A DNA stretch of 64,000 nt from Deltaproteobacteria bacterium. Its GTDB lineage: Bacteria; Myxococcota; XYA12-FULL-58-9. The stretch's first letter is position 1. Each line of letters starts with the position of its first letter. Where the stretch lies: contig JACRCV010000091.1 in the NCBI GenBank assembly GCA_016218825.1, forward strand, positions 124,001 to 188,000, written 5' to 3'. Below the pieces are notes generated by a model. The model had not been told where the DNA came from. It saw nothing but the letters and a program-made list of their open reading frames with translations, and searched no databases. Shown here piece by piece: positions 1 to 64,000 of this stretch. The position numbers were made by a program, and so were the translations under genes.

Positions 1-1837
1 CCCACAAGGCGGCGCAGGCCGCCGGATCGCAATGCGTCGCCCCGGACGCGGTCAGCACCGGACACTGGTCGGCGGCGTTCGACGCCGCGGTCTTGAAGTG
101 CGCCCACTCCTCGTAGACCGACGGCTGCAGGACCGGGTCGAGGTAGGCCCGCACCGTGTACCACGTGTTCGCCTGTTGGTAGGTGTGGGTGTAGACGAAC
201 GCCGGGTAGGTCGGCTCGGCCACCACCACCAGCTCGGTCCGCTTCGCCTCCCACCGGATCGGTGGATCCCCGGGTGCCGGCGGCACGGCCGGCAGCGTGA
301 CCACCGCGCCGTCGCCGAAGTCGATCTTCTTGGCTTGATGTTGGCCGCGCGCCAGGAGTCGCAAGCTCCACGGGCTCTGCTGGCCGGTGTCGAAGTCGCG
401 ACCGCACGACAGCGCCACGAGGTTGGTCTGCTGGATGGTCGTGATGTTCGCGGGATCGCAGTACGGCTGATAGGCGTCGCCCTGCCAGCACAGCCAGAAC
501 ACGTCGGTGTCCGGCCGCCCGAAGCAGCTCTGGGCCCAGGCGTCTTGCGAGGTGCACGCGAAGTTGGGCTTGGCGTACACCGAGACGTACAGCATCCCCA
601 TGTCCCGCGCCAAGACCCTGCCGGCGAACGGCGCCGCGAAGCCGCACTCGCTGTCGTACACCTGCAGCGCGAACGGCGGCGTGAAGGGCGTGCAGTTGGG
701 CGCATGGTAGGTCCCGCCCATCTGATAGACACCGTAGCGCTCGGGGTGCCACTCCAACAGGCTCACGAGCCCCGGCAGCGTGGTCGCCGACACCATCAGG
801 TACCAGAGGTTTCCGGTCGAGCCGTCGGTGAACCAGCCGCCGCCGAGGTCCTCCGACTCGATGTCGACGATCTTGAGCACGTCGTCGTCCGGCACCGTGC
901 AGCCGTCGTCGATCCGGCCGTTGCAGTCGTTGTCGAGGCCGTCGCAGATCTCGACCCCGGTCGGCGGGCACGCGAGCGGCAGCCCCGCCGCGCAGGCCGG
1001 CAGGCTCACGGTGCCGAGGCAGGCGTCGCTGCACGTCATCAGCAGCTCCTCGTCCACCTCGCCGTCGCAGTCGTTGTCGAGGCCGTCGCAGCTCTCGGGG
1101 CTCGGGGTGCCCGGGACCGCGGCGCACGCCGTGCCGGCGCCGTCGGCCGCGCAGACCACCTCGCCTTGGACCTCGCACTCCCCGGTGCCGGAGGTACACG
1201 GTCCGCCGAGCACGAAGTCCTCGTCGACGTCGGCGTCGCAGTCGTTGTCGAGACCGTCGCAGCGCTCGGGGCCCGGGACCGGCGGATCGACGGAGCACTC
1301 GGCGCCCGCGTGGTCGGCGGTACAGACGATCACGCCGCCGACCGAACAGGCGCCGGTGGTCGCAGAACAGCCGGCGCCGACACCATAGCCTTCGTCCACC
1401 TGCCCGTTGCAGTCGTTGTCCTCGTCGTCACAGAGCTCGGCGGAAGGCACGTCGCTCGTCGGCACGCAGACCGCCGCGGTGCCGTCGGCGCTGCAGGCGT
1501 TGCGGCCGCAGCCGCCGGCGGGGGCGGCGCACAGCTTGCCGACGCGAAAACCCTCGTCGCCGAGCGCGTCGCAGTTGTTGTCTCTGCGGTCGCAGATCTC
1601 GGTCGCGCCCGGGTACGTCGTGGCGTCGTCGTCGTCACAGTCGTCGCAGGCGCACGCCGGGCTCGCCGCGGCGCAAGAGTCCGGCGCGAAGTGGCCGTCA
1701 TGATCGAGATCGACGAGGCCGTCGCAGGGCCCGTGTAGCGGATCGTCGGCACAGCCGATGCCGCCGGCGAGAGCCGAGATCACGACCAGACCGACGCCCG
1801 ACCACAGAACGCCACCTTGCTCGCCTGCTGCACGCAT
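1..1837 (-). CDS. MopE-repeat secreted protein, 3' part beyond window edge
   Basis: The reading frame stays open for 612 codons and runs off the left edge, so the C-terminus is missing. The ATG is preceded by GGAGG about ten bases upstream. The protein starts with a signal peptide ending near a cysteine (GCADDPLHGPC). It then has about five Cys-rich units carrying DNDCDG-like motifs (DNNCDA, DNDCNG, DNDCDA, DNDCDG, DNDCNG), the calcium- or copper-binding MopE motif. A larger Cys-poor C-terminal domain follows with YGVYQMGG, DVFWLCW and KIDFGDGAVVT. It is a clear paralogue of the gene at 7289-8923. Cell-surface or periplasmic location is inferred from the signal peptide. Metal binding follows from the family, and the substrate or partner is unknown. 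Confidence 0.82.
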   Translation of the reverse strand, partial: MRAAGEQGGVLWSGVGLVVISALAGGIGCADDPLHGPCDGLVDLDHDGHFAPDSCAAASPACACDDCDDDDATTYPGATEICDRRDNNCDALGDEGFRVGKLCAAPAGGCGRNACSADGTAAVCVPTSDVPSAELCDDEDNDCNGQVDEGYGVGAGCSATTGACSVGGVIVCTADHAGAECSVDPPVPGPERCDGLDNDCDADVDEDFVLGGPCTSGTGECEVQGEVVCAADGAGTACAAVPGTPSPESCDGLDNDCDGEVDEELLMTCSDACLGTVSLPACAAGLPLACPPTGVEICDGLDNDCNGRIDDGCTVPDDDVLKIVDIESEDLGGGWFTDGSTGNLWYLMVSATTLPGLVSLLEWHPERYGVYQMGGTYHAPNCTPFTPPFALQVYDSECGFAAPFAGRVLARDMGMLYVSVYAKPNFACTSQDAWAQSCFGRPDTDVFWLCWQGDAYQPYCDPANITTIQQTNLVALSCGRDFDTGQQSPWSLRLLARGQHQAKKIDFGDGAVVTLPAVPPAPGDPPIRWEAKRTELVVVAEPTYPAFVYTHTYQQANTWYTVRAYLDPVLQPSVYEEWAHFKTAASNAADQCPVLTASGATHCDPAACAALW

Positions 1838-2075
1838 CCGGACCTCACCTCCACCTTCGAGATACCCCAGACGATGCACGCCTCGTGCCGGCGCCTGGCC
1901 TGCGGCCGGCGCGCCTTTCCTCAGATGATACCAGCTATTGCGTGGCGTGCGCGGCGCCGGACCCTCGCGATCGTGTCTGCCTGGTCCACGGATTGCCGCG
2001 GTCGAGGACGACTCGTCCCGGCCTCCCGGGCGGACGGAGCGACCGCGCCGGTGCGCACGAGCGCCGGCGGCCGAC

Positions 2076-2840
2076 TCAGCGCAGCGCGTGCGGCTCCAGC
2101 GTCAGGGCCGGCGTCAGGCCGGAGAACCGCCAGCGGGAGGCGGGTTTGTCCGGCGCCGGGGTGGTCTGGAGCGGGCCGTTGGGCCGTGGCATCACCTGCC
2201 CCGACCACCAGAGCTCGATCTCGTGTTGCGCCGGGTAGCGCGGATCGTCGTCGGCGATCTCGGCCCGGGGGCCGAAGGCGAACGACACGCTGCCGCTCAA
2301 GCCGCGGTCCGGATCCGGACGGTGGTATTGGACGGCGGCAAAGTCGTAGCCGGGCTCGAGGTCGGCGAGCGCGGCCTGCCAGCCGCGGAGCTGCTCCCGG
2401 AAGTAGGCCTTCGTGCGCTGCACCTCGTCGGGATCGGGGCCGACGCCCGACGCGCAGTCCATTGCGAGCCAGTCGACATCGCCGCGCCGGATGGCGTCGG
2501 CGGCCTTGGCGGCGAGCGCGCGGGCCGCCCCGATCTGTGCCCGCGCGACGTCGTTGTACTCCTGCAACACCAACCGCAGGCCTCGCGCCTCGCCCGCATC
2601 CGGCGGCGGCAGGCCGCGACGATAGGGCGCCGACCCGGCGGCGAGCTTCGCCTCGAAGGCCTCCTTGTACTTCACGTAGGCGACCCAGTCGCCCTTGAAC
2701 TTGGTGCCGACCTCGACGAGCTCGAAGTCGAACCAACGCGCGCGCGCGAGCTTCTCCGCCTCTGCTGCAGTCATCTGCCGGCCTCCGTGCGCCACGGCCC
2801 CGAACAAATACGCGGTCGCCACGACGCCGCCGAGCGCCAT
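2076..2840 (-). CDS. Hypothetical membrane-anchored protein
   Basis: A 254-residue protein I do not recognise. With the ATG chosen here it opens with one hydrophobic segment (ALGGVVATAYLFGAVAHG), followed by a soluble, charged, mostly helical domain rich in Ala, Arg and Asp. The frame extends another 80 codons upstream, but that extension is Arg/Gly-rich and looks non-coding. A GTG about 13 codons upstream is an alternative that would add a positively charged cytoplasmic tail before the hydrophobic segment. It is transcribed in the same direction as the MopE-repeat gene downstream and divergently from the Ig-like gene. Coding status is supported by a long frame with good codon bias; function is unknown. 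Confidence 0.6.
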   Translation of the reverse strand: MALGGVVATAYLFGAVAHGGRQMTAAEAEKLARARWFDFELVEVGTKFKGDWVAYVKYKEAFEAKLAAGSAPYRRGLPPPDAGEARGLRLVLQEYNDVARAQIGAARALAAKAADAIRRGDVDWLAMDCASGVGPDPDEVQRTKAYFREQLRGWQAALADLEPGYDFAAVQYHRPDPDRGLSGSVSFAFGPRAEIADDDPRYPAQHEIELWWSGQVMPRPNGPLQTTPAPDKPASRWRFSGLTPALTLEPHALR

Positions 2841-3013
2841 CGACCGCCACCGCCCGGCGCGGGCGCCGCCTCTCGTCACCGTTTGGAGCCACGCCACGCG
2901 GGACACGGTAGCCGAGCCCGACCGACCAAACAAGAAGCGCCGTCCTGCCGCGCGCAGAGCCCACGCGGCGAAAAACAGGGGCGCTCTCCCGAGTGAAACA
3001 GTATACTTGGCTC

Positions 3014-3032
3014 GCCGACCCGGTCGGTCGGC
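3014..3032. promoter_or_regulatory. Inverted repeat in divergent promoter region
   Basis: A perfect 7-bp stem (GCCGACC / GGTCGGC) with a 5-base loop lies about 60 bases before the start codon of the Ig-like gene, in the 250-bp space between two divergent genes. It could be an operator or a leader hairpin. No clear -35/-10 pair was recognised nearby. Confidence 0.3.
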
Positions 3033-3093
3033 AGTCAAATCGATCACGCCGGTAAACAGCCGGGCATGATGCAACGTCACGAGGAGGTCATCG

Positions 3094-5040
3094 ATGGATT
3101 CTCTGCAGCGCCTGCTTTCTTCGTCGCGCCTCGTGTTGTTGGCGGCGGCAGTGCTTGGCCCGGGGTGCGGCGGCTCGGTGGTGCCGACCGCAGCTCAAGG
3201 CGACACCACGGCGCCGACGACGACCGCGGCCCCCCTCTCCGGCCGGTACGCGCCGCCCCTGACGGTGACCCTGACCGCCGACGAGGCGGCGACGATCTAC
3301 TACAGCAGCGACGGCACCCCGGCCTCGACCGCGTCGCCCGCCGGCGCCAGCCCGGTCGCGGTGCCGCTGACCGCCACCAGCACCCTGTCGTTCTTCGCGG
3401 TCGACGCCGCCGGCAACGTCGGCGCCGTCCGCAGCGAGACCTACACCCTCGACGGCGAGCCGCCGACGACCAGCGTCGACGTCGCGGCCCGAGCGTTCAA
3501 CGCCGCCTTTGACGTCGTGATCACCGCTTCCGAGACCGCGACGGTCTACCACACCCTGGATGGGACGACGCCGACGACCGCCTCCGCCAGCGGGCCGAGC
3601 CCGAAGACCGTCAACATCCCCGGCGGCGGCAGCGCGACGTTGTCGTTCTTCGCGATCGACACGGTGGGCAACGCCGAGGCCTCGATCCACACCGTCACCT
3701 ACACCTGGGACAACCTCGCCCCGACCGTCGCCGCCGACGTCGCGGTCGGGACCCTGACGGCCGCCACCACGGTCACCTTCACCGCCAGCGAGGCCGCGTC
3801 GCTCTACGCCACGACCGACGGGGTCGATCCGACGACGGCCCTGACTCCCACCGCGAACAGCGTGGCGATCCTGATCGCGGCCGCCACCACCGTGAAGATC
3901 CTGGCGGTCGACGCCGCCGGCAACCACAGCGGCGTCGCCAGCTGGGCCTACGGCTTCGACGACCAGCACCCCTCCGTGACCTCGTTCTCCCCCGCCGCCG
4001 GCCTGACCGACGTGCGCACCCTCGCCAACATCGTCATCACGTTCTCCGAGGCCATGAACCGCGCCGGCGTCCAGGCGGCGCTGAGCGTCGACGACGGCGC
4101 CAACGTGCCGCTCGCCTTCCATTGGCATGCGACCGCGGCTGGCGAGGTGCTCTTCGCCTGGCCGGCGCACGCCACCGACGCCGCCGACGTCAACACACCC
4201 TTTGCCGCCGCGACCGCGCACGCGGTGCACCTGACGGTCGCCGCGACCGACCTGGCGGGGAACGCGCTCGCCGCGCCGCTGGACTTTGCTTTCGCGACGC
4301 TCGACAACCGCGCCCCGGTCATCACGCTCGACCCCGACCCGGCGGTCATGGCGTCGCCGGGCCTGACCGAGGTCTCCGCCACTTTCGATCGGGCCATGGA
4401 TACCGGCGCCGGCCGGGTGACGATCACCTACGACCTGTTTGGCGGCGGCGACTTCCCGGTGGACGTGAACGACGGCGCCGAGCTGGCTTGGGTCGGTGAC
4501 ACCAAGCTCGTGCTCACCTTCGACGCCGGCCTGCCGGCGCCGACCGAGGCGGCCTACGTGGTCTTCTCCGACCTGCACAAGACCAACGGCGATGCGGTCG
4601 AAGACGTCGCGCTGCCCCTCGTCGTCGCGCGCCCGGGCGGCGGTGACACGACGCCGCCGGTGCTCGACATGCCGACCTCCGGCGTACCGGTCTCGATCGA
4701 CCCGCGCCTCGCGGTGCTGTGGTTCTCCGAGGTCCTCGACCCCGCGACGCTTCACGGCATCAGCGCCGCAGAGGCGATCTCGGGCGCGGTGGTCGACCTC
4801 GAGCCGCAGCTCGTGCTCCTGGGCCGGGCGGTGCGCTTCTCCACCGCCGGGATGCTCCCCGGCGTGACCTACACCATCCACATCAGCGCGACGCTCACCG
4901 ACGCGGCCGGCAACGCCGCGGCCGACGAGCTCTTCGACGTCGAGATCCGCGACCCCCTGGCGTATGGCGCGCCGCGGCCGTGGGCGTTGACGACCGGAGC
5001 CACGGCCGTCGCCCTGACCGCGCCCGAGCTCGGCGTCTAG
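3094..5040 (+). CDS. Ig-like/chitobiase-domain surface protein, N-terminal part before in-frame TAG
   Basis: The start is well defined by GAGGAGG eight bases upstream. A signal peptide with a possible lipoprotein cysteine (LGPGC) is followed by three tandem ~85-residue repeats of the chitobiase C-terminal / Ig-like type, each with a pattern like YYSSDGT followed by FFAVDAAGN. Three SbsA-type Ig (Big_5) domains follow, marked by PSVTSFSPAAG, ITFSEAMN and DAAGNA. The frame then meets TAG (ending GVYV-like: ELGV stop VVGGY), and the next frame continues in the same register with a matching domain pattern. The original gene was therefore probably one 1388-codon gene ending at 7260. A mutation, a sequencing error or amber readthrough would each explain this. 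Confidence 0.75.
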   Translation: MDSLQRLLSSSRLVLLAAAVLGPGCGGSVVPTAAQGDTTAPTTTAAPLSGRYAPPLTVTLTADEAATIYYSSDGTPASTASPAGASPVAVPLTATSTLSFFAVDAAGNVGAVRSETYTLDGEPPTTSVDVAARAFNAAFDVVITASETATVYHTLDGTTPTTASASGPSPKTVNIPGGGSATLSFFAIDTVGNAEASIHTVTYTWDNLAPTVAADVAVGTLTAATTVTFTASEAASLYATTDGVDPTTALTPTANSVAILIAAATTVKILAVDAAGNHSGVASWAYGFDDQHPSVTSFSPAAGLTDVRTLANIVITFSEAMNRAGVQAALSVDDGANVPLAFHWHATAAGEVLFAWPAHATDAADVNTPFAAATAHAVHLTVAATDLAGNALAAPLDFAFATLDNRAPVITLDPDPAVMASPGLTEVSATFDRAMDTGAGRVTITYDLFGGGDFPVDVNDGAELAWVGDTKLVLTFDAGLPAPTEAAYVVFSDLHKTNGDAVEDVALPLVVARPGGGDTTPPVLDMPTSGVPVSIDPRLAVLWFSEVLDPATLHGISAAEAISGAVVDLEPQLVLLGRAVRFSTAGMLPGVTYTIHISATLTDAAGNAAADELFDVEIRDPLAYGAPRPWALTTGATAVALTAPELGV

Positions 5041-7260
5041 GTGGTCGGCGGCTACGTTCCCGGCTCGATTTCGGCCGGCGACCTGCGCCTCTTCGTCACC
5101 GCCAGCGGCGAGCCGGTGCGCGGCCTGCACGCGTCTCTGCCGCCGGCGATGCTGCCGGACACGACGGTGCGCCTGCGGCTCGCGGCCGGCACGCCGCCGC
5201 TCTCGCCGTTGACCGAGTACACCCTGGCGGTGAGCGACATCGACAGCGCCGGCGGGGTCAACACCTTCGGCGGTGCTCCGGTGACGGTCAGCTTCACCAC
5301 CGCGGGTCAAGGCGACGACAGCCGGCCGTTGTTCGTGCCGGGCGCCGAGGTGTCCCTCGAGGTCTCCGGCGGCGGCCAGATCATCATCGACGGCAAGCTG
5401 GAGATCAGCGACGACGACCCCAGCCTCCTCGGCGTCGAGCTGTGGCACGACGGGATCTTCGTGACCCAGATGAGCGCGGCGCCGGGCCAGCCCGGTCACT
5501 TCGTCGTCAATGACGCCGACGGGTTGGTTCCAGGCGGCGTGAGCATCCCGGAAGGGTGGAGCGACGTCACCGTCGCGGTCGACGACGGCACCCATCAGGT
5601 CTCGATGCTGATGCCGGTGTATCTGATGCCGGACGCGGAGATCCCGACCGTCACCGCGCCGCTCGCCGGCGCGCTCGTCGATCCGGCCGCCACCGGCACC
5701 CTGCAGCTCACCTGGAGCCACACGCCGGGCCTCGCCGACCGACAGCTGCTGGCGGTCGCCGACATGACCGCGATCGGCGGCCCGCCGCAATTCGTCGGGG
5801 TCACGATCGTCGATCCGGACGCGACCGCGTTCGATCTCGGCGGCCGCTGGGGCGCGCTGTTGCAGCCCGGCCGCACCTACCTGGCGGCGGTCATCAAGCA
5901 GGTGGCGCGCAACGGCATGTACTCCGCGGGCACCGCGTCGATCTTCGGTCGCAGCATGGTGACCTTCGCGGTCGTCGACCCGACGCTGGGTGCTATCAGC
6001 GGCAGCCTGACCCTGCGAAGCCCGCTCGGCGCGGCGCCGCTGGTGATGCTCTTCGATTCGATGCCGGGCCCGGGGACGCCGCCTTCGGCCTACGTGGCCG
6101 CGCGGCCCGTCGTCGGTGACGAGCTGACCTGGACCTACGAGCTCGCGAACCTGGCCGACCTGAGCCCGGGCTACTTCGTGCTGACCCGGGTCGACGTGCT
6201 CAACAACACCGTCGACGGCCAGCCGCTCACCGAAGAGGACGACCTGATGGCCTACTACGGCATGCCGGGGGCGCCGGCGCCGGTCGCGATCACCGCGGGC
6301 GCAGAGGTCACCGGCATCGACCTGCCGGTCGACAACTGGCCCGGCCGGGTGCACGCGCTCTTGACCTCGGCGCAGACCATCGCCGGCGACCTGCTGTTCG
6401 TGTTGTGCCCCGACACCGCCACCTCGCCACCCTTCGATTCGAGCTGCAGCGTGGTGACGCAACGCACCCCCCTCGCCGCCAACAGCGCCGACATCACCGC
6501 GTACAACGTCGGCGACGGCGTCTACACCGCCTGGGTGGCCTTCGACCAAGACGGCGACGGCGACCTCGACCTCGGGTTGGCGCGAGAAGCGGCCGAGTCG
6601 CCCTTCACGGTCAACGGCGACACCCAGGAGGTGACGTTCGCGATCCCGGCGCCGCCGACGGGGGGTATCGACGGCTCGGTGGCGACACCCGCCGGGGCGT
6701 TGGGCGTGGCCGTCGTGGTCTATGGCCGGGGCGTCTCACCCGGGCCCGGCGTGCAGCCGCTCTACGCGGTCGCCGCGACGAGCGCGGATGGCGGCCTGTC
6801 GTGGAGCTACAGCATCAGCTACGTGGCCGCGGGCGACTACGACGTCTACGCCTTCATCGACCTCGACGACACCCCGGGGCCGCCCGACGCCGTGGCGCTG
6901 CCGCAACCCGCCGCGGTGACGGTCGCGACCAGCGTCGTGGTGCAGGATTTCACTCTGCCCGCGGGCGGCTTTGCGGGCACCGTGGCGACGCCCGGCGGCG
7001 CGCTCGGCGTGATGGTCGCGGTCTATGCTCGGGGGGTGACGCCCGGGCCTGGTGTGCCGCCGCTCTACGCGGTCGCCGCGGTCGACCTGGGTGGCGGCCT
7101 GTCGTGGAGCTACAGCATCGGCTCCGTGACCGACGGCGACTACGACGTCTACGCCTTCATCGACTTGGACGGCGCCGGCGGCCCCGACGGCGTGGCGGTG
7201 CCGGGCCCGGCGCCGCTGACCGTGGCCGGCGGGGTCGTCAGCCAGAGCTTCACTTTCTAG
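5041..7260 (+). CDS. Ig-like surface protein, C-terminal part after in-frame TAG
   Basis: Same reading frame as the preceding entry, beginning directly after its TAG codon. The GTG at the first codon has no ribosome-binding site, so independent translation is doubtful. The 739 residues hold the rest of an Ig-like domain (GAPVTVSFTTAG), further beta-sandwich domains, a Ca-binding-like DQDGDGDLDLG stretch, and two near-identical ~100-residue modules at the end (GGIDGSVATPAG and GGFAGTVATPGG). The domain style resembles carboxypeptidase-regulatory or DUF-type beta sandwiches used as spacers in surface proteins. Best read as the distal part of one interrupted gene rather than a separate one. Confidence 0.6.
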   Translation: MVGGYVPGSISAGDLRLFVTASGEPVRGLHASLPPAMLPDTTVRLRLAAGTPPLSPLTEYTLAVSDIDSAGGVNTFGGAPVTVSFTTAGQGDDSRPLFVPGAEVSLEVSGGGQIIIDGKLEISDDDPSLLGVELWHDGIFVTQMSAAPGQPGHFVVNDADGLVPGGVSIPEGWSDVTVAVDDGTHQVSMLMPVYLMPDAEIPTVTAPLAGALVDPAATGTLQLTWSHTPGLADRQLLAVADMTAIGGPPQFVGVTIVDPDATAFDLGGRWGALLQPGRTYLAAVIKQVARNGMYSAGTASIFGRSMVTFAVVDPTLGAISGSLTLRSPLGAAPLVMLFDSMPGPGTPPSAYVAARPVVGDELTWTYELANLADLSPGYFVLTRVDVLNNTVDGQPLTEEDDLMAYYGMPGAPAPVAITAGAEVTGIDLPVDNWPGRVHALLTSAQTIAGDLLFVLCPDTATSPPFDSSCSVVTQRTPLAANSADITAYNVGDGVYTAWVAFDQDGDGDLDLGLAREAAESPFTVNGDTQEVTFAIPAPPTGGIDGSVATPAGALGVAVVVYGRGVSPGPGVQPLYAVAATSADGGLSWSYSISYVAAGDYDVYAFIDLDDTPGPPDAVALPQPAAVTVATSVVVQDFTLPAGGFAGTVATPGGALGVMVAVYARGVTPGPGVPPLYAVAAVDLGGGLSWSYSIGSVTDGDYDVYAFIDLDGAGGPDGVAVPGPAPLTVAGGVVSQSFTF
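6661..7257 (+). repeat. Tandem duplication of ~300-bp coding module
   Basis: Two adjacent units of about 303 and 294 bases encode closely matching ~100-residue modules. Shared anchors are GVTPGPG/GVSPGPG, PLYAVAA, GGLSWSYSI and DYDVYAFIDLD. The similarity is visible at DNA level too, so the duplication looks recent or is kept alike by gene conversion. Confidence 0.85.
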
Positions 7261-7288
7261 GCGGCGGCGGCGCGCTCCTGACGGGGCG

Positions 7289-8923
7289 CTACGGCGTGTA
7301 AAGCGCCGGGCACACGCCGTCGGCGATCTTGAGGGCCACGGTGGTCACCCAGCCGCCGGAGCTGGTCGCGACCAGGGTGTAGGTGCCGGGAGAGGCGTAG
7401 GTGTGCACGTTCACCCGCGTCTGCGCGAGGTCGCCGAGCGAGGCGGCGTCATACACCTCGGTTCGGGCCGGCACCGCCGGCACGCTCGGGCTCGCACCGT
7501 AGGTGACGACGTGGCCATCGCCGAAGTCGATCGTGCCCACGAACGTCGAGTTGCCTTCGATCACGACCAGGCTCCGGGAGCTCGGCGCGCGCGCCTCTCT
7601 GGTGACGTCGGGGCCGCAGGTGAGGAGCACGACGTCGTCCCAGAGCCCGCCGGAGCTCGGACAGAGCTCGCCGCGACCCTCGGCGTCCCAACACAACCAG
7701 AAGACATCCGCCTGCGGGTTGCCGAAACAGAACACCGGCTCTTCGGCCTGCGTGGCGCAGGCGAGCGGGTCGCGGTCATCGAAGAGGATCTCGAGCGTGG
7801 TCACCGAGGCGGCGTAGCCTGAGTACGTCAGCGTGCCGGGCGCCGGGGTCGCGAAGCGCGCCGCGCCGCACGTGCCGCCGGCGCCGAAGGCCGAGCTCCC
7901 GAACGCCGTGAAGGCGCCGCCCAGCCGGTACACTCCGTACCGGGCGGCGTCGGTCCGCAAGAGCGAGCCGAGGGCAGGGAGGAGCGCCTCGTTCACCTGG
8001 AGGATCCCGCTGGTGTAGCCGGAGTACGTCGTCCCGCCGCAGGTGTTCCCGGTCGGCACGCGGCAGACGCAGTCGAGCATGCTACAGCAGGAAGAGAACA
8101 TGTCCTCGCTCTCGAGCGAGCCGAGCTTCACGATCTCCGGCGGCGGGCAGCCCTCGTCGGCGGCGCCGCTGCAGTCATTGTCGACGCCGTCGCCGCAGAC
8201 CTCCGGCAACACCGGACAGCTGCTCCAAACGCCGGCGGCGCAGGTCTTCCGACCGTTGACGACACCGTTGCAGTCGACGCAGTCGGCGGCCACGTCATCG
8301 TCGATGACCGTGTCGCAATCGTTGTCGAGGTTGTCGCAGAGCTCGACCGAGGACGCGCCGGCCACCGCGCCGCACACCGCGCCGTCAGCGGTGGCGTTGC
8401 AGACGGTCGTGCCGGAGCGCCGGCACAGGCCGACGCCGGCCTCGCAGGGCACGCCGGTCCCGAAGCCTTCGTCGATCTCGCCGTCGCAGTCGTTGTCGTC
8501 GTCGTCACAGACCTCGACCGACGGTGTCGCGTCTGCCGCCTGGCAGACGACCGCGCTCCCATCCGGCGAGCAGCGGTTGCGTCCACACATTCCCTCACCG
8601 GCGGCGCACAGCTTGCCGAGGCGCGGAAAGCCTTCGTCGACGAGGCCGTCGCAGGTGTTGTCCTTGGCGTCACACAGCTCGGTGGCGCCTGCGTTGACGG
8701 TCGGGTCGGCGTCGTCGCAGTCGTCGCAGGGGCAAGCGGCGTCTTCGGTCCGGCAGGAGTCGGGCGTGTAGTGGCCGTCGCCATCGGCGTCGACGGCGCC
8801 GGTGCACGGGCCGTGCAGAGGATCTTTGGCGCAGCCGAGCGTGAGCCCCGAGAGCATCGCCAGCCCCAGCAAAATACGATGGCTGCAGGTGTCCTCAGAA
8901 CGGCCGGGGCTGTGCGTCATCAT
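7289..8923 (-). CDS. MopE-repeat secreted lipoprotein
   Basis: A 544-residue protein. An ATG four codons further upstream exists, but GGAGG lies inside that extension and five bases before the ATG used here (a second ATG follows directly), so this start is preferred. A signal peptide leads to a possible lipobox (LTLGC). Cys-rich units with DNTCDG, DNDCDG, DNDCDT and DNDCSG follow, as in the MopE metal-binding family. The C-terminal ~330 residues (YGVYRLGG, CFGNPQADVFWLCW, TIDFGDGHVVT) match those of the protein at the left window edge. The two paralogues bracket the Ig-like gene, which ends 28 bases away in convergent orientation. Probably cell-surface; function unknown. Confidence 0.85.
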   Translation of the reverse strand: MMTHSPGRSEDTCSHRILLGLAMLSGLTLGCAKDPLHGPCTGAVDADGDGHYTPDSCRTEDAACPCDDCDDADPTVNAGATELCDAKDNTCDGLVDEGFPRLGKLCAAGEGMCGRNRCSPDGSAVVCQAADATPSVEVCDDDDNDCDGEIDEGFGTGVPCEAGVGLCRRSGTTVCNATADGAVCGAVAGASSVELCDNLDNDCDTVIDDDVAADCVDCNGVVNGRKTCAAGVWSSCPVLPEVCGDGVDNDCSGAADEGCPPPEIVKLGSLESEDMFSSCCSMLDCVCRVPTGNTCGGTTYSGYTSGILQVNEALLPALGSLLRTDAARYGVYRLGGAFTAFGSSAFGAGGTCGAARFATPAPGTLTYSGYAASVTTLEILFDDRDPLACATQAEEPVFCFGNPQADVFWLCWDAEGRGELCPSSGGLWDDVVLLTCGPDVTREARAPSSRSLVVIEGNSTFVGTIDFGDGHVVTYGASPSVPAVPARTEVYDAASLGDLAQTRVNVHTYASPGTYTLVATSSGGWVTTVALKIADGVCPALYTP

Positions 8924-9192
8924 GAGATCCTCCATGCCGGCGAATGAAGAGCAAGGAGCGTGCCGCCCGCCGCGCGGTGTTCACCTCGAAGGTGCTCGGA
9001 TTATAGACGAGATTCTGACGTCTGGCGGTTCACCGCCGAGCGCAAAGCGGGACAAAACGTCCCGAAGCGAGACCGGAAGAGCTCCGACGGGGCGCGGGCG
9101 GAGGCTCGCCAATCTCGGGCGGCCGCTGGTTCCCGGACACGGTCAGCCACGGCAGGTCCTATCCCGACGATACCTGGTGGTATTGAGGCGAC

Positions 9193-9495
9193 TCAGCGCC
9201 GGCGCCGCTTGCCGTCGGGGCGCTTCTTCGCCGGCTTGCGGCTGACGTCCACGGTGACCGACTCGGCCGGCGCCGACGGCGCCTCGAGCACCGCGACGAC
9301 GGGGCGGGTCGCGATCACCGGGATCGGCGGCGCCAGGTCGACGGGGCGGCCCGCATCGGCACCACGCGCCCGAGCGCTCGCCGCCGACGACCAGGTCCAC
9401 GGCGTCCCTTCGACGCGGTAGCTGCCATGACCACACGCCGCGAGCGGCAGGCCGAGCCCTGCGATGATGACGGCGGCGGCCACACGGACTCCCAT
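9193..9495 (-). CDS. Small lipoprotein, unknown function
   Basis: A 100-residue protein with a textbook lipoprotein signal (hydrophobic AAAVIIAGLGLPLAAC, cysteine near residue 21). The rest is a low-complexity region rich in Ala, Pro and Arg with a very basic tail (KKRPDGKRRRR). No known domain was recognised. It is divergent from the next barrel-type gene. The lipobox supports it being real; the low-complexity body makes the functional prediction empty. Confidence 0.55.
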   Translation of the reverse strand: MGVRVAAAVIIAGLGLPLAACGHGSYRVEGTPWTWSSAASARARGADAGRPVDLAPPIPVIATRPVVAVLEAPSAPAESVTVDVSRKPAKKRPDGKRRRR

Positions 9496-9577
9496 GCTGT
9501 TGTTATCGCTGCAGAATGCGATCGAGTGCGGCTAAATTTCTGCCAGATTCCGGACAGATCCAGAGCCGCCTGCCCCT

Positions 9578-9638
9578 GAGAAGTGCCGGAGAAGTGCCTG
9601 GCACCTTTGCGGGCACCTTTGCGGGGCACCTTTGCGGG
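9578..9638 (+). repeat. REP-like GTGCC-T-GGCAC repeat cluster
   Basis: A compact array: GAGAAGTGCC twice, then three copies of a GCACCTTTGCGG unit, with an imperfect palindrome GTGCCTGGCAC at the junction. A sister array with the same head but a different tail unit lies at 28402-28472. The layout resembles repetitive extragenic palindromes mobilised by REP-associated transposases; no such transposase is in the window. Confidence 0.6.
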
Positions 9639-9689
9639 CGGCGGGCGCCGAAAATCTGCGACGGGCGGAAATCCGTGCTACCAAGTAGC

Positions 9690-10730
9690 ATGACCAACCA
9701 TCGCCAATTCGCCGCCGTTCTCGTGTTGTGCCTGATTGGCTCGCCGTCGGCGTTCGCCGCCGCCAAGAAGAAGCGGAAGCCGCCGAAGAAGCCCCCGGTA
9801 GCGGAGCAGCCGGTCACACCGCCGGCCGCCCCTGCCGAAACCCCGGCCGCGCCGCTACCGCCCGACGTCGCGGCACCCGCCGAGACTCCAGCGCCGGAGG
9901 CGAGCCCCGCGGCGGGCGTCGAAGGTGGCGACAAGGCCGAAGCGACACCCGCCGCCGGCGGCGAAGGGACCCCACCCTCGCCAACGCCGGCGGCAGGCAC
10001 TGACGCGAGCGGCCCGGGCGCTTTGGCCCCGGACACGTCAGCCGGAGCGCCACCGCCCGCACCAGAGACGCCACCGACTCCGACTCCGACCCCGGCTCCG
10101 ACGCCAACTCCACCGCCGCCGGCATCGGCGCCGATCGATGAGGCCGAGAGCACCCGTATCCGTTTCGGCGTGTCGGGCGGCCTGGGCACGTTCATTCCCG
10201 GGCCGATGGCCTGCTTCGGTCTCGACGCGCGGGTGGGGGCGCAGCTCGGCTCGCTCTTCGGCGTCTACGGCATCCTCGGCTATGACGCCGGCTTGTGGTT
10301 GAAGGCCAAGGCGTCTTCGAGCGGCGCGTCGGTGGGCGCGTCCGCGGTCGGGTTGACCTATGTCGGCGCGGTGGCGGAGGCGACGCTCGGTGACACGTTC
10401 TTTGTCGGCGCCGGGCCGCTCATCGCCAAGGGTGGCTGGACCTCGGTGAAGGAGTCGGCGAGCTCGAGCGGCGCGTCGCAGGAGGCCATGGTGGCGGGCG
10501 CCAAGTACATCCCGGGCGCCGACGTGCGTCTCGGCATCGGGCTCGGCGGCTCGACGGGCGGGCGGCGGCGCAACCAGTTCACCATCACGCTCGACGCCAA
10601 GGTGGTGTCGGCCCCGGTCACCGAGGTCAAACAGAGCGGCGGCACCGCGGGTGCCAGTCAGTCGGTGAACATCGGCAACCGCGTGATCGGCATCGCGCCG
10701 ATGTTGTTCTTCGGTTACGACGGCAAGTAG
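9690..10730 (+). CDS. Pro/Ala-rich protein with predicted outer-membrane barrel domain
   Basis: A 346-residue protein. The ATG used gives a clean signal peptide (FAAVLVLCLIGSPSAFA); the frame is open further upstream, but that part crosses the repeat cluster. After the signal come a Lys-rich patch (KKKRKPPKKPP) and a ~120-residue linker of Pro, Ala, Thr and Glu, typical of a periplasm-spanning or peptidoglycan-crossing segment. The last ~190 residues alternate Gly and hydrophobic residues (FGVSGGLGTFIPG, GVYGILGYDAGLW, FVGAGPLIAKGGW, IGIAPMLFFGYDGK), suggesting an outer-membrane beta-barrel. No specific family was recognised. Confidence 0.7.
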   Translation: MTNHRQFAAVLVLCLIGSPSAFAAAKKKRKPPKKPPVAEQPVTPPAAPAETPAAPLPPDVAAPAETPAPEASPAAGVEGGDKAEATPAAGGEGTPPSPTPAAGTDASGPGALAPDTSAGAPPPAPETPPTPTPTPAPTPTPPPPASAPIDEAESTRIRFGVSGGLGTFIPGPMACFGLDARVGAQLGSLFGVYGILGYDAGLWLKAKASSSGASVGASAVGLTYVGAVAEATLGDTFFVGAGPLIAKGGWTSVKESASSSGASQEAMVAGAKYIPGADVRLGIGLGGSTGGRRRNQFTITLDAKVVSAPVTEVKQSGGTAGASQSVNIGNRVIGIAPMLFFGYDGK

Positions 10731-10794
10731 GCGCCGATCTCTCGAGTCCTGCGCCGCGACTGCCGCGGCAAGTGCAGCGTGCCTTCGACCGCGC

Positions 10795-11121
10795 TCAGAG
10801 ACACTTCATCTTGCGGACCAGCTCGCCGATCAAATCGCGGGTGCGCGGGTGCTGGTGCGAGAAGCGCACGCCGATGCCGACGCCGGGCATGTGATGCGCG
10901 ACGATGCCGGAGGTCACGATCGGCTCGTCGACCAGCGGCCCGGTGATCGTGATGTCGACGCGCCGCCCTTCCATGATGCGGGCGCTCGTCACCACGAACA
11001 TGCCGCTGCGCGAGACGTCGATCGACTTGCCGCGGACGCCGTCGCCACCGACGCCGACCCGCAACGCGACGTCCAACGCCAACGAGTGTCGCAAGCTGCG
11101 TCTGCGGTCGGTGATCGACAT
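10795..11121 (-). CDS. PilZ domain protein
   Basis: A single-domain 108-residue protein with the two c-di-GMP-binding elements of PilZ: an Arg-rich start (RRRSLRHSL, the RxxxR motif) and DVSRSGMFV (the D/N-x-S-x-x-G motif) near residues 34-42. Beta-strand-like segments fill the rest, ending with VGIGVRFSHQHP. Such stand-alone PilZ proteins act as cytoplasmic c-di-GMP receptors that control motility, secretion or surface polymer production by protein contacts. It lies downstream of the folK operon after a 429-bp gap and is probably transcribed alone. Confidence 0.85.
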   Translation of the reverse strand: MSITDRRRSLRHSLALDVALRVGVGGDGVRGKSIDVSRSGMFVVTSARIMEGRRVDITITGPLVDEPIVTSGIVAHHMPGVGIGVRFSHQHPRTRDLIGELVRKMKCL

Positions 11122-11550
11122 CGTGCGATGGTTCTACACCGTGACCGAGATCACAGGCCAGGCCCCACGAGAGCCCCCCCATGAACGGATTGTCATAGAT
11201 GCGAAAACTTTGTAGCCGATCGCGCACCCACACGACATTCGTGTCACACTTTTGACGCGACGCATAACAGGGCGAAATCGCGGGCATCCCGGCCCCCGGG
11301 CTAATCTGCCGCGATCCCAATGGGTTGTGTTTCCTGCCATTTTTTCCCCTTGGGTGGCATGGGTGTTGCTCGACCAGGGGGTGTCGAAGTGGTCTATCCG
11401 CAGCCGTTCCCCGGGCGGGTAGGTTACTGAGACCGAGAAAGGACCTTGGGATTTAACCCCGGGGTCGCTCCTTCTCCTTGCGTGCGGGTCGTAGGGAAGC
11501 TCCCATCCCTACGACCCAACGCGAGGGAGCCCGAACGAACGACGACGCGG
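11122..11550. other. 429-bp gene-free stretch with several strong stem-loops
   Basis: No credible coding frame was seen. The stretch holds a run of predicted stem-loops: TGCCA/TGGCA at 11335-11359 enclosing CCC/GGG; GGTCT/AGACC at 11391-11434 enclosing TATCCGC/GCGGGTA; GACC..GGG/CCC..GGTC at 11442-11466; and the hairpin at 11480-11522. The density of pairing is unusual and may mark a structured small RNA or a long 3' leader. I could not match it to 6S, SRP RNA, RNase P, tmRNA or a known riboswitch by eye. Confidence 0.4.
11480..11522. terminator. Strong hairpin, likely terminator of the lysine/folK operon
   Basis: A perfect 12-bp stem (GGGTCGTAGGGA / TCCCTACGACCC) with an 8-base loop; a further GCGT/ACGC pairing extends the base. 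It begins about 29 bases past the folK stop codon, on the minus strand. There is no clear U-tract, which is common in GC-rich genomes, so termination is inferred from position and stem strength. Confidence 0.55.
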
Positions 11551-12102
11551 CTAACCGGGTGGACGGCGCCAGCCGGTGAGGCGGTACAGCACCCCGGCGT
11601 CGCGGTCGGCGAGCGCGGCGAGCAGCGCGCCCGCGCTTCTGCCGGTGTTCGGCACCGGCACTTCGGGATCGAGCTCGCACAGCGGCCGCAGGACGAAGGC
11701 GCGCCGCACGATCTCGGGATGCGGCACCACCAGCCCCGGCTCGTGGATGACGCGGTCGCCGTAGAGCAGGAGATCGAGATCGAGCGGCCGCGAACGCCAG
11801 CGCTCACCCCGCTCGCGGCCACCCTCGGCCTCGAGCGCGAGCAGCAGCTCGAGCAACGCGCGCGGCGAGAGCCGGGTCGTCGCCCGCGCGACGCTGTTCC
11901 AGTAATCGGGCACGTCTTCGTTGCAGCCCTCGGGCACGACCGCCGCGGTGCGAAACGCGGCCGCGACCTCTTCGACCTCGACGCCGCGGCTGCCGAGGGC
12001 CGCGAGCGCGACCCGGAACGCCTGCAGCACGTCCCCGAGGTTGCCGCCGAGGCCGATGTAGACCGTCACCGGCGCCGGCGCTTCTCCGACCGCTGTTGGC
12101 AC
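11551..12102 (-). CDS. folK: 2-amino-4-hydroxy-6-hydroxymethyldihydropteridine diphosphokinase
   Basis: Transfers pyrophosphate from ATP to 6-hydroxymethyl-7,8-dihydropterin, a cytoplasmic step in folate synthesis. The 183-residue protein has the family order: VYIGLGGNLGD at the start, RSRPLDLDLLLYGD in the middle (with the metal-binding Asp pair) and VVPHPEIVRRAFVLRPL near the C-terminal third. The start is a GTG. The gene begins nine bases after dapB and is probably the last gene of the LKR-SDH-dapB-folK transcription unit, followed by a strong hairpin. The C-terminal ~40 residues continue past the usual core. Confidence 0.93.
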   Translation of the reverse strand: MPTAVGEAPAPVTVYIGLGGNLGDVLQAFRVALAALGSRGVEVEEVAAAFRTAAVVPEGCNEDVPDYWNSVARATTRLSPRALLELLLALEAEGGRERGERWRSRPLDLDLLLYGDRVIHEPGLVVPHPEIVRRAFVLRPLCELDPEVPVPNTGRSAGALLAALADRDAGVLYRLTGWRRPPG

Positions 12103-12111
12103 CCGCGACCC

Positions 12112-12906
12112 CTATGCCGGCGGCTTGGCGCGGCCGACGACGTCCCGCATCCCGTAGAGCCCGGGCGGCGCCTGCCGCAGCCAGTCCATCGCGGTGAGGG
12201 CGCCCTGCGCGAAGATCACCGACGAGCTCGCCCGATGCGTGAGCTCGAGCCGCTCCCCGTGCCCCAAGAACAACACCGTGTGCTCGCCGGCGACGTCGCC
12301 GCCGCGAACCGCCGCGACCCCGAGCGCGGACGCCGACCGCGGCCCGGTGATCCCGTGACGCGAGTGCTCTTCGACCAGCTCCGGCCGGGCCTCGCGCACC
12401 GCCGCCGCGAGCGCCAGCGCCGTGCCGGAGGGCGCATCCTTCTTGTGCTTGTGGTGCAGCTCGACGAGCTCGACGTCGAAGCCCGCGCCGAGTCGACGCG
12501 CCGCGGCGCCGACGAGCTCCAAGAGCACGTTGACGCCGATGCTCAAGTTCGCGGCCGCGAGCACCGGAATCGCCGCCGCGGCTCTGGCGAGGGCTTCCTG
12601 ATCCGCGGCGCCGAGCGCCGTCGAGCCCACGAGGTACGGCAAGCCCAGCGCCGCGCAGCGCGCCGCCACGATCGTGCAGGCCGCCGGGGCCGCGAAGTCA
12701 ATCACCCCGTCCACCCCACCGAAGGCGACGCTCAGATCGGCGGTGACCAGCACCCCGTCCAGGGCCGGCTGCGGCACCACGCCGGCGCGCTCGACGCCGG
12801 TGACGACGACGTAGCGGCCGTCCGCGCGGCAGACGTCGACGAGCTGCCGCCCCATCCGACCGGCGACCCCGATGACGCACAGACGCGTGGGCCGGGCGGC
12901 GCTCAC
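12112..12906 (-). CDS. dapB: 4-hydroxy-tetrahydrodipicolinate reductase
   Basis: NAD(P)H-dependent reductase of the diaminopimelate/lysine pathway. The 264-residue protein starts with a Rossmann nucleotide-binding motif (VIGVAGRMGRQL), has the cofactor-domain segment VDGVIDFAAP and carries the hallmark catalytic motif ELHHKHKKDAPSGTAL (His-His-x-x-Lys-x-Asp-x-Pro-Ser-Gly-Thr-Ala). The start is a GTG with a weak ribosome-binding site. It sits 43 bases after the saccharopine dehydrogenase gene and just before folK. A lysine-biosynthesis gene in the same unit as lysine-degradation enzymes is unexpected. Confidence 0.95.
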   Translation of the reverse strand: MSAARPTRLCVIGVAGRMGRQLVDVCRADGRYVVVTGVERAGVVPQPALDGVLVTADLSVAFGGVDGVIDFAAPAACTIVAARCAALGLPYLVGSTALGAADQEALARAAAAIPVLAAANLSIGVNVLLELVGAAARRLGAGFDVELVELHHKHKKDAPSGTALALAAAVREARPELVEEHSRHGITGPRSASALGVAAVRGGDVAGEHTVLFLGHGERLELTHRASSSVIFAQGALTAMDWLRQAPPGLYGMRDVVGRAKPPA

Positions 12907-12949
12907 GACCGGGGTCCGCGACAGGTTGTCAGACAGGCAGACATCGGGC

Positions 12950-14269
12950 TCACAGCGCCTCGCGCTTCTCTTTGCACTCTATGCCGAGATGCGCGAGCTC
13001 GTCGAGGATCGGCAGGTAGAGCTCGGGAATGAGCGGCCGCAACACCCCGGTCGCCTCGAGCCGCCCCTCGAGGAGCATGCGGGCGCTGATCGCCGCCGGC
13101 AGCGACACGGTGCGCGCCATCGACGAATCGCCGCGCTTCTGCCCGAAGTCGACGAGCGTCGAGGTGACGCGCTCGCGCGCGCCGCGCTCGCCCTCGATGC
13201 GGAAGTCGTGGACCATCACCAGCATGTCGCGCTCGCCGGGGCGGTAGCTGAGCTTCTCGATCATCAGGTGCGCGAGGGCGTCGAGCGGCGAGATCTGCGG
13301 CGCGCTCAGGCGCCGGTCGCCGAGCATCCCCAGCCAGCGGAGCGCGGTGACCGGCAGCGCCAGCGGGTGGATCCCGAGCCGCGCCGCGACCGCCGCCGCC
13401 AGCGCCTGCCGCGGCTTGATCCCGAGCACCTTGCGCAACAGCCAGCTGTAGGTCTTGCCGCGCGCCCGGTGCAGGTCGAGCTCGAGGAGGCCGAGCTTGC
13501 GGAAGCTGTAGAAGATGTCGCACCAGCCGACGTTGCGCAGCGTGCCGCGGAACATCGTGTCGATGCCGTTCAAGCCGTAGGCGTCGATGTAGGCGATCGA
13601 ATCGCGGTTCGGATAGGCCTCGAAGAAGCCGACGCCTTCGACCGGGAACATCTGCATGTCGCGGAACAGATCCGCCGGCGGGACGTCGACGCGGCGACCG
13701 TCCAAGAGATAGCTGGCGCCGTTGCGCGCCGCGAGCAGCACGCCGCGCGGCGCCCACGAGAACTTGTAGCCGAAGGGGTTGTCGTTGGCCTCCGGCGCCG
13801 GCAGGCCGCCGCAGTACGAGCGGAACGCCACCACCTTGGCGCGGCGTTTGCGGGCGGCGTCGATGACCCGCATCGCCGACATGTGATCGATCCCGGGATC
13901 GACGCCGACCTCGTTGACGAGCGCGACGCCGGCGGCGCGCGCCGCTCTGTCGTGCTCCTGCATCGCCGGGGAGACGTACGAGGTGGTCACCATGTGCTTG
14001 CGATGCGCGACGCAGTGCTTGGCGACCGCGGGGTGATAGCCGAAGGGCAGCAAGCTCACCGTCAGATCGGCGTCCGCCACCATGGCGCCGAGCGCGGCGT
14101 CGTCCTCGACGTTCAAGTACACCGCGCGGCCGTGCGGCCGGTTGCCGACCAGCGCCCGGGCGCGGTCGACGAGCAAGGTCGCGACCACGACCTCGATCTT
14201 GGCGTCGAGCAGGTAACGGATCAGCGGCCCGGCGACCAGACCCGAGCCCAACACCAACACCCGTTTCAT
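12950..14269 (-). CDS. Saccharopine dehydrogenase, AASS C-terminal-domain type
   Basis: The 439-residue protein matches, from end to end, the saccharopine dehydrogenase half of the bifunctional animal/plant enzyme AASS (LKR/SDH). Shared features are a Rossmann start VLVLGSGLVAGPLIRYL, LTVSLLPFGYHPAVAK, VTTSYVSPAM, GVDPGIDHM, SYCGGLPAPEANDNP and YKFSWAPRGVL. It would oxidise saccharopine to glutamate and aminoadipate semialdehyde. GAGGAGGT precedes the ATG. The partner lysine-ketoglutarate reductase is encoded only 25 bases upstream on the same strand, so the two activities fused in eukaryotes are adjacent genes here. Direction and cofactor (NAD+) are inferred from the family. Confidence 0.9.
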   Translation of the reverse strand: MKRVLVLGSGLVAGPLIRYLLDAKIEVVVATLLVDRARALVGNRPHGRAVYLNVEDDAALGAMVADADLTVSLLPFGYHPAVAKHCVAHRKHMVTTSYVSPAMQEHDRAARAAGVALVNEVGVDPGIDHMSAMRVIDAARKRRAKVVAFRSYCGGLPAPEANDNPFGYKFSWAPRGVLLAARNGASYLLDGRRVDVPPADLFRDMQMFPVEGVGFFEAYPNRDSIAYIDAYGLNGIDTMFRGTLRNVGWCDIFYSFRKLGLLELDLHRARGKTYSWLLRKVLGIKPRQALAAAVAARLGIHPLALPVTALRWLGMLGDRRLSAPQISPLDALAHLMIEKLSYRPGERDMLVMVHDFRIEGERGARERVTSTLVDFGQKRGDSSMARTVSLPAAISARMLLEGRLEATGVLRPLIPELYLPILDELAHLGIECKEKREAL

Positions 14270-14294
14270 CAGACCTCCTCGGGCGGCCGGCGGC

Positions 14295-15626
14295 TCAGCG
14301 GCGCGCGCGCGCGCGCTCGAGGTGCAAGCGCAGGTAGTGAAACCTCGGCGTCAGCGCACCGCGGTGCACGACCACCGCCCGCTTCAACGCGTCCGGCAGG
14401 TCGAGCGCGTCGAAGTCGACCGACCAGTCGGCCGCCGCCATGTCGGCGACGAAGCCGAAGAGCATCTCGCTGAAGTGCTCCGACGCCTCGCGCGGCAGCT
14501 CGCACGGCAGGTTGTCGACCGCGAGGATGACCGGGCCGTCGCCTTCGACCCCGAGCGCCACCTGGTCGGTCGCCGGATCGTAGACGTAGCACGGCGCCTC
14601 GGGCTCGGCGGCGTGCAAGTTGACCTCGATGCTGCCCTCGGTGTCGCAGCTGATGTCGCCGATGACCCGCAGCCGCGGCCGCTTGCCCTTGCCGTAGGTG
14701 CGCTTGACCCAGTCGCGGGTCACGAGGCGCGGGTAGCGCGACTCCCAGTAGATGGTGTTCACCAGCACGTCGAGGTGCGGCAGGTGGCGCTCGAAGGTGC
14801 CGCGGTAGCGCTCCGGGTGTTGATAATAGTCAGCCAGCTCGAAGCGCGTGCCGGCCGTGGTCGGCTCGACCATGTCGCTCTCTTTGAAGATCACCTTGAT
14901 GAACGGCGCCGACGGGCTCGACACCTGGGCCGCGGCGTCCGGCAGGTCCGCGACCTCGCACTCCGAGACCGGCAGGCAGTCGAGGATCTCCTGACAGCCG
15001 CGCGACACGTTGCCGTAGCCCGAGATCCCGATCACCAGCGGCCCGACCCGCTCGTCCGGCCGCTGCCGCAACATCTGCCCGCCCACCTGCTTCAGATGGG
15101 CGCGGGCGTCGGCGAGATCGCGGTACTCGTAGGCGCGCCGCACCTCGGCGAGCGGCGTCACCAGGCCGTCGTGCCGCAGCCTCTGCCCCAGGCACCAGAG
15201 GGTGTCGATCATCCCGGCGTGGCCGGCGTCGACCCCGAAGAACACCAGGCGGCGGTTGCCGGCGTCGGTGATCTTCTCGTAGTCGACGAGCGTGCAGCCG
15301 AGCTCCAAGAGACGCTCGAGCATCGGCATGTTGTGCGCCTGGCCCTTGATCACGTGCGCGAAGAACACGTAGGTCGTACCGCGCTCGAAGAGCGCCAGCG
15401 GCACCTCTTTGACCGCGATCACCACCGACGCCGGGCTCAGGTCCTCGCTGACCTCGGCGCCCTTGGCGTGGTACTCGTCGTCGGTAAATACCCGGATCGG
15501 CGACGGCTGCACGATCACCCGCGCCCCGGTGCGCTCTCTGAGCCGCGCCACGGCGTCCGGCGACAGCGGCACGCGCCGCTCCCATTTGTTCTTATCTTCT
15601 CTGCGGATACCAATGACGGCGGCCAC
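14295..15626 (-). CDS. Lysine-ketoglutarate reductase, AASS N-terminal-domain type
   Basis: The 443-residue protein corresponds to the lysine:2-oxoglutarate reductase half of AASS, which condenses lysine with 2-oxoglutarate into saccharopine. Diagnostic stretches are GIRREDKNKWERRVPLSP (AlaDH/PNT-type N-domain), LVDYEKITDAGNRRLVFFG, ISGYGNVSRGCQEILD (Rossmann part), YYQHPERY, NTIYWESRYPRL, GDISCDTEGSIE and DNLPCELPREASEHF. The frame is open far upstream, but the GTG used is preceded by GAGGG at good spacing and starts exactly where the homology starts. It is probably the first gene of the unit with SDH, dapB and folK. Confidence 0.9.
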   Translation of the reverse strand: MAAVIGIRREDKNKWERRVPLSPDAVARLRERTGARVIVQPSPIRVFTDDEYHAKGAEVSEDLSPASVVIAVKEVPLALFERGTTYVFFAHVIKGQAHNMPMLERLLELGCTLVDYEKITDAGNRRLVFFGVDAGHAGMIDTLWCLGQRLRHDGLVTPLAEVRRAYEYRDLADARAHLKQVGGQMLRQRPDERVGPLVIGISGYGNVSRGCQEILDCLPVSECEVADLPDAAAQVSSPSAPFIKVIFKESDMVEPTTAGTRFELADYYQHPERYRGTFERHLPHLDVLVNTIYWESRYPRLVTRDWVKRTYGKGKRPRLRVIGDISCDTEGSIEVNLHAAEPEAPCYVYDPATDQVALGVEGDGPVILAVDNLPCELPREASEHFSEMLFGFVADMAAADWSVDFDALDLPDALKRAVVVHRGALTPRFHYLRLHLERARARR

Positions 15627-15760
15627 GGGGATGCCCTCGCAAGAATTCGTCGGCCCGAGCTCCGGTTGACGCGATTGGCGGTACGACTTCGACTTTTGCC
15701 GCAACCTAGAAGCGCGCTCGGCCCGAGTCAAGCGCCGCCTGCTGCCCGGCGCACCGGGTC

Positions 15761-16453
15761 TCAGACGCCGCGTTGGCGCGCGCCGTACAGGATCTTGTGC
15801 AGCTGCAGCTGCAGGCGCACCGGCAGGCGGTCCTCGAGGATCCACGCCGCGAGCAGCTCCGGCGCCAAGGCGCCGTGCACCGCGCCGAAGAGCACGGTGC
15901 AGCGCTCGTCGAGGCGGTGCTCGCGCACCAGGCGCCGCGCCCACTCGTAGTCACCGCGGCCGGCGAGCACCAGCTTGAGCTCGTCGGTCTTCGCGAGCCG
16001 CTCGAGGTTCTGCATCCGGTTGCGGCGGGCTTCGCCCGAGGACGGCGCCTTCAGATCGACGATCTTGACGACGCGCGGATCGACGGCCGCGAGCTCGAGG
16101 CTGCCGTTGGTCTCGAGCAGCACCGTCAGCCCGGCGTCGCACAACCGGCTGAGCAGCACCGGCACCGCCGGCTGCAACAGCGGCTCGCCCCCGGTCACCT
16201 CGATGAGCGGCAGGCCGAGCGCCGACAGACGGCTCATGACCGCGTCGACGCTCAGCCGCGCGCCGCCCTCGTAAGCATAGGTGGTGTCGCAGTAGGTGCA
16301 GCGCAGGTTGCAGCCGGTGACGCGCACGAAGCCGCACGGCCGGCCGGCGTAGGTCGACTCGCCTTGGATCGACGCGAAGATCTCGCTGACCAGGAGAGTA
16401 TCCGGCGGCAAATCACAGAGCGGCCGGAGCCGCGCTTGCCTGGTTCGAGACAT
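15761..16453 (-). CDS. queE: 7-carboxy-7-deazaguanine synthase (radical SAM)
   Basis: Converts 6-carboxytetrahydropterin to 7-carboxy-7-deazaguanine in the queuosine/7-deazapurine pathway. The 230-residue protein has the radical SAM motif C48-x3-C52-x2-C55 (CNLRCTYCDT), preceded by the QueE signature SEIFASIQGESTYAGRPCGFVRVTGC. The SAM-binding VTGGEPLLQ and VLLETNGS follow. The ATG is placed where the homology begins. It lies 134 bases upstream of the lysine-ketoglutarate reductase gene, same strand, and diverges from the nucleoside kinase with 90 bases between. No other queuosine gene (queC, queD, queF, tgt) is in the window. Confidence 0.92.
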   Translation of the reverse strand: MSRTRQARLRPLCDLPPDTLLVSEIFASIQGESTYAGRPCGFVRVTGCNLRCTYCDTTYAYEGGARLSVDAVMSRLSALGLPLIEVTGGEPLLQPAVPVLLSRLCDAGLTVLLETNGSLELAAVDPRVVKIVDLKAPSSGEARRNRMQNLERLAKTDELKLVLAGRGDYEWARRLVREHRLDERCTVLFGAVHGALAPELLAAWILEDRLPVRLQLQLHKILYGARQRGV

Positions 16454-16543
16454 CCGCACCGCGCCTTGGCGGCAGACCCTAGGAGCGGCGCTCGGCATCG
16501 TCAAGGCTTTGCTTCGGCCAACGCGATTGGTGTAGACCGGGGC

Positions 16544-17170
16544 ATGACCTCCAAGCGCTTCGTCGCGCTCGCCGGCAACATCGGCTCGGGCAAGACCACG
16601 GTGGCGAAGCTCGTGAGCCGGCGCTTCGGTTACGAGCTCTTCGACGAGCCGGTGATCGACAATCGCTTCCTGCGCCACTACTACGGCGACATGCGGCGCT
16701 GGTCGTTCACGCTGCAGCTGGAGTTCCTGATCAAGCGCGTCCAGCACCACGAGCTCATCCAAACGGTGCCGAAGAGCTGCATCCAGGACCGGACGCTGAT
16801 CGAGGACCCCGAGATCTTCGCCAAGTACCTGCACGGCCTCGGGCACATGACCGACGACGAGCTCCAGCTCTACCTGGAATACTTCGAGCGCTTGAACCGC
16901 GGCGTCCGCCAGCCGGATCGGGTGATCTACCTGCAGTGCCACGACACCGAGACCCTGTTGAAGCGCATCGGCGCTCGGGGCCGCAAGGAAGAGGCGGGCA
17001 TCGGCGGCGACTTTCTCGCCGGCCTGAACGGTTACTACCTGGCGCTGCCGGCGGTGCTGAAGTCGAAGTACGGCATCGACACCATGATCTTCGACGTGAC
17101 CCACTTCGACGTCCACGACGCCGCGCAGGCCGACGCCTTCCTGGCGCTCGCCGAGGCCTTCTTGCGCTGA
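16544..17170 (+). CDS. Deoxynucleoside kinase family protein
   Basis: A 208-residue P-loop kinase of the dCK/dGK/TK2-like family, which phosphorylates deoxynucleosides for salvage in the cytoplasm. Visible are the P-loop GNIGSGKT (residues 11-18), the substrate-binding FDEPVIDNRFL, the DR motif in QDRTLIEDPEIF and a lid-type Arg segment (KRIGARGRKEE). The family's usual length is 200-240 residues. It is divergent from queE and followed 34 bases later by the lysine-dehydrogenase-like gene. The exact nucleoside used cannot be read from sequence. Confidence 0.88.
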   Translation: MTSKRFVALAGNIGSGKTTVAKLVSRRFGYELFDEPVIDNRFLRHYYGDMRRWSFTLQLEFLIKRVQHHELIQTVPKSCIQDRTLIEDPEIFAKYLHGLGHMTDDELQLYLEYFERLNRGVRQPDRVIYLQCHDTETLLKRIGARGRKEEAGIGGDFLAGLNGYYLALPAVLKSKYGIDTMIFDVTHFDVHDAAQADAFLALAEAFLR

Positions 17171-17204
17171 CGCCCTGCGGCGTCACACCGACACCGAGGG
17201 AGTC

Positions 17205-18227
17205 ATGGCACGCATCATCGTTCTCGGGGGTGGCCAACAAGGTCGGGTGATCGCAGCTGATCTGGCGCGGCGCCACGAGGTCACGGTGGCCGACGTCCGG
17301 GCGCTGTCGTTGCCGCCGGCGCGCTCGGTCCAGGCCGATCTCGCCGATCCCGCGGTGGTGACGCGCTTGGTCGCGGCGCACGATCTGGCGGTCGGAGCGC
17401 TGCCGGCGCGGCTCGGCTTCGCCGCCGCAAAGAGCGCGATCGCCGCCGGCAGGTCGTACGTCGACGTGGCGTTCTTCGCCGAGGACGTCGCGGCGTTGGA
17501 CGCGGCCGCGAAGCGCGCCAAGGTGGCGATCCTCCCCGACTGCGGCCTGGCGCCCGGCATCTCCAACCTCGTCGTCGGGCGGGCGCTGGCGCAAGGGCCG
17601 CGGCGCGAGATCTGCATCGAGGTCGGCGGCGTCGCCGCCGACAAGAGCAAGCCCTACGGCTACGTCGTCACCTGGTCGCCCGAAGACCTCGCCGACGAGT
17701 TCAAGCGCCCGGCGCGCATCATCCGCGGCGGCAAGGTGGTGTCGTTGCCGGCGACCTCCGAGCTCGAGCGGGTGGAGATCGACGGCGTCGGCACGATGGA
17801 GTCCTTCCTCACCGACGGCCTGCGCACCCTGTTGGCGCTCGAGGGCGTCACCGAGATGACCGAGAAGACCCTGCGCTGGCCGGGCCACGTCGAGGCGGTG
17901 CGGCCGCTGGTCAAAGACGGGACGTTCGCGAAGACAATGACCGAGCGCTGCAGAGACGGCCTCGACCTGGTGGTGTTTCGCATCCGCGTCGACGGCGAGC
18001 AGGTGCTGATGGTGGTCGAGGGCCGGCCGGAGATCTCGGCGATGGCGCGCACCACCGCGCTGACCACCGCGGCGTTCGCCCACTACGCCGCGACCACCGC
18101 CATCGGCGCCCACGGGGTGTTGCCGCCGGAACAGATCGGCCGCGACCCGGTCGCCTACAAGACCATCCTCGACGCGCTCGCCCTGCACGAGATCTTGTTG
18201 TCACCGCGCTACCCGTTCCTCGGCTGA
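17205..18227 (+). CDS. Lysine-6-dehydrogenase-like / saccharopine dehydrogenase family
   Basis: A 340-residue protein with an N-terminal Rossmann motif (IIVLGGGQQGRVIAADL), VDVAFFAED, and the family segment ILPDCGLAPGISNLV, followed by ARIIRGGKVVSLPATSELE and TLRWPGHVEAVRPL. This order matches lysine 6-dehydrogenases of the Geobacillus type better than saccharopine dehydrogenases from fungi; both belong to one superfamily. The predicted reaction is NAD-dependent oxidation at the epsilon-amino group of lysine or a close relative. GAGGGAG lies just before the ATG. It is the third saccharopine-family gene within 5.3 kb, on the opposite strand to the LKR/SDH pair. Confidence 0.8.
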   Translation: MARIIVLGGGQQGRVIAADLARRHEVTVADVRALSLPPARSVQADLADPAVVTRLVAAHDLAVGALPARLGFAAAKSAIAAGRSYVDVAFFAEDVAALDAAAKRAKVAILPDCGLAPGISNLVVGRALAQGPRREICIEVGGVAADKSKPYGYVVTWSPEDLADEFKRPARIIRGGKVVSLPATSELERVEIDGVGTMESFLTDGLRTLLALEGVTEMTEKTLRWPGHVEAVRPLVKDGTFAKTMTERCRDGLDLVVFRIRVDGEQVLMVVEGRPEISAMARTTALTTAAFAHYAATTAIGAHGVLPPEQIGRDPVAYKTILDALALHEILLSPRYPFLG

Positions 18228-18349
18228 GGTCGGCCGCCGCCTGGGGTCGGGCGCGGCGGTTTCGATCGTCCGCCGCCGCCGCCCGGTTGCGCGGTTCGCG
18301 CCTTTTCGCCTATACGTCCGGGCGTAACCCTCACCGCGAGAGGTCACCG

Positions 18350-18595
18350 ATGAGCGACGTGGCGCAGTTGCAGGCGGAGCTGGAGAAGCTGAAGGCCGAG
18401 AACGAGGCCCTGAAGAAGCAGGGCGGCACGAAGAGCGGCCTGAAGGTCAGCGAGAAAGGCGGCGTCTCGGTGTACGGCCTCGGCCGCTTCCCGGTCACCC
18501 TGTACAAAGAGCAGTGGCTGCGGCTCTTGGACATGGCCGACGAGATCCGCACCTTCATCAAAGAGAACGACTCGAAGCTCAAGACCAAGGGTTGA
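18350..18595 (+). CDS. Small conserved protein, unknown function
   Basis: An 81-residue protein with a short coiled coil at the start (ELEKLKAENEALKKQ) and a compact conserved-looking part (KVSEKGGVSVYGLGRFPVTLY, then KEQWLRLLDMADEIRTFIKEN). GAGAGG lies six bases before the ATG; a longer frame upstream lacks a ribosome-binding site. Short proteins with the VSVYGLGRFPVTLYKEQW pattern occur in several GC-rich phyla, as I recall, but I know of no function. It lies 73 bases before the ATPase-partner module and could be co-transcribed with it. Confidence 0.75.
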   Translation: MSDVAQLQAELEKLKAENEALKKQGGTKSGLKVSEKGGVSVYGLGRFPVTLYKEQWLRLLDMADEIRTFIKENDSKLKTKG

Positions 18596-18668
18596 GGGCC
18601 GGGCGGTTGCCGAGTTGGCAGCGACCGGCCGAACGGGCTGGGGCCGTGCTGCCGAAAGGACCTCAGAC

Positions 18669-19817
18669 GTGAGCGGGACTCCGGCCCTGACGATCCGCAA
18701 CTTCGCGCAGATCCGTGAGGCATCCCTGGATCTCGGGGACCTCACGGTCTTGGTTGGCGCCCAGGGCACCGGGAAGAGCCTCGCGCTGCAGTGGCTCAAG
18801 GCCGCCATCGACGGCAAGCAGGTCATCCAGGCCCTCAGGGACGCCGGTGAATACACTCGGGAGTCGTCCGTCCTCATCGATTTGATCTTCGGCGTCGGCA
18901 TGGGCCCTTCGTGGCGTCGGGACTCCATGGTCACCTTCGACGGCAAGCGCATCGAGCCGAGGAACTTGAGCCGCCTCGGCAGCGGCACCGAAAACGTGTT
19001 CTTCATCCCCGCCCATCGATCGATGTTGGTGAGCGACGGCTGGGCGGCTCCGTTCCAGAAGCTGAGCTCCGACACGCCCGTGGTGGCGCGCATCTTCAGC
19101 CAGAACCTGTTCGATCGGTTCAGCGCTCGCGGCAGCGATCAGCTCTTCCCGATCCCCAAGCTACTCAAGCAGGAATACCGCGCGCTCATCGACGAGGCCG
19201 TCTTTCACGGCGGCAAGATAGCGCTCGAAACGGATCCGCAACATGCGAGGCGACTCAAGCTCACGCATGGGGACGCAAAGCTCCCCTTCATGACCTGGAC
19301 TGCCGGTCAGCGCGAGTTCACGCCCTTGATGCTCGGGCTCTACCACGTGCTGCCGCGAACCACCGTCCGCAAGCGGCAAGACATTGACTGGGTAATCGTC
19401 GAGGAACCCGAGATGGGTCTCCATCCGCAAGCGACGACCGTCTTTCTCCTCCTCACCCTCGACCTGCTGTGGCGTGGCTACCACGTGGTTCTGTCAACAC
19501 ACTCGCCGCACGTTCTCACCGCCGTTTGGATGCTGCGACGCCTGCAAGAGTGTCACGCGCGCCCCGCGCTCGTCTGCGAGGCCTTCGCGGTGAGGCCGAC
19601 GGGAGCGCTCACGCAGGTCGCCGAGAGCGCGCTCACGAAGAACTACAAGGTCCACTTCCTTGAGTTCGGCAGTGACAACAGAGTGACCTCCCGCGATATC
19701 TCCCGCCTGGATCCCGACGCAGCGGACGAGGCCGAAGCGGGTTGGGGCGGCCTGACGGGGTTCTCATCGAGGTTCGGCGACGTCGTCAGAAAGGCAGTCA
19801 ACGAGCGTGCCCGATGA
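18669..19817 (+). CDS. ABC-type (SMC/OLD-like) AAA ATPase of a two-gene module
   Basis: A 382-residue soluble ATPase. Walker A GAQGTGKS (30-37) follows a short IRNFAQIREASLDL start typical of AAA_15/AAA_21 proteins. A signature-like TAGQRE is near 211-216, Walker B VIVEEPEMGLHP has its Glu pair at 245-246, and a switch His is in STHSPH (278). No TOPRIM, HNH or membrane part was seen, unlike OLD nucleases. GTG is used as start because AAAGGA lies eight bases before it. The stop overlaps the next start (ATGA), so the two proteins are probably made in fixed ratio. The region looks less GC-rich than its flanks, hinting at acquisition. Possible defence role is inference. Confidence 0.82.
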   Translation: MSGTPALTIRNFAQIREASLDLGDLTVLVGAQGTGKSLALQWLKAAIDGKQVIQALRDAGEYTRESSVLIDLIFGVGMGPSWRRDSMVTFDGKRIEPRNLSRLGSGTENVFFIPAHRSMLVSDGWAAPFQKLSSDTPVVARIFSQNLFDRFSARGSDQLFPIPKLLKQEYRALIDEAVFHGGKIALETDPQHARRLKLTHGDAKLPFMTWTAGQREFTPLMLGLYHVLPRTTVRKRQDIDWVIVEEPEMGLHPQATTVFLLLTLDLLWRGYHVVLSTHSPHVLTAVWMLRRLQECHARPALVCEAFAVRPTGALTQVAESALTKNYKVHFLEFGSDNRVTSRDISRLDPDAADEAEAGWGGLTGFSSRFGDVVRKAVNERAR

Positions 19818-20311
19818 AGCGGAGGAGGCGGGCGCATAGAGCCACACCGACTCGCGCAGCAGTAAGACCCACATCCTTCCTGCGTGGCCGGATCCAAGAT
19901 GGCTTGGGCGCCGTAAAGAAGGAGCACCGGGGATTCCTGGAGGACTCAATAAAGGCCGACTTTTCCGACAGCGTAGACATCGACGAGGCGTTCCGACCCG
20001 GGCATGAACAGGAACATCGTTGGGACTACCTCCTGGGACACCGGACCGCGAAGGTCGTCATCGGGCTTGAGCCGCACTCGGCCAAGCAAGGCGAAGTCTC
20101 GACCTTGATCGCCAAGCGCACCGCCGCTCAGGATCATCTTCGTAGCCACCTAAAGAGTGGTGCAAAGATCACGGCCTGGCTCTGGGTCGCCTCGGGGGCG
20201 GTGCACTTCGCGGACACCGAGAAGACCAGGCGCCAGCTGGACCAACACGGCATCCTCTTCGTGGGCACCAAGGTGCTGAGAAGACACTTGTCCTTTCGCA
20301 GCACCGGGTGA
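19814..20311 (+). CDS. Small basic partner of the ATPase, possible PD-(D/E)xK-like fold
   Basis: A 165-residue protein starting at an ATGA overlap with the ATPase stop. The N-terminus is strongly basic (MKRRRRAHRATPTRAAVR). The core reads like a small alpha/beta nuclease fold: WDYLLG, then a strand ending GLEPHSA, a helix EVSTLIAKRTAAQDHLRSHL, strand TAWLWVASG and strand GILFVGTKVL. A Asp...Glu-x-His arrangement could be a variant of the D...ExK catalytic motif, but this is weak. I do not recognise the family. The constant pairing with an ABC-type ATPase is the main clue to its function (effector or DNA-binding subunit). Confidence 0.72.
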   Translation: MKRRRRAHRATPTRAAVRPTSFLRGRIQDGLGAVKKEHRGFLEDSIKADFSDSVDIDEAFRPGHEQEHRWDYLLGHRTAKVVIGLEPHSAKQGEVSTLIAKRTAAQDHLRSHLKSGAKITAWLWVASGAVHFADTEKTRRQLDQHGILFVGTKVLRRHLSFRSTG

Positions 20312-20357
20312 TCGCCTCGCACCAAGCGAGCCTTTGCCTGTGCAGGGACCGCGCCTC

Positions 20358-20924
20358 TTAAAACGAATAGCCCGCCCCGACGATCCCCAGCCCCGCGATC
20401 GAGAAGCGGGTGAGGACGCCCTCCACCTCGACCTTCAAGAACAGCCGGCGGCCGGCGAACCAACGCGCTCCGGCCGCCAAGCGCGCCGTCGGCGTCACCA
20501 CGAAGCGGCCGCTGCCCCCGAGGGCGACGCCGGCCGCGAGCGCGACGCTGGGATCCAGGGCGTCGTGCGGCGCCGCGAGGTGGAGCTGCAGCTCGGCCAT
20601 CAGACCGCCGATCCCGAACCCGACCCCAGGGGTCGCGTGCACCGCGAGCCGCACCCCCGCCGACGCCAAGTCCCAAGGCCGCCATTGCACCGCCGCCCCG
20701 GCGTCGATCGCCGGCCGGAGCTTGGCCTCGTGGCTCGCGACCCCGCCGCCGCCCGACACCTCGAGAAACCACGACTCCGCACCCGCCGGCGTTGCAGCCG
20801 GAGACGACTCGGAGGTCTTCGCCGGCGCCGCGACCGGTGACGCCCCCGGTGACCCCCAAGGATCAGCGGCCCCTGCCCCGACGAGACAAGCCAAGCCTAA
20901 GACCGTCGCTGATAACACCGTCAT
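20358..20924 (-). CDS. Outer-membrane barrel-like protein
   Basis: A 188-residue protein. The chosen ATG has GGGAG ten bases upstream and gives a signal peptide (VLSATVLGLACLVGAGAA); an ATG eight codons earlier directly abuts GAGAGG and is less likely. After a Pro/Ala/Ser linker the body alternates polar and hydrophobic residues in short strands and ends in a terminal Phe (VGAGYSF), the usual signal for barrel insertion. No specific family was recognised. It converges on the ATPase module and diverges from the large lipoprotein downstream. Confidence 0.65.
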   Translation of the reverse strand: MTVLSATVLGLACLVGAGAADPWGSPGASPVAAPAKTSESSPAATPAGAESWFLEVSGGGGVASHEAKLRPAIDAGAAVQWRPWDLASAGVRLAVHATPGVGFGIGGLMAELQLHLAAPHDALDPSVALAAGVALGGSGRFVVTPTARLAAGARWFAGRRLFLKVEVEGVLTRFSIAGLGIVGAGYSF

Positions 20925-21060
20925 TGCGCAGAAGCTCCCGCCCCGCATCCTCTCAAGCGACGACGGCCGGGGAAAGGGCCGTTTGCTCGTTGCGACAGAC
21001 AACACCCGGTCTTCGGCGCCGATAACGAGAGTAGACGCCGGCACCGAAATGGGAGCGTGC

Positions 21061-23613
21061 ATGTCGAAGAACAACAGACAGAGCATCACCAAGACGGCGT
21101 TGGCGGTCGGTCTCTTCCTGCAGACGGCGTGCGGCGCGGGCTCGGTGCAGGTCGACTCCCCCTCGGCCATCGGCGCCGCCGGCGCCGCGACCCCGCAGAG
21201 CGCCGACCTGCTCGTGACCCGGCTGGCGACGACGCACGCCGCGGCCGGCCAGACGCTGCGCGCCTTTTGCCTGGTGCAGCGCGGCAGCGACTACTTCGAG
21301 CCGAGCGCCGCGGTCACGGTCAGCGTCCTGCCGTCGCCCGCCGGGCTGGTGCAAAACGGCAGCGGCGCGACGATCTCGGCCACCACCGCCGGCAGCTATC
21401 AGGTCGCCTGCGCCCTCGCCGACGGCTCGGCGCGCGATCCGAACGGCGCCGTCCTCGAGGTCGCGCCCGGCCCGGCCGTAGATCTGGAAGTGAGCTACGA
21501 GCACAAGCCCTGCTACTCGGCGGTGGACCGGCTGCAGCTCGACGTGGTGGTCAGGGACGGCCACGGCAACGAGATCGCGCCCCCGGCGTTCGAGGTCACC
21601 GCGTCCCCGGCGGCCGGCGTCTCCGGCAACGCCACCGACGGCTTCCGCTTCAGCGCCGACGGCGACTACCAGCTGACGGTGCGCTACACCGGACCGCAGG
21701 GCGGCGTCAGCCCGATGACGATCCCGGTCCACGTCGACGCCACCCCGCCGGTGGTCGTGATCACCGACCCGGCGCGCGACGCCACCGTGATTGCCGGCAG
21801 CACCGACGACGCGGTGCTGATGGTCAAAGGTTACGTGGCCGACACCACGAGCGCCGTCACCAGTGTCCACGTCGGTGACCTGGCGCTGTCGATCAGGGCG
21901 AGCACCGAGCGCCAGACCTTCACGGTCCCGTTCACCAGCCGCTGGGGCCTGTCGGTCGTGACCGCTCGCGCCACCGACGCCTGCGGTAACGCCGGTTGGG
22001 TCGCGCACCCGTTCCACCGCAGCCCCACGGTCGCCGCCCCGGCGACGAGCGCCGCCACCGCCGCCGCGATCACCGAGGCGATGCACGCCCAGGTCAGCCA
22101 GCCGTTCCTCGATGACCACAACCGCGCCGACCTGAACGACCTGGCCTCGGTGGCGCAAGCAGCGCTTTCGACCTTCGACCCCAACCAGACGATGCCGCGC
22201 GGCTTCCTCCTCGTCGACAGCCCGGCGCGCGCCTGCGACGGCTGCCCCACCGGCTCGACCTTCGTCGACCTCGGGCTGCAAGTGGCGCGCGACCCCGACA
22301 ACGCCGCGTCGATCGTCTTCGGCGCGCCGCGCATCGACCGCCTGCAGCTCGTCGCCGGCGGCGTCGAGTTCGCGCTCCACCTCGGCCGCGCCGACCTGCC
22401 GCTCAGAATCCAAGCGCGCCTCGAGGAGTGCACCCTCGGTTGTTCCGCGTCGCAGACCGCGACGCTGCACGGCTGGGCCGGCATCGGCTCTTTGGACGTG
22501 AGCGGCCGCATCATGGTCGACGTGGCCTCGGGCGCGGTCAACGCCAGCGTCAACGGCCTCGCGTTTGAGACCGTCGGCGCCTACGTCGACCTCGACTGCG
22601 GCATCCTCGACTCGGTGTGTGATCAGATCACGAGCCGCGTCGTCGCGAGCGCGGTGAGCTCGATCCAATCGCAGGCGACGCAGATGGTGAGCGAGCAGCT
22701 GTCGCCTCTCGTCAAGAGCGCCCTCGCGAGCGCCGGCATCACCCAGAGCATCAGCCTGCCGGCGCCGGCCTTCGCGACCGTCAGCATCAACGTGCAGCCG
22801 AGCCGCCTGAGCCTGTGCGGCCAGAACGTCGGGCTCGGCGTCCCCGCGGCCTGCACCAATCACCCGGCGACGCCCGCGTTCTTCGACCTGGCGCTCGCCA
22901 CCAAGGTGTTCCCGTCGCGCCGCGGCGCGAGCATCCCGACGAACGCCGCCGGGGCGCTGGTGTACGGCGGCGGCAGCACCACCTTCGACGCCGCCACCAC
23001 CAGCTTCGGCCTCGGCGTGCGCTACGACTTCGTCAACAGCCTGTTCTGGGCGATGTGGTACGCCGGTGGCCTCGAGATCCCCGACCTGAAGGCCGCGCTC
23101 GGTGCCGCCGCCGGCCTGGACGGCTCGCTCGCCGTCGGCCTGGCGCCGGTCATCATGCCGGGCACGAACGGCTCGCTGTTCGACATCGGCATCGGCGACA
23201 TCAAGCTCGACGCCCAGGCCGACCTCGCGGCGCTGCAGGGGATCCCGAGCGCCGCCGGCCAGCCGATCGACATCAGCCTCTCGGCCTCGTTGGTGGTGGG
23301 CGTCGAGCTCGGGGTCGACGACGCCACCGGTACCTTGCGAATGACGGTGACCGACACCTCGCGCATCTACTTCCAGGTCGACTCGGTGGGCGACCGGGCC
23401 TACGCCGCGGTGCTCGGCAAAGCGTTGAGCGACCTGCTCGCCCGCGAGCTCCCGAAGTTCCTCGACCAGATCATCTCGCAGGTGCAGCTGCCCGCCTTCA
23501 ACCTGAAGGACGTCCTCGGGCTCCAAGCCGACGTGACCTGGTACCTGCAAGACGCCGACATCGCCCAGCAAAACGGCGCGGTCACCGTCTCCGGCAGCAT
23601 CGCGGTCAAATGA
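21061..23613 (+). CDS. Large secreted lipoprotein, unknown function
   Basis: An 850-residue protein. GGGAG precedes the ATG, and the signal ends in a good lipobox (LFLQTAC). Residues ~40-330 look like beta-sandwich/Ig-like modules (ATTAGSYQVACALADG; PVVVITDPARDATVIAG). The remaining ~500 residues hold amphipathic helices (SSIQSQATQMVSEQLSPLVKS) between long beta-rich stretches, with two Cys-rich sites (ARACDGCPTG, EECTLGCSAS). The alternation of long helices and curved strands recalls lipid-binding TULIP/BPI folds, but I see no signature that proves it. It lies just before another orphan lipoprotein on the same strand. Confidence 0.75.
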   Translation: MSKNNRQSITKTALAVGLFLQTACGAGSVQVDSPSAIGAAGAATPQSADLLVTRLATTHAAAGQTLRAFCLVQRGSDYFEPSAAVTVSVLPSPAGLVQNGSGATISATTAGSYQVACALADGSARDPNGAVLEVAPGPAVDLEVSYEHKPCYSAVDRLQLDVVVRDGHGNEIAPPAFEVTASPAAGVSGNATDGFRFSADGDYQLTVRYTGPQGGVSPMTIPVHVDATPPVVVITDPARDATVIAGSTDDAVLMVKGYVADTTSAVTSVHVGDLALSIRASTERQTFTVPFTSRWGLSVVTARATDACGNAGWVAHPFHRSPTVAAPATSAATAAAITEAMHAQVSQPFLDDHNRADLNDLASVAQAALSTFDPNQTMPRGFLLVDSPARACDGCPTGSTFVDLGLQVARDPDNAASIVFGAPRIDRLQLVAGGVEFALHLGRADLPLRIQARLEECTLGCSASQTATLHGWAGIGSLDVSGRIMVDVASGAVNASVNGLAFETVGAYVDLDCGILDSVCDQITSRVVASAVSSIQSQATQMVSEQLSPLVKSALASAGITQSISLPAPAFATVSINVQPSRLSLCGQNVGLGVPAACTNHPATPAFFDLALATKVFPSRRGASIPTNAAGALVYGGGSTTFDAATTSFGLGVRYDFVNSLFWAMWYAGGLEIPDLKAALGAAAGLDGSLAVGLAPVIMPGTNGSLFDIGIGDIKLDAQADLAALQGIPSAAGQPIDISLSASLVVGVELGVDDATGTLRMTVTDTSRIYFQVDSVGDRAYAAVLGKALSDLLARELPKFLDQIISQVQLPAFNLKDVLGLQADVTWYLQDADIAQQNGAVTVSGSIAVK

Positions 23614-23641
23614 TCTCGCGGCCTTGCACCAAAGGAGGGTA

Positions 23642-23659
23642 ATGGCTGTAACTACGTAA
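23642..23659 (+). other. Five-codon mini-ORF with strong Shine-Dalgarno in an AT-rich patch
   Basis: AAGGAGG followed three bases later by ATG-GCT-GTA-ACT-ACG-TAA (peptide MAVTT). It lies in a strikingly AT-rich patch (TACGTAATATATATAG) between two large lipoprotein genes in otherwise very GC-rich DNA. The next gene, 66 bases on, has no good ribosome-binding site of its own. Could be a leader peptide, a start-site relic or the promoter/leader of the next gene; spacing of the SD to ATG is shorter than ideal. Confidence 0.3.
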
Positions 23660-23724
23660 TATATATAGACAATAATTCACAGCATCGGAGACAACTGCTG
23701 CCGTGGCTCGCCGATAACCTTCGT

Positions 23725-26187
23725 ATGAGCCGCGATGCACTCATTCGTGTCAGTGCCCTCCGAGTAGCGCTGCTGGCAACGCTCGCCGGTTTGTCGACGG
23801 CGTGCGTCGAGTGGTTTGCGGACGACGTCGCGATGGGCGTCTCGAGGCTGACGGTCCGCAACGTCGGTGCCATCGCCACCGCGATCGCGGCGGACACCAC
23901 GTGTGGCTTCGCGAGCCTGAAGGTCCGGAGCAACCCGAAGATCGAGCTCACCGCGGACGGTCGCGGCCGCGCCATCTGGCAGGTTTCGAATTGCCAGCTG
24001 GACTTCGGCGGCGGCACCGAGATCGCCCGCGACTGCAACGGGATCGCGACCCTCGGTCACGGGCGGGTGCGGGTCACGGCGGAGCAGGTGGTCGTAGGCC
24101 TTGTGACGGGTAACCCGGAGAGCCCGGTGGCGCCGACGACGGCGGACGCCGCGACCGTGCGGATCATCGAAGCGGTGTTCGAAGACTTCGGCGCCTCGAC
24201 CTCGGCCGGGCCGGAGATGCTGACCGCGAAGAGCGGTTCCTTGAGCGCGGTGGTCGCACCGAGGCTCGCCGCGAGCACCGACGGCATCTGCTCGATCACC
24301 ACCCCGAACGTGCACTTCTCCGACATCGCCTACGCCAACGCCGAGCTGCACGTCCGCTCCGCGTCGCAGTCCTTCGACGTCGCGGTCGAGAGCTCGAAGC
24401 TCGGCGCCGACAACGGCCGGGTCGACAGCCGGCAAAACGCCATCGGCGGCACGATCTCGGTGTGGGGCGAATCGAAGACCCTCGCCGCCATCACCGACGG
24501 CGACGGGCTGGATCCGACTTACGACGCCGCGGTGTTCGAGGCCGCGTACGCCTGCACCGAAGGCCTGGCGCTGCCGGTGTCGTTCAGCTGCGAGCTCGAG
24601 CCGGTGCTCGCCGAAGGCGCGGCGCGCCTGACGATCCTCACCGTCGGCACCCTGGCGAAGCTCGCTTCTGCCGACCAACGCTGCGGCCTCGCGAGCCCGC
24701 AGGCGCTCGCGGCCGCGGTCTGGACCGGCACCGTCGGCGAGCCCGGCGGCAAGGTGGTCACGAGCGCGGCCGGCTGCGAGCTCAGCTTCCCCGAGGCCAC
24801 CGCGATCGGCACCGACTGCGGCGGGGTGACGACCTACGTTCGGGGTCGGGCCATCATCACCGCGAAGAGCACCATCGCCGGGGTGTTGACCGGCAAGACC
24901 GAGCAGCCGGTGGTGCCGACGACGCGCGAGGCCGCCACCATCGAGGTCGAGGCCGAGCTGCACGACTTCGTGGTGTGGACGAGCAGCGCCGCCGGCTCGC
25001 TGACCTTTTACGCCGGCACCCTCTCCGGCGCGGTGACCCCGAGGCTCGGGATCGACACGAGCTTCGGCGCCTGCGCGGTGCCGACGCCGACCGCCCGGAT
25101 CGAGCGCGTGTCGCTGTCCGCCGCCAGCGCCGCCCTGGAGTCTTCCGGCTGCCGCTACGACCTCGACATCGACGGCGCCGGCCTCGAGGCCGCGAGCGGT
25201 AGCATCGGCGGGCACGAGAACTACCTCGCCGGCACGCTCGGCCTCGGTGGTCAGACCTACCAAGTGCCGCGCGACTTGCAGGGCGCGGTCTTGGACCCGA
25301 GCTACGACGCCCTGACCTTCGAGCAGAGCTTCACCTGTGACCCGAGGCTGGCCTTGGCACAGAACGATCAGGCGTGCGCCGACGCGCTCTCCAAGACCCT
25401 CGCCCAGGGCGCGGCGCGGCTCCTCATCCGCTCCGCCGGCCTGGTGGTGTTCGCGAGCGACATCGACACCCAGTGTGGCTTCGCGAGCCCGAGCGGCATG
25501 GTCCCCGCGGAGATGACCGAGCGGGCCGACGGCCAGGTGACGATGCGCTGGTCGCTCGACGCTTGCCGCGTCGGCACCGGCGCGCCGCTCAGGCTCAGCC
25601 GCGACTGCATCGGCAGCGAGAAGTACATCGACGGCTACGCGACGCTGAACGCGGTGAAGAACGTGACCGGGATGCTCACCGTCGGCGACCCGCCGGTGGC
25701 GCCGAAGACCCGGGACGCGGTGTCGTACGAGCTCGCCGCGGTGTCGTTCTCCGACTTCGCGGCCTACGAGCTCTTGGACGGCGAGACGGCGCCGGCGGCA
25801 GAGCTCCGGATCCGCTCCGGCACCCTCTCCGGCACCGTGATCCCGATCACCGGCGAGGCGCGGGAGAACCCGGGCGCGTTCTACATCGTCACCCCGCTCG
25901 CCGACTTCGAGGGTATCCGGGCGAGCAACATCGACGCGATGTTGACCGCGTTCGGGATGACCTTCCACGTGCGCATCGACGCCGCCGACCTCGACGCCTT
26001 CAACGGCTCGTACGCCGGCGTCAGCAACGCGATCGCCGGCGACCTGGTGCTCTCCGGCAAGCGCCTCACGGTCCCGGTCGACCCGAACGATCCGGTCTTG
26101 GACCCGGCCTTCGACCAAGCACAGTTCGACCGCTCCTACGCCTGCGACCCGCTGTTGCTCGCGACCGTGCCGGCTTCGGGGTTGTAG
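23725..26187 (+). CDS. Secreted lipoprotein built from three ~260-residue repeats
   Basis: An 820-residue protein with a lipoprotein signal (LLATLAGLSTAC). The rest is an internal triplication. Each unit opens with a VRNVG/ILTVG/IRSAG-type strand, then a cysteine site (TTCGFAS, QRCGLAS, TQCGFAS), a second cysteine group (CNGIA, CGGVT, CIGSE), then APTT/VPTT/APKT and a close (LDPTYDAAVFEAAYAC, LDPSYDALTFEQSFTC, LDPAFDQAQFDRSYAC). The strict cysteine positions suggest disulfides in an exported beta-rich protein. No ribosome-binding site is evident before the ATG. Unknown family; possibly surface structure or adhesion. Confidence 0.78.
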   Translation: MSRDALIRVSALRVALLATLAGLSTACVEWFADDVAMGVSRLTVRNVGAIATAIAADTTCGFASLKVRSNPKIELTADGRGRAIWQVSNCQLDFGGGTEIARDCNGIATLGHGRVRVTAEQVVVGLVTGNPESPVAPTTADAATVRIIEAVFEDFGASTSAGPEMLTAKSGSLSAVVAPRLAASTDGICSITTPNVHFSDIAYANAELHVRSASQSFDVAVESSKLGADNGRVDSRQNAIGGTISVWGESKTLAAITDGDGLDPTYDAAVFEAAYACTEGLALPVSFSCELEPVLAEGAARLTILTVGTLAKLASADQRCGLASPQALAAAVWTGTVGEPGGKVVTSAAGCELSFPEATAIGTDCGGVTTYVRGRAIITAKSTIAGVLTGKTEQPVVPTTREAATIEVEAELHDFVVWTSSAAGSLTFYAGTLSGAVTPRLGIDTSFGACAVPTPTARIERVSLSAASAALESSGCRYDLDIDGAGLEAASGSIGGHENYLAGTLGLGGQTYQVPRDLQGAVLDPSYDALTFEQSFTCDPRLALAQNDQACADALSKTLAQGAARLLIRSAGLVVFASDIDTQCGFASPSGMVPAEMTERADGQVTMRWSLDACRVGTGAPLRLSRDCIGSEKYIDGYATLNAVKNVTGMLTVGDPPVAPKTRDAVSYELAAVSFSDFAAYELLDGETAPAAELRIRSGTLSGTVIPITGEARENPGAFYIVTPLADFEGIRASNIDAMLTAFGMTFHVRIDAADLDAFNGSYAGVSNAIAGDLVLSGKRLTVPVDPNDPVLDPAFDQAQFDRSYACDPLLLATVPASGL

Positions 26188-26315
26188 CAGGGCGATTGCC
26201 CCGGGGGTTGTAGGGCCTGCAGTTTCGTGGCGCGTTGGGCTGTGATAGCGGTTGGCCTCAGCGTCGTCGCTGTCGACGCGGAGTCGGTCGCTCGTGCGGC
26301 AACGAGGCGGAGTGC

Positions 26316-28388
26316 GTGAGAAGACAGGCAGCAACCGGACAGGCGCAGGTCACGATCGCCGGCATTCGCCGCGAGCAGGCAGACGCCACGATTCGCACCT
26401 TTGCGATCTTGATGGCGCCGACGGCGCTGGCCTCGGTGTCGCGCGCGTTCACCGTGGGGTGGCAGCCGGTGCTCAGCTTGCACCTCGGCGGCCTGGTCGG
26501 CCTGCTGATCATTCTCGCCGCCGGCCGCCGTCTCTCGTTTCCGATTCGCGCCGGCCTCTTCGGCGGCATCATCCTCACCTGGGCGGTCGTTGGGATGTTC
26601 TCCTGGGGCCTCATCGGGATGGGGATCTTCCTGTTCCTGATCTGTGCGGTGCTCGGCACGATGTTCTTCGGCGCCAACGCCGGGCGCCTGCTGGTGGCCC
26701 TCGGTATCCTCGTCATCGTCGTCGCCGGCTTCGCCGTGGCGCACGGCAAGGTGACCTTCGACTTCGATATCCGCGCCTACTCGGTGTCGCCGTTCTCCTG
26801 GGGCCTCGCGGCCATGGCGTTCGCGCTCTATTCGTTCGCGCTGGTCTCGGGGCTCGGTCGCATGCACCAGGCCTTCGTCAAGGCGCTGCGGATCGTACAG
26901 GACAGCGAGGGCAAGTACCGCGAGCTGGTGCACCTCCTCCCGGAGCCGGTGCTGGAGAGCGACTGCAGCGGCCGGCTGACCTTCGCCAATGACCGGGCCG
27001 CGGAGGTGTTCGGCTACACCGCGGCCGACTTCGACGCCGGCGTCACGTTCTCGAGCCTGTTTGCCGAGAGAGACCGGCCGAAGGCCGACGAACAGCTCGC
27101 GGGCGTGCTGGCCGAGCGGACCTGGCCGGAGACCGAGCACACGATGGCCCGCAGAGACGGCAGCACCTTCGTGGCGCTGGTGCGCTGTGCTCGAATCCTT
27201 CGCGCCGACGAGGCCGTCGGCCTGCGGATCGTCATCATCGACGTCACCGCGGCGAGGCAATTGGAGCTGGAGCGCTTCCGCAACGAGAAGCTCGAGTCTC
27301 TGGGGCTGCTCGCGGGCGGCATCGCCCACGACTTCAACAACCTGTTGACCGTGATCATCGGCAACCTGTCGCTGGCGCGCGTCCAACACCCCGGTGACGT
27401 ACCCCTGGTGCGCGCGCTCACCGACGCCGAGAGCGCCAGCACCCGCGCCCGGGATCTCACCACTCAACTGCTGACCTTCTCGCGCGGTGGCGGCGTGGTG
27501 CGCGAGGTGCTGAGCCCCGGGCCGCTGCTCGTCGAGGCCGCCTCCTTCGCGTTGCGCGGCTCGGCGGTGAAGAGCGCGCTCTCGGTGCCCGATGACGTCT
27601 TCGCGGTGAACGCCAACCCCGCCCAGATCAGTCAGCTGATCAACAACCTCGCACTCAACGCCGTCCAGGCGATGCCGAACGGCGGCACGCTGCACCTGAG
27701 CCTCGCCAACGTCTCTCTGGAAGAGGACGAACCGCCGCTCACGAAGGGCCACTACGTCTGTCTCACGGTCGCCGACGAGGGCGCCGGCATTCCGCCGGAG
27801 GTGTTGCCGCACATCTTCGACCCCTACTTCACCACCAAGCCCAAGGGCAGCGGCCTCGGCCTCGCCACCGTCCACTGGATCGTGCAGCAACATCGCGGTC
27901 ACCTCGCAGTGGACTCCACCCCCGGCCGCGGCACGGTGTTCCGCATCCACCTGCCCGCCACCCCCCACGCCGCGCCGGCCCCGAAGGTTGCAGAGGCGCC
28001 CGGCAAGGCCGGCCGGGCGGCGCGCATCCTGGTGATGGATGATGAAGACCTGGTGCGCCGGGTCGCGCGAGAGATTCTGCTCTTGGCCGGCCACGAGGTC
28101 GTCGTGTGCGCCGACGGCGACGCGGCGCTGCGCCTCTACGCCGAGGCCGGCGCCGGCGGTCGTCCCTTCGAGCTCGTCATCACCGACGCCACGGTTCCGG
28201 GCGGCATGGGCGGCCACGAGCTCGCCCGCGCGCTCCGAAAGATCGACCCCAACGCCAAGGTCGTCCTGTCCACCGGCTACAGCAGCAACGACAAGGACCT
28301 CGGCGTGGTGGAGTTCAACGGCACCGCCAGCAAGCCGTATACCGCCGAGCGGCTGCTGGCCGTCGTCGACGCGGTGCTGCAGCAATAA
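26316..28388 (+). CDS. Membrane PAS histidine kinase with C-terminal receiver domain
   Basis: A 690-residue hybrid sensor. Five to six hydrophobic segments form the N-terminal input part. A PAS domain follows (YRELVHLLPEPVLESDC, NDRAAEVFGYT), then the phosphoacceptor helix with GGIAHDFNNLL. The ATP-binding domain has N-box NLALNAVQAMPNGG, DEGAGIP and GSGLGLATVHW. The receiver at the end has MDDED, the phosphoacceptor Asp in ITDATVPG, and SKPYT (Lys). No output domain is present, so it must pass the phosphate on or signal by contact. The longer upstream frame begins at a TTG and looks non-coding; the GTG used lies after an AGGCGGAG stretch. Confidence 0.9.
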   Translation: MRRQAATGQAQVTIAGIRREQADATIRTFAILMAPTALASVSRAFTVGWQPVLSLHLGGLVGLLIILAAGRRLSFPIRAGLFGGIILTWAVVGMFSWGLIGMGIFLFLICAVLGTMFFGANAGRLLVALGILVIVVAGFAVAHGKVTFDFDIRAYSVSPFSWGLAAMAFALYSFALVSGLGRMHQAFVKALRIVQDSEGKYRELVHLLPEPVLESDCSGRLTFANDRAAEVFGYTAADFDAGVTFSSLFAERDRPKADEQLAGVLAERTWPETEHTMARRDGSTFVALVRCARILRADEAVGLRIVIIDVTAARQLELERFRNEKLESLGLLAGGIAHDFNNLLTVIIGNLSLARVQHPGDVPLVRALTDAESASTRARDLTTQLLTFSRGGGVVREVLSPGPLLVEAASFALRGSAVKSALSVPDDVFAVNANPAQISQLINNLALNAVQAMPNGGTLHLSLANVSLEEDEPPLTKGHYVCLTVADEGAGIPPEVLPHIFDPYFTTKPKGSGLGLATVHWIVQQHRGHLAVDSTPGRGTVFRIHLPATPHAAPAPKVAEAPGKAGRAARILVMDDEDLVRRVAREILLLAGHEVVVCADGDAALRLYAEAGAGGRPFELVITDATVPGGMGGHELARALRKIDPNAKVVLSTGYSSNDKDLGVVEFNGTASKPYTAERLLAVVDAVLQQ

Positions 28389-28401
28389 CCGACCGCCCTC
28401 C

Positions 28402-28472
28402 GAGAAGTGCCTGGCACCTCTTGAGGCTCCGAGAAGTGCCTGGCACCTCTTGAGCGGCACCTCTTGAGCGGT
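28402..28472 (+). repeat. REP-like GTGCC-T-GGCAC repeat cluster, second copy
   Basis: Two direct copies of GAGAAGTGCCTGGCACCTC (28402 and 28431), followed by TTGAG-type tails and one further GGCACCTCTTGAGCGG unit. The head equals that of the array at 9578-9638, while the tail unit differs (CTCTTGAGC here, CTTTGCGGG there). It lies between the sensor kinase and the next gene. Confidence 0.6.
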
Positions 28473-28583
28473 TTGCGAGGATAGTCCCGTGAATTCAAGG
28501 CGGAAGAAACACAGGACAACGGCGCTGCACCTCCCGATACTGAAGATGCGAGATTAGCAAGACCTTGGAGGACGTGTAGGCGC

Positions 28584-30095
28584 ATGGAGCCAGGCGGCAT
28601 CAAGAAGGGGATGGGCGGCGTCGGCCTGGAGGCTCTCCTCCGGCGGTCGGCCGTGACCCCCGAGAAACCCGCGTTGAAGACCGAGGCGCCGGTCTTGCAG
28701 CCGGGGTTGGGGCCGCTCACCGGCGCGATCCCGACCGCCACGGTGACCCCCGGCGCCGGCCTCAACGGCGTCGTCGACATCATGAGCGTCGACCCGAGCG
28801 GCGCCGATGCCTATCAGCGCGAGCTCGGCGATCGGCTGGTGACCGCGGGCGCGGCGGGCTACAGCGTTCCGGCGCAGCAGTCCCTCGTGACGTTCCTCGA
28901 CCGTCAGGCGACCGCCGCGGACGGCACCGCCCGCCTGGTGACGGCCAGAGACGACCTCCGCTTCGCGCTCTCCGGGGTCAAAGCGGACACCCGACTCTTG
29001 AGCGAATGCTTCGGGCGCCACGGCCTGCAGCTCTTGCCCTCCGATCCAATCCCCACCGGCAAGAGCTCGCTGCAGATCGATCGCACCGAGTTCCGCAGCT
29101 TCCTGCGGACCGAAGCCGCACGCACCGCCGGGGTGATCGACACCAAGATCGCCTCCGGGATCTTCCACCGCCTCGGCGCCGCCGTCGACCCGCAAGACGT
29201 CGACTGGTGCAAGGGCGAGCTCAAGCGCCTCGAGGTGCGAGGCGACCTCACCGTCAAGTCCGGCGACGCCAAGACCGCGAGACGGCTCACCGGCTTCCTC
29301 GCCAAGCTGGCCCCCGAAGCGGTCGGGGCGCGCGAGTTCTTCGTGACGCTGCGCGACATGGGCAAGCGCGGCTTCGACGACGCGAGCGTCAGCGCCGCGA
29401 AGGACTTGATCGTCCGCTGCAACGACAACGACGACGCCTTGTTCATGGCGCGCCGGGTCGTGCGGCACGAGCGGAAGATGGCGTTGGCCGGTCCGGACAA
29501 TCAGAGCGCGGCCGCCCGCGCCCAAATCGAAGCGGCCGCCGCCGAGCTGTTGGGCGAGCTGGATCGAAAGCTCGCCGGCCGGCTCGACCGGTACGACAAG
29601 CGCCAAGAGCTGCGGTCGTTGCGCCGCGCCGGCAAGCTCGACTCCCGCCAGTTCATGGCGATGCAAGGCGCGTTGGCCGCGAGCCGGACGCCGGAGGACT
29701 ACGCGGTCCTGTCGCTGCACGCCGCGGTGGCGCTGAGGCTCATGTCGACCCAGATGATGCTCGACCAGGCCTGGGACGACGTCTGGAAGACCATCACAGA
29801 GAACATGACCGACGACCTGCGCGACTCGCAGGGTCGGATCATCGAGAGCGTCGGCGAGCGCGAGCTGAAGCGGATGCTGCGCGCCCAGACGCTCTTGCGC
29901 GACCTCACGCGCGCCCTGAAGAAGGTCCGGATGGGGCCCAAGGAACGCAAGGCTCTCGACGTGCGCTCCTGGGCAAACGGCTTGACCCAGCTGGTGCTGG
30001 CGCACCTGTGCGGCGAGGCCGACTCGTCCCGCCGTGCCGAGCTCGTGGCGGCGTTGAACGGCGCCGAAGCCGCCCGCGTCCACGCCGGCAGGTAA
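28584..30095 (+). CDS. Hypothetical alpha-helical protein
   Basis: A 503-residue protein without signal peptide or membrane segment. The first ~60 residues are flexible (EKPALKTEAPVLQPGLGPLTG); the remainder is a long run of amphipathic helices rich in Arg, Lys, Asp and Ala, with Asp-containing turns (FHRLGAAVDPQDVDW, NDNDDALFMARRV). GGAGG lies 12 bases before the ATG. It shares no recognised domain with characterised enzymes. The gene converges on mutY across a 256-base gap containing competing inverted repeats. Cytoplasmic or secreted without signal; unknown. Confidence 0.68.
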   Translation: MEPGGIKKGMGGVGLEALLRRSAVTPEKPALKTEAPVLQPGLGPLTGAIPTATVTPGAGLNGVVDIMSVDPSGADAYQRELGDRLVTAGAAGYSVPAQQSLVTFLDRQATAADGTARLVTARDDLRFALSGVKADTRLLSECFGRHGLQLLPSDPIPTGKSSLQIDRTEFRSFLRTEAARTAGVIDTKIASGIFHRLGAAVDPQDVDWCKGELKRLEVRGDLTVKSGDAKTARRLTGFLAKLAPEAVGAREFFVTLRDMGKRGFDDASVSAAKDLIVRCNDNDDALFMARRVVRHERKMALAGPDNQSAAARAQIEAAAAELLGELDRKLAGRLDRYDKRQELRSLRRAGKLDSRQFMAMQGALAASRTPEDYAVLSLHAAVALRLMSTQMMLDQAWDDVWKTITENMTDDLRDSQGRIIESVGERELKRMLRAQTLLRDLTRALKKVRMGPKERKALDVRSWANGLTQLVLAHLCGEADSSRRAELVAALNGAEAARVHAGR

Positions 30096-30096
30096 G

Positions 30097-30256
30097 CGTT
30101 CACGGGGTCATCACCATGGCTCTCGTAACTGGCCGTAGACGCGAAGGATTCGGCTTTGCCGGTCCTGAGCGTGGGGCTCACGGGGGACGTAGAGCCGCGC
30201 CACAACGCCTTGTTTTCGCCGAGGATCTTCTCGCGGCGGGCGGTCCCCCGTGAACG
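30097..30256. repeat. Competing inverted repeats between convergent genes
   Basis: The segment GTCCCCCGTGAACG at 30243-30256 can pair perfectly over 11 bases either with TCACGGGGGAC at 30178-30188 or with CGTTCACGGGG at 30097-30107; both pairings cannot form together. No gene was identified in this 256-base gap. Could be an attenuator-like switch or a bidirectional end of transcription. Confidence 0.4.
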
Positions 30257-30351
30257 GTAACAGCTGAAGCGCCGGCGTTCCTCCGCCCCACAAGCCCGAG
30301 ACCATCCGTTCGTTGACCGGGCGGTTGCGGCCCGCCTCTTGGTGCTCACCG

Positions 30352-31494
30352 TCAGGGTCGCAGCTTCGCTTGCGTCGCGACGATAGCCTTGCGCGCCAGC
30401 GCCGACAGCGGCGCGGCGAGAGGATCGGGCCACAACCTGGACCGGCTTCGCGGCGCTGCGATCTTCGCCCCCGCCCGCCCGGGGCCGGGGACGGGGACGG
30501 GGGGTGGGGTCAGGAGCGCGGCCGGCGCGCGCGCCGGGACATAGACCACGGCGGTCACGTCGCGGTGCGTGAGCTGATGCTCGACCTTGGCGATCGGACG
30601 ACCGAGCACCACCCGCAGCTGCCCTTCGAGCCGCGTCTTCGCGCCGGGCCCCGAAGCGCTCGGCAGCTCCCAGAGCCCGGCCCAGAGCCCGCCGAGCGGT
30701 CGCTGCTCGAGCCACACCCCGCGGCGACAGGACAGCCAAGCGAAGGCGACCTTCAGCCGCGACGCCACGCGGGCCTTCTTCGCGGTCGGGAATCGTTCCA
30801 CGGCGCTCGCGGCGTATGCCCGGCAATGGCGCCGGACCGGGCAGCGCGGGCACGCCGGAAGGGCGGCGGTGCAGACGATCGCACCCATCTCCATCAGGGC
30901 CTGGTTCAGATCTCCGGGCGCCTCGCCCTGCGCCAACGCCTCGGCCAAGCGCCAAATCCCGGCGTCACCGTCCTGCGCGGCGTCGATCATCCACAGGCGC
31001 GAGAACAGCCGGACGACGTTGCCGTCGACGACCGGCGCCGCTTCGCCGAACGCGATCGAGGCGATGGCCCCGGCGGTGTAACGCCCGATGCCGGGGAGCG
31101 TGCGCAGCGCCGCCAAAGCACGGGGCAGCTCGCCGCGATGCTCACGAACGACGACCTCTGCCGCCCGGTGAAGGTTCTGCGCCCGGCGGTAGTAGCCGAG
31201 CCCGGCCCAGGCCTCGCACACCTCCAGCGTCGAGGCCGCCGCCAAAGCCGCGATGGTCGGAAAGCGCGCCAGGAACACCGGGTAGCGCGGCAGCACGGTC
31301 TTGACCTGGGTCTGCTGCAGCATGATCTCGCTCACCCAGACGGCGTACGGGTCGGCGGTCCGGCGCCACGGCAGGTCGCGCCTGCTTGCCCGGTAGAAAG
31401 CCAACAGGCGGCGCCGCAACTCCGCGAGCTCCTTGGCGTCGACCGCCGCCGGGCCCGCCGCCGCCCGCCTCTGGTCGCTCTTACCCTTCGGCAC
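30352..31494 (-). CDS. mutY: A/G-specific adenine glycosylase
   Basis: Removes adenine mispaired with 8-oxoguanine (base excision repair). The 380-residue protein has LPWRR, EIMLQQTQV (catalytic Glu56), the helix-hairpin-helix LPGIGRYTAGAIASIAFG and catalytic Asp157 in VVDGNVVR. The four-cysteine [4Fe-4S] loop follows the MutY spacing C208-x6-C215-x2-C218-x5-C224. The C-terminal NUDIX-like part recognising 8-oxoG follows (RRGVWLEQRPLGGLWAGLWELP). The start codon overlaps the end of the ABC ATPase gene by 14 bases, so it belongs to the UbiB-ABC-mutY run. Confidence 0.95.
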   Translation of the reverse strand: MPKGKSDQRRAAAGPAAVDAKELAELRRRLLAFYRASRRDLPWRRTADPYAVWVSEIMLQQTQVKTVLPRYPVFLARFPTIAALAAASTLEVCEAWAGLGYYRRAQNLHRAAEVVVREHRGELPRALAALRTLPGIGRYTAGAIASIAFGEAAPVVDGNVVRLFSRLWMIDAAQDGDAGIWRLAEALAQGEAPGDLNQALMEMGAIVCTAALPACPRCPVRRHCRAYAASAVERFPTAKKARVASRLKVAFAWLSCRRGVWLEQRPLGGLWAGLWELPSASGPGAKTRLEGQLRVVLGRPIAKVEHQLTHRDVTAVVYVPARAPAALLTPPPVPVPGPGRAGAKIAAPRSRSRLWPDPLAAPLSALARKAIVATQAKLRP

Positions 31495-32218
31495 CGAGCT
31501 CTCTCCCGGTCGCGAACGCGCGCGCCTCCGGACGGACCGCGGTCGCCAGATCCGCCGGCCGGCCGTCGTAAACCGTCTCCCCGCCCTTGAGCATCAGCAC
31601 GCGATCGGCGAGCGGCAAGATCGCCGGCAGATCGTTGCAGACGATGATGGTCGCGGTGTCTTTGCCGCAGCTGATCAGGGCTATCAAGTCGAGGATGCGG
31701 CACGCCGAGACCGGATCCAGCCCGGCGACCGGCTCGTCGAACAACGCCACCGCGGGCGTCACCACCGTGGCCCGGGCGACGCCGACCCGCTTCTGCATCC
31801 CTCCCGACAGCTCGCGCGGCAGCTTCAACGCCGCGTCGCTCAAGCCGACGTCGGCGAGGCGCGCAGAGACCCGATCGCGGATCTCGGTCTCGGCGAGACC
31901 GCGGCGGCGGAGCGGAAAGGCGACGTTCTCGAACACCGAGAGGCCGTCGAAGAGGGCGTCGTTCTGAAACGCCATGCCGATCTGCCGCTGCCACGAGAGG
32001 GCGGCGTCGCCCGTCAGGTTGTCGACCCGCGCCCCGTCCGCCCAGATCTCACCGGCCGCGATCGGCACCAACCCGGCGATGGCCTTCAGGCACAGGGTCT
32101 TGCCGGCCTCGGGGGGACCGATGACGCCGAGCAGCTCGCCGTTCGCGACCTCGGTGCAGACGTCGGCGAGCAAGTCGCGCTCCCGGGAGCGCACGAACAG
32201 ATGGCGAATGGAGATCAC
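31481..32218 (-). CDS. MlaF-like ABC transporter ATPase, orphan
   Basis: A 245-residue cytoplasmic ATPase. Walker A is GPPEAGKT, the signature LSGGMQKRVGVAR is that of the MlaF/Ttg2A lipid-transport group, and Walker B is VALFDEPVAGLDP. The usual switch-region His (THD) is replaced: the sequence reads IVCNDLP, so Asn stands where His is expected. The GTG start overlaps the UbiB-family stop (GTGA). No permease or MCE-domain gene is next to it, so the partner must be elsewhere or the protein acts without one. The changed switch residue may slow ATP hydrolysis. Confidence 0.85.
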   Translation of the reverse strand: MISIRHLFVRSRERDLLADVCTEVANGELLGVIGPPEAGKTLCLKAIAGLVPIAAGEIWADGARVDNLTGDAALSWQRQIGMAFQNDALFDGLSVFENVAFPLRRRGLAETEIRDRVSARLADVGLSDAALKLPRELSGGMQKRVGVARATVVTPAVALFDEPVAGLDPVSACRILDLIALISCGKDTATIIVCNDLPAILPLADRVLMLKGGETVYDGRPADLATAVRPEARAFATGRELGAEG

Positions 32219-33918
32219 CGCCGGGTCCGGCCGCGCAACCACCGCCCGACCGAGATCCGACGCACGCGCGGCGCGAAGACGTAGCGCCCCATGGCGCCGC
32301 CGAGCAGGATCGCGGCGACGAAGAACCCCAAGACCGGGATCACCGGCAGCCCCCACCTCTCGAAGTTGTAGCGCCCCAAGAACGAGAACGAGCCGCCGAC
32401 CAGGCCGCCGGCGATGAGCCCCATGAACACCGTGACCCCGAGGGCGTCGATGTTGCGGGCGATGGTCTCGAGGCGCGGGTTCTCGAACTGGATCTGGAGC
32501 TTGCCGCCCTCGAGGTCCATCAGGATCTGCGCCGCGGTGAGCGGCAGCTCGCGCATGAAGCCGCGCGCCCGCACCAGGTTCTTCAGGGCGTCGTCTTGGA
32601 GGTTCGGGACCGCGAGCTCCTCGCGGATCAGGCGGCGCACGTAGGGCCCGGCGGTCTGCAGCACGTCGAGCTCGGGATCGAGCTTGCGGATGATCCCCTC
32701 GACCACCACCGAGGCGCGGGCGATGAGCGCGTACTCGCTCGGGATCCTGACGCGAAAGCGCGCCGCGAGGTCGAAGAGCTCCTTCAACAGCTGCGCCGCC
32801 TCGACGTGCGCCAACGTCGTCTGGTCGGAGAGGTATTGGTCGAAGAGCGAGGCGCAGGCGTCGCGCAGCTGGTGCAGCGAGATCCGACGCTCCGGAATAC
32901 CGACGCGGTACAGCAAGCGGCTGACGGTGTCGGCGTCGCGCATGCCGATGGAGACCGCGAGCACCACCAGGGTCTCGCGCATCGCGAACGAGATCTGGCC
33001 GACGCAGCCGAAGTCCAACAGCGCCAGACGGTTGTCGTCGAGCACCCAGAGGTTGCCGGGGTGGGGATCGGCGTGAAACAGACCGTCGACGAACATCTGC
33101 TCGAACGCCGTCGAGACGATGTGGCTGCAGACCACCTTCGGGTCGTGCTTGCTCGTCAGCTGCGAGATCCGGGTGCCGTGGATGAACTCCATCGTCAAGA
33201 CCGTCCGCGACGACAGCGCCTCGAAGACCTTCGGCACCACGTAGTGCCGCTCTTTGCCCTCGAGGTGGGCGCGGAAGCGGCCGATCATCTTCGCCTCGCG
33301 CTCGAAGTCGAGCTCGGCCAAGAAGACGTTCTCGAACTCGTCGACGATGGCAGCCGGGGTCACGACACCGCTCTCCTGGACGATGCTCTCGACCAGGCGC
33401 GCGAGGTAGCGCAGGAAATCCAGGTCGTCGTAGATTCGCTCTTTGATCCCGAGCCGTTGGATCTTGACCGCGACCTCCTGGCCGTCCTTGGTCACCGCGC
33501 GGTGCACCTGGGCGATGGACGCCGAGGCGACCGGCTTGGTCTCGAACTCCGAGAACAGCTCCGCGATCGGTTTGCCGAGCCCGAGGGTGAGCGCGCGCTC
33601 GACGTCGGCCGCCGCCATCGGCGGGCAGTCGTCCTGCAAGGTCGCCAGGGTCTCGGCGAAGCCGGGGGGCAGCAGGTCGGCGCGGGTCGACAGCACCTGG
33701 CCGAACTTGATGAAGGTCGGCCCGAGATCCTCGAGGATGGCGCGGAAGCGACGAGCCGCGGCGCTGCCGACCTCGGTCTCGGCGACCGGCGGCAGCTCGC
33801 CGGCCCGGGCGCGGGCGCGGGACCGCTGCCGATCGAGGAAATGCCCGAGGCCGTGACGGGCGACGACCGCCGCGATGTGGCGGAAGCGTCCGAGGCTGCT
33901 GAGCGGGCCGCGGGCCAC
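32215..33918 (-). CDS. UbiB/ADCK/ABC1-family atypical kinase with C-terminal membrane anchor
   Basis: A 567-residue protein of the UbiB family. It has the N-terminal KxGQ motif (FIKFGQVLSTRADLLP), an Ala-rich loop ASIAQVHRA, VAVKIQ with the ATP-binding Lys, GLFHADPHPGN (catalytic loop) and LLDFGCVG (metal-binding DFG). Two hydrophobic segments at the end (ALGVTVFMGLIAGGLVGG; VIPVLGFFVAAILLGGAMG) anchor it in the membrane. UbiB proteins support ubiquinone biosynthesis and lipid handling. It starts at a GTG four bases after the glyA stop and overlaps the ABC gene, so it lies in the same operon. Confidence 0.93.
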   Translation of the reverse strand: MARGPLSSLGRFRHIAAVVARHGLGHFLDRQRSRARARAGELPPVAETEVGSAAARRFRAILEDLGPTFIKFGQVLSTRADLLPPGFAETLATLQDDCPPMAAADVERALTLGLGKPIAELFSEFETKPVASASIAQVHRAVTKDGQEVAVKIQRLGIKERIYDDLDFLRYLARLVESIVQESGVVTPAAIVDEFENVFLAELDFEREAKMIGRFRAHLEGKERHYVVPKVFEALSSRTVLTMEFIHGTRISQLTSKHDPKVVCSHIVSTAFEQMFVDGLFHADPHPGNLWVLDDNRLALLDFGCVGQISFAMRETLVVLAVSIGMRDADTVSRLLYRVGIPERRISLHQLRDACASLFDQYLSDQTTLAHVEAAQLLKELFDLAARFRVRIPSEYALIARASVVVEGIIRKLDPELDVLQTAGPYVRRLIREELAVPNLQDDALKNLVRARGFMRELPLTAAQILMDLEGGKLQIQFENPRLETIARNIDALGVTVFMGLIAGGLVGGSFSFLGRYNFERWGLPVIPVLGFFVAAILLGGAMGRYVFAPRVRRISVGRWLRGRTRR

Positions 33919-33922
33919 TCCG

Positions 33923-35194
33923 CTACACCGGCCCGACCTCGTCGAGCAGCCCCTGGTAGATCGGAAAGGCGCGCGCCAGCGCCTGCACCTCGGCGTGGAC
34001 GCTCTCGAGGTGCGCCGCGTCCTCGGGCTTGGCGAGCGCCCGGTCGATGAGCGCCGCGATCTTCGCCATCTCCGGCTCCTTCATCTTCCGAGTGGTGACC
34101 GCCGGGGTGCCGACGCGGATACCGCTGGTGACGAGAGGCTTCTCGGGGTCGAAGGGGATCTTGTTCTTGTTCACCGTGATCCCGGCGCGGTCCAGGGTCT
34201 TCTCGGCGACCTTGCCGGTCATCTGCTTCGGCCGGAGGTCGACGAGCATCAGGTGATTGTCGGTGCCGCCCGAGACGATGCGGAAGCCGGCGGCCTTGAG
34301 CCCCGCCGCCAGGGCCTTGGCGTTGCTGCAGATCTGTTGCTGATACACCTTGAACGCCGGCGTCGCCGCCTCGAGCAGCGCCACCGCCTTCGCGGCGATG
34401 ATGTGCATCAGCGGCCCGCCCTGGATGCGAGGGCAGACGCCGGAGTCGAGCGCCTTGGCGTACTCGGCGCGGGCGAGGATCAAGCCGCCGCGCGGCCCGC
34501 GCAGGGTCTTGTGGGTGGTGGTGGTCACGAAGTCGGCGTGCGGCACCGGGCTCGGGTGCAGCCCGGCGGCCACCAACCCGGCGATGTGCGCCATGTCGAC
34601 CATCAGCTTGGCGCCGACCTCGCGGCTCACCCGCCCGAAGCGCTCGAAGTCGATGACCCGCGGATAGGCGCTGGCGCCGGCGACGATCAGCTTCGGCTTG
34701 TGGGTGCGGGCGAGCTGTTCCAGCTGGTCGTAGTCGATCTGCTCCGAGGTCTTGTCGACGCCGTAGGGGATCACCTTGTAGAGCCGGCCGGAGAAGTTGA
34801 CCGGCGAGCCGTGCGTCAGGTGACCGCCGGCGTCGAGGTCCATCGCCAGCATGGTGTCGCCGGGCTCGAGGACGCTCATGTACACCGCCATGTTCGCCTG
34901 GGTCCCGGAGTGCGGCTGGGCGTTGGCGTACTCGGCGCCGAAGAGCTTGCAGGCGCGCTCGGCCGCCAAGCGCTCGACGATGTCCACCATCTCGCAGCCG
35001 CCATAGTAGCGCTTGCCCGGCATGCCCTCGGCGTACTTGTTGGTGAGCACGGTGCCGGCGGTCTCGAGCACCGCGCGGCTGGTGAAGTTCTCGCTGGCGA
35101 TGAGCTCGAGGCCGTGCTCCTGGCGCTCGAGCTCGGCGCGCACGGCGCGGTAGACGTCGGGGTCGGTGTCGCGAAGGTGAGCCAGCGGATTCAT
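33923..35194 (-). CDS. glyA: Serine hydroxymethyltransferase
   Basis: Interconverts serine and glycine with transfer of a one-carbon unit to tetrahydrofolate, PLP-dependent and cytoplasmic. The 423-residue protein has [48 protein letters not shown] and the PLP-Lys motif [14 protein letters not shown] with Lys229. A longer frame exists, but AAGGAG five bases before the ATG used here and the family start (MNPLAHL) decide it. It follows acpP by 96 bases and leads directly into the UbiB-family gene. Confidence 0.97.
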
Positions 35195-35290
35195 CTCGAC
35201 TCCTTGGAGGAGGCCGCGTGTGCCCTCGAAGCCCGCACGCACCGCGCGGCGCACCCACGTCGTCGGCGACAGGGCGCCGCTTCGCGCGCG

Positions 35291-35533
35291 TCAGCTCTGA
35301 TGGGCGTGGATGTACTTTATCGCGTCACCGACGGTGCGGATGCCCTCCGCCTCTTCGTCGGGGATCTCGAAACCGAACTCGTCTTCCATCGCCATCACCA
35401 GCTCGACGATGTCCAGCGAATCGGCGCCGAGGTCGTCGACGAACGACTTGCCGGTCGCGACGTCATCTTCTTTGACGCCGAGCTGGCGGACGATGATGGC
35501 CTTGACCCTGCGCTCGACCTCGTTCTCTGCCAT
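35291..35533 (-). CDS. acpP: Acyl carrier protein
   Basis: An acidic 80-residue protein with the phosphopantetheine site [10 protein letters not shown] (Ser39), the DSL motif. It carries growing fatty-acyl chains. AGGAGG lies before the ATG; a seven-codon upstream extension lacks this support. No other fatty-acid biosynthesis gene (fabD, fabG, fabF) is beside it, unlike the usual fab clusters. It lies between the secreted PIMT gene and glyA in the same direction. Confidence 0.96.
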
Positions 35534-35609
35534 GGTGCCTCCTAACGCGTGCACGCGAGCCTATAGCAGACAGCAAGGGAGCGCGCCAAGCCCGACACCG
35601 CGCGCCGCG

Positions 35610-36296
35610 TCAGTCCTTCGGCCCCCGGCTGGCCTCGCCGGTCATCGTCACGAAGCGCACCGCCATGCTGCGGTGCACCTCGATCGCCCTTCCGTGCTTC
35701 TCGTGGATCTCGAGGTTCTGGTCCCCGATCGGCCCGACCGGGATCACCAGCCGGCCGCCGTCCTTGAGCTGCTGCAACAGCGGCGCCGGCACCACCTCGG
35801 GTGCCGCGGTGACGATGATCGCGGCAAACGGCGCCTCCTCGGGCCAACCCTTGTAGCCGTCGCCGGTGCGATAGGTGACGTTCTTGACCCCGAGGCGGGT
35901 CAGGTTTGCCTGAGCGGCCGCCGCGAGCTCGGCCACGATCTCGATGGTGAACACCTTGGCGCCGATGCCGGCGAGGATCGCCGCCTGGTAGCCCGAGCCG
36001 GTGCCGATCTCCAGCACCTTGTCCCCGGGCTTCAACCGCGCCGCGGCGGTCATCACCGCGACGATGTACGGCTGCGAGATGGTCTGCCCGTGCCCGACCG
36101 GCAGCGGGTGATCGCCATAAGCGTCGGCGCGAAACGACGCCGGCACCAGCTCGTGGCGCGGAAACCGCCGCATCGCCTCGAGCACCGCGGTGTCGGTGAC
36201 GCCGCGCTGCTTGATGAGGTCGACCATCGCCCCGCGGTCGTGCTGATACGGATCGTGGGCTTCGGCGGCCAAGACGGCGAACAACAGCCCGAGCAC
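35610..36296 (-). CDS. pcm: Protein-L-isoaspartate O-methyltransferase, exported form
   Basis: Repairs isoaspartyl residues in proteins by SAM-dependent methylation. The 228-residue protein has RFPRHELVP, DHPLPVGHGQTISQPYIVA (PIMT signature), the SAM motif VLEIGTGSGYQAAIL and VIPVGP. A short hydrophobic N-terminus (LGLLFAVLAAEA) suggests a signal peptide and periplasmic action, which differs from the usual cytoplasmic PIMT. The GTG start lies six bases after the tiny basic gene. Start placement affects the signal-peptide claim. Confidence 0.88.
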   Translation of the reverse strand: MLGLLFAVLAAEAHDPYQHDRGAMVDLIKQRGVTDTAVLEAMRRFPRHELVPASFRADAYGDHPLPVGHGQTISQPYIVAVMTAAARLKPGDKVLEIGTGSGYQAAILAGIGAKVFTIEIVAELAAAAQANLTRLGVKNVTYRTGDGYKGWPEEAPFAAIIVTAAPEVVPAPLLQQLKDGGRLVIPVGPIGDQNLEIHEKHGRAIEVHRSMAVRFVTMTGEASRGPKD

Positions 36297-36302
36297 CGGG
36301 GC

Positions 36303-36419
36303 CTAGCGCTTCGCGGCGAGGAGCGCCTTGACCGCGGCCTTCTTCTTCTTGGTGCGCTTCTTCGATTGAATGATCCGCTTCATGCGTACACGCCGCTGCT
36401 TGCTCTTCGAGTTCGCCAT
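36303..36419 (-). CDS. Tiny Lys/Arg-rich protein (38 residues)
   Basis: MANSKSKQRRVRMKR start, then a Lys-rich stretch (KKRTKKKKAAVKALLAAKR). A longer frame exists, but GGAGA lies before this ATG. It is adjacent to pcm with a six-base gap, so probably co-transcribed. Charge and length resemble ribosome-associated or nucleic-acid-binding small proteins (similar to L34/Thx-type proteins), but no known family was matched. Confidence 0.7.
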   Translation of the reverse strand: MANSKSKQRRVRMKRIIQSKKRTKKKKAAVKALLAAKR

Positions 36420-36553
36420 CGTCAGTCTCCTCGGGGAAGCTCCCCGGAGGCCTGTTTGCCGCAGTGGCCGGGCAAAGACAAGCCCCGCGTGACTTGCGGC
36501 GACCGCGGTGACCGCGTAATGGATGACCACCTCCACCAACAAAGAGACCGGAA

Positions 36554-38611
36554 ATGCGCCTGTCGATTGTCTGTGCCGTCCTCATGCAGAGCACCCTGAG
36601 CCTCGCCGACGAGGGGATGTGGACCTACAACAGCTTCCCGGCGGCGACGGTCGAGAAGCTCTACGGCTTCAAGCCCAGCCAGGCGTGGCTCGACGACGCC
36701 CGCCTCGCGACCGTGCGTCTGGCGCAAGGCTGCTCGGGGAGCTTCGTCTCCGGGCAGGGCCTGGTGATGACCAATCACCACTGCGCCCATCACTGCATCG
36801 AGCAGCTGTCGAGCGCCAAGAAGGACTACGTCGCCCAAGGCTTCTACGCCAAGACCGAGAAGGACGAGGTCAAGTGTCCGGAGCTCGAGATCAATCAGCT
36901 GGTCGAGATCAGCGACGTCACCGCACGGGTCAAAGAAGCGACCGCCGGCAAGAGCGACCAGGCCTACAGCGACGCCCTGAAGGCGGTGATGGCGACCATC
37001 GAGAAAGAGTGCGCCACCGGCGACGAGCTGCGCTGTGACGTCGTCTCCCTGTATCACGGCGGCCTCTACCAGCTGTACAAGTACCGCCGCTACCAGGACG
37101 TCCGCCTGGTGTTCGCGCCCGAGTTCGCGAGCGCGTTCTTCGGCGGCGACCCCGACAACTTCATGTTCCCGCGCTACGACCTCGACATCTCGCTGCTGCG
37201 GGTCTACGAGCAGGGCAAGCCGGCGGCGACCACACATCACTTCTCCTGGTCGAAAGAGGGCGCCAAGCCCGGCGAGCTGACCTTCGTCAGCGGCCACCCC
37301 GGCGGCACCAGCCGCGAGCTCACGGTCGCGCAGCTCGAGTACCAACGGGACGTGATGCTGCCGCGCCAGCTCATCAAGCTCGCCGAGCTCCGGGGCTTGT
37401 TGCACGAGTACCGGCACCGCGGCCCCGAGCAAGCGCGCCACTCGAAGGCGATGCTCTTCATGGTGGAGAACAGCTTCAAGGCCTTGCGCGGCATGCACGA
37501 GGCGCTCCTCGACAAAGAGCTCTTCCTCGCCAAAGTCAAAGCCGAGGCCGAGCTCAAGAAGAAGGTCGACGCCGACGCCACGAAGAAGAAGCTCTACGGC
37601 GGCGCCTGGGCGGTGATCGAGCACGCCCAGGCCGAGCTCAAGAAGATCCGTGAGCCCTTGGTGTTCATCGAGGAGGGCGACGGCTTCAAGAGCGAGCTGT
37701 TTCAATTCGCGCGCACCCTGGTGCGCGCCGCCGACGAGCTCGCCAAGCCCAACGACAAGCGCCTGCGCGAGTTCGGCGACGCGGCGCTCCCGGAGCTCAA
37801 GCAGTCGCTGTTCTCGACCGCGCCGATCTTCCCGGAGCTCGAGATCGCGAAGCTGTCGTGGTCGCTCACCAAGCTCCGCGAGCACCTCGGGCCCGATGAC
37901 CCCTTCGTCAGACAAGTCCTGGGCAAGGAGTCACCCGAGAGCCTGGCGGCGTCCCTCGTCAAGGGCACCAAGCTCGCCAACGTCAAGCTCCGCCACCGGC
38001 TGTTCGACGGCGGCAAGGCGGCGATCGACGCCGCGACCGACCCGATGCTCAAGCTGGCGCGCCTCGTCGATCCGACGGCGCGGGCGCTGCGCAGCAAGTT
38101 CGAGGACGAGATCGAAGCGGCGGTGAACAAGAACAGCGAAGCGATCGCCAAGGCGCGCTTCGAGATCCTCGGCACCAGCGTCTACCCCGACGCCACCTTC
38201 ACCTTGCGCCTGAGCTTCGGCAAGGTCGAGGGCTGGGAGGAGAACGGCCGCAAGATCGAGCCGCTGACCACCCTCGGCGGCGCCTTCGAGCGCCACACCG
38301 GCAAAGACCCGTTCGCGCTCCCGAAGCGCTGGCTGGACGGCAAGCACACGCTCGACCTCGAGACGCCGTTCAACTTCGCGACCACCAACGACATCGTCGG
38401 CGGCAACTCCGGCTCGCCGGTCATCAACAAGGACGCGCAAGTGGTCGGCCTGATCTTCGACGGCAACATCCAGTCGTTGGGCGGCGAGTACGGCTTCGAC
38501 GCCAAGGTCAACCGCGCGGTGGCGGTGCACTCCGCCGCGATCCTCGAGACCCTCGACAAGCTCTACGGCGCCAAGCGCGTCGTCGACGAGATCCGACCCC
38601 TGCCGCGCTGA
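36554..38611 (+). CDS. S46 family serine peptidase (dipeptidyl-peptidase 7/11-like)
   Basis: A 685-residue exported aminopeptidase-type enzyme that removes dipeptides from protein N-termini in the periplasm. A short signal peptide (IVCAVLMQSTLSLA) precedes GMWTYNSFP. Catalytic elements: TNHHC (His75/76), Asp211 in DLDISLLRVY, and Ser619 in VGGNSGSP. The FDGN segment (residues ~635) shapes the S1/N-terminus binding site; the residue that separates DPP7 from DPP11 specificity cannot be set by eye. S46 peptidases are known best from Bacteroidetes, so a member here is notable but not unique. The ATG is directly preceded by weakly SD-like AGAGACCGGA. Confidence 0.92.
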   Translation: MRLSIVCAVLMQSTLSLADEGMWTYNSFPAATVEKLYGFKPSQAWLDDARLATVRLAQGCSGSFVSGQGLVMTNHHCAHHCIEQLSSAKKDYVAQGFYAKTEKDEVKCPELEINQLVEISDVTARVKEATAGKSDQAYSDALKAVMATIEKECATGDELRCDVVSLYHGGLYQLYKYRRYQDVRLVFAPEFASAFFGGDPDNFMFPRYDLDISLLRVYEQGKPAATTHHFSWSKEGAKPGELTFVSGHPGGTSRELTVAQLEYQRDVMLPRQLIKLAELRGLLHEYRHRGPEQARHSKAMLFMVENSFKALRGMHEALLDKELFLAKVKAEAELKKKVDADATKKKLYGGAWAVIEHAQAELKKIREPLVFIEEGDGFKSELFQFARTLVRAADELAKPNDKRLREFGDAALPELKQSLFSTAPIFPELEIAKLSWSLTKLREHLGPDDPFVRQVLGKESPESLAASLVKGTKLANVKLRHRLFDGGKAAIDAATDPMLKLARLVDPTARALRSKFEDEIEAAVNKNSEAIAKARFEILGTSVYPDATFTLRLSFGKVEGWEENGRKIEPLTTLGGAFERHTGKDPFALPKRWLDGKHTLDLETPFNFATTNDIVGGNSGSPVINKDAQVVGLIFDGNIQSLGGEYGFDAKVNRAVAVHSAAILETLDKLYGAKRVVDEIRPLPR

Positions 38612-38644
38612 GCCGCCCGCCGGCGGCGCGCCCGAGCGAACCCC

Positions 38645-39178
38645 ATGCACGGCGCTAGAGCTCCGCGTGGCACGTCGACGTCCGGGACGGTGCTCGCGGG
38701 CTTGGCGCCGGTCGTCGGCCGCAACACCCGGCTCGTCGTGCTCGGCAGCTTCCCGAGCGTCCTGTCGCTCGCGGCGCAGCAATACTACGCCCACCCCCGC
38801 AACCAGTTCTGGCCGCTGTTGTCGGCGCTGTTCGGGGTCGACCTGCGTCTCCTGCCGTACCCGAAGCGCCTCATAGAGGTTCGGCGGCGCGGGCTCGGCA
38901 TCTGGGACGTCTACGCCACCTGCCGGCGCCAAGGCAGCCTCGACAGCAACATCGAACAGGCGGTGGCGAACGACCTCGCCTCGCTCTGCCGCATCGCCCC
39001 GAGGCTCGTGGCGGTGGCGCACAACGGCGGCGAGTCGGCGCGCTTCGCGCGAGTGACCGCAGCGCTCGGGGTCACCGTCTATCGCCTGCCGTCCTCGAGC
39101 CCGGCCAACGCCAGCTACACCTTCGCCCGCAAGCTCGACAGGTGGCGCGCGGTGTTTCGGGCGGTCGGGCTCATCTGA
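38645..39178 (+). CDS. DNA-deoxyinosine glycosylase (UDG superfamily)
   Basis: A 177-residue protein. The motif VVLGSFPSVLSLAAQQYYAHPRN (nucleobase-binding loop), NQFWPLL, and HNGG and LPSSSPANAS towards the end match family 6 deoxyinosine/uracil glycosylases, which remove hypoxanthine arising from adenine deamination. It follows the S46 peptidase by 33 bases and may be co-transcribed. The first ~30 residues are variable and the start has no clear ribosome-binding site, so a shorter protein starting near LAGLAPVVGRN is possible. Confidence 0.88.
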   Translation: MHGARAPRGTSTSGTVLAGLAPVVGRNTRLVVLGSFPSVLSLAAQQYYAHPRNQFWPLLSALFGVDLRLLPYPKRLIEVRRRGLGIWDVYATCRRQGSLDSNIEQAVANDLASLCRIAPRLVAVAHNGGESARFARVTAALGVTVYRLPSSSPANASYTFARKLDRWRAVFRAVGLI

Positions 39179-39262
39179 GGCGCGCGCCGCATCGCGGCGA
39201 CGCCGTCGCCTTGTCCCGCCTCTCGAGTCCGGATACGGTCCCCGCCGAGTCGGGAGGACCGC

Positions 39263-39715
39263 ATGCCAACGTCCGGACTACCCACAGTGAAGGCGAGTGA
39301 CTACCCCATCGTCGGCAAGATCGTCGCCGACGTGTTTCTCGACGACAAGGGCGAGTGTCTCATGCCCATCGAGCGCTTCGAGCACTGGGCACGGACGCTC
39401 AGCAGCAAGTACCCGCGCAAGAGCAATCCCAAGGTCTACCACGTGATCACCGGCATGGCGCTCGAGTTCGCCAAACGCAAAGCGTTCGCCGCCATCCAAC
39501 TCCTGGCCCTCGGCACGATGGGCCTGCGACCGCCGGAGGCTGCAGCCGCCGCCGAGGGCAACGCCTTCCTCCGTTCGCAGCAAGCGAAACAGGCGCTGCA
39601 GAAGTTGTCGCAGGCAATGCCAGGTTCGCCGGCCGCAGGGATGGCCAGACCGGTGGGTGGAGGTATGACACTTCGCGGCCCGAAGCGCCCGGAGAGGAAG
39701 GACAAGAAACAGTAA
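39263..39715 (+). CDS. Hypothetical small protein
   Basis: A 150-residue protein, GGGAGG six bases before the ATG. Hydrophilic with a helical core (PIERFEHWARTLSSKYPRKS; MALEFAKRKAFAAIQLLAL) and a Gly/Pro/Lys-rich tail (RPVGGGMTLRGPKRPERKDKKQ). No signal peptide or known domain. It is the first of three adjacent small genes. Confidence 0.62.
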   Translation: MPTSGLPTVKASDYPIVGKIVADVFLDDKGECLMPIERFEHWARTLSSKYPRKSNPKVYHVITGMALEFAKRKAFAAIQLLALGTMGLRPPEAAAAAEGNAFLRSQQAKQALQKLSQAMPGSPAAGMARPVGGGMTLRGPKRPERKDKKQ

Positions 39716-39793
39716 CCTGGGGCTCGCGATTTTGTGTACAATTGAGAACCCCTTGAACCAGGGCCTGCAGCCCAAAGAGCGGGAGGATGTAAG

Positions 39794-40165
39794 ATGTCAT
39801 CAGCGGGGCCACTCGATTCTGGAAATCGCCTCAGTCCGGTCACCACGGCGCTCAATGAACGGATCTCCGGCGGCATCGACGCCAAGGAGCTCCAAGACCT
39901 CAAAGACATGGCAGCGGGCGGCGTGATCCCGTTCGTCGACATCGACCTCACGCTCAAGGGGCTGGACGGCCAGAACCTGAGCCCAGAAGTCCACGCGGAG
40001 GTGAAGGCGGCACTCGAACAGATGCTGCCGATCGCGCAGCGCGCCGCGGGTGCGCAGTCGGACGCCATCGCCAAGACGCTGGGGATCATCGACACGGTCA
40101 ACCCGTTTGCCTACGTCCGCGCGCTCTTCGGCGGCGAACGCGTTGGCATCGGCCAGACCTGGTAG
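39794..40165 (+). CDS. Hypothetical small protein
   Basis: A 123-residue acidic protein with GGGAGGA before the ATG, a promoter-like gap of 78 bases after the previous gene, and no membrane segment. Visible elements: ISGGIDAKELQDLKDMAAGG, VDIDLTLKGLDGQ and an amphipathic helix SPEVHAEVKAALEQMLP. No recognised family. Confidence 0.6.
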   Translation: MSSAGPLDSGNRLSPVTTALNERISGGIDAKELQDLKDMAAGGVIPFVDIDLTLKGLDGQNLSPEVHAEVKAALEQMLPIAQRAAGAQSDAIAKTLGIIDTVNPFAYVRALFGGERVGIGQTW

Positions 40166-40189
40166 CCGCAGCGCGCTGCATCGAAACCC

Positions 40190-40510
40190 ATGACGGCCTT
40201 TCGCCGGCTCCTCGCGGTCACCGGACCGGCGGTGGTGGCGGTGGCTCTCGTCTTGCACCTCGCCGACCTCAGGATCTTGATCGGCCGGGGTCACTTCTCA
40301 GAGACGTTGGCGTACGCCGTGTGGCCGTTCTCCACCCTCATTCGCCTCGTGCTCTTCGGCGGGCTCGCCGACCTCATCGTAAGGAGCCCGCGCGATCCGC
40401 AACCTGCGGCGCCGATGCCGGAAGGACATAGGGACCAGCTCGGACGCTTGTGGACCGTGAGCCTGCTTGCGGTCTTCGAGATCGTCGTGCTGGCTCTGGC
40501 GAGCCAGTAG
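40190..40510 (+). CDS. Small membrane protein
   Basis: A 106-residue protein with three hydrophobic stretches (VTGPAVVAVALVLHLADL, WPFSTLIRLVLFGGLADLIV, VSLLAVFEIVVLALA). The start lies 24 bases after the previous gene's stop. It ends 14 bases before the Fpg/Nei gene, so the two may be co-transcribed. Function unknown. Confidence 0.55.
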   Translation: MTAFRRLLAVTGPAVVAVALVLHLADLRILIGRGHFSETLAYAVWPFSTLIRLVLFGGLADLIVRSPRDPQPAAPMPEGHRDQLGRLWTVSLLAVFEIVVLALASQ

Positions 40511-40524
40511 CAGGACTCGGAGCC

Positions 40525-41430
40525 ATGCCCGAGCTCCCCGACATCACGGTCTACGTCCACGCACTTGGCACGAGAATCATCGGCACCCGGCTGACCGCCA
40601 TTCGCCTCAAGAGCCCGTTCCTGCTCCGCACCGTTGCGCCCCCGATCACCGAGGTGGCTCGGCGTGAAGTGACGGAGGTGCGCCGCCTCGGCAAGCGGAT
40701 CGTCCTCGGCCTGGAGGAGAGATACCACATCGTCCTACACCTGATGGTCGCCGGCAGGCTGCAGTGGAGACCAGTGGGCGCGCCGGTGCCGAACAAGGTG
40801 GGCCTCGCGGCGTTCGACTTCGAGGGCGGCAGCCTGGTCCTCGTCGAGGCCGGCGCCAAGAAGCGCGCCGCGCTGCACCTGGTGCACGGCGACGACGCGC
40901 TCGCGGCCTTCGACCGCGGAGGGCTGGAGGTCATGAGCGCCGACCTCGCGGCGTTCACGGCGGCGCTCAGGCGCGAGAACCACACGCTCAAGCGCTGCCT
41001 CACCGATCCCCGATTGTTCGCCGGCATCGGCAACAGCTACTCCGACGAGATCTTGCACCACGCCAAGCTGTCACCGGCGAAGCTGTCCCAAGGCCTGGGC
41101 GCCAAAGAGATCGAAGCGCTGTTCGCGAGCACCCGAACGGTCCTCGGCGAATGGACCGAGCGCTTGCTCGCCAACGCCGGCGACGACTTCCCCGCCAAGG
41201 TGACCGCGTTCAGGGACGGCATGGCGGTGCACGGGCGCTACAATCTGCCCTGCCCGGCCTGCGCCACCAAGGTGCAGCGCGTCCGCTACGCCGACAACGA
41301 GACCAACTACTGTCCGACCTGCCAGACCGGAGGCAAGCTCCTCGCCGACCGCTCGCTGTCGCGCCTGCTGAAGACCGACTGGCCGCGGACCATCGAGGAG
41401 CTCGAAGCTTTCAAGGCGCGCGACCCCTAG
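40525..41430 (+). CDS. Fpg/Nei-family DNA glycosylase
   Basis: A 301-residue bifunctional base-excision enzyme for oxidised bases. The start MPELPDITVY supplies the catalytic Pro2 and Glu3. Family features in order are RRLGKRIVLGL (Lys), HLMVAGRLQW, the helix-two-turn-helix IGNSYSDEILHHAKLSP, and the C-terminal zinc finger CPAC..CPTC (residues ~249-275). The usual sixth-residue Glu is Asp. A longer frame starts upstream but lacks the required N-terminal proline. Whether it prefers 8-oxoG or pyrimidines cannot be said. Confidence 0.9.
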   Translation: MPELPDITVYVHALGTRIIGTRLTAIRLKSPFLLRTVAPPITEVARREVTEVRRLGKRIVLGLEERYHIVLHLMVAGRLQWRPVGAPVPNKVGLAAFDFEGGSLVLVEAGAKKRAALHLVHGDDALAAFDRGGLEVMSADLAAFTAALRRENHTLKRCLTDPRLFAGIGNSYSDEILHHAKLSPAKLSQGLGAKEIEALFASTRTVLGEWTERLLANAGDDFPAKVTAFRDGMAVHGRYNLPCPACATKVQRVRYADNETNYCPTCQTGGKLLADRSLSRLLKTDWPRTIEELEAFKARDP

Positions 41431-41478
41431 CTCGAAAGCCCCTATCGCCGCCGCCTTGCGGTGCACAGATTAACGGCT

Positions 41479-42579
41479 ATGCAGGACCGGCGCCTACAGC
41501 TCGAGCCGGGGGTGGTCGTGGGCGAGGAGTTCGTCCGCCTCGACGACGGCCGGGTGCGCTGCAACGTCTGTCCGCGGCAGTGCACGCTCAGCGACGGCCA
41601 GCGGGCGTTCTGCTACGTGCGCCAGGCCAAGGACGGCCAGGTGGTGCTGACCGCCTACGGGCGGTCGTCGGGCTTCTGCGTCGACCCGGTCGAGAAGAAG
41701 CCGCTCAACCACTTCTTCCCCGGCAGCTCGGTGCTCTCGTTCGGCACCGCCGGCTGCAACCTCGGCTGCCGCTTCTGCCAGAACTGGGACATGAGCAAGG
41801 CGCGAGAGATGGAGCGGCTCTCCGACGCCGCGCTGCCGGACGACATCGCGGCGGCCGCCAAGGAGCTCGGCTGCCTCGGGGTCGCGTTCACCTACAACGA
41901 CCCGGTGATGTTCTTCGAGTACGCCGCCGACACCGCAGCGGCGTGCCGCGAGGTCGGGCTGAAGACCATCGCGGTGACCGCCGGCTACGCGACGCAACCG
42001 ATCCGCGAGCGCCTCCTCGGCACGATGGACGCCTGCAACGTCGACCTCAAGGCGTTCACCGAAGAGTTCTACAGCAAGCTGTGCTTCGCGCACCTGCAGC
42101 CGGTGCTCGAGACCCTCGAATACCTCCATCACCAAACCTCGTCATGGCTCGAGGTGACGACCCTCTTGATCCCCGGCCACAACGACTCCGAGGCCGAGAT
42201 CGCAAAGCTCGCCGAATGGTACGTGGAGCACCTCGGCCCGGACGTGCCGCTGCACTTCTCCGCGTTTCATCCCGACTTCAAGATGATGGACACGCCGCCG
42301 ACGCCGCCCGCGACGCTGCGCCGGGCCCGCGCCCAGGCCAAGGCCGCCGGTCTGCATCACGTCTACACCGGCAACATCCACGACCAGGACGGCCAGAGCA
42401 CCTACTGCGCCGGATGCGGTCGGATCCTCATCGAGCGCGACTGGTACCAGCTCGGGAGCTACCACGTCGTCGACGGCGCGTGCGAGTATTGCCGCACGCC
42501 GCTTCCCGGCCACTTCACCGCCCGCCCGGGCCGGTGGGGCCCGCGGCGGCTGCCGGTGGTCCTCGAGCATCGGGCCTGA
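41479..42579 (+). CDS. amrS: AmmeMemoRadiSam-type radical SAM protein (AmrS-like)
   Basis: A 366-residue radical SAM protein. It has the AmrS layout: an N-terminal Cys-rich part (CNVCPRQCTL, GQRAFCYVR), the radical SAM motif CNLGCRFCQNWDMSK, FTYNDPVMFFEY, and a C-terminal Cys-rich part (CAGCGRILIERDWY, CEYCRTPLPGHF) resembling extra iron-sulfur or zinc sites. A GTG six codons upstream is an alternative start. The usual partner genes of this system (AMMECR1 and Memo) are not in the window. The reaction it performs is not established. Confidence 0.88.
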   Translation: MQDRRLQLEPGVVVGEEFVRLDDGRVRCNVCPRQCTLSDGQRAFCYVRQAKDGQVVLTAYGRSSGFCVDPVEKKPLNHFFPGSSVLSFGTAGCNLGCRFCQNWDMSKAREMERLSDAALPDDIAAAAKELGCLGVAFTYNDPVMFFEYAADTAAACREVGLKTIAVTAGYATQPIRERLLGTMDACNVDLKAFTEEFYSKLCFAHLQPVLETLEYLHHQTSSWLEVTTLLIPGHNDSEAEIAKLAEWYVEHLGPDVPLHFSAFHPDFKMMDTPPTPPATLRRARAQAKAAGLHHVYTGNIHDQDGQSTYCAGCGRILIERDWYQLGSYHVVDGACEYCRTPLPGHFTARPGRWGPRRLPVVLEHRA

Positions 42580-42594
42580 GCGCCTCGCCCGTGC

Positions 42595-44634
42595 TCAGTA
42601 GTACGCGTAGCAGCGGCAATAGGTGAACTGCGGCATGTAGGGGCTGCCGCCGCAAGTCGTGCTGCCCGACCTCCACACGAGGTTGGTGGCGCAGGTGGCC
42701 GCCGTTTCGAAGCACTTGATTCCGTCCCAGTCCCAGTATTTGCCGTTGTCGGCGCCGTTCGAGTGGCACGGCATCACCGTGCACGGGTTGGTGCCGACGC
42801 TCTCGCAATAGAGGCCCTGGTTCGCGCAGGCCTGGTTGCAGTTGGTGGCCGCCGGCGTGCCGGTAGGCGCGAAGTACTGGTTACCGACCTTGTTGTCGAT
42901 CGAGACGTCGCAGTTGTTGTCGTTGCCGTCGCCGATCGATGTTCCGCCGGAGCTGCTGCAAGTGCAGGCGCCGCCCGAGCACACGTAGTTGGGGGCGGTC
43001 GCGGCGCTCCAGGTGCAGGTCTGCGTCGACGCGTAGTTCGCACAGGAGCAGCTCCCGCCCGAGGCCGACGCGTACTGGCACTGACCGCAGGTGGCCGTGG
43101 TGCTGTCGCTGTATGCGGTGCACGCACACGCGGAGTCACAGACGCCGCCGGCGCTGCACCTCAGGTCGCAATCCGGGTAGCTGCGGCAGACACAGTAGTC
43201 GTCGCCGTCCACCGAGGCCGTGGTCGCCCAGCAGCTGTTGTTGCCGGCGCAGGACTGCGAGCCGCACTTGGTGCCGGCGTCGACGTTGGCGCAGCTGTAG
43301 CTGTTGTCGCTGCCGCGGCAGGCACGACAGACGCCGGGGCACGCCGACGGGATGGGCTCGCAAAAGAAGCTGGTGTCGGCGCCCGAGCACCGGACGCAGT
43401 CGCCTTGGCAAGAATCGGGGTCCGCGGCGCACGAGAAGCCGATCGCGTCGACGAGGCCGGCGCAGACCGCGCAGGCCGCGGGGCCCGTAGAACACATGTC
43501 GGGGCGCGCGACGCAGCTGAACGCGTTGTCGGCGCCGTCGCACGCGTCGCAGTTGCCGGTGCAACGCGCCTCGTCGGCGCGGCAGTTGAACGCCTCGCCC
43601 TCGGTGACGCAGGCGTCACAGTCCCCGCTGCACAGCTCCTCGTCGGCGACGCAGCTGAAGTCCGGATCGGTGCCCTGGCAGCTGACACAGTTGCCGCGCG
43701 CTTGGCAGCGGCTCGGGTCGGCGACGCAGGCGTACTGGTTGTTCGCGAAGACGCACGCGCTGCAGTCGCCGCCGCAGGCTGCCGGCTGCATCATGCACGT
43801 GCCTTCGACGCCGGCGCCGTCGCAGCGCGCGCAGCTCCCCGCGCACGCCCGATCGCAACAGTAGCCGTTGACGCAGAAGCCGCTGGCGCACTCGCCGGGG
43901 TCGCCACAGCCGAAGCCGATCTTGAGCAGACACTGCGCCTCGTCGCCGACCTGGACGCACACCCCCCCGGTCGGCGCCGTGGGATTGGGGCAGTCTTGCC
44001 CCAGCCGGCCGAGCCGATCTTCACGGCAGTAGCCGTCCGCGCACCGCGCCGTCGAGCAGACCGAAGAGGGCAGGCAGTCGATGTCGCTGGCGCACTCGTC
44101 GCACGCGCCGCTCAGGCCGCACACGCCGGTCCAGTGCTCTTCCGTCCCGAGGGCGCCGTCCCCTTCCGGGTCCTCACCGGCGTGCGGGCAGGCGCCGGTG
44201 TCGGTGCCCCGCGCCGGCTCGTAGGCGCAACACTCGGCGCCGCTGCACGCACCACCGCCCTGCGCCTTGTCGCAGATCCCGGTGCGCAGCCGACACGGAT
44301 TCACAGGGGGCGGCTGCTCGCAGGTCAACAGCTGGTAGTGACAGGTGCCCCCTTGGCAATTGGCGCCGGTCGCCGATTCGCAGGAAGCCGGCGTCACGCA
44401 TTGGCTGTCTTCACTGCAATCGGTGTTGATGAGCTGGCAGTACCCGGACTGGCACGACTCCGCCTTCATGCACGCGCCGTCGTCGTCGCACAGCTGCTTG
44501 CAGCTGTTGTCCACGCACAGGTAACCGTCGGCGCAGGCGCCTTCGACGCCACACGCGAGATCCGCTTCAACCCCGCCCACACAAGCCCCGACGCCCAACG
44601 CCAGAACGAGAACTCCGAATACCCGTCCAACCAT
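42595..44634 (-). CDS. Cysteine-rich repeat secreted lipoprotein
   Basis: A 679-residue protein. GGAGG lies seven bases before the ATG, and the signal ends in a clear lipobox (LALGVGAC). Over 80 cysteines occur, many in a tandem unit of about 25-30 residues with CxxC-like pairs, for example GDCDACVTEGEAFNC and GNCDACDGADNAFSC, at least seven times. Single DNNCDV-like metal motifs occur towards the end, and a short compact C-terminal domain follows (CYCRCYAYY-like end). Such proteins are stabilised by disulfides outside the cytoplasm. No known toxin, adhesin or protease domain was seen. Confidence 0.8.
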   Translation of the reverse strand: MVGRVFGVLVLALGVGACVGGVEADLACGVEGACADGYLCVDNSCKQLCDDDGACMKAESCQSGYCQLINTDCSEDSQCVTPASCESATGANCQGGTCHYQLLTCEQPPPVNPCRLRTGICDKAQGGGACSGAECCAYEPARGTDTGACPHAGEDPEGDGALGTEEHWTGVCGLSGACDECASDIDCLPSSVCSTARCADGYCREDRLGRLGQDCPNPTAPTGGVCVQVGDEAQCLLKIGFGCGDPGECASGFCVNGYCCDRACAGSCARCDGAGVEGTCMMQPAACGGDCSACVFANNQYACVADPSRCQARGNCVSCQGTDPDFSCVADEELCSGDCDACVTEGEAFNCRADEARCTGNCDACDGADNAFSCVARPDMCSTGPAACAVCAGLVDAIGFSCAADPDSCQGDCVRCSGADTSFFCEPIPSACPGVCRACRGSDNSYSCANVDAGTKCGSQSCAGNNSCWATTASVDGDDYCVCRSYPDCDLRCSAGGVCDSACACTAYSDSTTATCGQCQYASASGGSCSCANYASTQTCTWSAATAPNYVCSGGACTCSSSGGTSIGDGNDNNCDVSIDNKVGNQYFAPTGTPAATNCNQACANQGLYCESVGTNPCTVMPCHSNGADNGKYWDWDGIKCFETAATCATNLVWRSGSTTCGGSPYMPQFTYCRCYAYY

Positions 44635-44796
44635 TGGCGATCCTCCGAAGGCCGGACGCATCCGGCGATGATGTGGTTTCGCCAAGCCTAGCACGTCGCC
44701 TGCAACAGCGCCCGAAACTGGTGGCCGTGCCGCCGAGGACTGCAGAACCCGAGAAGTGATGCGGACCCCGGTGCACCGGCGGGTCGCTCGCGAGCG

Positions 44797-45141
44797 TCAT
44801 CCCCATTTGGCGTGATTGGCGCGCACCTCGTCGTCCGCGGGTGTCGGCTTCTCGGTGTGGCTGGCCGGACGAAAGGCGCCGGGGTCTTCTTTGACCCGCG
44901 CGTTCAGAGCGACGTCGTCTTGGAATGCCGGTGGCACCTTGTCGACCCTGAAGACCGCCTCCCACGGACACGCCGGCTCACAAGCGCCGCATTCGATGCA
45001 CTCCTTGGGATGGATGTAGAGCTGGTTGGGGAAGGTCTGGCGATCGTCGCCGGTGTACTCGTAGATGCAGTCCACCGGGCAGACGTCCACGCAGGCCGTG
45101 TGCAGACAGTCCCGGCAGCGGCGGGTGATCGCCCAGATCAT
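44797..45141 (-). CDS. 7Fe ferredoxin, FdxA-type
   Basis: A 114-residue electron carrier with CRDCLHTACVDVCPVDC (first cluster, C9-x2-C12, C17-x3-C21-x3-C25) and CIECGACEPACP (second cluster). The order CPVDCIYEYTG then YIHPKECIECGACEPACPW matches FdxA-type ferredoxins with one [3Fe-4S] and one [4Fe-4S] cluster. The C-terminal ~45 residues form a charged extension. GGGAGGTG lies before the ATG used; the longer frame upstream is not supported. Redox partner unknown. Confidence 0.9.
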   Translation of the reverse strand: MIWAITRRCRDCLHTACVDVCPVDCIYEYTGDDRQTFPNQLYIHPKECIECGACEPACPWEAVFRVDKVPPAFQDDVALNARVKEDPGAFRPASHTEKPTPADDEVRANHAKWG

Positions 45142-45228
45142 GGGCCGGCACCTCCCGCTTGCGAAGGTACGCACGAGGAGCCCGTCGGGCAATCTGCCGG
45201 TCGACCTGACGCGCGGCAGGTCCGCCGC

Positions 45229-46350
45229 TCAGCGCCGCAGCCGCAGGATCTTGTTGCCGACGCCGACATAGACGAAGTCGCTGTCGAGGGCGAGGCCGCG
45301 CACCTCGCCCTGCGCGAGCTCGGTCACGTCTTCCACGCCCGTCGTGCCGCTTGGCATCCTGGCGCGCATCAGCTTGCCGTCGCCCTTGGCCGGCTGCGCG
45401 GAGTCGTCGAAGGCCACCGTCCAATAGACCACGTCGCCGTCGACGGCGAACGCGGCCGGCCTCTCGCTCGCTGCGACCAGCACCGTAGCACATGACACGC
45501 AGCCCTGAGCCTTGGTCGACCGGACGCCCGCTCGTTCGCCGTCGTTGCTCGCGCTCGGCGCCGCAAAGTAGATCGTAGTTGGATCCCCGGGATCGATCGC
45601 GATCCCCGGCTCTTGCCCGTAGGCGCGCGGCGTCGCCAGGCCGGCCTCGGCGACGACCGTCGGTGCGCCGTTTTCGGTGGCGACGTCATAGCCGCGCACC
45701 GTCACCTTGTCAGGCTCTTCGTGCAGCCAATAGAGCGAGGTGGCGGTGGCCAGGAGCCCACAGTTCGAGGGCGATGGCGGGACGCCGCCGATCGTGACGT
45801 GTTGGGAGACCGTCGTCATCGCGCCGGGCGCGCCTTCCTTGGCGGCCCGGAGGAGCGTAGCTCTGGCGCCGCTCGACGTCGTCGGGTCGCTCCAGTCGAA
45901 CTGCAGCCAAAAGACGTAGTCCTCGTTGACGGCGACGCCGCAGGAGTAGGGCACGTGGAGGCTCGCGACCGTCACCCACGACGGGTCATTCATCCCGATC
46001 TCTTCGGCCTGCTTGTCGAGGCCGACGACCTGACCCTCCCCCGCAGGTCCGTTCAACAAGGTCCGGTCCGTGAAGTAGACGCGCTTGCGGTCGACCGCGA
46101 TGTGACCGGACAGGTCCTGCGGCCCGCGCACCATCTTGACCGGCCTTTCGCTGCCGTCTTTGCGCAGCCGCCAGACGAAACCGGAGCCGTCGCGCTCGCG
46201 GGCGGTCCAATATAGCGAGGTGTCGTCGGCGACCAGGCTCAAGGCCGGCGTGATATCGTCGGCGAGCACGTCGATCGGGACCTGGAAGGGGCTCGTGTCC
46301 ATGCAGCTCGCGAGCAGGACCGGGGTGAAGAGGAGAACGGCGGCGCGCAT
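45229..46350 (-). CDS. Lipoprotein with beta-propeller-like repeats
   Basis: A 373-residue exported lipoprotein (LLFTPVLLASC). The rest is made of repeated strands with DxxxxYWT-type motifs (DDTSLYWTARERDGSG, DRKRVYFTDRT, NEDYVFWLQFDW, ATSLYWLHEE, VDGDVVYWTV), the pattern of beta-propeller or SMP-30-like folds. Family proteins often record values per sensor or bind surface partners, but no function is shown here. GGAGG lies five bases before the ATG; the ATG shares one base with the stop of the preceding gene (TGATG), so translation is coupled. Confidence 0.78.
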   Translation of the reverse strand: MRAAVLLFTPVLLASCMDTSPFQVPIDVLADDITPALSLVADDTSLYWTARERDGSGFVWRLRKDGSERPVKMVRGPQDLSGHIAVDRKRVYFTDRTLLNGPAGEGQVVGLDKQAEEIGMNDPSWVTVASLHVPYSCGVAVNEDYVFWLQFDWSDPTTSSGARATLLRAAKEGAPGAMTTVSQHVTIGGVPPSPSNCGLLATATSLYWLHEEPDKVTVRGYDVATENGAPTVVAEAGLATPRAYGQEPGIAIDPGDPTTIYFAAPSASNDGERAGVRSTKAQGCVSCATVLVAASERPAAFAVDGDVVYWTVAFDDSAQPAKGDGKLMRARMPSGTTGVEDVTELAQGEVRGLALDSDFVYVGVGNKILRLRR

Positions 46351-47690
46351 CACAGCCTCCAGAACGCGGCGAGCGTCGCCGGAAACGTGACGATGCTCGC
46401 GGCATAGGGCCGGCTCGGCAGGTCGAAGCTCACCGTGACCTCGAGCCTCAGACCGACCGCGCCCAGGGGTGCCTCGAACGCCTTGCCGAGGCACAATCCA
46501 CCGCCCAGAGTCGCGAGGGACCAGCCGCCGGCGGCGGTGCGCCCGAGAGCCACGATGCGCGCCAACACCCCCGCTTCGAAGAGGCCGCGGTACGGCCAGT
46601 AGCGCAGCGTCAGGGGCACGGCCGTCGGCAGACTGAGTCCGACCGCTGCCTCCAGCCGCGGCAACGGCTCGACGAAGACCTCGGCGATGAAGGCTGCGCC
46701 CTCCCCTAGGCGACGGCCGTCGGCCAGAGCGCCGACCATGAGGCCCAACGGCAGCGGCAACAGGTGCGTCGGGCGCTCGAGCGTCACTTCGAGCTTGAAC
46801 GGCGTCTTGCCGGCCTTCTCGTACTCTGCGTACGAGAGATCGACGGTCGTCTCGTGGGTGCGATACTCGTCGAGCTTGAGGCGCACCTGCCGCTTGCCCG
46901 GTCGGACCTCGGACACCAAGAGCGGCGTCGTCCCCACCTCCTCGCCGTCCACGAAGACCCGGGCCTCGGGCGGCGTCGACAAGACCTTGAGCTTGACCGG
47001 CGGCGCGCCTTCGAGCGCGATCGTCACCCGCTCGAGCGCTTGCGGCGCGAGCCGCAGGGCCAGCTCACCTTTGAGCTCGCCCCGCTCCGCGGTGATCAGG
47101 TGATCGCCGGCGGCCAGCTCGTCGAGCGTGACCGGCGCCGTGCCGACCGCTTTGCCGTCGACCCGGACGCTGCCGCCGTCCGGATCGGTCTTGATGAACA
47201 GCGTGCCGGTGCCGGTTAGATCTTGGGTCCTCTCGAACAGCACCCCGACGCCGCGGCTGACGGTCGCCGCCAACACCGCCTCCGAGCCGGCCGTGCCCTG
47301 GAACCGCTTCCGCACCTCCGCGCGCTTGATGTCGACGAGGCTCAACGACAGGTTGAGGCCGTCGCCGAGCTTGCCGAGCGCGCCGCTGACCATGAGATCG
47401 GCGCCCAACGCACCGCCGATCTCGGCCAGGCACGAGGTGTCGTCTTGGCAGCCGACCAGGTCCTTCTGCTTCTCGTACGACAGCATGGCGTTGATGTCGG
47501 CGCTCGAGATGACGACGTAGCCCAGCCGACCGACCTCGCTCGCGAGGATGCCGACGAGCGTAGCGCTCAACGCGTTCCCCTTGTCGGTCTCGAAGCCCGG
47601 GGTCGCGAGGTCGAGGACGGCGACCTTGGGCTGGGGTTCGAGGCCGACGAGTGCGGCGTGAGCCACGAGCAGGGCGGGTGCGCAGAGCAT
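46350..47690 (-). CDS. TolB/CsgG-like plus PEGA-domain secreted protein
   Basis: A 446-residue protein. A signal peptide (LCAPALLVAHAALV) is followed by VAVLDLATPGF and SEVGRLGYVVISSADINAML, the start of a FlgO/CsgG/TolB-like alpha/beta domain (to ~200). Two PEGA domains follow with GTLFIKTDPDGGSVRVDG and VLSTPPEARVFVDGEEVG. The last ~150 residues are strand-rich, ending LPSRPYAASIVTFPATLAAFWRL, possibly an outer-membrane part. GGAGG lies ten bases before the ATG. It is the middle gene of a three-gene minus-strand set. Confidence 0.82.
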   Translation of the reverse strand: MLCAPALLVAHAALVGLEPQPKVAVLDLATPGFETDKGNALSATLVGILASEVGRLGYVVISSADINAMLSYEKQKDLVGCQDDTSCLAEIGGALGADLMVSGALGKLGDGLNLSLSLVDIKRAEVRKRFQGTAGSEAVLAATVSRGVGVLFERTQDLTGTGTLFIKTDPDGGSVRVDGKAVGTAPVTLDELAAGDHLITAERGELKGELALRLAPQALERVTIALEGAPPVKLKVLSTPPEARVFVDGEEVGTTPLLVSEVRPGKRQVRLKLDEYRTHETTVDLSYAEYEKAGKTPFKLEVTLERPTHLLPLPLGLMVGALADGRRLGEGAAFIAEVFVEPLPRLEAAVGLSLPTAVPLTLRYWPYRGLFEAGVLARIVALGRTAAGGWSLATLGGGLCLGKAFEAPLGAVGLRLEVTVSFDLPSRPYAASIVTFPATLAAFWRL

Positions 47691-47716
47691 GGGCGACGCG
47701 CCTCCGATCAGGTAGT

Positions 47717-48280
47717 CTAGAAGTAGTAACGCCCGCCGACGCTGAAAATCAGGCTGGGCGCGGGTCCGGGCAGGATCCGCAAGCCGGGCGCCACCTCTGC
47801 GAAGAACTCCAGCCGCACCGCCGCCAGGTAGACGTTGAAGGCGACCGGCGCATGCACCGTCATCGCCGAGGCGCAGTAGTGCTGGCCGAGCGCGTCGTAG
47901 TAACAGCTGTCCGGCGCCACGTAGTCGAAGGTGCCGCCGACGCCCAGATGCACTCCGAACCACACCTTGCGGCTCGCCGGGCCGAAGTGCGCCACCTGGT
48001 GCACCCAGTCGACGCTGAGCACCGGGCCGGCGTAGTAGTAGTAATAGGTGTGGGGGACGCTGTGGTAGGCGGTGTGCCAGCCAAAGTCGACCTGCAGAGC
48101 GTCGGCACCGTTCAACCACAGCTTGCCGGAGAACGCCGTCGGATCCCCGAGCCGCAGCCCCAAGCCGAACTCGTGCCCCTTCCACTGCGCGCGCGCCGGC
48201 GTCGCGACGGCGCACACACCGGCTGCGACGAGCATTGCCGAGAGCAGCGACAACGACCGCGTTGCAGTGTTGGCGTTCAT
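47717..48280 (-). CDS. Outer-membrane barrel-like protein
   Basis: A 187-residue protein with GGAG seven bases before the ATG. The signal peptide (LSLLSAMLVAAGVCAVATPARA) is followed by alternating strands with many Tyr and Gly (GLGLRLGDPTAFSGKLW, AYHSVPHTYYYYYAG, YVAPDSCYYDALGQHYC), and the chain ends in GGRYYF, the terminal aromatic typical of barrel proteins. It precedes the PEGA gene by 26 bases. No function recognised. Confidence 0.78.
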   Translation of the reverse strand: MNANTATRSLSLLSAMLVAAGVCAVATPARAQWKGHEFGLGLRLGDPTAFSGKLWLNGADALQVDFGWHTAYHSVPHTYYYYYAGPVLSVDWVHQVAHFGPASRKVWFGVHLGVGGTFDYVAPDSCYYDALGQHYCASAMTVHAPVAFNVYLAAVRLEFFAEVAPGLRILPGPAPSLIFSVGGRYYF

Positions 48281-48326
48281 GACGCGGCTCCTATCACCAC
48301 CGCCGCGATCCTCTCAACCCCGACCT

Positions 48327-50270
48327 TCAGCGGCGCAGCTCCTGCGGTGCCCCCGGATCGTCGGCGCGACCGTCGCCGTTCTGATCGACCGGGACGACGA
48401 CGATCCCCGGCAACGCCACCGCGGCCGCCCCGGGGCCCGGTGTGCCGGCGACGAACGACGGCAGCGTCTGGTTGGCGAGGTAGGTACCGTCGTCGTTCAC
48501 CAGCAGCACCGCGATCCCGACAACGGCTCCGGGCGGCACCGCGTCGCCTTGGGCGTACAGGCTCGACCAAGGAACGGCGATCTCGAGCCCGCGCCGGGCG
48601 CGCGGCGCCGCCGGCCCGTTCGCCACCCGCACCTCGTCGCCGAAGTTGACCACCGCCGGCAGCCAGGTGAAGTTCGAGGGATCGCCGACGGGTGGCGCGA
48701 CACCGCGCAGCCCCACGTCATCGCGGAGCTCCTCGAGGTGGGTCTCCATGCCGCCAAACACCACCAGCGCCGCGTCGATCCCAAACCCCGGGATCCCGGA
48801 GTCCAGCAGGCGGAGGTTGGCGAGCAGGTTGTCGATCTGCCCGTCGTGGTCGAAAAGAGCACCGGCCAGCGCCGCCGGCCCGGTGCCGGCGCCGAAGTCC
48901 CGGTCGATGAGGATGACGACGGCGTTCTTGCCCCACTCGAACAGGCCGCTCACCCCCGCCGCGAGCCCGTAGCGGTCGGCGTCGACGTACAGGGCGTCGA
49001 GCTCGTTGAAGCCGGCGCCGAACGTGCTCGCTGCCGCCGCGGTCGCCGCGAGGTAGCGCAGCTCACCGAGCTCACCGTCGGCCAGGAGCTGCCAGGGCGG
49101 CACCACGAGCGCCGCCGACTCCAGGATCGAGACGCCGAGGGCCGCCACGAAGCGATTGTCGACGCTCGCGCCGTCGAAGAGCGCGGCGCCCGGCCCCAGG
49201 GCGAACACCGGCACCCGGGTGTTGGTGTGCGACCCCCAGCGCCAGGACACCGAGGGCAAGACCCCGGCGCCTTGCGAGCTCAGGACCTCGAGACCACCGG
49301 TCTCGTGGTCTGCGGTCACCACGAGGGTCGCGTTCGGTTGCTGGGCGCAGAACTCGGCCACCAGGGCGACCGTCCGATCGAATGCCAGCGTCTCGATGAC
49401 GGCGCGCTCGAGATCGCTCCCGTGGCTCGCCTTGTCGATGAGGCCGCCCTCCACCAGGAGAAAGAAGCCGCGGCCGGACAACGACAGCGCCTGGAGCGCC
49501 GCCGCGGTCATTGCCTCCAGGGTCGGCTCGGTGGTGTCGGCCGCGCGATCGACGCCGTAGGTCATGTGGTTGGGAGCAAACAGACCCACCAGGCGGCGGG
49601 CGGGGGCCGCGGCCTCGAGCTCCAGAGCGGTGCGCACGATGAGGTAGCCGGCGTCGGTGAGCGGCTGCACCAGTCCGCCGTCGGCGCGCAGCGAGTCGTC
49701 GCCGGCGGGCAAGTAGTATTGGGCGCCGCCGCCGAGCAGCACGTCGACGCCGCTCGCCAACGCTTGCTCGTCGGCGATCGCCAGCAGATCAGAGCGCGAC
49801 GGTTGGTGGGCGCTGAAACCCGCCGGGGTCGCGTCGTTGAGCGCCGCGGTCGTGACGATGCCGGTGCCAAGACCGCGCGCCCGCGCCAGCTCGATGAGCG
49901 ACACGACGCGGTCGCCCTCGCGATCCTCACCCACCCGGCCGTTGTAGGTCTTGACGCCGCTCCCCATCGTCGTCGCCGCCGCCGCCGAGTCGGTGACGCC
50001 CGAGAGGCTCGAGGTGATCACCCGCCCGCCGTAGGGCAGCTGCTCCATCGCCAGGGCGCCGAAGACCCCCGACGCGAACCCGCCGGCGGCGCGCAGGTGC
50101 TCGAAGCCCATGCCGTCGCCCACCATCAGGATGAAGCTCGGAGGCAACCCCGCCCCGTTTGCCGGCGGCGGCGAGGACGGCGTGTCGACGACGCAAGCGC
50201 TGGCGAGGCTCAGGGCCCCCGCGCCCCACAGCCACGCGTTCCGCGGCCGGCCGGCGTTGCAGGCAACCAT
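48327..50270 (-). CDS. Alkaline phosphatase family lipoprotein
   Basis: A 647-residue exported phosphatase. It has PSFILMVGDGMG (metal Asp), GVTDSAAAATTMGSG (nucleophile Ser), ALNDATPAGFSAH, and ADHETGGLEVL (metal His). The C-terminal ~250 residues are an additional unknown domain. The lipobox is SLASACVV. The ATG chosen gives the better signal peptide; an ATG 23 codons upstream (50339) exactly overlaps the stop of the alpha-2-macroglobulin gene (ATGA) and may be used. Substrate unknown; phosphomonoester hydrolysis is inferred from family. Confidence 0.85.
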   Translation of the reverse strand: MVACNAGRPRNAWLWGAGALSLASACVVDTPSSPPPANGAGLPPSFILMVGDGMGFEHLRAAGGFASGVFGALAMEQLPYGGRVITSSLSGVTDSAAAATTMGSGVKTYNGRVGEDREGDRVVSLIELARARGLGTGIVTTAALNDATPAGFSAHQPSRSDLLAIADEQALASGVDVLLGGGAQYYLPAGDDSLRADGGLVQPLTDAGYLIVRTALELEAAAPARRLVGLFAPNHMTYGVDRAADTTEPTLEAMTAAALQALSLSGRGFFLLVEGGLIDKASHGSDLERAVIETLAFDRTVALVAEFCAQQPNATLVVTADHETGGLEVLSSQGAGVLPSVSWRWGSHTNTRVPVFALGPGAALFDGASVDNRFVAALGVSILESAALVVPPWQLLADGELGELRYLAATAAAASTFGAGFNELDALYVDADRYGLAAGVSGLFEWGKNAVVILIDRDFGAGTGPAALAGALFDHDGQIDNLLANLRLLDSGIPGFGIDAALVVFGGMETHLEELRDDVGLRGVAPPVGDPSNFTWLPAVVNFGDEVRVANGPAAPRARRGLEIAVPWSSLYAQGDAVPPGAVVGIAVLLVNDDGTYLANQTLPSFVAGTPGPGAAAVALPGIVVVPVDQNGDGRADDPGAPQELRR

Positions 50271-50335
50271 TGCCGACTTGTAGCACACCGCGGCCACGCG
50301 GTGGCACTCGTCGGTTCGCGTGATCACGCCCCGCT

Positions 50336-53300
50336 TCATTCGACGACGACGCGGTCGCTCGCGGTTCGACCGAAGGTCTCCGGGTGGTACATCTCCTCGG
50401 CCTTGGCCGGCGGCACCACGAAGCTCCCGAGCGTCGTGGCGCGGGCGACGTAGTCGTAGCGGTACACGCCGTCCGCGAGCAGCGACGCGAACGCCTCGAC
50501 GCGCTCGTCGCGGAGGTTCTGGTGCTCGTACCACGGGCCCCGCCACCGGCCGCGGATCGCGCCGTCCTCCTCGTCGCCGGCCGCCAAGGTCGCGATCGGG
50601 ACGCGGCCGCTGACCTTCAACGCCGGGTTCGTGGGCTCGAGCCCCGCCGGCAGCTGGTCCACGAGCGCGACGTGATAGCGACGCGCCGGCGCCACCAACG
50701 TCAGGCGGACGCGCACCGTGGCCCCGGCCTTGATGTGCCAAACACCGTCGGCGCCTCTTCGCACCGCCGACGGGCTGCCGGTCGATTCGTAGCTCCGCAG
50801 CACGGTGAACCCCGCGTCGGCGGCCGCGAGCCCCAGGCTCTTCGGCGCGTAGCGCAGACCGATTCGGTAGTACAGCCGTCCGGGGCCGTGCTTCACGAGG
50901 AGAAGATCTCGAGCGCTGCCGCCCCCGAGCGCGGCCATCGGGATCTCGAGCTGGTGCCGCTCGGTGGTTCGACCCTTGAAGGTCACCGCGCCGGCGTAGC
51001 GGTCGCCGAGCCAGGTCTCCGCCACGAAGTCCGGGGTGACGGCCTCGAGCCGGGCGAAGTAGCGCTCGAGCGCCAGGAGCACGAACACGTCTTCCTGGGT
51101 GTTCTGCCAATGCCCCGCCTGCCGGTGGTCGAAGAGGCCGCGGACCAACTTCACCACCAGGTCGTTCTTGGGATCGGTCTCGACGAGCGCCGCCAAGATC
51201 ACGGCGTCGGCGCGCCGACTGCTGCGCATCGTCAGGTAGTCGCGATCCGACACCTCGGTCACGAACGCCGCCGTCGCCGCGGTCTCGGTCACCCGGTTCT
51301 TCAAGAACCGCTTCAAGCTCGAGAGCTCCTTCACCGAGCCCCGGTCGCTCGCGAGCACCGGCAGCAAGAACCCCAGCGCCTCGAGCGGCATCCCGGTCGG
51401 CCCGGCCTCGTTGAACACCGCGCGCCCCCGCGCCGCGCGCTCCTGCCCCATCAGGTGCAGGACGTAGAGCGCATACGCGGTCACCGCCCGGCGCTCCGCG
51501 GGCCAATCCCAAGTCGCCACGTGACTCTCGATCTGATCGAGGTAGCGCGTGCCGCCGGCGAGGAGCGCCTCCGGCACCGCAAAGCCTTTCTGCCGCGCCC
51601 GCCACAGCGCGTGGGTGACGTGGGTGGTGACGAAGGGCCAGGGATCGGAGTCGCGCCGCCACAGGCCGAAGCCGCCGTCGTCCTGCTGCATCCCCTGGAG
51701 CTTCTTCACGTCCCGCCCCACCGCCGCCATCAGCTCAAAGAGCGGCGGCAGCGCATCCCCGGCAAACGCCGGCAAGACGTCCTTGAGCGCCGCGATGCCC
51801 AAGATCCGCGACGCCAGCTGCTCCGAGCACTCAAAGCGATACGCCACCAGGCTGATGACCGCGTCGCTGAGCGCCGCCACCGCGGTCGCCGAGGTCTCGA
51901 CGCTCAGTCCCCCGAAGTCGGGGACCACGTCCGCCGGCGCCCGCACCGGCTGGCGGACCGCGCCGGCATCGACCTCGCCATAGGCGGCGAATGCCTCGGT
52001 GGTCGCCGGGGTGTAGACCGGCAGCTCGACGGTCGCGGCGTCCACGAACGCCCCCGCGACCCCGACGACGTCGAAGCGGGCGGTGCCCGGCAGCATCGCC
52101 GCCGCCGGCAGGCGCACCTCGCCGCGGTTCTTGGCCGCGACCTGCAGCCGCCGGCCGGCGCCGGCCAACAGCCGGGCGTTCTGGCCCCGCACCCCGACCT
52201 GCACTTCGAGCGGCCGCTCGGTCTGGTTCTGCACCACGACCCCGAGCTCGAACTGGTCGCCGAAGCTCAAGAAGCGCGGCGCCGCCGGGCGCACCATCAG
52301 CGGCAGGCGCGCGGTCAGCGTCGACTCCACCATGCCGAGCTCCCTGGCGCCCGCGGCAGCCACCGCCATGATTCGATAACGGCTGAGATTGTCCGGGAGC
52401 TTCACCCGCACCTCGGCCCGACCGCCGGCGTCGGTCGCGACCTCGGGCGCGAACACCGCCAATGGGTCGAAGGCGGTCCGCACCTTGACCGCCTTGGTCT
52501 CGCCGCCGCCGTTCTTCTTGCCGGTGCCGAGCATCGCCATCGCCTTCATCGGCGCGCCCGTCGTCATGATGTCGCCGACGCTCCCGCCGCCGCCCATCGA
52601 CCCGAGGATCCCGAGCGAGCGCACCCGGTCTGCCGCTGCGCCCTGCCCCGACCACGACGCCGCGGCATCCGCGAGCAGGACGTGGGCGCGGCTGTGGAGA
52701 TCTTGGGTGGCCGCGCCGCGCTCCGGGTAGAAGATCGCCATCGGATCGCGGAGCTCGTAGCCGGTGAGCGCCAGCACCGCCTCGTCCACCACCAGCACCG
52801 CGACCTCGGCGTTCGCGACCGGCCGGCGGCCGGCGTCCTCGACTCGCAGGTCAATCACGGTCTCCCCCCCGGGCTCGAGCTCCCGGGCACGCGGCGTGGC
52901 GGCGAGCGTCAGCCTCTGCGCGCTCGGCGGCACCCGAAGGTTCAGGCTGCCGGTCGCATAGGCCGGACGGCGAGCCCGACTCGGATCCGCGCTGCGGTCG
53001 CCGTCTACCGGCGCGCTCCCCACCACGTCCACCTGGACGCGCACGTTCGGCACGAAGCCGTCGCGGATCGGCACCTCGACGGTGGCGGTCGGCCCGCGCA
53101 GCTCGAAGGCCCGGGTCTCGAGGACGCCGTCCTTGCGGACGGTCAGCAGGCCCGCGGCGGGCGAGATCGGCGACTGCACCAGGATCGACACCGTGTCGCC
53201 GGGTCGCGGATCCGTGGCGCTCGGGATCAGCGTGACCTTCTCGGCCTCGAGGGTCTGCTTCGGCGGCAGCTTGCCGCCGCTGACCCAGATCTCGAGCTCG

Positions 53301-56300
53301 CTCTCGTTCGTGCGGCCGGCGTCGTCCGCGACCGTGGCGACGATGCGGTAGCGACCGCCGTCCGGGGTCTGAAACACGCACGCGACCGGCGCCGGCGTCG
53401 AGGTGACGGCGCATTCTTGCGGGTGCTCCTCTTTCTCTTTCCACACCCCGTCGTCGTTGACCCAGGCGAGATGCAGCGCCCGCATCGCGACCGGGCGCGC
53501 GGCGAGCGCGTTGCCCTCGACATCGGTGACGACGGCCTTGACGCGGATCGGGGTGTGCAGATCGACGAACGGCCGGTCGGTCTGCAGGCCGACGTAGGTC
53601 AGCGCCGCGTGCACCAGCAGGGTGGTCGCGGCGCTCCAGGTCTGTCGGTTCACGTCGACGACGCTGGCGGTGAGCGCGACGCTCTTGGCGCGGCGCGGCT
53701 CGACCCGGGTGAAGTCGAGCCCGAGGGTGTGTGCGCCGTCCGCCCCGGTCTGAGCGGCGAAGGTCTTGGCCTCGCCGCCGCCGCGGGACTCGCGCCGCAC
53801 CCACCACGGGCGGTAGCTACCGAAGGTGAAGTCGCCGCGGTTCGGCGGCGTGAAATCGGCGTCGGCGCTCGTCGCGGTCCAGGTGACCTCGGCGAACGGC
53901 AACCCACCGCCGGCGTAGTACGACGCGGCGACGGTGGCGCTGGCCTTACGACCGATGACGTGCGGACCGGCGTCGGCCTTCACCGTCACCTCGAACTCCG
54001 GCCGACGAAACTCGGCGACCTCGAAGCGATGCGTCGTCGACGCGCCGTCGGTGTCGCCGCCGAGCGTCAGCTCGACGGTCGCCGGCCCGAGGCTCATGCG
54101 GTCGGAGAGCCTCAGCGCCAAATCGAAGCCCGCGAGCGCGTTCAAGCGCCGCTCCCCTTTTTGGACCGTGTTGCCCCGCGCGTCGACGAGCTTGAACGCC
54201 AGCGAGCGCCCCGCCAGCGCCGGCAGCTCCAGGTCGCCGGTCTCGTCGAAGCGCCGCTGGCGCAGCCAGCCTTTGAGGTGGACCTCTTCGTTCGGGCGAT
54301 AGATGCCGCGGTCGTCGATCACGTACCACAGGAGCTCCGGCGTGATCTCCCGCCGCACCCAGCCGTTGCCCGACTCCCACCACGAGGTGCTCTCCGGCAG
54401 GATCGCGACGTCGGTGCCGTCGGTCGCGACCAGGATCTCCCGCCGCCCCTCCTTGACCGCCACCCGTCCCCGCCGCCCCTTGGCGAGCCGTCGCTTCGCG
54501 CCGCTCTCCGGCTCGGTCGCGACCGGGAGCGGCAGGGTCCCGAGGCCGCCGGCGTCGGACACCACCGTCGCGCCCGCCTGCAGCAAGGTGAGCGTCGCCC
54601 CCGCGACCGGGGTGCCGTCGGCGAGCCGCGTCACCCAAGCCACCGCCTCGGCGTGGTCGACGAACGCCGCGAGCCCAAGGCCGGTGACCTGGATCCAGCT
54701 GCGGATCACCTTGCGGCTGTCGTGCGGCGGCGGCAAGTCGAGCTGCTCGACGACCGCGATCACCTGCCCGACCCCGTTGTCGAGCGCCGGCCGCAGATCG
54801 ATCGAGGTCTCGACCATCTCGTCTGGCGCCGCGGCAACCTGCACCACCTGGTCGTAGACCTGCGCCCCGGGCATCCTCGGCGCACCGGCCCCCGAACCCT
54901 CCTCCATCGCCGCGGCGAAGGCGTAGAAGTCGGCGGCGGTCACCTTGTAGAGCCGCACCCTGAGCTTGCTGTGATTGACCGAGAACACCGAGTAGTGGCC
55001 GCGCCGCGCCGGATCGAGGACCACGAACCCCTCGCGCGCCGCCAGCAACTGCGGCCGGGCGGCGCCGACCTCGATCTCCCGGAGGTCGTCTTTGCCGAGG
55101 GTCTGGCCGAACTGATCCCTGATGTCCTTCGAGAGCTTGATCCGATAACGGGTGCGCGCCTTGGTGCGGCCTTCGAGGCGGAGCTGATTCCAGGCGACCG
55201 TGGCCTGCAGCGCCTCGACCGCGGGCTCGATCTCGACCAGGCGCGGCGCGAACCGCCCGGGGTCCAGCGGGTTGTTGAATTCGATGTTGAACGGCCACTG
55301 CGGGCGGCACTCCGCGAACGACCAGCCGCAGCGCTGCCGCACCACCGCGAGCGGCGCGTAGGTCGAGAGCTCGAAGCGCGCCGCGCGGGTGGTCTTCTTC
55401 GGCCCCTCGAGCGACCCCAGCCCGGCCGCCACCGTGACCACGATCGTCGCCGCCGCCGGCAGCGCCTCGCCGGGCGTCAAGACCGCGAACCGGCCGACAA
55501 CGGCCTCCTTGACGAGCGCCGCCAACTCCCGTCGGTCGGCGATCTCGCCGGCGCTCGCCGGACGGGGGGCGGCGAGCTTCTTCCCTTGCACCGTGAGCGA
55601 GGTCTGCGCCGCGACCGCGCGCGGATCCACCAGCTGGTCGAAGCCGAGGAAGATCAGAGAGTCGGTGCGCTGCGGCCCACCCTCCGGATACCTGCGCACC
55701 AAGCGCGGCGCCGGGGTCTCGAAGCTGAAGCTCCTACCGACCGCCAGGACGCCGCCGACCGCGGAGCGCGTCCCGGCGGGAACGTCGAGCCGGTACTCGG
55801 TCGCCATCGGTAGGCGCTCGCCGGCCTCGAACAGCAGGGTCTTGGTGCCGACCCAACGCCAGGCGCCGCCGCTCGGCAGCGGTGTGAGCTGCACCGGCAC
55901 CTCGCTCGCAACGAGCGCCGCCATCGAGGTCACCGCGACCATCGGCTGTGAGAACGTGATCGCGCACTGTGGCGCCACCGCCACCGCCCCGTCGGGCGCG
56001 ACCCGCACGACCTCGAGCGCCCCGACCGTCGCCGCGGCGGGCGGCGTGACGGAGGACGGCGGCGGAAACGTCTCGGCGACGAGCGCGCCGCTGGTCTCCG
56101 GGGGCAGCGAGCGCTCCCGGAACGCGAAGCTCTTGGTGGCCGGCGCTGGGGTCGCGGGCAGGCGGCCAAGGAGGCTCGCGGTCTCGGCGTCGCTCGTTGG
56201 CATCGCCGGCACCGCCGGCGGCGGTGCGAGCTCGAGCGGCACCGGGCTGCCTTCGGACAGCTCGATGTCGAGGCCGGGTGTCATGTCGCGCTCGCGGCTC

Positions 56301-56404
56301 GCGCTTGGCGTCGTGGCCGATGGCGGCGGCGTCGCGGCCGCGGGCTCGATGCAACCGGAGAGCAAGGCGAGGCCTGGAGCCAGGAGTCGCAGACGGGTTC
56401 GCAT
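50336..56404 (-). CDS. Bacterial alpha-2-macroglobulin-like protein with thioester
   Basis: A 2022-residue lipoprotein (lipobox LLSGC) and the largest gene in the window. The N-terminal third contains MG-type beta-sandwich domains (PTEYRLDVPAGTRSAVGG). Mid-protein lies a bait-like stretch (MGGGGSVGDIMTTGAPMKAM) before a segment common to A2M (LPDNLSRYRIMAVA). The thioester site is present: ECSEQ (Cys1526 to Gln1529), the residues that form the trap bond. A helical barrel with Trp/Gly-rich repeats (DGGFGLWRRDSDPW) follows. It would trap foreign proteases in the periplasm. AGGAG precedes the ATG. No penicillin-binding protein PbpC gene is next to it. Confidence 0.92.
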   Translation of the reverse strand: MRTRLRLLAPGLALLSGCIEPAAATPPPSATTPSASRERDMTPGLDIELSEGSPVPLELAPPPAVPAMPTSDAETASLLGRLPATPAPATKSFAFRERSLPPETSGALVAETFPPPSSVTPPAAATVGALEVVRVAPDGAVAVAPQCAITFSQPMVAVTSMAALVASEVPVQLTPLPSGGAWRWVGTKTLLFEAGERLPMATEYRLDVPAGTRSAVGGVLAVGRSFSFETPAPRLVRRYPEGGPQRTDSLIFLGFDQLVDPRAVAAQTSLTVQGKKLAAPRPASAGEIADRRELAALVKEAVVGRFAVLTPGEALPAAATIVVTVAAGLGSLEGPKKTTRAARFELSTYAPLAVVRQRCGWSFAECRPQWPFNIEFNNPLDPGRFAPRLVEIEPAVEALQATVAWNQLRLEGRTKARTRYRIKLSKDIRDQFGQTLGKDDLREIEVGAARPQLLAAREGFVVLDPARRGHYSVFSVNHSKLRVRLYKVTAADFYAFAAAMEEGSGAGAPRMPGAQVYDQVVQVAAAPDEMVETSIDLRPALDNGVGQVIAVVEQLDLPPPHDSRKVIRSWIQVTGLGLAAFVDHAEAVAWVTRLADGTPVAGATLTLLQAGATVVSDAGGLGTLPLPVATEPESGAKRRLAKGRRGRVAVKEGRREILVATDGTDVAILPESTSWWESGNGWVRREITPELLWYVIDDRGIYRPNEEVHLKGWLRQRRFDETGDLELPALAGRSLAFKLVDARGNTVQKGERRLNALAGFDLALRLSDRMSLGPATVELTLGGDTDGASTTHRFEVAEFRRPEFEVTVKADAGPHVIGRKASATVAASYYAGGGLPFAEVTWTATSADADFTPPNRGDFTFGSYRPWWVRRESRGGGEAKTFAAQTGADGAHTLGLDFTRVEPRRAKSVALTASVVDVNRQTWSAATTLLVHAALTYVGLQTDRPFVDLHTPIRVKAVVTDVEGNALAARPVAMRALHLAWVNDDGVWKEKEEHPQECAVTSTPAPVACVFQTPDGGRYRIVATVADDAGRTNESELEIWVSGGKLPPKQTLEAEKVTLIPSATDPRPGDTVSILVQSPISPAAGLLTVRKDGVLETRAFELRGPTATVEVPIRDGFVPNVRVQVDVVGSAPVDGDRSADPSRARRPAYATGSLNLRVPPSAQRLTLAATPRARELEPGGETVIDLRVEDAGRRPVANAEVAVLVVDEAVLALTGYELRDPMAIFYPERGAATQDLHSRAHVLLADAAASWSGQGAAADRVRSLGILGSMGGGGSVGDIMTTGAPMKAMAMLGTGKKNGGGETKAVKVRTAFDPLAVFAPEVATDAGGRAEVRVKLPDNLSRYRIMAVAAAGARELGMVESTLTARLPLMVRPAAPRFLSFGDQFELGVVVQNQTERPLEVQVGVRGQNARLLAGAGRRLQVAAKNRGEVRLPAAAMLPGTARFDVVGVAGAFVDAATVELPVYTPATTEAFAAYGEVDAGAVRQPVRAPADVVPDFGGLSVETSATAVAALSDAVISLVAYRFECSEQLASRILGIAALKDVLPAFAGDALPPLFELMAAVGRDVKKLQGMQQDDGGFGLWRRDSDPWPFVTTHVTHALWRARQKGFAVPEALLAGGTRYLDQIESHVATWDWPAERRAVTAYALYVLHLMGQERAARGRAVFNEAGPTGMPLEALGFLLPVLASDRGSVKELSSLKRFLKNRVTETAATAAFVTEVSDRDYLTMRSSRRADAVILAALVETDPKNDLVVKLVRGLFDHRQAGHWQNTQEDVFVLLALERYFARLEAVTPDFVAETWLGDRYAGAVTFKGRTTERHQLEIPMAALGGGSARDLLLVKHGPGRLYYRIGLRYAPKSLGLAAADAGFTVLRSYESTGSPSAVRRGADGVWHIKAGATVRVRLTLVAPARRYHVALVDQLPAGLEPTNPALKVSGRVPIATLAAGDEEDGAIRGRWRGPWYEHQNLRDERVEAFASLLADGVYRYDYVARATTLGSFVVPPAKAEEMYHPETFGRTASDRVVVE

Positions 56405-56508
56405 GGGCAGATCTCCTCGGGGCCGAGGCCAGACGCTACGCCAGATCGCGGACCGACGCCACGCGCGGCCTTGTCACGCCCGCGACCCTCACCGATGATG
56501 CCGCCGTC

Positions 56509-57099
56509 ATGCCCCACCGCCTGGACGCGCAGCTCGAATTCCTCGCCGAGATCGACAAGCTCAAGTCGATCCTGCGCCAGAACCTGGTCGGCGACCGGTC
56601 GCGCCGCGAGAACAGCGCCGAGCACTCCTGGCACCTCGGGGTCGTTGCCTGTTGCCTCGCCGAGTATGCGCAGGAGCCCGTCGACCTGCTCGTGGTCGTC
56701 AAGACCGTCCTGATCCACGACCTGGTCGAGATCGACGCCGGCGACACCTTCAGCTACGACCCGAGCCCGAAGGCGGCGAAGGTGGCGCGCGAGGCCGAAG
56801 CCGCCAACCGCCTGTTCGCCCTCCTCCCTGACGACCAGCGCCGCGAGTGGCGGGCGCTGTGGCAGGCCTTCGAAGACGGCAGCACCGCCGAGGGGCGCTT
56901 CGCGCGGGTCATCGATCGGCTCCAGCCCCTGATCCTGCACGACCTGACCGGCGGCCCGGTCTGGAAGGCCCACCAGGTCAAGCGCAGCCAGGTCGTCGCC
57001 CGCGTCGGTGTCATCGAGACCTGCGCGCCGGCGCTCTGGCCCTGGGTCGAGGCGCTCCTCGAGCGCGCCACCCGTGACGGCTGGCTCGTCGATGCTTAG
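56509..57099 (+). CDS. HD-domain phosphohydrolase, YfbR/HDDC2-like
   Basis: A 196-residue HD-superfamily protein. Metal-binding residues: ENSAEHSWHLG (His), LIHDLVEIDAGD (HD pair) and later Asp in a helix (RVIDRLQP). These and the size match 5'-deoxynucleotidases of the YfbR/HDDC2 group. Frame starts upstream are possible, but homology begins at MPHRLDAQLEFL; no strong ribosome-binding site was found. Cytoplasmic nucleotide house-cleaning is the usual role. Confidence 0.87.
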   Translation: MPHRLDAQLEFLAEIDKLKSILRQNLVGDRSRRENSAEHSWHLGVVACCLAEYAQEPVDLLVVVKTVLIHDLVEIDAGDTFSYDPSPKAAKVAREAEAANRLFALLPDDQRREWRALWQAFEDGSTAEGRFARVIDRLQPLILHDLTGGPVWKAHQVKRSQVVARVGVIETCAPALWPWVEALLERATRDGWLVDA

Positions 57100-57169
57100 A
57101 TCATTCGCAGCCGTCGAAAACCGGCAACGGTCGCCGAATCCGGGGCGATAACGATCCGTTGGGAAGTAG

Positions 57170-58351
57170 GTGATCGCAGTGCAGCTCTCAGCAGCGGCGG
57201 GGAGGGAGCCCGTGGCCTTGGCCCCGGCGCCACCGATGACAGCGGACGACGGGGGCTATGCCCGCAAAGAATGGTTCGTCGCCGTCGACGGCATCGAGGT
57301 CGGCCCGCTGGACCTCGCCGAGGTCGAAACGCGCGTCCACGCCGGCGAGCTCGGCCCCGAGTCACTGGCCTGGCGCCCGGGGATGAGCGACTGGCAGCAG
57401 CTCACGAACGTCCCGGAGCTCGCGGCGCTGTCGACCCGATCGGCGCCGGCCCCGGCCAATCTGCCCCCGGTGCAGTGGCGCTCGGACAACGCCCTGAGCC
57501 TCTCCGACCTCGTGGCGCGCGAGCTCACCGACGACGCGCCGGCCGCCCCGCCAGAGTCCGCGGCACCCATCGCGAGCCACCTCGGCCTGCCGGACCTGAC
57601 GAGCCTCGGTTTTGGCGCCGGCCAGGCCGTCGACAGCGGTTGGGGGATCCCGTCGGCGAACGACGGTTGGGCGGTCCCGGTCGCCCTGTGGCCCCAGACC
57701 CGCTCTACCGCTCCAGCCGCGCAATCGGCCCCCACGCTCCTCATCGCCGGGCTCGGCCTCCTCATCGTCGTCTTGGGCGCCACCGTCGGCGTGCTCCTCG
57801 CAACCAGACGCGCACCACCGCCGGTCGTGGCGCCGCCACCCGCAGCCGCGGCGATGCCGGCGATGCCCCTCGTCGTCCCGACCGCGGTCACTCCCACGCC
57901 ACCCGCGCCGGACGCCAAACCAACGACACCGGCGACTGCGACCCCGACCCCTGCCGCCCCCGTCGCGACCCCGACCCCGAAGACCGGACCGCCGCGCCCC
58001 CGCAAAGCCGACGCACCGCGCGCCGCCGCCCGCGCCTCGGAAGAGGAAGACGAGGACTTGAGCCCGCAACAGATCTTCGCTGCGGTCAAGGCGAACGCCC
58101 AGAGCCTCGCGCCCTGCATCCGCGCCGCCCGCGCCGAGGGCGAGCTCCAGGCCGGTCCGCTGCGGCTCATCTTGGCGTGGACCATCACCCCGGCCGGCAA
58201 CACCCAGAACCAGCGCCTGACCGGGCCGAGCGAGCTCGTCGACACCACGATGGCCGGGTGCCTGGCCGCGAAGATGCGGCACTGGACCTTCCCGCGCGCC
58301 TCAGAGCCGTCGACGGTCCGTAACTTCCCGCTGCCGCTGACCGTGCGCTAG
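57170..58351 (+). CDS. GYF_2 / transmembrane / AgmX-PglI-type protein
   Basis: A 393-residue protein. Residues ~33-90 form a GYF_2 domain (EWFVAVDGIEVGPLDLAEV, SLAWRPGMSDWQQL). One transmembrane helix (TLLIAGLGLLIVVLGATVGVLLA) divides it from a Pro/Thr/Ala linker and a C-terminal AgmX/PglI-like domain (AAVKANAQSLAPCIRAA, LAWTITPAGNTQNQ, CLAAKMRHWTFPR). In myxobacteria this architecture is linked to gliding motility or cell-envelope trafficking machinery. It is probably mono-cistronic and starts at a GTG. Confidence 0.82.
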   Translation: MIAVQLSAAAGREPVALAPAPPMTADDGGYARKEWFVAVDGIEVGPLDLAEVETRVHAGELGPESLAWRPGMSDWQQLTNVPELAALSTRSAPAPANLPPVQWRSDNALSLSDLVARELTDDAPAAPPESAAPIASHLGLPDLTSLGFGAGQAVDSGWGIPSANDGWAVPVALWPQTRSTAPAAQSAPTLLIAGLGLLIVVLGATVGVLLATRRAPPPVVAPPPAAAAMPAMPLVVPTAVTPTPPAPDAKPTTPATATPTPAAPVATPTPKTGPPRPRKADAPRAAARASEEEDEDLSPQQIFAAVKANAQSLAPCIRAARAEGELQAGPLRLILAWTITPAGNTQNQRLTGPSELVDTTMAGCLAAKMRHWTFPRASEPSTVRNFPLPLTVR

Positions 58352-58392
58352 CAACAGCGCGACCGCAACCGGCCACGCCGGCGCGCCTGGTC

Positions 58393-59685
58393 CTAGACCT
58401 CTGCCAGCGCTTTGGCGAGCGACGTGGTCGCGGCCCGGACCGCCGGCCAACCTGCGCCCAACACCGCAGCGGCGATCGCGGCGACGACGCCCACCGCATC
58501 GAGCCAACCCGGAATCGCGAAGAAGCTCTCCGGCTTGAACGGAAAATCCGGTAGCCAGCGCGTCGCCGCCCAATCGATGCCCGCTGCCCCGAGGTGCGCG
58601 GCCGCGACTCCGAACAGGCCACCGCAAGCGCCGAGGAGCGCCGCTTGCGCCAGCACGATCAACACCAGGTCGACCTTCCGCGCCCCGACCGCGCGTAGCA
58701 CCGCGAGCTCGCGGCGCCGCTCCGAGAGCGAGGCGAAGAAGCTGTGGGCGATGTTCATCGCGGCGAGCGCCAGCACCAACAACCCCACCAGGCTCGCGAG
58801 CAGAGTCAGCGCGGTGAGGATGTCGCTGGTGCGCGCCGCGGTCTCGTCCACCGCCAGGCCCATCGCCCGCACCGCCGCCGTGATCTGGGGCACGGCCGCG
58901 GGCGTGCGCGCCGCGACCAGGATCGAGGCGTAGGTCTCCGCGCCGCCGTCGGCGTCGCCGTAGGTGGCGAGCAGCCGCCGGGCGGTCTCGAGCGGCACCG
59001 TGATCCCGAAGCGCATCGCGAAGCGCGACACCCCGACGATGCGACCCCGCTCGACCCCGGTGTGCTTGGCGCCGCGGCTGCCGAGCATCAACGAGCGCCC
59101 GAACACCAGCTCGAACTCGAAGCCCTTGAGCGTCTGGGTGCCGAGCCTCGGGGTGCCGAGCGCCGGCGCCACCGAGCCGTTGTAGACCTCGAGGAGCTGG
59201 TCGGAGACCACCACCGGCACCACCCCGGGCAGGTCGGCGAACTCGGGCCCGACCTCGGGGACCACGAGCTCGGTGGGCAGCGCGGTCATGAACAGATCGG
59301 TGTAGAGGTCGCGGCCGAACACCCGCGCCCCGCCGCGGGCGCCCATCGGCAGCTTGACCTCGAGCTTGGGGTAGGCGGCGCCGACGCCGGCCATCGCTTG
59401 CAGCCGGGCCAGGGTCTCGGCGTTCAGCACCGGCGCGCCGAACAGCGATCCGGTACCGACGCTGAACAGACCGAGATCGACGGTGCGCGGCACGACCTCG
59501 ATGGTGTCGACCGGGAGGCGCCGCACCACCCCCTTCAAGATCGCGTCTTGCGCCCCGAGGCCCAGACCGACGATGATCACCAGCACCGTGACCCCGAGCC
59601 CGATGCCGGCGGCGGAGATCGTGGCGCGACCGCGCGCCGCGACCAGATCCCGCCCCGCGAGCGCCAACGAGCCGGCGAGCCTCAT
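58393..59685 (-). CDS. MacB/FtsX-like ABC transporter permease
   Basis: A 430-residue inner-membrane protein: one hydrophobic helix at the start (SAAGIGLGVTVLVIIVGLGLGA), a large periplasmic domain (residues ~60-290), then three helices near the C-terminus (LTLLASLVGLLVLALAAMNIA, LVLIVLAQAALLGACGGLFGVAAA, AVGVVAAIAAAVLGAGW) with the FtsX signature around SERRRELAVLRAVGA. It starts at an ATGA overlap with the ATPase gene. Together with the ATPase it resembles MacB/LolCE-type lipoprotein or peptide export systems. Confidence 0.88.
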   Translation of the reverse strand: MRLAGSLALAGRDLVAARGRATISAAGIGLGVTVLVIIVGLGLGAQDAILKGVVRRLPVDTIEVVPRTVDLGLFSVGTGSLFGAPVLNAETLARLQAMAGVGAAYPKLEVKLPMGARGGARVFGRDLYTDLFMTALPTELVVPEVGPEFADLPGVVPVVVSDQLLEVYNGSVAPALGTPRLGTQTLKGFEFELVFGRSLMLGSRGAKHTGVERGRIVGVSRFAMRFGITVPLETARRLLATYGDADGGAETYASILVAARTPAAVPQITAAVRAMGLAVDETAARTSDILTALTLLASLVGLLVLALAAMNIAHSFFASLSERRRELAVLRAVGARKVDLVLIVLAQAALLGACGGLFGVAAAHLGAAGIDWAATRWLPDFPFKPESFFAIPGWLDAVGVVAAIAAAVLGAGWPAVRAATTSLAKALAEV

Positions 59686-60347
59686 CGCAGCCTGCCCCCC
59701 AGCAACCGGATGGTGCGATGCGCGGTGTGGGCGATGGCGTCGTCGTGGGTCGCGACCAACAGCGCCACGCCCTCGGCGGTCAGGCGGTTGAAGAGGTCCA
59801 AGATCTCCGAGGCGGTCTCGCGATCGAGGTTGCCGGTCGGCTCGTCGCACAACACGACCTTGGGCCGGGAGTAGAGCGCCCGAGCGATCGCCACCCGCTG
59901 CCGCTCGCCCCCGGAGAGCGTCGCCGGACGGCGCCGGACCTTGTCACCGAGGCCGAGCTCCTCGAGGATGCGCACCGCGCGTGCCGGCTCCGCGCCGTTC
60001 GCGCCGAAGCGCGCCGGCAGCAGCACGTTGTCCAAAGCGCTCAGGTGACCGAGGAGGTTATAGCTCTGGAACACGAACCCGAGCGTGCCGTTGCGCAGCG
60101 CGGCGAGCTCGCGGTCCGAGAGGCCCTCGAGCGCGGTGCCTGCCACGCGCACGCTGCCTTGGTAGTCCGCGTCCAGACCCCCGAGGATGTGCAACAACGT
60201 GCTCTTGCCGCAACCGGAAGGCCCGAGGAGCGCCAGCCGCTCGCCGGCCTCGATCGTCAGGCTGACGTCGTGCAGAATCGTCGCCTCCCGGTCTCCGTCC
60301 CAAACCGAGCGCGTGACGCCGCGCGCCTCGAGCAGCGGCTCGCTCAC
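59682..60347 (-). CDS. LolD/MacB-like ABC transporter ATPase
   Basis: A 221-residue protein with Walker A GPSGCGKST, Q-loop FVFQSYNLL, signature TLSGGERQRVAIARAL, Walker B VVLCDEPTGNLD and switch His in VATHDDA. The FQSYNLL and DEPTGNLD patterns place it in the MacB/LolD group. The GTG start overlaps the stop of the lipoprotein gene upstream (GTGA) and its stop overlaps the permease start (ATGA). Three-gene coupling implies one transporter. Confidence 0.93.
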   Translation of the reverse strand: MSEPLLEARGVTRSVWDGDREATILHDVSLTIEAGERLALLGPSGCGKSTLLHILGGLDADYQGSVRVAGTALEGLSDRELAALRNGTLGFVFQSYNLLGHLSALDNVLLPARFGANGAEPARAVRILEELGLGDKVRRRPATLSGGERQRVAIARALYSRPKVVLCDEPTGNLDRETASEILDLFNRLTAEGVALLVATHDDAIAHTAHRTIRLLGGRLR

Positions 60348-61999
60348 TGCAGGCGCTCGCTGACTCGCAGCCGCAAGCCGTCGGGCTCGGCGCTCACCGC
60401 GAAGGCGACGTCGCCGAGCGTCCGCAAGATCTCGACCAACGCGCCGAACACCGCCTCGACCCCCATCCCCGAGACCTTGCCGCCCCCCACCGGCATCGTC
60501 ATCGCGGCGTCGGCGATGCCGCCGAGGCGCAACAGCAGCACCGAGGCGCCGCTCTCGTCGACGAACGCCTTGGCGACCGACGACGCCAGCCGGCCCTCGA
60601 GCGCGCTCTTGCCGGCGGCCAACAGCTTCAAGGTCGCGTCGAGACGGCCGGTGCCGGCCGCGTAGACGTAACGCCCGCCGACGACCGTCCAGCCGAGCTT
60701 GGGCTCCTTGACGTCGGGCTCGAACACCGTCGCCTTGGTCCCGCCGACGTCGGCGACCCGGGTGCGGATGCGCACGCCGCGCTCCTGCAAGGTGTGCTGC
60801 GAACGGCCGAGGAGGGCGCTGAACGCCTTGGGGTCGGCGAGGTCCGCGATCACCGCGACCTGGATCAGATCGACAAACGCCGCGAGGTCGCGCCGCGCCT
60901 TGAGCCGCTGCGGCAGCTCCCTGAGGCTCCCGAGGCTCAACGCGACGCTGAGCGGTCCCGCCAACCCGGGCAGGACCTCGCGCTCCGGATCGATGCCGGT
61001 CGCTTCGGCGAGCGGCTTCAGGCCGCGGCTGATGAGCTCGGCGAAGAACGGCTGCCTCTGCAAGAGCGCGATGAAGTCGGCCTTGGCGCTCGCGGACAAC
61101 AGCACGACGACGGCCTCCGGATCGACGCGCGACAGCAGGCCGGCGACCGGCGCCGCCTTCAGGGCGGCGTCGAGCCCGGGCACGCTCAAACCCAGGAAGG
61201 TGTCGCTCTGAACGCCGGCCCCGTCCAGCGTGACCGCGGTCATCGCGCCCGAGAGCGGTGCCTTGGCGGCGGCGAGGGCGTCGGCGACCTGACCGCGCAC
61301 GAAGATCGAGAGCGGCGCCGCCGGGACCTTGCGCGCCAACTGCAGGTAGACCGGATCGGCGCGCAGTGACGGCGGCGGTTGCTGGCGCGCGAAGCCCTGC
61401 CAGCGCTCGAGGGCGTGGGTCAGCGACGCGTGGCCGGCGTCACGCGCCAGGATCGCGAAGCGGCCGACGAAGCACCAGTGAAACGCCGGCACCAGCTCGT
61501 CGCCGAAGGGCCGGCCGGCGGTGCGCACCTTGACGCCCGCGACCGTGGCCTCGCGGTAGCGGTTGGCGCCGTCCACCTTCTCGATGATCTCCTCGAGCTT
61601 GGTCTCGAAGGCCTCGCGATTCGCGACCCCGATCGCGAACAGCGGTTCGGAGCCGCCGGCCTCTTCGAAGATCAGCGCGCCGTCTTTGGCGCTCAACCCG
61701 GAGCCCTGATACGCCTGCAGATCCAGAGGATCGAGGCCGACCTGGCCCTTGAGGCTCTCCCGGAATCGCCGCACCGCCTCTTTGCCGCCGGTCTTGGTGG
61801 CGCGGGTCAGGAACTGCCCCACGCCGCCGACCAACTGGCCGGTGTCGGGGACATAGGCGACCATGCGGGCGTCGGGCGCGGCGAGATCGAGGACCGACCC
61901 CGGGCCCGGCTCCTCCCGACAGCCGCGACACGAGATCAGGCACGACAGCAAGACCAAACCACAGGCGATGAGCTGGCGGCGCATGCCCTCTCGTACCAT
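60344..61999 (-). CDS. Lipoprotein with DUF3352-like character, first gene of the transporter cassette
   Basis: A 551-residue exported lipoprotein: the signal (LIACGLVLLSCLISC) ends in a cysteine, and MVREGM or the inner ATG at 61984 may be the start. The rest is repeated alpha/beta segments (DARMVAYVPDTGQLVGGVG, DGALIFEEAGGSEPLFAIGVANR, GVGVANREAFETKLEEIIE-like) in the style of DUF3352, though this is by impression. Its stop overlaps the ATPase start, so it may be the substrate-binding or periplasmic partner of the transporter. Confidence 0.78.
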   Translation of the reverse strand: MVREGMRRQLIACGLVLLSCLISCRGCREEPGPGSVLDLAAPDARMVAYVPDTGQLVGGVGQFLTRATKTGGKEAVRRFRESLKGQVGLDPLDLQAYQGSGLSAKDGALIFEEAGGSEPLFAIGVANREAFETKLEEIIEKVDGANRYREATVAGVKVRTAGRPFGDELVPAFHWCFVGRFAILARDAGHASLTHALERWQGFARQQPPPSLRADPVYLQLARKVPAAPLSIFVRGQVADALAAAKAPLSGAMTAVTLDGAGVQSDTFLGLSVPGLDAALKAAPVAGLLSRVDPEAVVVLLSASAKADFIALLQRQPFFAELISRGLKPLAEATGIDPEREVLPGLAGPLSVALSLGSLRELPQRLKARRDLAAFVDLIQVAVIADLADPKAFSALLGRSQHTLQERGVRIRTRVADVGGTKATVFEPDVKEPKLGWTVVGGRYVYAAGTGRLDATLKLLAAGKSALEGRLASSVAKAFVDESGASVLLLRLGGIADAAMTMPVGGGKVSGMGVEAVFGALVEILRTLGDVAFAVSAEPDGLRLRVSERLQ

Positions 62000-62052
62000 A
62001 CAACCCCCGCCGGAGGGGAACCCCGCTGCAGAGCGGCGCGGGGTGCCGGAGC

Positions 62053-63693
62053 TCAGCGGCTGACCAGCACCCGTCGCCGCGCGATCACGCGGCCGTTGCC
62101 GTCGGTGTCGGTGGCGCGGATCTCCAGCAGGTGCTGGCAGGCGCTGAGCCGCGTGGTGTCGAGGGTGCCCGCGAAGCCGACGTTCGGGCAACCGGCGTAG
62201 CCCGGCCACACCAGGCAGACGTCGCCTCGGGCGCTGCCGTACGTGAGCCCGGTGACCGGCGTGCCGTCGACGGCGAGCGAAACCGCGGTGACGCCGATGT
62301 TGTCCAAGGCCCAACCAGCGATATTGGCCTGGCCGCTGAGGGTGGCATCGGCGCCGGGGCTATCGAGCGTGCCGAAGGGCGGCAGGTGGGTGTCGAGCCA
62401 CGCGGCCTCGGCGGTGATCGTCGCCTGACTGCCGATCAGCAGGTAGGACCGCGCCCGGACCACGCCGCTCGCCGGCAACCCGAACCGGAAGCTCGGGCGG
62501 AAGTTGTTGAAGGGGAGACTTCGGTTCTGCCAGGCCTGGATCGAGGTCAGGCGGTTCTCGGTGTAGAGGCCGACGCCGTAGTTGAGCGCGCCGTTCTGCA
62601 ACATCGCGAAGCCGCCCGGGCTCGAGAAGTTCTTGTAGAAGAAGCCGTCGTTCCCCGGTTGGTCGATGCTGATCTCGGTGCCCGCCGAGTCGAACATGCG
62701 CCACAGATCTTGCGTCCCGCCGCCGCCGTTCGCGGTGTAGACCGTGGGCATCTCCTGATTGGTCGGAGCGTGGTCGACCGCGGCGAGGTTCGTGAGGACG
62801 TACGCCAGCTGCACCACGTGCCTCTTGACGAAGCTCAGCTTCTGCACCACACGGACATCGGCGCGCCGGCGGCGCAGGGCGCTGTCGCCGCAGACGTCGC
62901 GCACGCAATCGGTGCGATCCCACGTCGGGTTCCAGAACAACGGGCGGGTGGTGACGCTCAAGACGCCGCCGCTGAAGGTCACCGCGTCGACGCCGGAGCC
63001 GACGTTGCAGCGGTTGCCCCCCTGCACCGGATCCCAGCCGAGATAGGCGATCGACACCGGACAGTCGCTCGCGGTGGTGGCGCAGCCGGCGTTCCAGGCG
63101 CAGTTCTGCATGGCGCGGTCCGGATCGTAGAACGCCACCTGAACTTCACGGCCGGTGTCGTTGGCGTCGATGGTGTTCGCGGCGTTCACGCCCGGGCCGC
63201 TGCTACCGGCAAGGCCGTAGTAGATGATGCTGCCCCCCCAGTCGCGGCGCACCCCGACCTTGAGGTAGTCGGCGTTGTCGTAGAGATAGTCGTCCTGAAA
63301 GCCGTTGACCGTGGTGACCTCGTGACGACCGGCCGGCGACTCCCCCGGGAGCGGGTCGGGATCGACCGCGGCCGGGGTGGCCACCGGCGAGCAAGGGGCA
63401 CACGAGCCGTTGTCCGGGAACGTGCAGTGGCCCTGGTCGCAGAGGTTGTCGGTGCACGGATCGGCGTCGTCACAGACGCCACAACCGCCGTCGGCGTCGC
63501 TCGCGCTCGCCGGGTCGGTCGATAGCGCGTCGCCCGCGGGGCCGCCGGGGTCGCCGTCGCCTCGCCGATCGCCGGCGTCGCGCGCCGGCGCGAGATCGCT
63601 CGGCGGCCGCGCGCCCTGCGGATTGGCGGTGCAAGCGAGCACCGCACCCCATGAGACGGCGACGACGAAAGGAGCGCGACGGGCGGCTTTCAT
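62053..63693 (-). CDS. Secreted lipoprotein with Ig-like C-terminal domain
   Basis: A 546-residue lipoprotein (WGAVLACTAN). Residues ~30-110 are low-complexity then Cys-rich (CGVCDDADPCTDNLCDQGHC). The middle ~300 residues form an unrecognised domain with NGFQDDYLYDNADYLKVGV and WGGSIIYYGLAG, perhaps a galactose-mutarotase-like beta-sandwich, but not shown. The last ~100 residues are a bacterial Ig-like domain of the type GTLDSPGADATLSG..WALDNIG (often a C-terminal spacer). Surface location is inferred. Confidence 0.75.
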   Translation of the reverse strand: MKAARRAPFVVAVSWGAVLACTANPQGARPPSDLAPARDAGDRRGDGDPGGPAGDALSTDPASASDADGGCGVCDDADPCTDNLCDQGHCTFPDNGSCAPCSPVATPAAVDPDPLPGESPAGRHEVTTVNGFQDDYLYDNADYLKVGVRRDWGGSIIYYGLAGSSGPGVNAANTIDANDTGREVQVAFYDPDRAMQNCAWNAGCATTASDCPVSIAYLGWDPVQGGNRCNVGSGVDAVTFSGGVLSVTTRPLFWNPTWDRTDCVRDVCGDSALRRRRADVRVVQKLSFVKRHVVQLAYVLTNLAAVDHAPTNQEMPTVYTANGGGGTQDLWRMFDSAGTEISIDQPGNDGFFYKNFSSPGGFAMLQNGALNYGVGLYTENRLTSIQAWQNRSLPFNNFRPSFRFGLPASGVVRARSYLLIGSQATITAEAAWLDTHLPPFGTLDSPGADATLSGQANIAGWALDNIGVTAVSLAVDGTPVTGLTYGSARGDVCLVWPGYAGCPNVGFAGTLDTTRLSACQHLLEIRATDTDGNGRVIARRRVLVSR

Positions 63694-63778
63694 TCACAAA
63701 CGAGTATGCCAGGTTTTCAAGCCAAGAGTCCCGCGACGAACGCGACCGACACGGGGCGGGGACCAGATCTTGATGCGC

Positions 63779-63800
63779 CCCTCCCGATGAGTCCGGGAGG
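63779..63800. terminator. Hairpin after the LuxR-type gene
   Basis: A perfect 7-bp stem (CCTCCCG / CGGGAGG) with an 8-base loop, 58 bases past the stop of the minus-strand regulator and before the lipoprotein gene's 5' region. Terminator role inferred; no U-tract. Confidence 0.4.
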
Positions 63801-63857
63801 TAGCTGATCACAGGCGGGCGCGGGCGTCGATCCTGCTTCGTTATCCTGATCGGCGCT

Positions 63858-64000
63858 CTAGCGCTCGGTGGTTCGCTCGCGGGCGGCCGGCTCGGATTGG
63901 ATCCACATGAAGGCCTGCTGATGCAGCTCGGTGCCGCTGCCGAGGTTTAGCTTGCGTTTGATGTTCTCGCGGTGTGCGTGCACGGTCTTGATGCTGAGGT
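63858..64000 (-). CDS. LuxR-family response regulator, C-terminal fragment
   Basis: Only the last 47 codons are in the window. They encode the second half of a LuxR/NarL/FixJ-type HTH: LSIKTVHAHRENIKRKLNL, followed by GSGTELHQQAFMWIQSEP and the stop. This is the recognition helix (SIKTVHAHR) of a DNA-binding regulator. The N-terminal receiver or sensor part lies outside to the right. Confidence 0.88.
   Translation of the reverse strand, partial: LSIKTVHAHRENIKRKLNLGSGTELHQQAFMWIQSEPAARERTTER

Follow-up and report, generated by a model that had tools for sequence, protein, structure and literature searches.

The minus strand of the window, by which we mean the whole 64,000-nt stretch analysed, carries a row of genes in which two predicted enzymes of the saccharopine pathway stand next to genes of lysine and folate biosynthesis. 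The gene at 14295..15626, which starts with GTG, encodes a putative lysine-ketoglutarate reductase (LKR, saccharopine-forming) of 443 aa, with matches to PF05222 (84 bits) and PF01262 (33 bits), and that at 12950..14269 a putative saccharopine dehydrogenase (SDH, glutamate-forming) of 439 aa, with matches to PF16653 (271 bits) and PF03435 (67 bits). They are followed on the same strand by dapB (12112..12906), for the 4-hydroxy-tetrahydrodipicolinate reductase of lysine biosynthesis (TIGR00036, 198 bits against a cut-off of 122), and by folK (11551..12102), for the HPPK of folate biosynthesis (TIGR01498, 117 bits, cut-off 54). A sequence-only reading of this DNA had placed LKR first and SDH 25 bases behind it, in the order of the halves in the eukaryotic fusion, with dapB and folK next at 43 and 9 bases; the coordinates confirm the former arrangement, and coordinates together with curated models the latter. 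That reading had passed over a queE-like gene for a 7-carboxy-7-deazaguanine synthase (15761..16453, minus strand; TIGR04349, 283 bits, slightly below the cut-off of 300), which lies upstream of LKR across a 134-base gap. A promoter scan returned no sigma-70 match, and a scan against Rfam found no RNA family at threshold, hence recognised no lysine riboswitch.

On the plus strand, a divergent deoxynucleoside kinase gene (16544..17170; PF01712, 136 bits), 71–89% identical in relatives, serves as a synteny anchor. Beyond it lies a gene for a lysine-6-dehydrogenase-like protein (17205..18227, plus strand), with a full-length match of 175 bits to 3abi (PH1688), the L-lysine 6-dehydrogenase of P. 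horikoshii (PMC10413350). The protein is without the His-Glu-Glu triad of carboxyspermidine dehydrogenase (PMC10413350), and a gene about 55% identical to it adjoins the same row in two relatives (G002 and G004, below). Judging by these resemblances, its product is a candidate for a third lysine-to-AASA (2-aminoadipate semialdehyde) enzyme in one neighbourhood.

The likeness of the two minus-strand proteins to the halves of eukaryotic AASS extends over their full lengths, as had been claimed, and the catalytic residues are kept. Residues 3–440 of LKR, its whole length, align with the LKR domain of human AASS (8dda) at 243 bits, as against a weak likeness of 56 bits to yeast Lys1, and a domain-profile search detected both the N and C domains of the AlaDh/PNT type. 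SDH, with its Sacchrp_dh_NADP and Sacchrp_dh_C domains, is matched in full length, scoring 326 bits with the saccharopine reductase of Magnaporthe, 320 bits over residues 2–430 with the human SDH domain and 314 bits with the yeast enzyme; NCBIfam holds no model that matched either protein. The catalytic residues K93 and H111 of human LKR (PMC13174811) correspond to K73 and H91 in the alignment, the nicotinamide site A154-G155 (PMC9490328) to A134-G135, and the latch K114/D358 to K94/D328, all of them invariant in 92 prokaryotic sequences. Human R267, which contacts the 2'-phosphate of NADPH, is replaced by K248, a position taken by K or R in 77 of the 92. In SDH, 38 near-invariant positions, among them Y98, D124, N221 and R222, are common to the human, yeast and Magnaporthe enzymes. 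It has to be considered that the pair acts on another amine and keto acid and that the lysine label is wrong, the more so as enzymes with the saccharopine dehydrogenase fold are often misannotated, carboxyspermidine dehydrogenase being one example (PMC10413350). We regard this as highly improbable, given that both halves match characterised enzymes over their full lengths and keep every catalytic residue tested, and that relatives of the pair travel with genes for AASA/P6C dehydrogenase and L-lysine 6-transaminase (LAT).

The pair shares with the bifunctional AASS of humans and plants the two predicted activities, the order of the halves and the catalytic residues, and differs from it in being encoded as two polypeptides by two genes, as well as in the exchange of R267 for K248. 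A stop codon lies between LKR and SDH, whose frames differ (1357 bases from start to start), so that they are not a single gene split by one stop codon. Nor is such an arrangement rare. Among 80 loci found in a genome collection with the window LKR as the query, SDH adjoins LKR in 67, directly after it in 62 and directly before it in 5; of the remainder, 9 were too short to judge and 4 had no SDH nearby. The LKR loci sampled include Acidobacteriota, Krumholzibacteriota, Zixibacteria, Aminicenantes, Elusimicrobia, Chloroflexota and Thermoplasmatota, and in 15 loci of other lineages SDH is directly followed by an AASA/P6C dehydrogenase gene. A search of plasmids with LKR gave distant or partial matches only. 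In two loci of Desulfocapsa type (L099:13-2501 and L100:521-2864), two tandem SDH-like genes lie upstream of LKR, the reverse of the usual order.

The LKR and SDH of the saccharopine pathway were reportedly described from bacteria by Serrano et al. in 2012 (FEBS Lett 586:905, doi 10.1016/j.febslet.2012.02.023) and by Neshich et al. in 2013 (ISME J). With the pair present in many phyla and bacterial representatives reported since 2012, adjacent LKR and SDH are an ordinary prokaryotic module of an already known kind. Like the genes of those reports, the pair in the window consists of bacterial genes for lysine degradation; it differs from them in its linkage to dapB and folK, in its occurrence in Myxococcota and in having no P6C dehydrogenase gene in the row. 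Both proteins have their closest sequence relatives in Krumholzibacteriota and Terriglobia, in rows of LKR, SDH and P6C dehydrogenase (L021, L022, L025, L056 and others) that, unlike the row in the window, hold a gene for every step to aminoadipate. In three Terriglobia loci (L022:8001-10697, L031:8001-10694 and L035:1268-3955) LKR runs into SDH in one uninterrupted frame of some 896–899 codons, and close relatives of these keep a stop between the two genes. Such stop-free frames are of more direct relevance to the way in which a fusion can come about.

In phylogenetic trees, both proteins group with those of Krumholzibacteriota and Terriglobia (SH-aLRT 99–100), and neither branches in a different saccharopine-reductase family. 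Grouping with family f8 of the same phylum was rejected by AU tests for both (p of 0.015 and 0.020). Only 14 of the 195 Myxococcota genomes have SDH, and a distribution as patchy as this suggests transfer between bacterial lineages. The loci in the bacterial trees come from searches that used peptides of the window as queries, and the sample leans accordingly to relatives of the window. The sequence-only reading had gone further, suggesting that the pair could illuminate the origin of the fusion or a transfer between bacteria and eukaryotes, and that suggestion found no support: adjacency is common, the identities are unremarkable and the eukaryotes fall outside. The window LKR is 34% identical to human LKR, which puts it 71st among the prokaryotic sequences compared, and the 41% identity of SDH to its human counterpart is about equal to that of several other prokaryotes. 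Human LKR, and human together with fungal SDH, branch on long branches outside all prokaryotic sequences sampled, in trees in which eukaryotes are represented by one animal and two fungal sequences. When the eukaryotes were held with the window or with its group, the arrangement was neither rejected nor supported (AU p 0.19–0.58). A transfer involving this lineage, by which eukaryotic AASS would be either the source of the pair or its descendant, thus seems to us very improbable: the halves do stand in the order of the fusion, and AU tests allow eukaryotes with the window (p 0.19–0.22), but the same gene order occurs in many phyla, many other prokaryotes reach at least the same identity to the human domains and the unconstrained trees put the eukaryotes outside.

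What is unusual about the locus is only its place, the pair being slotted beside dapB where related bacteria keep another lysine-breaking enzyme. The order to which the window genome (G000) belongs is represented by 8 genomes, several of them fragmented, which include one of the same genus (G001), one of the same family (G002) and, at the level of the order, G003, G004, G005 and G007. The same-genus genome (locus L101) has LKR, SDH, dapB and folK in this order too, 53–69% identical and with a single additional gene separating SDH from dapB, a recurrence that rules out an assembly artefact as the origin of the row; among 93 LKR loci, L101 is the only one in which dapB is near LKR. The queE-like gene is the first of the row in the order and keeps its position in G001, G002, G003, G004 and G007. 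Both G001 and G002 have the row queE-LKR-SDH-LAT-like-dapB-folK, interrupted by a contig break inside LKR in G001 and inside the LAT-like gene in G002, where one contig ends in that gene and the dapB after it sits on another. The corresponding rows are queE-LAT-dapB-folK in G007, queE-LAT-dapB in G004 and, in G003, queE, an MFS-transporter-like gene (an identity read from the sequence), a LAT-like gene, dapB and folK. Searches for LKR and SDH in G003, G004 and G007 found neither. In G005 there is an LKR gene (L110:9338-10636), and SDH was not found in that genome. By parsimony on gene order, the queE-LAT-dapB-folK row is older than the LKR-SDH pair, and the link of the pair to dapB is lineage-specific and derived.

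LAT and the pair LKR plus SDH have the same net reaction, by which lysine and 2-oxoglutarate give AASA and glutamate. The L-lysine 6-transaminase (TIGR03251), which in relatives takes the same slot upstream of dapB, is a single PLP enzyme unrelated in sequence to LKR and SDH. The aminotransferase of G004 scores above the cut-off for LAT (574 bits, cut-off 521) and matches the solved L-lysine epsilon aminotransferase 2cin at 418 bits. The position aligned to K300 of 2cin, which we take to be the PLP lysine, is occupied by K in G004, G005 and G007; G001, G002 and G003 have G there. The LAT-like class-III aminotransferases with G at this position (L101:2279-3547 in G001, L162:2-808 and L103:23-454 in G002, L164:8187-9380 in G003) keep long open frames and lie beside dapB in two families; it is possible that they are enzymes of changed function or decaying genes. 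We also considered that the aminotransferase of the row is a DAP aminotransferase, which is less likely, as the copy in G004 scores above the cut-off for LAT, an argument that is weaker for the lysine-less copies; the LL-DAP aminotransferase model TIGR03542 scored above its cut-off in G007 only, and not in the window genome. Outside Myxococcota, six Thermoplasmatota loci have LAT genes, 45–48% identical to that of G004, at distances of about 0.5 to 6 kb from LKR-SDH.

The window genome has LKR-SDH and no LAT-like gene, its class-III aminotransferases being distant, none of them above 128 bits against the LAT model. The same net reaction in the same slot suggests that one route from lysine to AASA replaced another: the LKR-SDH pair would have entered the older row between queE and LAT, and LAT would have lost its catalytic lysine and, in the window genome, have disappeared. 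One order might thus display the stages side by side at the same slot by dapB, namely LAT with its lysine, LKR-SDH together with a lysine-less LAT-like gene, and LKR-SDH alone, a reading that we put forward tentatively, at somewhat less than even odds. In G003 the lysine of LAT has been lost though LKR and SDH are absent, which uncouples this loss from the pair; the succession given here is a tentative one, which fits gene-order parsimony and does not come from a dated tree.

Within the cell, LKR would join lysine and 2-oxoglutarate to saccharopine, SDH would split saccharopine into AASA and glutamate, and an AASA/P6C dehydrogenase encoded elsewhere in the genome would make aminoadipate from AASA. 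The gene for the last of these lies on another contig of the window genome (C63), outside the LKR-SDH row and beside pgk and tpiA (NF050084, 750 bits, cut-off 730); its presence makes lysine degradation to aminoadipate the best reading. The genome also has one copy of dapA, which assigns its lysine synthesis to the DAP route; the joining of the making and breaking of lysine in one unit, as first proposed, is true of the gene order. We infer enzyme activity, direction of flux and co-transcription of the row. The pair could conceivably run backwards, as in fungi, from AASA to lysine, and supplement the DAP route. Its position by a biosynthetic gene would then make sense, and SDH is as near to fungal Lys9 / saccharopine reductase as to human SDH; yet dapA and dapB are present and make a second source of lysine unnecessary, LKR belongs to the AASS type and has little likeness to Lys1, related loci tie the pair to P6C dehydrogenase, and in a relative the degradative LAT occupies the same slot. 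Reverse running is, in our estimation, unlikely to a high degree. We therefore favour, with a probability of roughly 0.83, a bacterial saccharopine module that is predicted to degrade lysine and that would have been inserted secondarily into an older queE-LAT-dapB-folK row.

Split LKR and SDH are, on this evidence, a module common among prokaryotes, at times accompanied by P6C dehydrogenase, and not a rarity that points to the eukaryotic fusion. The locus in the window offers a small, checkable case in which, next to a gene for lysine synthesis, one lysine-degrading route would have supplanted another at its site on the chromosome.
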